Shown piece after piece: positions 1-27,399 of a stretch of DNA of 27,399 nt. The notes under the pieces were generated by a model. That model saw only the letters and a program-made list of their open reading frames with translations. It searched no databases and was not told the DNA's origin. This DNA comes from a virus. Positions within the stretch are counted from its first letter, which is position 1, and every line of letters starts with the position of its first letter. The stretch spans positions 1 through 27,399 of the IMG/VR virus record IMGVR_UViG_3300033145_000880; one strand, written 5' to 3'. The position numbers were made by a program, and so were the translations under genes.

Positions 1-172
1 TCATCCATTCATCAAACGTTATGTCCTCGCTGGGATAGGAGTGACAGTTGTTCTTGAATTCTGTTAATGACTCCACCACTAATTTGCTGAAGAAATTATC
101 CCACGACCACAAATCCTCACTACAGTATCCCTTGCGACCCCGCTCAATAAACCTTCTGATAGATGTAAACAT
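1..172 (-). CDS. Small hypothetical phage protein, 3' end outside window
   Basis: The start codon is at 172-170, preceded by a GGAGG ribosome site, and the frame is open for 57 codons to the window edge, so the C-terminus is missing. The visible protein begins MFTSIRRFIERGRKGYCSED and continues with LWSWDNFFSKLVVES, an aromatic-rich amphipathic stretch, then a YPSED motif. It resembles short conserved phage proteins that share an RGRxGYxxxDLWS pattern, but no biochemical role is known to me. It is the last visible gene of the leftward small-gene arm. Confidence 0.6.
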   Translation of the reverse strand, partial: MFTSIRRFIERGRKGYCSEDLWSWDNFFSKLVVESLTEFKNNCHSYPSEDITFDEWM

Positions 173-210
173 TATATCACTCCCTCCATTCCTATCTTAT
201 AATTATCGCA

Positions 211-519
211 CTAACTTAGGATTACATCTATTCCAAACTTTTCCTTCATCCACGCCAGTTTGGTTCTTGCATCTCTCGTTAAAACGCCTTTAGAATCCTC
301 GTATACCTGTTTCCCATCTTGAACATAGCTGAAGTCAATCTTGATGGTTACCCGTGGCTTTTCTGATAGGACAAACGGCACCTGATACTTGAGATTTTCT
401 ATCTGCCCAGCCATCTGGAGAAGGTGTAGTTCCTCCGCCCTCCTTGCCTCTCGCTTGCTATCAAACTGCCTGTCGCATAGGCTGGAGTAGGTCTTGATTG
501 CGTGGTATTTATTATTCAT
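211..519 (-). CDS. DUF1064-like PD-(D/E)XK nuclease family protein
   Basis: The 102-residue protein shows the layout of the phage DUF1064 family. An N-terminal FDSKREARRAEE segment (residues 19-30) is followed by a beta-rich core holding D62 in KIDFSY and E74-D75-S-K77 in YEDSKG, which fits a PD-(D/E)XK catalytic centre (D...ExK or DxK). A basic C-terminal helix follows. Members of this family are predicted endonucleases, sometimes described as Holliday-junction-resolvase-like, acting on phage DNA during replication or recombination. The ATG overlaps the stop of the upstream mini-ORF, so translation is probably coupled; no clear independent ribosome site is visible. The family call is good, the exact substrate is unknown. 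Confidence 0.75.
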   Translation of the reverse strand: MNNKYHAIKTYSSLCDRQFDSKREARRAEELHLLQMAGQIENLKYQVPFVLSEKPRVTIKIDFSYVQDGKQVYEDSKGVLTRDARTKLAWMKEKFGIDVILS

Positions 520-637
520 TCAATAGCACCATGAGGCGTTTTACCCACCATCTTAACCCATCCACCATCAATCATATCTTGTCGAGCCTCAACTCGCCAC
601 GCCGGTTATCATCTATTATAGTATCTTCTGCTTTCAT
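516..637 (-). pseudogene. Mini-gene, apparently split by a -1 frameshift
   Basis: An ATG at 637 follows the stop of the ATPase gene directly and has a strong GGAGGTGG ribosome site. In frame it reads MKAEDTIIDDNRRGELRLDKI and stops. A second frame, opening with ATG at the overlap, ends in GGWVKMVGKTPHGAIE and its stop overlaps the nuclease start. A one-base slip back at the AAC-CGG codons would join them into one 40-aa protein. So this is either a small gene with a base missing from the sequence, a true frameshift, or two coupled mini-ORFs of about 21 and 19 residues. Function is unknown. Confidence 0.4.
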
Positions 638-1255
638 TTATCCCACCTCCTCGCTTATATTGACTATCTTTGTGCCACCGATTAGTTTATACGACCACTT
701 CTTCCCCTTGGGAGACGAGGTTACGCCGTCTTGCCAGTTCTTGGCCTGGAATATCTTTATCACCCCAGAGTCTAATGTGAGAACCAACTTTGCCCGCTCT
801 ATTGTTCTCCACCCACCAAGCCCCGTCTCCGCATCCCTGTTCTTCTGCACAGCGACAATTAGTATCCCGCTACCTACAACCTTATCTAGCATTTCCTTTA
901 TCATACCACCGATGCGGTAAAAATCTGTTGACACCTCAAGGAAGTCAACGATGTTTATCCAGTCTGGCTCAATGAAGTCAACGAAGTTCATTGACCTCTC
1001 TTCCATAAGAACATAGTCATCCCACATATCTATCGTGGTGTCCTCAAATTTTTCGATGCGCCCCCTTAGCTCCTCTGCCCCCATGTCAACATTAAAATAC
1101 TGCATCCTGTGTTTGTATCTCTCCATATTAAGCCGCATAAAGTTCAAGAGAAAGGCCGTCTTGCCCGCATCCTTGCTGCCCCATATAACTACCAGGTTTC
1201 GGCGGAATATCTTAACATACTTCTCTATCCCAAACGGCCAATCCCAAACGGCCAC
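638..1255 (-). CDS. RecA/DnaB-like AAA-type ATPase domain
   Basis: This is a RecA-fold ATPase of 205 aa. Walker A is GSKDAGKT (residues 26-33), a Walker B-like strand is INIVDFLE (100-107), and ILIVAVQKN (131-139) is a sensor-1-like strand. GLGGWRTIERAKLVL and IFQAKNW follow, the usual end of this phage ATPase group. It probably hydrolyses ATP while loading on or remodelling DNA in phage replication or repair. The annotated start lies inside a 14-bp tandem duplication, and the first residues (WPFGI) repeat the last residues of the upstream winged-helix ORF, so the start is probably artificial and the gene is the C-terminal half of a larger protein. Confidence 0.75.
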   Translation of the reverse strand: MAVWDWPFGIEKYVKIFRRNLVVIWGSKDAGKTAFLLNFMRLNMERYKHRMQYFNVDMGAEELRGRIEKFEDTTIDMWDDYVLMEERSMNFVDFIEPDWINIVDFLEVSTDFYRIGGMIKEMLDKVVGSGILIVAVQKNRDAETGLGGWRTIERAKLVLTLDSGVIKIFQAKNWQDGVTSSPKGKKWSYKLIGGTKIVNISEEVG

Positions 1256-1524
1256 CTTAGCGGTAACTGGTCTTTGGGATTAGCTTGCGAAAGGTTCATC
1301 CGCTGGCGCTCTCGCTCAACCCTACGGAATACCCCGTGCCTTGCCCCATCAACATAGGCAACTACCCTGCTGTCTCTCAGTCTCTTTATGACTTCCCTCA
1401 GATAATCCCTGTTGGGACTATCGGGGGCTATCCCCAACTCACTGCAAATATCTGCATAGGTGAAAGAGCCCGTTGTTTCGCTAACCCACTCCTCCACTAC
1501 ACGCTGCGATAATTTCTCTACCAT
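1225..1524 (-). CDS. Winged-helix DNA-binding protein (N-terminal half of a split initiator-like ATPase)
   Basis: The 99-residue ORF starts at an ATG with a GGGAGGTGG ribosome site. Residues about 5-70 look like a winged helix: helices around VVEEWVSE and FTYADICSELGI, recognition-helix-like YLREVIKRLRDS, then a wing with VVAYVDGARHGVFRR. A basic linker (RERQRMNLSQANPKD) leads to LPLRWPFGIGRLG and a stop inside the 14-bp duplication. With one repeat copy removed it would read into the RecA-like ATPase. Winged-helix plus ATPase is a common layout for phage replication initiators or loaders. It lies directly downstream of the iteron-like array, which it might bind; that is inference. Confidence 0.65.
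   Translation of the reverse strand: MVEKLSQRVVEEWVSETTGSFTYADICSELGIAPDSPNRDYLREVIKRLRDSRVVAYVDGARHGVFRRVERERQRMNLSQANPKDQLPLRWPFGIGRLG
1227..1254. repeat. Perfect 14-bp tandem duplication splitting a gene
   Basis: The 14-mer ATCCCAAACGGCCA occurs twice without a gap, at 1227-1240 and 1241-1254. Fourteen is not a multiple of three, so the extra copy shifts the frame. Removing one copy joins the winged-helix ORF and the ATPase ORF in frame as ...QLPLRWPFGIEKYVK.... This is direct sequence evidence for a recent duplication, a reversible slippage switch, or an assembly error. Confidence 0.9.
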
Positions 1525-1536
1525 TCCACCTCCCGA

Positions 1537-1642
1537 TGATATGAATGATACGAAATGTTACGATATGCTACGAATTGATATGCTTTTGTTACGGGATTGA
1601 TACGCCCCAGTCTCAAAATAGTTCTCTTTAGCAAATGATACG
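1537..1642. repeat. Iteron-like array of TGNTAYG heptamers
   Basis: Seven copies of TGNTAYG start at 1537, 1546, 1556, 1566, 1576, 1587 and 1598, a spacing of 9-11 bases or about one helical turn. An eighth copy is at 1636. The copies at 1598 and 1636 share a longer TGATACGCCCC. Phasing on one DNA face is typical of iterons bound by replication initiators, and also of some multi-site operators. The array is directly upstream of the winged-helix gene. Confidence 0.75.
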
Positions 1643-1680
1643 CCCCTTATATACTAGTATGTTAATATATTAGTATTTAT
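1537..1680. other. Candidate replication origin (iterons plus AT-rich unwinding region)
   Basis: The iteron-like array is followed at about 1647-1680 by an almost pure A/T tract that contains two perfect palindromes, ATACTAGTAT and TAATATATTA. Repeated initiator sites beside an easily melted AT-rich segment, next to a winged-helix/ATPase gene, is the classic layout of an iteron origin. It also contains the only untranslated gap upstream of the winged-helix gene, so it could instead be an autoregulated promoter-operator region; no convincing sigma70 promoter was found in it. Confidence 0.5.
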
Positions 1681-1966
1681 AATGTCTACTACTCTTCTTC
1701 GATTGCCCCTGTTTTCTTTTAAGGTAGATAGACAATCCCTTTAATTCCTCTTCTAGTCTCCTAACCCTATCAGCCAATCCGTTAAATCTATGCTGGTTCG
1801 TGTCGGTTATATGGTCTCTGATTATTGCAGCCATTCCTTTTATAGCTTCGTTGGTTTCTGTTATGAAGTCTCCCTTATCAATGGGTTCTAGTGCATCAAG
1901 GTATCCATTCTTAGCATACTTAAACCTGGGATTATCGCCCACATAGAACGGTTGTTTGTAATCCAT
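1670..1966 (-). CDS. Small hypothetical protein with C-terminal coiled coil
   Basis: I chose the ATG at 1966 because AGAGGAGG lies just upstream; a longer frame to 2020 exists but has no ribosome site and would overlap the upstream gene. The 98-aa protein starts MDYKQPFYVGDNPRFKYA. Residues about 55-85 (RFNGLADRVRRLEEELKGL) have a heptad pattern, then a strongly basic tail (KRKQGQSKKSSRHYKY). It may oligomerise or bind nucleic acid; no family was recognised. Its 3' end reaches into the AT-rich tract of the candidate origin. Confidence 0.6.
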   Translation of the reverse strand: MDYKQPFYVGDNPRFKYAKNGYLDALEPIDKGDFITETNEAIKGMAAIIRDHITDTNQHRFNGLADRVRRLEEELKGLSIYLKRKQGQSKKSSRHYKY

Positions 1967-1988
1967 GCTGCCTCCTCTTGGCTCTGGT

Positions 1989-2363
1989 TTAGTCCAGATA
2001 CCTTGCCCACCAGTATTCATCTGTTTGTGGCTCTATAAAATACACGCTGTTTCCTATAACTGTTGAGTTGATTGCGTGGTTCCCCTCAATCTGCATGGAC
2101 ATATAATACCCGTCTCTATTTGCTGCCTTTATCAGGAGCAAGGAAAAGTCCTCGCAATCAAAAGACCTGACAATCCCAGGGAACTTATCAAGCGGGTTAT
2201 CCTCAAGCCAGTTTTCTAACTCATCGACGGTTTCAAACTGTTTCGGCATAACAGGCCTATCAAGGTAGATAACGATACAGTCCCTCTCCCCCATTGGCCC
2301 TATGCCCATAGTAAAGAGGACAACAAGGATTAGTGCACAAGATACCAGCAATCTTTTAAGCAT
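1989..2363 (-). CDS. Secreted/lipid-exposed transglutaminase-like cysteine protein
   Basis: The 124-aa product has an N-terminal signal-like segment (MLKRLLVSCALILVVLFTMG). A transglutaminase-like core follows: C70 in FDCEDFSLLLIKAA, H96 in EGNHAIN and E111 in VYFIEP, matching the Cys-His-acid order of that superfamily (E in place of the usual D). Such proteins cut or cross-link peptide bonds, and phage versions may act on envelope proteins. The protein is smaller than most transglutaminase-like enzymes, so this may be a minimal domain. Secretion and activity are inference. C9 might allow lipidation but is not a clean lipobox. Confidence 0.55.
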   Translation of the reverse strand: MLKRLLVSCALILVVLFTMGIGPMGERDCIVIYLDRPVMPKQFETVDELENWLEDNPLDKFPGIVRSFDCEDFSLLLIKAANRDGYYMSMQIEGNHAINSTVIGNSVYFIEPQTDEYWWARYLD

Positions 2364-2372
2364 AAAGCACCA

Positions 2373-2591
2373 TCATCCTAAAGTATTCTGTAGGTGGTTC
2401 CTCTTGCACCTATGATTAATTTCGCATAGTGGCGCAGAACAGTGTCTGCCTGCTGTATCCCATGAAAAAACATGGAACCTTGCCCCCTCACAGAGGATAT
2501 GCTTTTCTAGTTTCTCCCCACAATGAGGACAATTATAATATTCTGGATTAAACAGGAGTGTTTTGGGTTCTAGGATTGTATGTTGATACAT
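2373..2591 (-). CDS. Small zinc-ribbon-like protein
   Basis: The start at 2591 is preceded by AAGGGGGTGATGAG, a strong ribosome site; a longer frame back to 2726 overlaps a folded non-coding region and has no well-placed ribosome site. The 72-aa protein has NCPHCGEKLEKH near residue 20, then further His and Cys (CSAPLCEINHRC), enough for one zinc site. A role as a small nucleic-acid-binding or adaptor protein is plausible, but no specific family is recognised. Confidence 0.6.
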   Translation of the reverse strand: MYQHTILEPKTLLFNPEYYNCPHCGEKLEKHILCEGARFHVFSWDTAGRHCSAPLCEINHRCKRNHLQNTLG

Positions 2592-2611
2592 CTCATCACC
2601 CCCTTCTTGGT

Positions 2612-2765
2612 GGGTTATGGTGGGGCAGGCTCTCACCCCGCAGGGCTCACTTGCTTTCAAGCTCATTTCACCCCACCATAACCCCTGCCAGCTAGTTCGT
2701 GCAGTTAGTTTGATGCTATCTCCCATAAAGTAGCTTGTATTATCCTCCCTTCCGGGTAGCTGGCA
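2612..2765 (-). ncRNA. Putative structured RNA with two long perfect helices
   Basis: Read on the minus strand, TGCCAGCTA-type arms pair perfectly over 9 bp (2757-2765 with 2686-2694). Immediately beside this, GGGTTATGGTGGGG and CCCCACCATAACCC pair perfectly over 14 bp (2612-2625 with 2671-2684). Small hairpins lie inside: CCC-GGAA-GGG in the first loop, CTTG-AAAG-CAAG and CCC-TGC-GGG in the second. A possible promoter TTGCCA-16-GATAAT overlaps the first arm. The element fills a gap between genes and sits just upstream of the zinc-ribbon gene, so it is either a stand-alone RNA or a cis-acting leader. It matches no RNA family I can name. Confidence 0.45.
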
Positions 2766-2839
2766 AGCTTGCTGGCTCGGCGATCTTCCCCCTTTACGTC
2801 TAAAACACCGATTAATTTTTAACAGGACACCAGCAAATA

Positions 2840-3307
2840 TTAAATTCCCCTTATCTCCTTGCCTGTTATTATATAGTTCTCATAAGCCTTAGCTTCTTTG
2901 CCTTCACGGACTATCCCCTCTGGCTTACCCGCTCTTATGCGGGCAACCTCTTTGTCTTTGGCATAAGCAACTGACATACTGCGGATTTTCCTTAGCTCCT
3001 CACCGTGAACCTCGTATTCTTTCGTGGCCTTAACCTCTTCCAGTATTGCTTTGGTGTCTACATGCTTCGGTTGCGCTTCTTCTATCGCCTCTTTAATGGG
3101 TGTAACGGAAACCATTGTCCATTTACCGTCATCGCCCTGTGCCCACTTCACATTAAGCGATGCGTTCTCCACAAACATTTCTTGATTTTCATAGATTGGT
3201 GAATACTTCTTTTCCTCGCCCTTAGAGTTATAAACAATGGCCCTCTTGAATTGCCTTCCCGCCTTATCCGTTACCAGTTCTACGCTTTTAACTGTTATCA
3301 CGCTCAT
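2840..3307 (-). CDS. Hypothetical protein, possibly OB-fold DNA-binding
   Basis: The start at 3307 has a CGGAGGAAAGGT ribosome site and overlaps the upstream stop as ATGA. The 155-aa product has a beta-rich first half (ITVKSVELVTDKAGRQF, YSPIY, SLNVKWAQGDDGKWTMVSV) and a helical charged second half. The first half resembles small OB-type or single-strand-binding proteins of phages, where aromatic and basic residues alternate along strands, but the match is too weak to name. Position in the replication-side arm is compatible with a DNA role. Confidence 0.6.
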   Translation of the reverse strand: MSVITVKSVELVTDKAGRQFKRAIVYNSKGEEKKYSPIYENQEMFVENASLNVKWAQGDDGKWTMVSVTPIKEAIEEAQPKHVDTKAILEEVKATKEYEVHGEELRKIRSMSVAYAKDKEVARIRAGKPEGIVREGKEAKAYENYIITGKEIRGI

Positions 3308-3771
3308 ACCTTTCCTCCGAATATGGTTTCCCCGTCCCAGGGACAGTTGGGGCACAATTCTGAATGTAGTTTACTGATTGCCCCCTTGTGTTTTCTAAGA
3401 TAGGCTTCCCCCGCCTTGTCGCAGGCCTCCCACGCTTTGTGGTAGGCACCCCCCGTCTCGTAGTAGGCCACCCACGCTTTGTAGAAGGCTTCCCCCGCCT
3501 CGTCGCAGGCCTCCCATGCTTTGTGGTAGGCACACCACGCTTTGTCGTGGGCTCTCCACGCTTTGTAGAAGGCTTCCCCCGCCTCGTCGCAGGCCTCTAA
3601 CCCCTCAGCGGGTAGTAGTTTGCGTGGTATAATCTTAAACAGCCTTAATCGCAACTTTTGCTCTTTCTTTGGTTTGTGCGATTTTATATATCTTACCCGT
3701 TCGTCATAGTCATAAACATATTCCATAAGTGTATCGTGATGACAGTGAAAGGCAAGTCCTGATTTTCTCAT
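3304..3771 (-). CDS. Heptad-repeat protein (AxYKAW repeats) with C-terminal CPxCPWDG motif
   Basis: The start is preceded by GGAGGAAGGGT. The 155-aa protein has a basic N-terminal part (residues 1-58), then ten consecutive 7-residue units (59-128) such as EAFYKAW, CAYHKAW and EACDEAG. The C-terminal tail carries CPNCPWDGETIF. The heptads predict a long amphipathic helix with Trp/Tyr/Ala faces, so a fibrous or self-assembling protein is likely. The CPxCPWDG tail may bind metal. Similar repeat proteins occur in uncultured phages without known function. The encoding DNA is a tandem repeat prone to copy-number change. Confidence 0.7.
   Translation of the reverse strand: MRKSGLAFHCHHDTLMEYVYDYDERVRYIKSHKPKKEQKLRLRLFKIIPRKLLPAEGLEACDEAGEAFYKAWRAHDKAWCAYHKAWEACDEAGEAFYKAWVAYYETGGAYHKAWEACDKAGEAYLRKHKGAISKLHSELCPNCPWDGETIFGGKV
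3388..3597 (-). repeat. Coding 21-bp tandem repeats (ten heptad units)
   Basis: Near-identical 21-bp units follow each other inside the heptad-repeat gene; motifs such as GCCTCCCACGCTTTG and AAGGCTTCCCCCGCC recur on the plus strand. All changes keep the reading frame and the 7-residue period. This is a coding minisatellite, not a CRISPR array: there are no unique spacers. Confidence 0.85.
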
Positions 3772-3806
3772 ACCCTTCCTCCAATTTCCTTAGATTTATC
3801 TGTATC

Positions 3807-4022
3807 TCATTTAATGCAGTCTTCTATTCCCCTCACCTGCTGTGGTGTTGGTCTCAGGGATATTGTCGCCATATCGTTAAATTTGGAGTTAATGTATATG
3901 TCATACTGGAAGGGCTCACCCAGTATTGTAACCATGCCCCCCTCTGATAGTGAGTCATCCCCGTTGCTTTTTGCTTGTTCCCAGTCCCGGTATGCACTTG
4001 CTACTGCTTCCTCTAGTTTCAT
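3807..4022 (-). CDS. Small hypothetical protein
   Basis: The 71-aa product begins MKLEEAVASAYRDWEQAKSN, an acidic amphipathic helix, then a beta-rich middle (GMVTILGEPFQYDIYIN) and a helical end. AAGGGG lies about ten bases upstream, within the end of the preceding gene, whose stop overlaps this start as ATGA. No family recognised; the overlap argues it is a true gene of the leftward operon. Confidence 0.6.
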   Translation of the reverse strand: MKLEEAVASAYRDWEQAKSNGDDSLSEGGMVTILGEPFQYDIYINSKFNDMATISLRPTPQQVRGIEDCIK

Positions 4023-4228
4023 TTCTTTAACCCCTTCTTAAACTTCGCCCTCCTCTCTGCTATAAGCCTGTCAAGATGCCTGTTTCTCATCTTGTCCCAC
4101 TCCTCACTGTCTTGGAGGTAGATAGTGTCGCAATCTTTACAAAGGTGATAGTCTTTGTAGTCGTGTGTTTCTAAGCCAAAGAACTCTTTCGTTTCCCTGC
4201 CGCACCAATCGCATATATTTTTAATCAT
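4019..4228 (-). CDS. Small two-CxxC zinc-binding protein
   Basis: The start at 4228 has AAAGGAGAGAGGT upstream; a longer frame to 4255 lacks this and overlaps the next gene. The 69-aa product has CDWC near residue 6 and CKDC near residue 30, giving one four-cysteine zinc site, then a helical, very basic tail (RLIAERRAKFKKGLKK). It is probably a nucleic-acid-binding mini-protein. It overlaps the next gene by ATGA. Confidence 0.65.
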   Translation of the reverse strand: MIKNICDWCGRETKEFFGLETHDYKDYHLCKDCDTIYLQDSEEWDKMRNRHLDRLIAERRAKFKKGLKK

Positions 4229-4245
4229 ACCTCTCTCCTTTGGGA

Positions 4246-4701
4246 TTACACCCATGCTGGGTTTCTATTCTCAGGCTTAGCGAATAAGTCCCAGTATTCA
4301 TCTCTGGGCAGTTTACGCTCCGCCTTGTAGCCATTGTTAAGCAGTTTACGCTCCGCCCAGTAGATAATAGAATCGTATAGCGTCATACGTTTCGCCTCGT
4401 ATTCATCGTATATCTTGGGCAGGAGCAGGCCTTCGGGGCAGCCGAATCCTCTCATCTCGCCATTCTTGATAGCCTCGGCGATAGGTTCAGGGAAGTTATC
4501 GGGAGTAGAGAAGTTGGTGCATTCCTTGTCCTTGCCCCCTCTTATCCCAAAGTAGGCTCTGATGGCGGAGTGTCCTATCGGCTCCCCATCGCCGTAGAAC
4601 CTCTTTTGAATAATCTCCCCTCGTGGTGTGTTGAGGATTAAATCGTGTGTTAAGAAGTAAACCTTACCGCCTTTCTCAACCCAGCTCATAAACTCACACA
4701 T
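4246..4701 (-). CDS. Hypothetical phage protein
   Basis: The 151-aa product starts after GCAAGGAGAGAG. It contains beta-strand-like GGKVYFLTHDLIL and GEIIQKRFYGDGEPIGH, then SAIRAYFGIRGGKDKECTNF and a helical C-terminal half with the duplicated short motif AERKLxxxxY (around residues 115-137). No catalytic motif was recognised. Its start overlaps the end of a 57-aa gene in another frame, so translation is probably coupled. Confidence 0.6.
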   Translation of the reverse strand: MCEFMSWVEKGGKVYFLTHDLILNTPRGEIIQKRFYGDGEPIGHSAIRAYFGIRGGKDKECTNFSTPDNFPEPIAEAIKNGEMRGFGCPEGLLLPKIYDEYEAKRMTLYDSIIYWAERKLLNNGYKAERKLPRDEYWDLFAKPENRNPAWV

Positions 4702-4867
4702 TGTGCTCTCTCCTTGCCCACTTCTGAGTAACCCTGTTATAATCCAGGCAGACCAGTTTATTAGGACAGTTACATTTTATCTCAGCCCAGACCATTTTAT
4801 TGTGCCCGTTTTTAATGAGCTGTGTATGCTGTCCGCAGCACTCCAATATACTTCTGTAATTACGCAT
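4694..4867 (-). CDS. Short Cys-rich hypothetical protein (57 aa)
   Basis: An ATG at 4867 follows TAGGGGGTAAA, a good ribosome site. The frame runs 57 codons and stops 8 bases inside the next gene. The product (MRNYRSILECCGQHTQLIKN at its start) has five cysteines, ECC near residue 10, CNC at 32-34 and C40, which could form a small metal site, and ends basic (KWARREHNV). It is too short for many gene finders but fits the operon spacing exactly. Function is unknown. Confidence 0.6.
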   Translation of the reverse strand: MRNYRSILECCGQHTQLIKNGHNKMVWAEIKCNCPNKLVCLDYNRVTQKWARREHNV

Positions 4868-4916
4868 TTTACCCCCTATTTAGTAACTGCTATTCTGTCC
4901 AACAACGCTAGTTCTC

Positions 4917-5111
4917 TTACGCAAGCCAGATGAGGTCTTTGGCCTCATACCACGAGACTGAGTCAGAGCAATCCCTACAGAGCTTATCCCCCTTGTTCAT
5001 TATAGTGGCTTTGGGGATGCGTTTATCAACAACAACATAAACATCAGATACATTACATGTAATGGCATCCCGCTCTATAACCCTACCACAGCTTTTGCAG
5101 ACCTCGCTCAT
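4917..5111 (-). CDS. Small zinc-ribbon protein
   Basis: The 64-aa product has CKSCG at residues 5-9 and CRDC near residue 45, a split four-cysteine zinc knuckle around a beta hairpin (VYVVVDKRI). The ATG overlaps the stop of the 32-aa ORF upstream as ATGA. It is one of several CxxC mini-proteins in this arm. Such proteins often bind host transcription or replication factors, but nothing specific can be read here. Confidence 0.65.
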   Translation of the reverse strand: MSEVCKSCGRVIERDAITCNVSDVYVVVDKRIPKATIMNKGDKLCRDCSDSVSWYEAKDLIWLA

Positions 5112-5206
5112 CTCACCCTCGCTATTCTATCCAGTTTATCTGATATAGGTTTTACCCTTACTCTCTCGGCTCTGCGTTTAATTATCTTCTGTCTATAGGG
5201 CTTCAT
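5108..5206 (-). CDS. Very small basic protein (32 aa)
   Basis: The ATG at 5206 follows GTGGAGGGGGAA. The product MKPYRQKIIKRRAERVRVKP, and 12 more residues, has a very high Arg/Lys content and likely binds nucleic acid or acidic proteins. Both ends overlap neighbours as ATGA (start with the membrane protein stop, stop with the zinc-ribbon start), which supports translation. A longer upstream frame exists but is covered by the membrane protein gene. Confidence 0.55.
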   Translation of the reverse strand: MKPYRQKIIKRRAERVRVKPISDKLDRIARVR

Positions 5207-5415
5207 TTCCCCCTCCACGCACAGACCAAAACGTAGATGGCGAACAGAGCAAAGCAAAGAAAGATTATCGACGTTGGTATGGCGAAGAACAGCCACCACA
5301 AACTACTAGCCACACACCACCACAACAGCCACATTGAGAAGCATGAAGCCATCAATATACATAACCCCACGACCCAAAGTTCTGCCCTTTCCCACTTGGT
5401 GAAATCTTTATTCAT
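5203..5415 (-). CDS. Small membrane protein with two hydrophobic segments
   Basis: The 70-aa product has a charged N-terminus (MNKDFTKWERAE) then two long hydrophobic segments: about residues 13-40 (WVVGLCILMASCFSMWLLWW) and 42-66 (LFFAIPTSIIFLCFALFAIY), and a short basic tail. It is an inner-membrane protein. Size and topology recall holins, but the early-arm position argues more for a superinfection-exclusion or host-modifying role. No ribosome site is visible; instead an 11-bp stem ends 11 bases before the ATG. Confidence 0.6.
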   Translation of the reverse strand: MNKDFTKWERAELWVVGLCILMASCFSMWLLWWCVASSLWWLFFAIPTSIIFLCFALFAIYVLVCAWRGK

Positions 5416-5425
5416 AATCTTTTTG

Positions 5426-5514
5426 AGGGCTTGGGGCTAGTGTCCTTCCCGCTAATTGGGCTTACTTTTGTTTTTCAGCCGTCTGCTCAGACTCTAACTG
5501 CAACCCCAAGCCCT
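5426..5514 (-). ncRNA. Putative structured RNA or leader starting with an 11-bp closing stem
   Basis: On the minus strand the arms AGGGCTTGGGG and CCCCAAGCCCT pair perfectly and enclose 67 bases with smaller hairpins (GTCTG-AG-CAGAC and CCC-AATTAGC-GGG). The 5' arm begins at the predicted start site of a consensus promoter, so the transcript would open with the closing stem. This gives either an 89-nt small RNA or a structured leader for the membrane-protein gene 11 bases downstream. No U-run follows the stem, so it does not look like a simple terminator. Confidence 0.5.
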
Positions 5515-5519
5515 AATAT

Positions 5520-5548
5520 AGTATAAACTCGCTAGAACTCTCTGTCAA
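5520..5548 (-). promoter_or_regulatory. Sigma70 promoter TTGACA-17-TATACT (leftward)
   Basis: On the minus strand a perfect -35 TTGACA (5548-5543) and -10 TATACT (5525-5520) are 17 bases apart. Predicted start is about 5512-5514. It would drive the folded RNA and the chain of small genes from the membrane protein onward. Confidence 0.8.
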
Positions 5549-5578
5549 TCAGCTAGGCGCAGGCTTCGGGTTTATTGA

Positions 5579-5875
5579 TTAGAAGCAGTAGTATTGGATA
5601 TAATCGTCCCCACTTGCCTTTGCCACTGCTATGTCCCGCAATAAGCTCTCTTTCTGGTCGTCTGTTAGCTTAGCCTCGGCGACAGCCCTTTCAAGAACCG
5701 TTACGGGCAAATCCATCAAACCACCCGCATCTTCGCTCAGCTGGCTGTAGATGCCATACTCTCTATCCAGAAATTCCACCAACTCCTCATCATGCCACAG
5801 GTCAAAACTCTCTATGTCCGCAGTCTTGATTTCCTCTACCCTGTATGCTCTAATCGGGTATGTTCTAACTGACAT
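5579..5875 (-). CDS. Hypothetical acidic protein
   Basis: The start has AGGGGGTTGTAA just upstream. The 98-aa product is acidic and mostly helical (DLWHDEELVEFLDREYGIY, TVLERAVAEAKLTDDQKESL) and ends DDYIQYYCF. Acidic small phage proteins of this kind often act as DNA mimics or inhibitors, but nothing in the sequence decides that. The upstream gene stops one base before this start region, consistent with co-transcription. Confidence 0.6.
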   Translation of the reverse strand: MSVRTYPIRAYRVEEIKTADIESFDLWHDEELVEFLDREYGIYSQLSEDAGGLMDLPVTVLERAVAEAKLTDDQKESLLRDIAVAKASGDDYIQYYCF

Positions 5876-5876
5876 T

Positions 5877-6143
5877 TTACAACCCCCTATCCTTTATTAT
5901 AATACCTATTGCTTCTATCGGTTGCACGCCACGCTGTCTTAAATGGTTAAACCTTCTCACTGAGTCCTGGTCATAAATACACTCTGGGAACGGGCAGCCA
6001 TCCCCATCTGATGTCTCGACACAGAAGTTAAAGCCCATCATTCTGGAGAATATACAGCCCTGGGGTAATTCCTGGTGGTAGCCCCCCATTCTCTGCGGGT
6101 TTTTCCTGCCGTCTATTTCTTTTGTGCATACGCCCCTAGACAT
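5877..6143 (-). CDS. Cysteine-rich hypothetical protein
   Basis: An AAAGGGGGGAG site precedes the ATG. The 88-aa product has scattered cysteines (C6, C30, C41, then CPFPEC around residue 50-55), which may hold a metal or iron-sulfur site. Its C-terminal part (QDSVRRFNHLRQRGVQPIEA) resembles the short helical end of small transcription regulators. The CPFPxC pattern followed by helices occurs in uncharacterised phage proteins. It is the first gene after the promoter at 6233-6261. Confidence 0.6.
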   Translation of the reverse strand: MSRGVCTKEIDGRKNPQRMGGYHQELPQGCIFSRMMGFNFCVETSDGDGCPFPECIYDQDSVRRFNHLRQRGVQPIEAIGIIIKDRGL

Positions 6144-6220
6144 TGTCTCCCCCCTTTATAGTTTGCTAACTTAGTGCTAATACCATCATAGCTGGGCGGG
6201 TGGGACAAGATATTAACTGT

Positions 6221-6249
6221 GATAGGCTGTGAATTATACCGCCTTGCTA
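6221..6249. repeat. 29-bp inverted repeat, left arm
   Basis: This copy (minus-strand reading TAGCAAGGCGGTATAATTCA...) is the inverse of 6693-6721, with 27 of 29 bases matching. The two copies flank the 6258-6671 gene. This arm contains the -10 of a leftward promoter. Confidence 0.85.
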
Positions 6250-6261
6250 GTGCTGTGTTAC
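6233..6261 (-). promoter_or_regulatory. Probable promoter GTAACA-17-TATAAT (leftward)
   Basis: A consensus TATAAT (minus strand, 6238-6233) is 17 bases from GTAACA (6261-6256), a 4/6 match to -35. The -10 lies inside the left inverted-repeat arm. It would start transcription about 80 bases before the Cys-rich gene. Confidence 0.55.
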
Positions 6262-6671
6262 CTTGCCTTTTCTAGTTCGTCTTGTAGTGCCCCGGCCCCG
6301 TCAAACCAATCTAATATTTCTGCCAGGAGTTCATAGGCTTTGCCCTTTAGGATTATCTTTGCTCCGTCAAACCAATTCAAAAACCAATACTCAATCCTGG
6401 TTGGTTTCCTCCACTCATCAACATAAAATCTAAACTCATCACTTGGCCCGCCCCAAGATAACTGGTAGCGGAAGTAGCCACGCCTTTGGTTGGTGAATGT
6501 ATGAGGTGCAACATAATCAAAGCTCAGCCCGTATTCTGGGAATGTGCCAATGTCTTCGCTGTATCGCTCCTCATCGCCTTCCTGATAAGCTCTAAAAAGT
6601 TTCTCCAAGTCCTCAATTCTACCTCTCAGAGCTTCGTTTATCCTTGCTTTACAGTTTGGTTGAGTAGCCAT
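6258..6671 (-). CDS. Hypothetical phage protein flanked by inverted repeats
   Basis: I chose ATG 6671, which follows GATGGGGGTCAA; a longer GTG-initiated frame to 6713 enters the right repeat arm and lacks a ribosome site. The 137-aa product has a helical N-terminus (LRGRIEDLEKLFRAYQEGDE), a beta-rich middle with aromatic residues (GYFRYQLSWGGPSDEFRFYV, IEYWFLNWFDGAKI) and a helical end with a second WFDGA. Such proteins recur in uncultured phage genomes without known function. It is the first gene of the main leftward transcript, a position usual for early regulators or host-takeover proteins. Confidence 0.6.
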   Translation of the reverse strand: MATQPNCKARINEALRGRIEDLEKLFRAYQEGDEERYSEDIGTFPEYGLSFDYVAPHTFTNQRRGYFRYQLSWGGPSDEFRFYVDEWRKPTRIEYWFLNWFDGAKIILKGKAYELLAEILDWFDGAGALQDELEKAR

Positions 6672-6692
6672 ATTTGACCCCCATCTTTTATT

Positions 6693-6721
6693 TAGCAAGG
6701 CGGTATAACTCACAGTCTATC
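6693..6721. repeat. 29-bp inverted repeat, right arm
   Basis: Partner of 6221-6249 with two transitions. It lies in the predicted 5' leader of the leftward early transcript, so one RNA carries both arms and could close a long stem around the whole first gene. The plus strand reads outward as TAGCAAGGCGGTATAACTCA, a weakened copy of the promoter in the other arm. Confidence 0.85.
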
Positions 6722-6793
6722 TATTATTTACCCTACTCTGGGGGCATCCCATCCCCATTTCGTTTGTTAAGGTGCTATAAACTTGATATACAC

Positions 6794-6822
6794 ATAATAG
6801 AGGAATAAGCACACGATGTCAA
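6794..6822 (-). promoter_or_regulatory. Main leftward promoter TTGACA-17-TATTAT
   Basis: Minus-strand TTGACA (6822-6817) and TATTAT (6799-6794) are separated by exactly 17 bases. Predicted start about 6787. This is the best candidate for the promoter of the whole leftward arm and gives a leader of about 115 bases before the first start codon. Confidence 0.85.
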
Positions 6823-6878
6823 CGCCCACATCACATAGAAAAGAAGAGCATAACAGAGTATGGGCGAGCTTCCACCAA

Positions 6879-6903
6879 TAACAGGTGCGTCTCAGCGCTG
6901 TTA
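6879..6903. promoter_or_regulatory. Dyad TAACAG-N13-CTGTTA between divergent promoters
   Basis: A perfect 6+6 bp inverted repeat spans 25 bases and lies between the leftward and rightward promoters. That is where a phage repressor operator would be expected. No repressor gene was recognised in the window, so this is only a candidate. Confidence 0.35.
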
Positions 6904-6922
6904 AACAGATGTGTTGCGATAG

Positions 6923-6951
6923 TTGTTTTCACTGCCACATTATGTTATAAT
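6923..6951 (+). promoter_or_regulatory. Main rightward promoter, extended -10 (TTGTTT-17-TGTTATAAT)
   Basis: TATAAT at 6946-6951 carries the extended TG element just upstream and is 17 bases from TTGTTT. Predicted start is about 6956-6958, only 3-5 bases before the ATG at 6961, so the first message would be almost leaderless. Confidence 0.75.
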
Positions 6952-6960
6952 ATAGGTAGT

Positions 6961-7215
6961 ATGGAGTATCCCGGTATATTGTATGATTTGGCATATAAGA
7001 GGAGCGAGCTGGCGGAGATATGGCGGGGGTTGAACTCTCGGTCTGCGGTAAACTTTGAGAATAACAAAAAGCTCACCCTTGCCGACAAAGTATGGTATGG
7101 CAAGTATCGTGTTGCCGACATACCACGCCTGTTATCCGAGACAGAAGAACTAGCCAAGGAGACTAAAAGACAGATAGGTGGCAACAAAGCACACACAAGG
7201 GATTCTAAGCGATAA
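6961..7215 (+). CDS. First rightward gene, small helical protein, leaderless
   Basis: The 84-aa product begins MEYPGILYDLAYKRSELAEI and is predicted mostly helical, with charged segments (SETEELAKETKRQIGG) and a basic tail. No family was recognised. No ribosome site can fit between the predicted transcription start and the ATG, so translation is likely leaderless. As the first rightward product it may be a regulator of the switch or of late genes. Confidence 0.6.
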   Translation: MEYPGILYDLAYKRSELAEIWRGLNSRSAVNFENNKKLTLADKVWYGKYRVADIPRLLSETEELAKETKRQIGGNKAHTRDSKR

Positions 7216-7217
7216 CC

Positions 7218-7286
7218 ATGAGATGCTACAACCCACCAATACCTGGAATTATAAGAGCTATTAATACTCTATATAAGGAAGTATAA
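7218..7286 (+). CDS. Possible 22-aa mini-ORF
   Basis: An ATG three bases after the preceding stop opens a 22-codon frame, MRCYNPPIPGIIRAINTLYK and two more residues. No ribosome site is clear; translation could continue by re-initiation after the upstream stop. It may be chance. Confidence 0.25.
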   Translation: MRCYNPPIPGIIRAINTLYKEV

Positions 7287-7301
7287 CCTACAACAATACC
7301 T

Positions 7302-7472
7302 ATGAAATATATCTTCAATCCGGTGACAAAGAAGAAGTATCCCGTTCGTTCAAAAGGGCACAAGGCCGGCTACATAAAAGGCCTGTGGCCAAGCAAGCCA
7401 GCTAAACAGGCGAATGAAAATACAAATATGGTTAAACATCTCCCCCAAACACAGCATGTTATCTATTTCTAA
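7302..7472 (+). CDS. Short basic hypothetical protein (56 aa)
   Basis: The frame opens at ATG 7302 and encodes MKYIFNPVTKKKYPVRSKGH followed by KAGYIKGLWPSKPA and a polar tail. The first 30 residues look like a compact basic beta-hairpin domain rather than random translation. AAGGAAG lies about 20 bases upstream, too far for a normal ribosome site, which lowers confidence. Function is unknown; binding to nucleic acid is plausible from the charge. Confidence 0.5.
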   Translation: MKYIFNPVTKKKYPVRSKGHKAGYIKGLWPSKPAKQANENTNMVKHLPQTQHVIYF

Positions 7473-7686
7473 CATATTTATACCCGATGTCGCACTATAA
7501 CCATTATGTAGGATTATAAACACACTCTCAGGCTCAAAACAGGGTAACGGGAACGGTAAATAATGAGAAGCCCCTATGCGAAGGATTTTATATGGGAAAG
7601 GGCTGATAATATATGTAGTTTAACATTCCAGCCAAATACTGTTTTGGGCAGTTCGTGGTTTATGTAAACTGGGTAAAGGGGGAGAT
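7473..7686 (+). other. Sparse region with one possible 34-aa ORF (7563-7667)
   Basis: No confident gene. A frame at 7563-7667 encodes MRSPYAKDFIWERADNICSL and 14 further residues without a convincing ribosome site. A GGTAACGGGAACGGTAA motif sits just before it. The stretch ends with AAAGGGGGAGAT, the ribosome site of the next gene. No consensus promoter or terminator was found. Confidence 0.3.
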
Positions 7687-7911
7687 ATGACTAAGAAGTT
7701 ACCAACGGTGGAGGATGTATTAAGCAAAGATGACATTACCTGTATAGCGTCTGACCTCGTGGAGGGCAAGGATAGAGTGGAGGATGTAGTGGTGATTTAT
7801 TCCACTGGGGATGGTCAGGTGGGGTGGAATGCGAATGGGGTAACAACGAGTCAGTTTATCTATATGATGGAGTTGGTAAAGCATGTTTTACTAAGCGGGG
7901 AGGATGAGTAG
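7687..7911 (+). CDS. Hypothetical acidic protein
   Basis: A strong AAAGGGGGAG site precedes the ATG. The 74-aa product is acidic (MTKKLPTVEDVLSKDDITCI, VVVIYSTGDGQVGWNANG, then a helix FIYMMELVKHVLLSGEDE). The strand-turn-helix order resembles small phage proteins that dimerise, but no family is assigned. Its stop overlaps the next start region. Confidence 0.65.
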   Translation: MTKKLPTVEDVLSKDDITCIASDLVEGKDRVEDVVVIYSTGDGQVGWNANGVTTSQFIYMMELVKHVLLSGEDE

Positions 7912-8062
7912 CGTGCCGTATAAAAGAGAAGGGAAAAAGGTGTTGCACAAAAAGGGTGGTGTATGGAAGGTCAAGCAGGTAGCCCGTTCCGTAGAGAATG
8001 CAGAGAAGGCTATCAGGTTATTGCGGGGGTTAGAGCATGGCATGAAGAGGAGAAAGCGATAG
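7904..8062 (+). CDS. Small basic protein before terminase (52 aa)
   Basis: An ATG at 7904 has AAGCGGGGAGG just upstream. The 52-aa product has many Lys and Arg (MSSVPYKREGKKVLHKKGGV, then a helix VENAEKAIRLLRGLEHGM and KRRKR). It overlaps the upstream gene by 8 bases and its TAG directly abuts the GTG of the next gene, so it is well placed in the operon. It probably binds nucleic acid; a role in packaging is only suggested by position. Confidence 0.55.
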   Translation: MSSVPYKREGKKVLHKKGGVWKVKQVARSVENAEKAIRLLRGLEHGMKRRKR

Positions 8063-8635
8063 GTGTTAAAAGATGAGGCCAGGCGGCTTGTCTATGAGTG
8101 GTTAAACTCTTCGGACAGGTTGCCTCTGCCGCTATTTCGCAAGAAGTATGGTATAAGGAAAACCACCTTTCAGACTCTGCGTGATGAGTGGAAGTCCATG
8201 CACTCGCAGCCAGAGGAAGAGTTCGTCTCTGTTGTGGGGACGGATAAAAATGGCAGAAAGTATTTAGACATTGGGGAAAAGGCCGAGGAGCCATCGAATG
8301 GTGAATCCACTGTGCGTAAGCTAAGCGCAAGGGGGGTTTCGGAAAAGGAGAAGATGGTGCTCATCCGCAAGGTATACCAGGATGCGGTGGGGGATAAAGC
8401 GACGGCAAAGGATAAGGAGCTTGCAGTTAAGGCTTTGGGTTTACTTATTGAGAAGAAAGAGGTTGTTAGCGTAGAGGTTACGCCTGAATACATAGCAAGG
8501 AGAAATCTTGGCGCAGAAAAGCGATACAGAGAGTTTCTTGAATCTGGACGAGGAGTGGCGGGCGTGCAAGGAGCACCCCGACTACTTCCTGGCAAGACAC
8601 GTCTGGATACAGAACAGGAACACAGCGAAGACTGA
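8063..8635 (+). CDS. terS: Terminase small subunit (predicted)
   Basis: The frame starts with GTG right after the preceding stop, with GAGGAG about ten bases upstream. The 190-aa product has an N-terminal helix-turn-helix-like segment (LPLFRKKYGIRKTTFQTLRD, residues about 22-41) suited to binding packaging sites, a charged middle and a helical oligomerisation-like region (about residues 95-135). It lies directly before the large subunit, the normal terS position. The last 43 residues overlap the terL start in another frame, an unusually long overlap, and their composition (GVQGAPRLLPGKTRL) looks incidental. The call rests mainly on position and the HTH. Confidence 0.6.
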   Translation: MLKDEARRLVYEWLNSSDRLPLPLFRKKYGIRKTTFQTLRDEWKSMHSQPEEEFVSVVGTDKNGRKYLDIGEKAEEPSNGESTVRKLSARGVSEKEKMVLIRKVYQDAVGDKATAKDKELAVKALGLLIEKKEVVSVEVTPEYIARRNLGAEKRYREFLESGRGVAGVQGAPRLLPGKTRLDTEQEHSED

Positions 8636-10040
8636 GAAGTGGCTGTCGTGGCCGTATCTTTTCGACATTTTAGAGATTTTAGGGAAGAAGACAGAATCGG
8701 GACAGCCATTATATAAAGAAATCGTTATTCTAAAGGCACGCCAGTTGGGAATCTCGTGGCTGGTTGCCGCCTATGCGTTGCAGAAGGTGCTTTTCAATGA
8801 TTCGGCACGTTGTCTTTTGCTGTCTCAGTCCGAACCTGATGCGTGGCGATTGCTTGAGAAGGCAACATTCGTCTTGCGCAATCTCCCTGAGTTCTTGCAG
8901 TATCCAACTGCCCATGATGCACGTGGTGAGCTAAATTTCAAGTGCAACAGCAGCGTTATTCAGGCCCTTCCATCCACAGATAGGGCTGGCCGTGGCATAG
9001 ATGCAACCCTCGTTATACGGGATGAGCTGGCAGAGCATGAATACGGGGAACAAAACTTCCGTGCTATTGGCCCCGCAGTTGATTCAGGTGGACAGTTAGT
9101 AGATTTGGGCACAATCAATAAGTTTGACGACAAAAACCATTTAACGGAACGGGTTAACAAGTTAAGGGATGGGGCGCAAAGGGAAGATTTGCCATCGGGT
9201 CTGGTTGTTTTCAAAAAAGAGAGAAGTATCTTAATCTTTGCCGGTTGGGATTTACGCCCTATCAGGGAAGAGGGGGAAACAATTGAATCATGGTTTGAGA
9301 GCAATGTCAAGGCGAAATATGACTCTGTTACAATAGAGCAGGAATACCCACGGACTATTGAGGAGGCATTATCGGCGCCGAAAACATCATGTAGATTTGA
9401 TGTTGCCTCGTTAAACAGAATGGCCAGTCAGGCAATATCCCCGATGGAGATACGGCAGAACGGTCTGGTGAAGATATACAGAAGGATGGTTGCGGGCAGG
9501 CGGGCGTGCTTTGCGATTGATTGCTCGGAGGGGGAATACGACCCCTCCGCAGGCGTAATTGTTGATGCGCAGACACTTGAGGAGCTTGTCTCCTTTCACG
9601 GTAAGATAACTATTGATGAGCAGGCTTATATAATAAGCGATTTATATGACGAATACAAAAAGCCTTTGATAGCAGTTGAGCGGAATGCGGCAGGGCTGAC
9701 GCTGATTAGCAAGCTGCTGGATATGGGGATAACGAACTGGTATTATGACGCAAAGGACAAACCAGGCTGGTATACATCGGGAGGAAGGGGAGGTGGCGGT
9801 AACAGGGGCAAAATGCTTGCAGCACTGGCCGATAGCATCTTTACTGGAGAAGCGAGGATATATAACCCCGAAGCAATAGATGAGTTCAGAACGTTTATCA
9901 GGACACCTGAACGGCAGGATGGAGTAGCTCGTGGTGGGTGCCATGATGACTTCGTGCTGGCATGGGCAATTGCCAATCAGATACGGAAGAATGTTCATGT
10001 CGGTGTCAGTCGGGGCTTTTCTTTTAAGTATAAAGAATGA
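8508..10040 (+). CDS. terL: Terminase large subunit (TerL): ATPase and nuclease
   Basis: This 510-aa protein is the DNA-packaging motor and headful/site nuclease. The N-terminal ATPase has the phage-type Walker A ARQLGISW (residues 77-84) and a Walker B-like LVIRDELAEHE (168-177). A motif QALPSTDRAGRGID (152-165) precedes it. The C-terminal RNase H-like nuclease shows D338 in CFAIDCSEGEYD, E391 in LIAVERNAAG and D480/D481 in GGCHDDFVLAWA, the expected acidic triad order. Length is normal for the family. It works with TerS and docks on the portal encoded downstream. It ends in an ATGA overlap with the phosphoesterase. Confidence 0.93.
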   Translation: MAQKSDTESFLNLDEEWRACKEHPDYFLARHVWIQNRNTAKTEKWLSWPYLFDILEILGKKTESGQPLYKEIVILKARQLGISWLVAAYALQKVLFNDSARCLLLSQSEPDAWRLLEKATFVLRNLPEFLQYPTAHDARGELNFKCNSSVIQALPSTDRAGRGIDATLVIRDELAEHEYGEQNFRAIGPAVDSGGQLVDLGTINKFDDKNHLTERVNKLRDGAQREDLPSGLVVFKKERSILIFAGWDLRPIREEGETIESWFESNVKAKYDSVTIEQEYPRTIEEALSAPKTSCRFDVASLNRMASQAISPMEIRQNGLVKIYRRMVAGRRACFAIDCSEGEYDPSAGVIVDAQTLEELVSFHGKITIDEQAYIISDLYDEYKKPLIAVERNAAGLTLISKLLDMGITNWYYDAKDKPGWYTSGGRGGGGNRGKMLAALADSIFTGEARIYNPEAIDEFRTFIRTPERQDGVARGGCHDDFVLAWAIANQIRKNVHVGVSRGFSFKYKE

Positions 10041-10543
10041 GGGTATTAGCTTACTCGGACACACACTTCGGTTTAGACGAAACATTACTAGAATTGGGGC
10101 TGAGCCCTAATTGGGATTATTCTCAGAAGTTAATTTCTGCAATAGAGTTGGCAAAACCCAATCTAGTGATTTGCTGTGGTGATTTTTCCGAAATCTACTA
10201 TGATGATGAGGATATTTTGGCGAGGCGGTTTAGTGAAATGGCTAAACTTAGGAGCATCACGGATATATTCCTTGCGGGAAATCACGACCCTGTTGGCAAA
10301 CTCGACTATTATCAGGATAATGTGAGGTATATGCACGGACATAAGTTGGGGAACGAACATAAGTTGGGGTGGGATTATATAGAGGGATTACACCTAAAGG
10401 CCGAGCAGGAACCAGCAATGATAGTGATGGGACACACACACAAGCCTATGCAGGGGGGGGCATTTATGGATATTGGGAGCGTAACACTATGTGGAACATA
10501 TGGGTTAATAGACAATGGTGCCCCCCACTTGTGTTATTTATAG
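10037..10543 (+). CDS. Calcineurin-like metallophosphoesterase
   Basis: All family motifs are present in this 168-aa protein: DTH with D8 and H10, GDFSE (48-52), GNHD (81-84) and GHTH (132-135), so two metal ions can be bound. Such enzymes cut phosphodiester or phosphomonoester bonds in nucleotides, RNA ends or DNA. Small phage members resemble the YfcE/Mre11-like fold without the cap domain. It overlaps terL by ATGA and precedes the portal, so it is co-expressed with the packaging machine; it might process DNA ends or act on nucleotides during late infection. The substrate is not readable. Confidence 0.85.
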   Translation: MRVLAYSDTHFGLDETLLELGLSPNWDYSQKLISAIELAKPNLVICCGDFSEIYYDDEDILARRFSEMAKLRSITDIFLAGNHDPVGKLDYYQDNVRYMHGHKLGNEHKLGWDYIEGLHLKAEQEPAMIVMGHTHKPMQGGAFMDIGSVTLCGTYGLIDNGAPHLCYL

Positions 10544-10558
10544 CTTGGGTGGTATAAT
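10529..10558 (+). promoter_or_regulatory. Promoter for portal unit (TTGTGT-18-TATAAT)
   Basis: TATAAT at 10553-10558 lies 18 bases after TTGTGT, overlapping the end of the phosphoesterase gene. The 26 bases from the -10 onward recur with few changes at 24925-24950, before the tail genes, which supports a functional element. Confidence 0.6.
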
Positions 10559-10582
10559 AAGAATAGGATAGTATGACTTATT

Positions 10583-10607
10583 GGGGGCGTTTGTCCCCCT
10601 GTTTTTT
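10583..10607 (+). terminator. Intrinsic terminator/attenuator in portal leader
   Basis: GGGGG-CGTTTGT-CCCCC-TG is followed by six T. It sits about 20 bases after the predicted start of transcription and ends just before the GGAGG ribosome site of the portal gene. It would stop both new and read-through transcripts unless opposed. Confidence 0.7.
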
Positions 10608-10619
10608 ATGGAGGCGTTC

Positions 10620-11708
10620 ATGCCCACAATTGATGAGATAAGACAGCTAAAAACCAAACTTATTGACCAGATTTATGCAAGGACAAGAGCAGAACAGGCA
10701 ATTGACGACACCTATATAAACGATACGTTTGATGTCCCTGAGATTTCTAACCCCAAGAAACTATACAGGCTGGGCACGGGCAGGGAAATGGTGGACAAGC
10801 CCGCCGAGCAAATCGTAACATCAAATCCGCAGGCGATAGCAGGGATACTAAAGGGTAAAACGGAATCCGCCGAACGAATTAGCAGACTCATAAACGATGA
10901 ATGGATACCTGTTCTGAAAAGACAAAACCCCAATCCCTTCAAGGAGACCGTTAAAAATAAGCTGGGGCGTGGTGAGTCCTATATTAAGATTGTCCACAAC
11001 GCCGACTTTATCAGGTCTGGACGAGGTTTGCCCGTTCACTTCCTGATACTGGAGCCGATGGTTGTTTACGGCTCGCCAGAAGAAGACCTACACGGCAGAC
11101 CTGAGCGTGTTATTGTTTATTTTAAGAGGCAGCTGGCTGATGTATTGACAATTTACAATGGAGAGCGGGGGCAGCTAAAGTGGGGGAACCCGAAAAACAG
11201 GCGAGGGACTGCTGAGGATAATTATGTTGAGTGGGTAGAATACTGGGATAACAAACACTATTACTTTGAGGCAGACGGCGAACCCGTGTTAAAGGGTAGC
11301 ATTCAGGAGCACAAATATGGCGTTACCCCGTTTGTCAGAAAGCACTCTGGCTTTGGCAGGCGCTCTCCCGATGGTGATTTGGTCAGCTTGATTGTAAGCG
11401 ACATTAGATTTAGCCGAGACCTGCTTAGACTAGAGTGTGCAATACAGAGCGATATCGCAACAAGCCTGCATTTGTTCTCCCACCCAAGGGTTGACCTGTT
11501 TGTCCCTGAAGGGGTAGAGGTTGATGGCGGGCAGTTGGAGCAAGATTACGATATGGGGCCAGGTGCGTTTAATGCGCTCCCCGAAGGAATCCCCCCGACC
11601 CATCTCAAGGAAGGGATTCGGCTGCTTCCTACACAGGAGGCTTTCCAGCACTCGGTAGATATTAGAAACAGGCTGGTGCAAAGAAATCCGTTCATACCTC
11701 CGCTATGA
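10620..11708 (+). CDS. Portal protein, N-terminal part
   Basis: I start at ATG 10620, which follows ATGGAGGCG. The 362-aa product has portal features: GTGREMVDKPAEQIVTSNP near residue 55, RGESYIKIVHN, PMVVYGSPEEDLHGRPERVI, then an EHKYGVTPFV segment and the helical region SLIVSDIRFSRDLLRLECAI. Portals form the dodecameric vertex through which TerL packs DNA. It stops in an ATGA overlap with the next ORF, which continues with typical portal C-terminal sequence, so the portal is either split or frameshifted. Together they give about 530 aa, a usual portal length. Confidence 0.75.
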   Translation: MPTIDEIRQLKTKLIDQIYARTRAEQAIDDTYINDTFDVPEISNPKKLYRLGTGREMVDKPAEQIVTSNPQAIAGILKGKTESAERISRLINDEWIPVLKRQNPNPFKETVKNKLGRGESYIKIVHNADFIRSGRGLPVHFLILEPMVVYGSPEEDLHGRPERVIVYFKRQLADVLTIYNGERGQLKWGNPKNRRGTAEDNYVEWVEYWDNKHYYFEADGEPVLKGSIQEHKYGVTPFVRKHSGFGRRSPDGDLVSLIVSDIRFSRDLLRLECAIQSDIATSLHLFSHPRVDLFVPEGVEVDGGQLEQDYDMGPGAFNALPEGIPPTHLKEGIRLLPTQEAFQHSVDIRNRLVQRNPFIPPL

Positions 11709-12217
11709 GGAGATATGATACCGTAATAGAGAATACGGAGCTGGAGTGGGCGACGGCGTTTGAGACAGCGTTGATGATTTGTAAATCTATCCCCGCATTA
11801 TGGAGCGCACTGCCCCTACAGGAAGCAGATAAGGACTCTGTATACAGATGTCTGGTGAGACTCAAGGCCAAAGACCCCATTGAGGCTGACAGGTTATCTA
11901 CGCTGGGTGAGCGATTGTGGAATGGCGGGAACGGGTCAATAGACCTGATGACTAACCTGACTGAATACCAGGGTAGAACTGAGTCAGCGGCCAAAGCGAT
12001 AATAGCGAGGGGTTTGGTAGATAAGCTGACACTATATAATCCCGATGTTGCGTCTGTTATGGGCATGATGTTCGCTGAAGAAACTGGTCTGGATAAGTTG
12101 ATAGAACAGGCGAGAACAAGGCGGATGCAAATGGAGCAGGGTGGTGGAATGCAGGAACCGATGGAACAGGCTCCCGAAGGGACAAGGGGTGCCAGAACCC
12201 CCCCAAGAGGTTACTAA
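11705..12217 (+). CDS. Portal protein, C-terminal part (separate frame)
   Basis: The 170-aa ORF begins MRRYDTVIENTELEWATAFE, typical of the wing/stem-to-C-terminal helices of phage portals, then AKDPIEADRLSTLGERLWNG and a Gln/Met/Pro-rich tail (MQMEQGGGMQEP). The frame is also open for 15 codons upstream of the ATG, reading ...SVHTSAMRRYD, which fits portal-like sequence and hints at a lost or gained base just before 11700. As written it can be translated by ATGA coupling. No own ribosome site is seen. Confidence 0.65.
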   Translation: MRRYDTVIENTELEWATAFETALMICKSIPALWSALPLQEADKDSVYRCLVRLKAKDPIEADRLSTLGERLWNGGNGSIDLMTNLTEYQGRTESAAKAIIARGLVDKLTLYNPDVASVMGMMFAEETGLDKLIEQARTRRMQMEQGGGMQEPMEQAPEGTRGARTPPRGY

Positions 12218-12480
12218 TGGCGGAAGAAACAATTTTTGATAAGGCGATGGGTGAATTAAAGGAGAGGCGTGACGCAGTTAGGGGCGTGTTAGGCAAGGAG
12301 TATAAAAACACACACCCACTTAGAACTGAGAAGATTACTGACGATGAGTTGATTTACGAGTTTGACACCAATGGGTATAAAATATTTGCACAGATAGCGC
12401 AAACGCAGGGCATGGAGAGGGCCATGCAGTGGAAGGGTGAGATGGAGCAACTGAAACAACGGAGGCAGAAAAATGCCTGA
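12217..12480 (+). CDS. Small hypothetical head-module protein
   Basis: ATG shares its A with the preceding stop (TAATG). The 87-aa product is charged and helical (MAEETIFDKAMGELKERRDA, then a middle with NTHPLRTEKITDDELIYEFD, and a C-terminal helix MERAMQWKGEMEQLKQRRQK). The position after the portal suggests a head-completion, scaffold-associated or internal role. No family recognised. Confidence 0.6.
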   Translation: MAEETIFDKAMGELKERRDAVRGVLGKEYKNTHPLRTEKITDDELIYEFDTNGYKIFAQIAQTQGMERAMQWKGEMEQLKQRRQKNA

Positions 12481-13615
12481 TGGGTTTAGGGTTACTGGGA
12501 CAGAACTTGGTGATTGGTGGCAGTGGTTTTTAAGGCAGCAGTGGCAGCCGCAGGGCTTGGTGTATCGCAATGGCAGATATGTGCTTGAAGACGGGAGAAT
12601 GGCAACCCAGCCATTATCGCAAGCACTTAGGGGAGCACCCCAGCCACCGCCAACTCCAGGGGATATACGAACAGAACTAACTGAGAAATACGGTGGAGCA
12701 GAAAGGATACCCCTGTCAGATTTAACCGATGAGCAGGCAGAATACCTGCGAGGGTTGGGATGGACAGATGCTCCCGATGCGCTCGGCAATGTTTGGTTGG
12801 TTATGCCAGCCACAGCGGAAGAACCAGAAGATACTGGCATGGCGGCACTTGAGGAGGAAGAGGCTTTTAACAGGGATATATTAGAGCGGCAGACGGCACT
12901 TGCCGAAACGCAGGAAGAGCGGGACTGGTTATATAAACAGTGGCAGATGAAACAGCGGCGGGCGCCCCAGCCAGCGGAAGACCCTAGATTGCGGGCGTTA
13001 GAATTTGAAAACTTAAAGCTACAGCTAATGAGCGACCCTTCTAAGTGGATACAGTTATTTTATCTAGAGCAGGTAGACGAGGCGCAAAAGGCAGCCCAGG
13101 CAAGAGCACTGTGGAGCAGAAGAGAACAGGAATTATCAAGGTCGCAGGCAGCAGTAAGTGGGCAGGTTAGCGAAAGAACCCCACCATCAACATATAGACC
13201 CACACCAAGACCCGTTGGAGGAAGGCTGGAAACTGGTCTCTCCCGAACAGTTGCAGGCTCACCCGTTTTTACTGGCGGAGTTACCCCAGAAGCGGGGGCT
13301 GCGGGCATATTAGCCGCACAGCAGAGAGCTGAACGAAGAGCGCTGGTAAAAAAACAACCTCCGAGATTCAAGCCGACTCAGCCTGAGATACCGACAGCGC
13401 TACAGCCATTTATAACCGGGGGGTTTGGTTCTACTAAAATAACCCCTCCCAGCTTACAGGCATGGCGGAGATTAAGCCCTTCGCAGCAGGAGATGTTCAG
13501 GGGCTATCTTGAGTTTGTTGGGCGGCCATATATGGATGTTCTGGGCAGATTATCTCAGGAGGAACAGGCGCAACCTCGTCCTCCTCGAAGACGAACGCCA
13601 GCCAGACAGAGGTAA
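12473..13615 (+). CDS. Pro/Gln-rich probable virion protein
   Basis: The 380-aa product starts after AACGGAGGCAGAAAA. Residues about 1-50 are aromatic-rich (WWQWFLRQQWQPQGLVYRNG), the middle is acidic helical coiled-coil-like (EEEEAFNRDILERQTALAET and LEFENLKLQLMSDPSKW), and the last third is Pro/Arg-rich low complexity ending RRRTPARQR. This organisation resembles disordered minor virion or ejection proteins lying between portal and capsid genes. No enzyme motif seen. Confidence 0.55.
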   Translation: MPDGFRVTGTELGDWWQWFLRQQWQPQGLVYRNGRYVLEDGRMATQPLSQALRGAPQPPPTPGDIRTELTEKYGGAERIPLSDLTDEQAEYLRGLGWTDAPDALGNVWLVMPATAEEPEDTGMAALEEEEAFNRDILERQTALAETQEERDWLYKQWQMKQRRAPQPAEDPRLRALEFENLKLQLMSDPSKWIQLFYLEQVDEAQKAAQARALWSRREQELSRSQAAVSGQVSERTPPSTYRPTPRPVGGRLETGLSRTVAGSPVFTGGVTPEAGAAGILAAQQRAERRALVKKQPPRFKPTQPEIPTALQPFITGGFGSTKITPPSLQAWRRLSPSQQEMFRGYLEFVGRPYMDVLGRLSQEEQAQPRPPRRRTPARQR

Positions 13616-13617
13616 AG

Positions 13618-16600
13618 ATGCCGATATTCGTTCCTAAAAGACTCACATTACAACAGAAGCTCGAAGCTGAAAAACAGAGAATAGCAAACATTACCGAGAG
13701 CGCCATCAAGCAGGAGGCTGTGTTTACGCCACCTCCGACATCTCCACCGCCCCTATATATAGATGCTGTTTCCGACTACCCACAGCGCAGAGAGCCTGTA
13801 GTAAGCTATGTCCCGCCACCCCCCGTTCTTTCTAGTGTAGCAACGGCGGAAACTCCGCAAATAACAGAGGCAACGGTTGAGGAGCCTGATAAGGTTGTTG
13901 AGTGGTATGAGCAGCCCAAACGGCTTGCGGAACAGGCTATGGGTGCTATTGGAGAGGGCATTTCTAAAGTCCCCGTATTGCCCGATATACTGGAGTGGGC
14001 TGCGCCAGCATTTGAGTTTATCCATGAAAAGCTAGAGAAGCCGTTTGCTGCTATTATCACCTCCCCATTCTCGCCCAATTTGCCGTGGAGACAGGGTGAG
14101 AGTTGGTTGGAGCACGAAAAGCGGGAATACAACACATGGAAAGCGCCCACATACGTTAAGGGTGTGGCTGAGTTTGCCATGCCGTTATGGTGGTTGCCGT
14201 ATTTAGGCTGGGCAACCAGAGGCGCTAAGGCTCTCGGAATTACAAACAAAATGTCAAGGGCTTTGTCTACGCTCCCCAGGGTAGGCAAGGTCAGCCTCCC
14301 ATCAGATGAGATACTTAATAATGCCCTGTTCAAGCAGGATTTCTTTAAGCGGGTATCGATGTGGGCGGAGGATAAACCCGTATTATCTGATATAGTTAGG
14401 GCTATAGGTGGGCCATCCGCTTTTGTTAGCGGTGTGGCTCAAGACCCACTGGCAATTACAAAAAGAGCCCTTGTTAAGATGGGCGTTATTAAGGATATGC
14501 GCCACGGCGTCAGGGGGCTGCTTGTTCCCAAATTACAAAGACTGGGAGACGCCAGGAAGATATTGCGGATTAGTGATGAGGGGTTGGTTGGGGCGGTTAC
14601 ACCGAAGATTGGTAACAATTTAGGGGTCGGGCTATCGGAGGTATTTGAGAACCCAGCAATGTATAAATTTGCCACTAAGGAGGCACGCCAGTTTGTTGAG
14701 GAAACCCGCAAGGTTCTCAGGGAAATTTATGAGCTTGCAGCCGAGGAAGGCGTTAAGGTTCCCAAAGAATTAGTATTTCACAGGTTGGTTGAGGGAAAGG
14801 CCAAGGTTCTAGAAGGCGGGTTAAAGGGGCAGTTTGAGGCAAGTGATTGGGGGTCGCTATTTGAGGCTGGGAGACACTATAAAACGATGACCGAGGGAAT
14901 ACAGGCTGGTGTTAAATACGGCAATGACCCCATCAAAACCGTCAATGCTACAATAGACCATTATATCAAAAAGATAGCGACAAAGCGATTTGACGATGAG
15001 GTAGGCAAACTTGGGAAAACCCCGATGGAAAAGTTCGCCACACAATTCCCCGATGAGGCTGAGCGAATATCTACGCTAATGGCGCAGATAAATGCTGGGA
15101 AGCACGCCCTTCAGGCAATTAAAAGGATAAAATCGTTCAGGGGTGCTTCTATTCCAGGCGCTACACTTGCTAAAATTAGAAATGTATTTCCAGATGTTGC
15201 GGCAAAGTTAGATGATGTTTTCGCCTTTGCCCCACAACAGGTTGATGATATTATAAGCGCAATGGGTCGGGAAGTATTCAGAGCGACAAGGATAAAACCC
15301 CAAGATTTCAAGGTGCTATTAGCCCAGTATAACAAAACGCCTGGGCGCATCCTGGCCAGTGAGATAGACAGCGCAATCAGGCAGCTAAATATCACCAGTG
15401 GAGCAGCGACTAAAACTATCGAAAAGATATATAAGCTGGCCTATCGTAATAACAGGCAGCGAATCAGTGATGCAATCAATGCGATAGATGGAGATATGGA
15501 GAGGGTTCTTAGTGGTGCTATGGCTGAGTTGAAGCCATTAAGGAAAATGCGTAGCGATTTCACCAGGCCATACCGTGAGGGCAGACCGCTTGGCGAGTTT
15601 GAGGCAGCGGTTTATAGGCACCCTGCATTCAGGGGTAGGTTTTTTGATAAAGATGTTGCCCGCACGATAGACCAAGCCCTCGGTGCCAAGGGGCAGGATT
15701 TCCTACGAAAACTGGGGGCTGTCAGTGGTTCATCAAGAATGTTAACTGCCGCTATGGATTTCTCCGCCCCGTTTATTCAGGGTTTGGCGGTATTGGGAAG
15801 AGACCCAATAGCGTGGATTAAAGGCGTTGGCAGGCAGTTTGAATTTTTTGTCGCCCCCAAGAGGCTATATCAGTATATGACCAGCCCAGATGTCATGGCT
15901 ATTGCAACTGAGCGGGTATCCTATGGTGGCGCACGGTCTGCCTTTGAGTTCTTTGATATGTTGCAGGCAGTTGAAAAGGGGTTGGGCAAAGTCCCCGCAG
16001 TCGGGAAAGGGCTAAGGAAAGTTGCGGAGCAAACTTATGGGCGGGCTGAGGCTGCATTTACAGGGTTTGGCGAGGTTGCCAGAAATGAAATGTGGAAAGC
16101 GTTGAAACGCCCAGGCATGGCGGAGGCAGAATTGAGAGAGCTGGCACGCTCAATTGATAGAATGACGGGGGTGATGTCAACAGAAGCTCTCGCTCTTGGT
16201 AGAACGCAGCAGGAGTTTGAGCAAGCGTTTATGTTCTTTGCCCCAAGGTATACCAGGGCTTCGCTATCCTTTGTTGCAGATATGCTCAAGGGGGGCATGA
16301 CAGGAGCTAACGCCAGAAAGTCTCTCGGCTCGCTTATGGCCGCAGGTATGGCAACCTATTACGGCGCCTGCAAAGCGCTTGGGCAACAGCCGTATCTTGA
16401 CCCCCGCTCTTCTAAGTTCATGACAATTAAGGTGGGGGATAGTAGGGTTGGTATAGGCGGTATCTTATATGGGCTGATGAGAATGGGGGCGAATGTCATT
16501 GCCACAGCAAGAGAAGAGCCTATGGATTTAATTGCATTCAGCCGCTCCGATAACCCGTTTATTAAATTTATGTATCAGAGAACTTCCCCGCTGACAGGGT

Positions 16601-17589
16601 TGCTTACGGGGGTGGCGATTGAGCGGAAGAATTATTTTGGAGAGCCGTTTGAAAGCCCTGCCGACTGGGGAAGGTTTTTGGCTGGCAAGGTATTACCGAT
16701 TGCCGTTCAGTCCCAGGTATTGGAAGACCAGTCTCATCCGTTGGTATTTGCTGCCGAGTTTCTCGGTGGGAGAACTTTCCCGAAATCAACATGGGAACTA
16801 AGAGACGAGACCAGAGAGCGATTGGCACAAGAGCAGTTCGGGGTATCTTATGAGAATCTTTCCAAGCTGGATAAGAGAAAGATAGATAAATCCCCCGATG
16901 TTACCATATACCAGGAAGAGCTAGATACAGCCACGGTTCATCGTGGGGATGCACTGGATATTGCATTTATGCAACGCAGGAGAGAGTTTGAGGATGCCCG
17001 CCTCATGTATGAACAGGATGTATGGCAGGCACAAAGGGCTGTAGACGCAGGTGTGATTTCAACTTATGAGTTCAGGGAAAGGCTACAGGATGCCAACTAT
17101 GGACTCGGTGCAACCTATGAGCACATAAACTCCAACCCACAGTATGCCGAAGTTCTTGAAAAGATGGCAGAACCCCGTGATATGAGTAAGGAGTATATCG
17201 GCGATGTTGCATACGATGAGATGATGGGGCTGTTATACTCTAAGCCGCTAGAAGATGAGTTCGGCGCATTTCAATATGAAAGATATAATGAGATACGGGA
17301 TAATATAAGAAAGAAATATGGCGAGAATGTATGGCAGTATATTCTAGAGAGGGAGGCGCAGAAACGGGAAGACCTGCCGCCGCTGGCGATAGAATACTTT
17401 AGGGCTAGAGATATTCTAAAGCCCTACTGGCAGGTTAAGGACTGGGCATTAAAGCATTATGGTGCGCCGCAGACAGAATGGCAGAAAAGAAGGCTGGAGG
17501 AAATGATACAAAAGATAAGAAGGCGGCTACGGGCCAATAACCCAGAGATAGAAAAATATTATCAGATGTTCTATGTCAGACCGCAATAG
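13618..17589 (+). CDS. Very large virion protein, polyvalent/ejection-protein-like (1323 aa)
   Basis: This is the largest protein in the window. Pro-rich N-terminus (residues about 35-80), a hydrophobic stretch about 178-205 (GVAEFAMPLWWLPYLGWATR), long helical middle, a conserved-looking block about 855-1010 (FEQAFMFFAPRYTRASLSFV, GIGGILYGLMRMGANVIA), then PFESPADWGRFLAGKVLP and a highly charged helical C-terminus. The FFAPRYTRASL-type block occurs in large polyvalent-protein-associated (LPD) domains of phage proteins injected with DNA. A virion internal or ejection role fits its size and place between portal and scaffold. No catalytic motif was recognised. The function is inference. Confidence 0.55.
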   Translation: MPIFVPKRLTLQQKLEAEKQRIANITESAIKQEAVFTPPPTSPPPLYIDAVSDYPQRREPVVSYVPPPPVLSSVATAETPQITEATVEEPDKVVEWYEQPKRLAEQAMGAIGEGISKVPVLPDILEWAAPAFEFIHEKLEKPFAAIITSPFSPNLPWRQGESWLEHEKREYNTWKAPTYVKGVAEFAMPLWWLPYLGWATRGAKALGITNKMSRALSTLPRVGKVSLPSDEILNNALFKQDFFKRVSMWAEDKPVLSDIVRAIGGPSAFVSGVAQDPLAITKRALVKMGVIKDMRHGVRGLLVPKLQRLGDARKILRISDEGLVGAVTPKIGNNLGVGLSEVFENPAMYKFATKEARQFVEETRKVLREIYELAAEEGVKVPKELVFHRLVEGKAKVLEGGLKGQFEASDWGSLFEAGRHYKTMTEGIQAGVKYGNDPIKTVNATIDHYIKKIATKRFDDEVGKLGKTPMEKFATQFPDEAERISTLMAQINAGKHALQAIKRIKSFRGASIPGATLAKIRNVFPDVAAKLDDVFAFAPQQVDDIISAMGREVFRATRIKPQDFKVLLAQYNKTPGRILASEIDSAIRQLNITSGAATKTIEKIYKLAYRNNRQRISDAINAIDGDMERVLSGAMAELKPLRKMRSDFTRPYREGRPLGEFEAAVYRHPAFRGRFFDKDVARTIDQALGAKGQDFLRKLGAVSGSSRMLTAAMDFSAPFIQGLAVLGRDPIAWIKGVGRQFEFFVAPKRLYQYMTSPDVMAIATERVSYGGARSAFEFFDMLQAVEKGLGKVPAVGKGLRKVAEQTYGRAEAAFTGFGEVARNEMWKALKRPGMAEAELRELARSIDRMTGVMSTEALALGRTQQEFEQAFMFFAPRYTRASLSFVADMLKGGMTGANARKSLGSLMAAGMATYYGACKALGQQPYLDPRSSKFMTIKVGDSRVGIGGILYGLMRMGANVIATAREEPMDLIAFSRSDNPFIKFMYQRTSPLTGLLTGVAIERKNYFGEPFESPADWGRFLAGKVLPIAVQSQVLEDQSHPLVFAAEFLGGRTFPKSTWELRDETRERLAQEQFGVSYENLSKLDKRKIDKSPDVTIYQEELDTATVHRGDALDIAFMQRRREFEDARLMYEQDVWQAQRAVDAGVISTYEFRERLQDANYGLGATYEHINSNPQYAEVLEKMAEPRDMSKEYIGDVAYDEMMGLLYSKPLEDEFGAFQYERYNEIRDNIRKKYGENVWQYILEREAQKREDLPPLAIEYFRARDILKPYWQVKDWALKHYGAPQTEWQKRRLEEMIQKIRRRLRANNPEIEKYYQMFYVRPQ

Positions 17590-17618
17590 TTGACTTATGG
17601 GAACATATGTTCTACAAT
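17590..17618 (+). promoter_or_regulatory. Strong promoter for scaffold/capsid unit (TTGACT-17-TACAAT)
   Basis: TTGACT begins right after the stop of the large virion gene, followed by 17 bases and TACAAT. Predicted start is about 17625, directly before a run of six G that opens the terminator-like hairpin. Confidence 0.75.
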
Positions 17619-17625
17619 TAAATTA

Positions 17626-17676
17626 GGGGGGTATAGCTATAAGAGATAGCCCCCTGTTTTTTATAGTTAACCCCCC
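17626..17676 (+). terminator. Attenuator: terminator hairpin with an alternative stem
   Basis: GCTAT-AAGAG-ATAGC, extended by G-run/C-run pairing (17626-17654), is followed by TGTTTTTT. Downstream ATAGT (17663-17667) and CCCCCC (17671-17676) can instead pair with GCTAT and GGGGGG, giving an exclusive second fold that removes the terminator. This is the classic form of a leader attenuator or antiterminator, placed before scaffold and capsid genes. Confidence 0.6.
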
Positions 17677-17703
17677 GCAATAAAGGAGGACTAATAACTT
17701 AAT

Positions 17704-18477
17704 ATGGCTAAGGGAAAGAATGAGAAGGAGCAGGGTGGAGAGAACCCCCAGGTGGAAGCTCAAACAGAAACCCCTACAACTTATTCAGCGGAACAGGTAG
17801 CTGCAAGAGAGGCAAGAATAATTGCTGAGTCTGAGGCTAGAATCCAGGCAGCTAAAGAGGAAGCCAGAAAAGAGACTTACTCCAAGCTAAATCCAAAGAT
17901 TTCAGAACTCACGCAAAAGCTAAAGCAGAAACCACAGGTCACGGGCAGTCTTGATGCCGTTCAGGCGCTCGCTGAGACCATGCAATCAGAGTTGGGCGTC
18001 GACAACCCGAAGGTTCAAAATGCTCTCAGTGTCCTCGCTCAGGAGAGAAACAGGATAAAGCAAGCTCAGGAGCAGGCAGCTAGAGAGGAGCAATACAACC
18101 AATGGGTCAACCTGGCAAATGTCGAATGGGAGAAGCTAGAGCAGAAGCTAGTTGCATCTGGCTTTGACAGTAACTCTGATGAATATGAGAGCGTGCACGA
18201 TAAGTGGGAATACGGGAGGGACGTATCTGGCAATTTTGACAAGGCGCAGAAAAGGCTTGACCGCATTCTCAAAAAGGCGGAAACTAAAGACGATACTGTG
18301 ACCAAATCCAAAGAGGATAGAGATTTGAGAAAGGCTGGAGAGGGAGATATCCCCTTCCAGGATATAGCACAACCCTCCGCATCATCGCCTAATGACTGGC
18401 AGGTTATAGATGATTACGGGAAGGGCAAGGCAACTCGCTCGCAATATTTGCAGGCGAAGAAGAACCTTGGAATCTAA
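17704..18477 (+). CDS. Scaffolding protein (predicted)
   Basis: The 257-aa product is Glu/Lys/Gln-rich and almost all helical: TYSAEQVAAREARIIAESEA, then KEEARKETYSKLNPKISELT, with a coiled-coil middle and a polar C-terminus that holds WQVIDDYGKGKATRSQYLQA. It sits directly before the capsid gene, the standard place for a scaffold that templates procapsid assembly and is later removed. AAAGGAGGA lies 14 bases before the ATG, a slightly long spacing. No protease domain is fused to it. Confidence 0.75.
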   Translation: MAKGKNEKEQGGENPQVEAQTETPTTYSAEQVAAREARIIAESEARIQAAKEEARKETYSKLNPKISELTQKLKQKPQVTGSLDAVQALAETMQSELGVDNPKVQNALSVLAQERNRIKQAQEQAAREEQYNQWVNLANVEWEKLEQKLVASGFDSNSDEYESVHDKWEYGRDVSGNFDKAQKRLDRILKKAETKDDTVTKSKEDRDLRKAGEGDIPFQDIAQPSASSPNDWQVIDDYGKGKATRSQYLQAKKNLGI

Positions 18478-18494
18478 ATACATAAGGAGACAAA

Positions 18495-19382
18495 ATGGCA
18501 ATTCAAACAGCAACAACTGGGAATTTAGAGGATGCCCAGAGAATAATCATAAGTGCTGTGCGATACACTGGCGAAGCCGAAGCCCCGTGTTCCAATCTAA
18601 TTGAAAAGTTCATACTGCCGCAAGGTGCGAAGTCAATGACCGTGCCAAAGGTTGGGCAGTATACAGCCCAAAGCCTCACTGACGGTGTAGACCTGACTGA
18701 CGGAGAGGATATCGGAATGACCTCTGTATCCCTCACCCCTTCTGAGGTCGGGCTTAAAGTTATCGTTACCGACAAGATGGTGCGGCAAATGGTGCCGCAG
18801 GTTTTCGCAATGGTTGGCCGACAGGCTGGCGACGCTATGGCTAGAAAGCGAGACGAAGATGTTATCGCCCTGTTCTCCGCCTTAAATGGCGGAACGGCAT
18901 TGGGCGCTGACAATAAGTATCTCTCCCTTCAGAACGCCTCGGCTTGCGTTGCTACCGCTACGGGCAACTATGGTGGGGAACCACTACCACGGCCAGTATC
19001 CGCAGTGCATCACCCGAATGCTATCGCTTACTTGGCGAGAGATGCTGCTGCTATCGGCGCAACTTACTATGCCGGTATCTTGGGTGACCTGTCCGAAGAG
19101 TTGTTACGCAACTTCTGGAAAATCCAGATAGATGGTGTTAATTTCTTCCAGGACGGCAATATTAGCAAGATTACAAGCGCAGATAGTGCTTATGGCGCAA
19201 TCTTCTCCAAGTCGGCAATGTGTATCGTGGAATCATTGGCACCCACAACCGAACGAGAGCGGGACGCTTCACTCAGGGCGACTGAAATTGTTGTGGTATC
19301 AGACTACGGTGCGTTCGAGCTTGATGATGGTTATGGTTTTCCGATGCGCTACGAGATTGGTAATCTTACTACTAGCAACTAA
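18495..19382 (+). CDS. Major capsid protein (HK97-fold type, predicted)
   Basis: The start follows AAGGAGACAAA. The 295-aa product is a normal size for a coat protein and shows features of the N4-gp56/P22-like capsid group: an N-terminal helix then LPQGAKSMTVPKVGQYTAQS, a VSLTPSEVGLKVIVTDKMVR strand-helix, an ARKRDEDVIALFSALNGGT spine helix, and a C-terminal ERDASLRATEIVVVSDYGAF leading to MRYEIGNLTTS. It follows the scaffold and precedes a decoration-like protein. The high-copy shell protein is expected to be expressed from the strong promoter at 17590. Confidence 0.8.
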   Translation: MAIQTATTGNLEDAQRIIISAVRYTGEAEAPCSNLIEKFILPQGAKSMTVPKVGQYTAQSLTDGVDLTDGEDIGMTSVSLTPSEVGLKVIVTDKMVRQMVPQVFAMVGRQAGDAMARKRDEDVIALFSALNGGTALGADNKYLSLQNASACVATATGNYGGEPLPRPVSAVHHPNAIAYLARDAAAIGATYYAGILGDLSEELLRNFWKIQIDGVNFFQDGNISKITSADSAYGAIFSKSAMCIVESLAPTTERERDASLRATEIVVVSDYGAFELDDGYGFPMRYEIGNLTTSN

Positions 19383-19394
19383 TAGGAGGCGGTT

Positions 19395-19688
19395 GTGAAC
19401 AAAGAGCAAATAAAGGCATTAAAGGAAGCTGGGATAGGGTGGGAGATGCTCAAGCAGGGGCTGGCGATACAACCAAAGGCGACATACTATAAGCCTGACG
19501 GCACCGAACTCCCCAACTTACCAGCAGACCCCTACTCTCTCAAGCGATACATAGCACGAGGGTTCTTGCTCCAAAAGCCCGAAATTGCTCAAGTCTCCCC
19601 AGACGAGCACAAATGTGAGACTTGTGGCAAGGTCTGTAAAACCAAGCTCGGTTTATCTGGGCATATGAGGTCTCACGCTAAAAACTAA
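19395..19688 (+). CDS. C2H2 zinc-finger protein next to capsid gene
   Basis: The frame starts with GTG (19395) after TAGGAGGCGGT. The 97-aa product has an N-terminal helical part (MNKEQIKALKEAGIGWEMLK) and a beta-rich middle with PNLPADPYSLKRYIARGFLL. The C-terminal tail is a textbook C2H2 finger: C74, C77, H90 and H94, with spacing C-x2-C-x12-H-x3-H. Such fingers are uncommon in bacterial phages. Placement between capsid and decoration genes suggests a capsid-associated or host-DNA-binding structural role; function is unproven. Confidence 0.75.
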   Translation: MNKEQIKALKEAGIGWEMLKQGLAIQPKATYYKPDGTELPNLPADPYSLKRYIARGFLLQKPEIAQVSPDEHKCETCGKVCKTKLGLSGHMRSHAKN

Positions 19689-19706
19689 TCTGTAGGAGGA
19701 TTTAAT

Positions 19707-20468
19707 ATGGGTTTTCCTGGTTCTGTTCTATTAAACCAGGGGGATATCTACAAGGAAACATCTGATAAGAGGCATCCGCTGGGAACACGTGGCTACACAA
19801 GAGACGGTAGGGTATTCCGCTATTCGCAATGTAGTGGCACTGCAATCACCTCTGCGGGGAACTTGATTCAGGCTGCGCCCCCACCCGATTCGGGCAACTG
19901 GTCTTATGACCTGGCGGTTGACGCTGAGGTGACAACTGATTCTACCTCGGTGTTAATCACTGCGACTACGGCTTGCGCTACGGCCAATTACTTTGCCGAC
20001 GGCTATCTGTTTGTTAGTGACGCCTGTGGCATAGGTCAGATGGTGCAGGTTAAGTCCCACGCTGCGATGACGAGTGGCGCTACTGCACAGACAATTAAGC
20101 TGCGAGATGAGGATAAGTTCCATCAGGCGCTTACGACCGCATCTAAGGTTGGCTTAATTGAAAATCCCTATCAGAATGTTATCATCAAACCCGCTACCCT
20201 GATTACCGCACCTCTGATAGGGGTCAACCCGATACCCGTTACAGCCAATTATTACTTCTGGCTGCAAACTTGGGGACCTGCCCCTGTGCTGCAAACGGCG
20301 GCTTTTGACATTAACCTCCCCGTTGTTGGCGACTCTGCTACTGCTGGGGCTGCGCAAAAGCTGTCTTCTGATGCGGAGGTGCAAGACCAGTTTGTTGTCG
20401 GGCAGGTATTGTCCGTTGCTTCTGGGTCAGGGGATTGTGGGTTGGTAGTCATCAACTTTGCCCCGTAA
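19707..20468 (+). CDS. Probable head decoration or capsid-associated structural protein
   Basis: GTAGGAGGATTTAAT precedes the ATG. The 253-aa product starts MGFPGSVLLNQGDIYKETSD and contains HPLGTRGYTRDGRVFRYSQC, a pattern I know from conserved structural proteins encoded after capsid genes in marine and other phages. The rest is Ala/Thr/Val-rich beta sandwich-like sequence (VTTDSTSVLITATT, then DAEVQDQFVVGQVLSVAS). It likely binds the outer capsid surface. A long GC-rich hairpin follows its stop. Confidence 0.65.
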   Translation: MGFPGSVLLNQGDIYKETSDKRHPLGTRGYTRDGRVFRYSQCSGTAITSAGNLIQAAPPPDSGNWSYDLAVDAEVTTDSTSVLITATTACATANYFADGYLFVSDACGIGQMVQVKSHAAMTSGATAQTIKLRDEDKFHQALTTASKVGLIENPYQNVIIKPATLITAPLIGVNPIPVTANYYFWLQTWGPAPVLQTAAFDINLPVVGDSATAGAAQKLSSDAEVQDQFVVGQVLSVASGSGDCGLVVINFAP

Positions 20469-20474
20469 TACTGT

Positions 20475-20500
20475 GGGGAGGGGGGTTATTCCCCCTCCCC
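20475..20500 (+). terminator. Perfect GC-rich hairpin between head and glycan genes
   Basis: GGGGAGGGGG and CCCCCTCCCC pair over 10 bp around the loop GTTATT. There is no U-run, so termination would be weak or factor-dependent; RNA processing, message stabilisation or a G-quadruplex are alternatives. It marks the border between virion and glycan genes. Confidence 0.5.
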
Positions 20501-20532
20501 CAGGGAATGCTTATAGTTCTGCTGGAGGAATA

Positions 20533-20955
20533 ATGAAGCAAACCGAACTTTTCAAAGAGGGATTCCACCCAACCTCAAGATGGTTACATTGGCGCCCGCC
20601 TCAATTTGATAAAGATGGATGGACAGAGTGGGGCTGGCGCTGCCTTCAATCTGAAAACCTTAGCATGGGCAAGCACACAGATATAGGTTGCTTCACTATG
20701 CTTGAGGCTAAGTATGGCATTGAAATCCAGGATAATGTTCAAATTGGCTCTCACTGCACCATTTATTCGTGGTCAACCATTGACAATAAAAAGGGCAAAG
20801 TAGTAATTAAGGAGGGGGCTTGCATAGGCACCCACAGCGTTGTTATGCCTGGTGTTACCATAGGCAAGGGCGCTTTGGTGGGTGCTTTTTCCTTTGTCAA
20901 TCGTGATATTCCTGACAATGCGAGGGCAATGGGCATCCCCGCAAAAGTGCGATGA
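20533..20955 (+). CDS. Hexapeptide-repeat (left-handed beta-helix) acyltransferase
   Basis: I start at ATG 20533, preceded by GCTGGAGGAATA; a longer frame overlaps the hairpin. The 140-aa product shows repeated [IV]G-xx-[CSA] coils: GKHTDIGCF, IQIGSHCTI-type turns, VVIKEGACIGTHSVVMPGVT and IGKGALVGAFSFV, then MGIPAKVR, the usual end of sugar acetyltransferases. It transfers an acyl group, usually from acetyl-CoA, to a sugar hydroxyl or amine. As first gene of the nonulosonate operon it may act as the acetylation step (the LegH/NeuD role) or modify the finished sugar. Which one cannot be told. Confidence 0.85.
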   Translation: MKQTELFKEGFHPTSRWLHWRPPQFDKDGWTEWGWRCLQSENLSMGKHTDIGCFTMLEAKYGIEIQDNVQIGSHCTIYSWSTIDNKKGKVVIKEGACIGTHSVVMPGVTIGKGALVGAFSFVNRDIPDNARAMGIPAKVR

Positions 20956-21626
20956 AAACAATCACCATTTTGGGCACGGGCCCCAGTTTTATACATTGTT
21001 CCTTTGGCGAAGACTGCGGGGAAGTATGGGGTAACAACGGAACCTATACTGCTGCTCGGCTGCCCCACCTCAAGGATAAGTTTCGCCTCGACAAACTCTT
21101 CATTACCGACCAATTATTCCGCCCAGACGGCACATTCTGCTTTGATTTAGATGCCATAAATGGGTTAAAGGAGATATACAAAACCGAGATTTATTCTGCC
21201 CATAAGTTGAAGCTAGGAAGCATTGAGCTGCAAAGCCACCCCTTTCCCACCAGGGGAATTATGAAGAAGATGGGTTCTAGGTTTCTAAACAGCACCATTG
21301 ACTGGATGCTTGCTTATGCTCTTTATAAGCACACAAGACTTACCAAGAATAAATATGGCATTTCTATACTCGAATTAACTACACCCCTAACCCTTAAACT
21401 CTATGGCATAGATATGGCGACACAATATGAAAAGGATACCAATCAGAGAGGAGGGGTAGAGCATTGGCTGGGCTATGCCCGAGGGCTGGGCTGCGAGGTA
21501 TATGTCTGTGAGCATTCGGTGTTACTGCGAACTGCCACAGGGTTGCCATATGGTCAAAAACTAAACATAAATCTACGTAATGTAGACCCGTTTAATTTGC
21601 TCAAAAGGAGAAGGAATGGAAGGTAA
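20952..21626 (+). CDS. Maf/DUF115-like Rossmann protein, possible glycosyltransferase
   Basis: It overlaps the acyltransferase by ATGA. The 224-aa protein begins MKTITILGTGPSFIHCSFGE, a Rossmann opening with GTGPS, then EVWGNNG, a LDKLFITDQLF strand, FLNSTIDWMLAYALY, LKLYGIDM and QRGGVEHWLGYARGLGCEV. This order matches a widespread phage family related to DUF115 (MAF_flag10). Flagellin Maf proteins transfer pseudaminic or legionaminic acid to protein, so a transferase for the sugar made by the next genes is an attractive inference. However, similar proteins occur in phages without such genes. Confidence 0.55.
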   Translation: MKTITILGTGPSFIHCSFGEDCGEVWGNNGTYTAARLPHLKDKFRLDKLFITDQLFRPDGTFCFDLDAINGLKEIYKTEIYSAHKLKLGSIELQSHPFPTRGIMKKMGSRFLNSTIDWMLAYALYKHTRLTKNKYGISILELTTPLTLKLYGIDMATQYEKDTNQRGGVEHWLGYARGLGCEVYVCEHSVLLRTATGLPYGQKLNINLRNVDPFNLLKRRRNGR

Positions 21627-22365
21627 GTTACCAGAATCAATCGGAACATACTCAGAGAGAAAATACATAGGTCTTACTGAAAGAGTCAAGGGATTACCTG
21701 TATGTTTCATCCCCGCCAAGAGCGAGTCAGCGGGGTTGCCCCAAAAGAATAAACTAAAGATAGACGGGAAGCCGTTATATCAATATCCCATAGAGGCGGC
21801 TAAGGAAAGTGGAATCTTCGGTCATATCTGGGTTTGTTCGGATGATGAGGAAATATTGGAAGCGGCTTATCGCCAGAGGGTTTACCCCTACAAGGAACCC
21901 CCAGGTTTGGTTACGGGGAATATCAAGGAACTAATTATGTTTTGCTTGCGCTTGATGGCCCGGCCCCTACCCGAAGAAATCGCAGTGTTACTACCATCAA
22001 GCCCCTTCCAGACGGCGGAACACATCAGGAGCGCATATAGCCTGTTCAAGCGAGAAAACGCCCATTCACTAGTTAGTGTAACCCCCTGTTGGTATCCACC
22101 CCAATGGGCACTAGAGAAGCGAGGGCACTTTATCCGCCCATTCTATGGCGAGCAAGCGATTGAATGGAATAGACCGAAACGCAGTTTGTATTGGCCGACA
22201 GGAGCCATATTTATGGCCAAGGCGAAGGCTTATATCGGGAATGAACTGGGATTTTATGGGAGGCGCACAGTCCCCTATATTATGGAGAGGTCATTTGATA
22301 TACACACCAAAGAGGACTTTGCCTACGCTGAGTTTTTGATGCAGAGGGGTAAAGATGGGGGATAA
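21616..22365 (+). CDS. CMP-nonulosonate cytidylyltransferase (NeuA/PseF/LegF family)
   Basis: The 249-aa enzyme activates a 9-carbon acid sugar with CTP to give CMP-sugar and pyrophosphate. Motifs: FIPAKSESAGLPQKNKLKID (31-50, nucleotide-binding, a variant of IPARxGSKxxxxKN), GKPLYQYPIEAA, WVCSDDEEI (72-80), LLPSSPFQTAEHI (125-137), YWPTGAIF and DIHTKEDFAYAEF near the end. A short N-terminal extension (about 27 aa) precedes the first strand. AAAAGGAGAAGGA lies before the start, and the gene overlaps both neighbours by 11 bases. The exact sugar (Neu5Ac, Pse or Leg type) cannot be read from this gene alone. Confidence 0.85.
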   Translation: MEGKLPESIGTYSERKYIGLTERVKGLPVCFIPAKSESAGLPQKNKLKIDGKPLYQYPIEAAKESGIFGHIWVCSDDEEILEAAYRQRVYPYKEPPGLVTGNIKELIMFCLRLMARPLPEEIAVLLPSSPFQTAEHIRSAYSLFKRENAHSLVSVTPCWYPPQWALEKRGHFIRPFYGEQAIEWNRPKRSLYWPTGAIFMAKAKAYIGNELGFYGRRTVPYIMERSFDIHTKEDFAYAEFLMQRGKDGG

Positions 22366-23191
22366 AATTATCTTAATCACGGGGGGCAGCGGTTCTCTGG
22401 GGCAAGCCATTGCCAGGAATGCTCTATCAAGAGATGATGTTAGGGCGGTAAAGATATTTTCTAACGATGAAAACCAGCAGGTAGAAATGGAGCGTGCCTT
22501 TCCAGATGCGCCCCGTTTGCGTTTCCTGATTGGTGATGTGAGAGATAAGGAGAGGCTTCGCAGGGCAATGCATAAGGTGGATTTCGTTATCCACGCAGCC
22601 GCACTAAAACACGTATCGGTTTGTGAATTTAACCCCATAGAGGCAGTTCGGACAAACGTTAATGGGTCAGTAAATGTAATTGACGCTGCTATTGATGCGG
22701 GGGTAGGCAAAGTCTTGGCCGTAAGCAGTGATAAGGCAGTTCACCCCATCAATATATATGGGGCAACCAAACTGGTCATGGAAAAACTATTCACCCAGGC
22801 TAATGTCTACGGCAAGGGAAAATTTAGTTGTGTTAGGTTCGGCAACTTTGGGGGAAGGGGGAGTGTCGTCCCCCTGATAATAAAGCAATCAGAGACTGGG
22901 AGGGTAACAATCACCGACAGAGATATGGTGAGGTTTTGGATAGACATTAAGGCAGCTGCACAATTCACTCTGGATTGTATGGACTATATGAATGGTGGGG
23001 AGATATTCATTCCCAAGATGTCGGAGGAAGGTATGATGGATATTGTCAGGAGAATGGCTCCAGAGGCTGAGATTGAATTTATAGGCCGCAGAAAGGGGGA
23101 GAAACTTTCAGAACAATTATTTAACGAAGATGAGCGTCCAGACGATAAGGGAAATTATTACATTGTAAGGAGTGGAAATGATAATCGCTGA
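22355..23191 (+). CDS. pseB: UDP-GlcNAc 4,6-dehydratase, PseB/CapD-like
   Basis: The 278-aa SDR enzyme has the NAD(P)-binding TGGSGSLG (9-16), AAALKHVSVCEFNPIEA (81-97), SSDKAVHP (124-131) and the YGATK catalytic pair Y135/K139. RFGNFGGRGSVVP, TITDRDMVRFWI and GGEIFIPKM follow, typical of PseB and capsular dehydratases, then RRKGEKLSEQL near the C-terminus. It converts UDP-GlcNAc to a 4-keto-6-deoxy sugar, the first step to pseudaminic acid. The length is somewhat shorter than PseB (about 330 aa), lost mainly after residue 265. Cytoplasmic. Other CapD-type dehydratases remain possible. Confidence 0.85.
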   Translation: MGDKIILITGGSGSLGQAIARNALSRDDVRAVKIFSNDENQQVEMERAFPDAPRLRFLIGDVRDKERLRRAMHKVDFVIHAAALKHVSVCEFNPIEAVRTNVNGSVNVIDAAIDAGVGKVLAVSSDKAVHPINIYGATKLVMEKLFTQANVYGKGKFSCVRFGNFGGRGSVVPLIIKQSETGRVTITDRDMVRFWIDIKAAAQFTLDCMDYMNGGEIFIPKMSEEGMMDIVRRMAPEAEIEFIGRRKGEKLSEQLFNEDERPDDKGNYYIVRSGNDNR

Positions 23192-23855
23192 GTGCGGTAT
23201 AAATTGGAAGGGGGGCTTAGAGATTGCAGAACGCCTAATTAGGGAAGCCTCAAAAAACGGTGCGGATTTGGCTAAGTTCCAGCTTTATGAAACTGAGGCA
23301 ATTCACCCTGTTGGTTCTCAATACTATAACATCAGCAAGAAGCACGAACTAACTTTCGAACAGGCGAAGTGGTTATTCAATTTAGGAAAACAGAATGGTA
23401 TTGAGGTATTCTTCTCGGTATTTGATACTGAGAGAGTGGATTGGTGCAGGAAGATTGGTGTAGGGATATATAAGGTGGCTTACAGCCAAAGGCAAAATGT
23501 TGAGCTAATTAACTATATAATCGCACACGCTGGTGGGGCAGGTATCTTTATCTCCACCGATAGCCCCATACACCCAAATTGGGACGCCCGTTACCTATAC
23601 TGTGTTCCCCAATATCCCGCCAAGTTAACGGATATATCATTCGAGCATCTGGGTTCCTATGCGGGGTTTTCTGACCACACCATTGGCTTAGATGCAAGTA
23701 AGATAGCACTAGCTCGAGGGGCTAAAATTATAGAAAAACATTTTTGCCTGTCAAGAGAGGGGCAAGATGACAACCCCGATATTATGGGTAGTATGACCCC
23801 CCCTGAATTAAGGGAGTTAAAGGAATGGGAGGGGCGGGTGAGTTTAGTTGCATAG
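23178..23855 (+). CDS. NeuB/PseI-like nonulosonic acid synthase, no SAF domain
   Basis: The ATG at 23178 has GTAAGGAG five bases before it; an upstream GTG is less likely. The 225-aa barrel shows IIAECGINWKGG (2-13), ADLAKFQLYE (29-38), YKVAYSQRQN (98-107), LYCVPQYPAKL (140-150), GFSDHTIG (163-170) and IIEKHF (184-189), the PEP and metal-binding signature of NeuB. It condenses PEP with a 6-carbon amino sugar into a 9-carbon acid. Family members are about 340-350 aa and end in an antifreeze-like SAF domain that contributes to the active site of the partner. Here it is missing, so activity is uncertain. Confidence 0.8.
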   Translation: MIIAECGINWKGGLEIAERLIREASKNGADLAKFQLYETEAIHPVGSQYYNISKKHELTFEQAKWLFNLGKQNGIEVFFSVFDTERVDWCRKIGVGIYKVAYSQRQNVELINYIIAHAGGAGIFISTDSPIHPNWDARYLYCVPQYPAKLTDISFEHLGSYAGFSDHTIGLDASKIALARGAKIIEKHFCLSREGQDDNPDIMGSMTPPELRELKEWEGRVSLVA

Positions 23856-23859
23856 AGGA

Positions 23860-24927
23860 ATGGAAGAACATCCTAAAGTAAAGCAGGTTTTAGATTCTGG
23901 TATTTTTTCGGGATTCGGAGCTACTCTTGAAAAACACCTCGGGGGGGTTATGGTAAGAGAGCTAGAGGATGCCTTCTGCTCTTATTTTGATGTTGGGTAT
24001 GCCGTGAGCATGAGTTCGGGGACTGCCTGTTTGCACGCCGCCCTAATTGCGTGCGGTGTTCAGTGTGGGGACGAGGTAATAGTGCCAGCAATGAGTTTTA
24101 GCTCATCGGCGTCATGTGTTTTGATGGCTGGGGCAAGGCCCATCTTTGCCGACATAGACGAAGATACATTCAATCTTGACGTTTGGGCTGTAGACCCGTC
24201 AACCCAAACGAAGGCCATTATTCCAGTTCATCTGCACGGTTTGCCTGCCAATATGCACGACATTATGTTCACTGCAAAATCATTGGGGATTAGGGTTATT
24301 GAAGATGCCTCTCAGGCCATCGGCGCAAAATATAACGGGAAATATGTGGGCACGATAGGCGATTGCGGAGTTTTTTCCTTTAACCAAAACAAGCCGCTCT
24401 TTGCGGGAAGTGGGGGGATGCTCATAACCAACGACAGGGAGATAGCGGAAAAGGCCAGGCTTATTAGAAATCACGGCGAGACACAATCTGATATTCTGGG
24501 ATACAACTACAGGTTGGGTGAAATTGAAGCCGCCCTCATACTGGAACAATTACCCCAACTAGAGCAGATAAACAAAGGCAGAATTGAACTAGCCAATTAT
24601 TTGACAGAAAGTCTATCGGGTATAGAGGAAATTATACCACCAGTTGCCGAGGGTAATATCTTTTTCAGGTATGCCATGAAATACAGGGGCAGCGTGCATC
24701 GCAATAGATTCCAGGAGCAGTTAATTCGGGACGGCGTTTTCTTCGGTCGCAAGGATTATGGCGAGCCTCTATATCGGCAGCCCATCTACAGGCAGTTTAA
24801 CCCCCATCCCTGCCCAGTAGCGGAGCGCCTGTGGCGGGATGAGATTATGGTTACGGAGATAATAAAACCACCCAATACGCAGAAGGATATTGATAGAGCA
24901 CTTTCAATTATACGCAAAATGTGTTAA
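23860..24927 (+). CDS. DegT/DnrJ/EryC1-family PLP sugar aminotransferase, PseC-like
   Basis: The protein is about 355 aa from ATG 23860 (a TTG at 23848 is the alternative start). Motifs: SSGTACLHAALIACGV near residue 55, GDEVIVPAMSFSSSAS, DIDEDTFNLD, the PLP-pocket IEDASQAIGAKYNGK with D149, and catalytic K178 in FSFNQNKPLFAGSGG. An NYRLGEIEAALILEQL helix follows. It transfers an amino group to a keto sugar, as PseC or LegC does after PseB. The NxK motif is slightly variant from the common SFxxxK. Its place after pseB and neuB fits the C-4 amination step. Confidence 0.85.
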   Translation: MEEHPKVKQVLDSGIFSGFGATLEKHLGGVMVRELEDAFCSYFDVGYAVSMSSGTACLHAALIACGVQCGDEVIVPAMSFSSSASCVLMAGARPIFADIDEDTFNLDVWAVDPSTQTKAIIPVHLHGLPANMHDIMFTAKSLGIRVIEDASQAIGAKYNGKYVGTIGDCGVFSFNQNKPLFAGSGGMLITNDREIAEKARLIRNHGETQSDILGYNYRLGEIEAALILEQLPQLEQINKGRIELANYLTESLSGIEEIIPPVAEGNIFFRYAMKYRGSVHRNRFQEQLIRDGVFFGRKDYGEPLYRQPIYRQFNPHPCPVAERLWRDEIMVTEIIKPPNTQKDIDRALSIIRKMC

Positions 24928-24930
24928 AAT
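24902..24930 (+). promoter_or_regulatory. Weak promoter for tail unit (TTTCAA-17-TAAAAT)
   Basis: Inside the end of the aminotransferase gene; the -10 overlaps its stop. From the -10 on, the sequence AAGAATAGGGTAGTATGATT repeats the leader element of the portal promoter at 10559 with few changes. Confidence 0.5.
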
Positions 24931-24952
24931 AAGAATAGGGTAGTATGATTAA

Positions 24953-24974
24953 GGGGGCGAATTGCCTCCTTTTT
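24953..24974 (+). terminator. Terminator/attenuator hairpin in tail-unit leader
   Basis: GGGGGC-GAATT-GCCTCC (with one G-U pair) is followed by five T. It lies directly before the GGGAAG ribosome site of the next gene, the same layout as at 10583 and 17626. Confidence 0.65.
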
Positions 24975-24984
24975 ATTTGGGAAG

Positions 24985-25224
24985 ATGTCAAAGATAATAG
25001 TAAAAGAAAATGGCAGAGAAAGAACCATATTCCTGCCGAATACTGGGGATAGGAGCTATGATGAGGCTTTACGAGAAGCCTACGTTGAGAAAACCAGAGA
25101 TGAACTGCGTAAGATGCCCCCAAAAGAAAAGGGCAATATGTCAAGGCAGGATATAAAGGAGTATCTAAGGGAACGCAGGGAATTTAACGAATATAAAAAG
25201 AGGGGAAGTAAAAAGTATTTTTAA
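24985..25224 (+). CDS. Small charged hypothetical protein
   Basis: The 79-aa product starts MSKIIVKENGRERTIFLPNT, then charged helices (SYDEALREAYVEKTRDELRK, RQDIKEYLRERREFNEYKKR). It is the first gene after the third promoter-hairpin leader. Short, highly charged helical proteins at this place may be tail assembly chaperones or connectors; no family was recognised. Confidence 0.6.
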   Translation: MSKIIVKENGRERTIFLPNTGDRSYDEALREAYVEKTRDELRKMPPKEKGNMSRQDIKEYLRERREFNEYKKRGSKKYF

Positions 25225-25233
25225 GGAGGGCAC

Positions 25234-25425
25234 ATGGGAAAGCTGAGGAAAGACTGGGCGAAATATACGGAGGCTCTTCAGGCGCAACTACTACAGATAA
25301 ATAAGGGGAATGAAAACAGGCTAAGGATAGAGGGTATTCTGGCCTACCTGGAGGGGGAAATTAAAAAAATAGAGGGAGGAAAGAGGAAAGATGGCGGAAT
25401 ACAAGACACTAAGTCAGATACTTAA
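25234..25425 (+). CDS. Small helical hypothetical protein
   Basis: AAGGAGGGCAC precedes the ATG. The 63-aa product is a likely helical hairpin (DWAKYTEALQAQLLQINKGN and RLRIEGILAYLEGEIKKIEG), resembling the short two-helix proteins that sit before tail-fibre genes in many phages. It overlaps the next ORF by 35 bases in another frame. Confidence 0.6.
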   Translation: MGKLRKDWAKYTEALQAQLLQINKGNENRLRIEGILAYLEGEIKKIEGGKRKDGGIQDTKSDT

Positions 25426-25477
25426 CGAAATTTTTGATGACGACAACGATGTGCTTACTGCGGAGGTGGACAGCTAA
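25391..25477 (+). CDS. 28-aa ORF duplicating the N-terminus of the fibre protein
   Basis: ATG at 25391 follows GGAGGAAAGAGGAAAG. The peptide MAEYKTLSQILNEIFDDDND, and 8 further residues, closely parallels the fibre start MAYKTVTQIFNECFDDTNNA. Stop and next start overlap as TAATG. It is either a remnant of a duplicated fibre gene or a separate short virion-anchoring peptide. Confidence 0.55.
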   Translation: MAEYKTLSQILNEIFDDDNDVLTAEVDS

Positions 25478-26805
25478 TGGCCTACAAAACAGTAACACAG
25501 ATATTTAACGAGTGCTTTGATGATACGAACAATGCGCTCAAAGTAAAGATAACGGTCAATGACGATAAACTTCTAAAGATTGGCACAGATGCTGACTCGG
25601 TCATACTTAACCGCAGCACATCCCTATCCGCCAATACCGCACTAGCCAATGTTATCGTGGGAACGCCTGACACGGAAGCCATAGTTGCCAACTCGTTAGT
25701 TATAAGTAACACCACGCAAGACGCAGATATTCATATCATAGGTAATGATGGGGGCAACTCGCAGACTTTTGTGTGGATTGATACTTCAGACTATATAGTA
25801 TACTTCCCCGAGCGTGCTAGTTTTTTAGGAGACACTTATTGGTCTACCGTCCTTCAGGCAAATCTTAATGCAGCTTCAATAAGCTCGTGGAAAAGCACAG
25901 ATGGATACACCACAATCCAGGCTTATGATACTGGTGTAGGACTTGTAGAAGTTGCCAGGTTTGCAGGTGCTGCTGACCCATACTTCTCTATGGGTGGGAG
26001 TCAAAACATACGGGGGTATAATTCGGGAAAGTTTGCTCTTGTGGAGCAAGCGGCAGCCCTAACCGATGTAGCTGGCGAGGGGCAAATTTGGGTCAAGAAC
26101 AGCACGCCCAACACCCTCTATTTCACCGATGATACAGGCGTTGATTATCCGCTTGCAGCATTTGATGTCCATAATGGGGAAATGGTTGTTACCTCCAACC
26201 AGACAGCTGTAATTGAGACTGCAAACACCCCACACGCCTTTACTGGTTTTTCTACTGGCGTAGTAAGCGACTTTACCTTTAATGCTGGCATCACGGGGGC
26301 AATAACGGCTTACGCAGACTACTCAGGCACAGTGGCAGGCACGGTTTTAGCAACTGCCGACACACACGGTTTAACCACTGGGGACATTATTACTATCAGA
26401 GGCACCACAAACTATAATGGTGTGTTTGAGGTAACAGTAGTAGACGCAAATACATTCTACTTTACAGATACCTGGGTGGCCGATGATGGCGCCAGTGACT
26501 TTGAAATGGGAGACTACTTGCTCGCTGGAACAGGAACTGCTGGGCAATATGATATAGAGTGGAATAGCTCAGTAGCGGAAGGCGGGGCGGCTGGTGGCAC
26601 AGTGACATTCCAGGTTTATATCAATACGGCTGTTCAAACCAAGGCGGGAGGTAAGAGGAAGTTTGCCAACAATGATGTTGGCTCTATATCGGGAGGCGGG
26701 CACATAACAATTGCCGAGTCTGACCGAATATGGTTCGCCCACCAGAGCGATAGCACCAACGACCTGACGGTAGGCGTGATGAACTTGAGACTGAACAGGC
26801 TCTAA
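25477..26805 (+). CDS. Probable tail fibre/receptor-binding protein
   Basis: The 442-aa product begins MAYKTVTQIFNECFDDTNNA, a short N-terminal motif likely used for virion attachment and duplicated in the ORF before it. A long Ser/Thr/Asn/Ala-rich beta region follows. Residues about 245-330 look like a C-rich-free beta sandwich (THGLTTGDIITIRGTTNYNG is a recurring phage-fibre motif), and the last 110 residues (ITIAESDRIWFAHQSDSTND) resemble a C1q/TNF-like trimeric head. A trimeric fibre that binds host surface glycans is the best reading. No enzymatic depolymerase motif was seen. Confidence 0.7.
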   Translation: MAYKTVTQIFNECFDDTNNALKVKITVNDDKLLKIGTDADSVILNRSTSLSANTALANVIVGTPDTEAIVANSLVISNTTQDADIHIIGNDGGNSQTFVWIDTSDYIVYFPERASFLGDTYWSTVLQANLNAASISSWKSTDGYTTIQAYDTGVGLVEVARFAGAADPYFSMGGSQNIRGYNSGKFALVEQAAALTDVAGEGQIWVKNSTPNTLYFTDDTGVDYPLAAFDVHNGEMVVTSNQTAVIETANTPHAFTGFSTGVVSDFTFNAGITGAITAYADYSGTVAGTVLATADTHGLTTGDIITIRGTTNYNGVFEVTVVDANTFYFTDTWVADDGASDFEMGDYLLAGTGTAGQYDIEWNSSVAEGGAAGGTVTFQVYINTAVQTKAGGKRKFANNDVGSISGGGHITIAESDRIWFAHQSDSTNDLTVGVMNLRLNRL

Positions 26806-26865
26806 CGGGTGTGTGTATATCCAGATAAGGCCTGGTGAAATAAAATAAAAGGAGAGAGGTGGAAG

Positions 26866-27396
26866 ATGGGTTGGTTAAGAGAAATGGATTACAGGATTAG
26901 CAAGTGGTTGCAGCGCAAGCTGGGAATGACACTGGTGCTGGGTGGTGATGCGTTGTATGGAGATACAATACTTACTGCCCGCCACATTCGAGACGGCAAG
27001 GAGATTGACAAGCGTGTCGTAAAACATCGGGTTGTTACCGATGCGTTTGTAAACGACATTGTTGACAATCTTATTACTGAGACTTCAGCGTTTGGTGATT
27101 ACAAGTATCACGACTCAGGAACAGGCACAACTGCCGAGGCTGCTGGTGATACTGCACTGGAAACGCCCACTGGTGAAGCCCGCTCTACGGGCACACAGGT
27201 TGAAGGTGCTGCCAATGAATATAAGAGCGTAGCAACCGATACCTATGCAGGCTCGTTTGCTATCACCGAGCATGGACTATTCAATGCTTCCACTGGTGGC
27301 ACGCTGATGGACAGGACTGTATTTTCTGCGATTAACGTGGTGAGCGGAGATAAAATAGAATTCACATTTTCCGTCTCCTTCAGTTCGGGCGGTTAA
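26866..27396 (+). CDS. Phage structural protein, probable tail/fibre component
   Basis: AAAGGAGAGAGGTGGAAG precedes the ATG. The 176-aa product has a basic N-terminus (MGWLREMDYRISKWLQRKLG), VVTDAFVNDIVDNLITETSA, DYKYHDSGTG, a Thr/Glu/Ala-rich middle and a C-terminal beta strand series (LMDRTVFSAINVVSGDKIEF). The DYKYHDSGTGTT and AITEHGLFN-type motifs recur in tailed-phage structural proteins downstream of fibre genes, so it is probably a neck, baseplate or fibre-associated virion protein. It ends in two stops at the window edge. Confidence 0.65.
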   Translation: MGWLREMDYRISKWLQRKLGMTLVLGGDALYGDTILTARHIRDGKEIDKRVVKHRVVTDAFVNDIVDNLITETSAFGDYKYHDSGTGTTAEAAGDTALETPTGEARSTGTQVEGAANEYKSVATDTYAGSFAITEHGLFNASTGGTLMDRTVFSAINVVSGDKIEFTFSVSFSSGG

Positions 27397-27399
27397 TAA

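Follow-up and report, generated by a model that had tools for sequence, protein, structure and literature searches.

Nonulosonic acids are nine-carbon, sialic-acid-like sugars, and sialic-like sugars are a classic cell-surface disguise. The bacterial pseudaminic pathway, which is associated with flagellin glycosylation, consists of PseB, PseC, PseH, PseG, PseI and PseF. In virion glycosylation of mycobacteriophages, the phage contributes glycosyltransferases. There, glycans are reported on proteins of the capsid and the tail (Freeman et al. 2023, cited in PMC12619734). Flagellin receives nonulosonic acids on its Ser/Thr residues from Maf, whose PF01973 domain resembles Cst-II (PMC11339370). 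Legionaminic acid or SpsE-type pathways are represented, for example, by the sps genes of B. subtilis (PMC7439481). One review names pseI among phage genes, in a table footnote only (PMC6359870). We found no description of a phage-encoded nonulosonic acid cassette in a literature search whose coverage excluded most subscription papers and all bioRxiv preprints.

The window, that is, the whole stretch of 27,399 nucleotides analysed here, is a linear viral fragment from IMG/VR (IMGVR_UViG_3300033145_000880, positions 1 to 27,399) with phage terminase and capsid genes. Its head module carries a nonulosonic acid cassette that is genuine, encoded by the phage and conserved, and whose most likely role is virion glycosylation. 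The cassette (g1–g6) and its surroundings are as follows.

8508: large terminase (TerL)
18495..19382, + strand: major capsid protein, phrog_267-like (PHROGs 6.5e-11)
19395..19688, + strand: small C2H2-zinc-finger-like protein between the capsid gene and g0 (sequence)
19707..20468, + strand: g0, predicted beta-rich capsid surface or decoration protein, left border of the slot (AF2, Foldseek)
20533..20955, + strand: g1, hexapeptide (LbH) sugar acyltransferase (Pfam Hexapep 2.8e-12)
20952..21626, + strand: g2, CstII/Maf_flag10-like, proposed nonulosonic acid transferase (family profile, AF2 model)
21616..22365, + strand: g3, CMP-nonulosonic acid synthetase, PseF/NeuA-like (CTP_transf_3 4e-14)
22355..23191, + strand: g4, PseB-like UDP-GlcNAc 4,6-dehydratase, inverting type (TIGR03589 4.3e-96)
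23172..23855, + strand: g5, NeuB-fold nonulosonate synthase without SAF domain (Pfam NeuB PF03102 2.2e-31)
23848..24927, + strand: g6, PseC/LegC-like PLP aminotransferase (DegT_DnrJ_EryC1 1.1e-83)
24951..24971, + strand: terminator-like hairpin in the gap 3' of g6 (9-bp stem, then a T-rich tail)
24985..25224, + strand: p79, small charged protein of the virion region, bordering the slot on the right (homologs follow the cassette in L002 and L056)
25477..26805, + strand: p442, virion-region protein, possibly tail or fibre (weak PHROGs tail matches)

A preliminary description of this DNA had reported six tightly overlapping genes among virion genes, encoding an acyltransferase, a Maf/DUF115-like protein, a cytidylyltransferase and PseB-, NeuB- and PseC-like enzymes. 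Both the arrangement and the gene calls were upheld, the latter by profile searches. All six genes are on the + strand between 20533 and 24927, their ends matching that description exactly or to within a few codons, and neighbours overlap by 4-20 nt. Shine-Dalgarno-like sequences precede most of the starts, and the composition of the cassette is that of the flanking DNA. The start of g1 is ATG 20533, with GGAGGA before it, and a longer TTG ORF at 20458 was set aside in its favour. The start of g5 is GTG 23172 or ATG 23178, and that of g6 is TTG 23848 or ATG 23860. The hairpin 3' of g6 is not above chance, as the scan found 7 terminator-like hairpins against 9.3 expected.

The virion setting is given by TerL, the capsid gene, g0 and further head-module candidates in the right part of the window, and the genes downstream of the cassette are virion-like with weak tail matches, which the L119 homolog of p442 shows as well. 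The capsid protein is 27-32% identical to Pelagibacter phage capsid proteins and 57-73% identical to those of the closest cassette-bearing relatives. The zinc-finger-like gene between capsid and g0 is kept in L002, L003, L039, L042, L081, L119 and L202. LAGLIDADG-like ORFs, recognized by sequence motif, adjoin the capsid gene in L119 (5154-5630) and L202 (1099-1680). A 1323-aa protein encoded 5' of the capsid gene (13618-17589; 53% identical in L003) is possibly a minor head or ejection protein, and a metallophosphoesterase-like gene lies directly 3' of the terminase large subunit (10037-10543).

Like the bacterial pseudaminic pathway, the cassette contains homologs of PseB, PseC, PseI/NeuB and PseF, and its acyltransferase is a candidate for the PseH role. 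The profile searches led to nonulosonic acid families and not to unrelated sugar pathways, and the best NCBIfam model of each core enzyme is a nonulosonic pathway enzyme. g4 matches Pfam Polysacc_synt_2 (5e-82), and the PseB equivalog TIGR03589 is by far its best model, at 321.6 bits against a cut-off of 407.75. The top PDB match of g4 is 2gn4 (FlaA1, a UDP-GlcNAc C6 dehydratase; 3e-70). Alignment with FlaA1 places D126, K127 and Y135 of g4 at the Asp-Lys-Tyr set of inverting dehydratases, active-site residues of PseB with established catalytic roles. g6 keeps the PLP lysine (Lys182, numbered from TTG) and matches PseC (6.5e-63) and LegC (1.6e-62) best, both below cut-off (212.9 bits against 423.5 for the PseC equivalog). 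g5 aligns with residues 21-263 of N. meningitidis NeuB (2wqp) and ends near the equivalent of residue 263; a search across the window record found no SAF domain. g5 scores 103.4 bits against the PseI equivalog (cut-off 340.25). Its conserved catalytic set (E7, K35, Q37, K101, H169, H190 and D203) corresponds to NeuB E25, K53, Q55, K129, H215, H236 and D247, the residues that bind PEP, metal and sugar. g3 matches the NCBIfam PseF model best (2.4e-27; 96.1 bits, below the cut-off of 205.7), and its structural matches are NeuA structures, 1eyr among them. It has the motifs PAK and DIH instead of the usual PAR and DID. The possibility that g3 is a degraded enzyme was rejected, and DIH was treated as a lineage feature, because DIH recurs in viral synthetases paired with a short NeuB. 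g1 falls below the cut-off of the NeuD/PglB/VioB model TIGR03570 (8.7e-18), and its counterpart in L202 is 56% identical. The relatives L002, L003 and L119 have a PseH-like GNAT in its place, which matches PseH only weakly.

The cassette also differs from the bacterial pseudaminic pathway. It lacks PseG, its synthase lacks SAF, its acyltransferase is of the hexapeptide type, and it is phage-borne between capsid and tail genes. Because all four core enzymes (g3–g6) score under the NCBI equivalog cut-offs, the exact sugar is not established. The earlier proposal of most of a pseudaminic or legionaminic pathway holds at the level of nonulosonic families, but the scores miss the pseudaminic equivalog cut-offs. 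Judged by homology, the sugar is probably pseudaminic-like. The legionaminic acid and SpsE-type pathways share a PseC/LegC-like aminotransferase and a NeuB-family synthase with the cassette, but the active site of g4 is of the inverting PseB type and not retaining, g5 is shorter and no hydrolase was found here.

The UDP-sugar hydrolase (PseG/LegG) had been called unrecognizable from the outset, and PseG (TIGR03590) was indeed absent from the window and 19 other viral records, all fragments, in searches with working positive controls. The GT-B C-terminal domain PF04101 was likewise absent from 22 fragmentary records (the window and 21 others), again with working controls. A PseG hidden elsewhere in the window was sought with TIGR03590, PF04101 and PF02350 and rejected as there was no match. 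Since no viral record searched has a PseG-type hydrolase, the phage as sequenced encodes an incomplete pathway, lacking one recognizable step. Hydrolysis would then depend on a host enzyme of this type or on a different enzyme.

The second gene, g2, gave no family match as a single sequence. With a family profile of 32 members, its nine best PDB matches were all GT42 sialyltransferases (Campylobacter CstII/CstI), weak at E 0.007-0.2, with CstII at E 0.007. Three of the 32 members match PF01973 (MptE-like/Maf_flag10) and one matches CST-I. The initial Maf-like assignment survived testing. The AF2 model (pLDDT 90) has human ST6GALNAC2 as its top Foldseek PDB match (probability 0.97, E 0.0055, TM-score 0.40). 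Profile and fold give remote and weak, mutually agreeing signals of likeness to the GT42 sialyltransferases and the PF01973 Maf superfamily. Unlike Maf and CstII, g2 is a single-domain protein of about 225 aa encoded beside capsid and not flagellin genes, and no invariant counterpart of the catalytic His188 of CstII was evident. A possible parallel with Maf is action on surface Ser/Thr of a self-assembling protein (PMC11339370). A PF01973 search of four MAGs for Maf-type comparison sequences found none.

Relatives of g2 sit just 3' of major capsid genes in phages whose capsids are unrelated. The genes upstream of them match seven or more Pfam capsid families (Phage_capsid, SU10_MCP, Phage_capsid_4, Major_capside, P22 coat, Phage_cap_E and Mu gpT), a descriptive count as the neighbours were chosen by size and position. 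Within the window's phage family, g2 is present in 7 of the 8 lineages that have sugar genes and in none of the 12 that lack them (Fisher p about 1e-4); the lineages were dereplicated at 90% capsid identity and are related, which makes the p-value only a guide. It is quite unlikely, in our judgement, that the product of the cassette is a related amino sugar or a nonulosonic-like compound for host metabolism or another modification, with g2 being not a glycosyltransferase but, for example, an MptE-like nucleotide-binding enzyme. The scores below equivalog cut-offs, the SAF-less synthase and the lack of PseG would suit such a product, PF01973 also covers pterin diphosphokinases, and within the fetched DNA most g2 relatives have no sugar-synthesis gene near them, many occurring singly or as tandem copies. 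However, the combination of a CMP-sugar synthetase, a synthase and a sialyltransferase-like protein fits the use of a CMP-nonulosonate, and g2 tracks the sugar genes in the window's own family. Homologs of NeuB and of the CMP-synthetase are encoded on some of the contigs with capsid-adjacent g2 relatives. Groups of three to four g2-like genes, in tandem or clustered, lie directly 3' of a capsid-sized gene in L011 (8827-11271), L012 (9980-12752) and L024 (8777-10618), and no sugar-synthesis genes were found in the fetched DNA of these three contigs.

From these homologies, we infer a reaction order. g4 would dehydrate and C5-epimerise UDP-GlcNAc, g6 would add an amino group at C4, and g1 would acylate this C4 amino group. 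The hydrolase not seen in the phage would free the sugar, g5 would condense it with PEP, and g3 would make the CMP-sugar. The CstII/Maf-like g2 may then link the sugar to hydroxyl groups on a surface protein of the virion; the capsid protein or the decoration protein g0 would be the likeliest acceptor. The AF2 model of g0 (pLDDT 88) is beta-rich, and its top Foldseek matches include the phi29 head-fibre base 6qyy and capsid-associated chains of HFTV1 and Pam3, with probability 0.99-1.00 but all with E > 0.01. On this model, g0 is a reasonable but unproven candidate acceptor. What we observe is a set of genes with these homologies and intact active-site residues, which keeps to one location and recurs in relatives, and a g2 family that is associated with capsid genes. 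On balance, we consider it fairly probable that the phage makes a CMP-nonulosonic acid, which g2 transfers to a protein on the virion surface. The benefit may lie in particle charge or shielding. Unlike the mycobacteriophages, the phage would also encode most of the synthesis of its donor sugar.

The preliminary description had left three roles side by side, decoration of virions, conversion of the host surface and supply of host pathways, and the capsid association of g2 favours decoration over conversion of the host surface. We regard it as unlikely that the sugar alters a host surface glycan, blocking superinfection or changing receptors, with the virion location giving strong late expression only. 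Nonulosonic acids are common on bacterial surfaces, and some relatives have further genes of a surface-sugar type (polysaccharide pyruvyl transferase-like, methyltransferase-like and WbuX amidotransferase genes). However, no flippase, polymerase or membrane transferase is obvious in the window cassette, which is set among virion genes and would probably be expressed late, and g2 relatives adjoin capsid genes across unrelated capsid types. A search of nine cassette-bearing records, some of which are fragments, gave no tyrosine integrase, which also argues against it. If decoration of the virion is correct, phages would have, in a self-made sialic-like sugar on the particle, a new means of altering its charge, stability, adsorption or recognition.

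The same operon was sought in related phages, and both the slot and the gene set recur. In L002, L003, L119 and L202, homologs of the capsid, zinc-finger and g0 genes precede g2 and the genes for nonulosonic acid. The gene order of L202 matches that of the window from the capsid gene through g1–g5, where its contig ends. In several independent contigs the slot lies between the capsid-decoration-like g0 and the virion gene that comes next. It is occupied by truncated or variant sugar genes in L039 (g2, then the contig end), L044 (a GNAT only, then the contig end), L046, L052 and L056. In cassette-less relatives, g0 is followed directly by a small charged ORF (112-113 aa) and then a 415-420 aa protein, an empty slot. 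As the same slot is filled, varied or empty among relatives, these sequences identify the cassette as a module that can be swapped in and out at a single defined position. The nearest relative by capsid is L039 (73%) and by sugar enzymes L202, which suggests cassette exchange; L039 ends before the sugar enzymes. The contig is metagenomic and fragmentary, and host DNA beside phage DNA in a chimeric assembly had been raised as an objection. It is extremely improbable and was rejected, as the filled slot is reproduced by four independent contigs, while others have incomplete or variant sets or an empty slot. The contigs with the capsid relatives L202, L203, L204 and L205 were binned into MAGs, one of Bathyarchaeota and three of Chloroflexota, a link too weak for a host assignment, which was rejected.

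Several cassettes carry further genes. WbuX/PseA-like amidotransferase genes in L002 (7799-9870) and L119 (11521-12663) suggest, by homology, acetamidino-type sugar variants; in L002 this gene adjoins a CysH-like gene and a small membrane-protein-like ORF. Two conserved radical SAM-like genes, recognized by sequence motif, flank the CMP-synthetase in the slot of L056 (11923-14700) and L046 (8090-10957).

NeuB-like genes are present in 3 of 50,697 sequenced phage records (either of two queries), which gave no match to g2. In IMG/VR viral contigs, at least 421 stretches encode a NeuB-like gene, and 69 of 79 viral NeuB loci also have a CMP-synthetase homolog. The short NeuB recurs in other viruses, often beside a short cytidylyltransferase with the DIH motif, which places the window in a wider viral branch. 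If our reading is true, sialic-like synthesis is a little-noticed trait of uncultivated viruses, and the conserved unknown g2 family adjoining capsid genes in many such phages would be explained. We advance only tentatively, at somewhat less than even chances, the wider proposal that tailed phages with unrelated capsids coat their heads through this capsid-associated CstII/Maf-like family, some of them encoding the donor by a reduced route with a SAF-less synthase and no PseG-type hydrolase. g5 offers a natural SAF-less synthase for probing the minimal requirements of nonulosonate synthesis. L002 has a second, full-length NeuB-like gene with SAF (6006-7088), which was rejected as a true synthase because both metal-binding His motifs are lost; the intact short NeuB beside it keeps them. 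Within g5 itself, a perfect sigma-70 consensus promoter (12/12) lies antisense at 23727-23754 (- strand).
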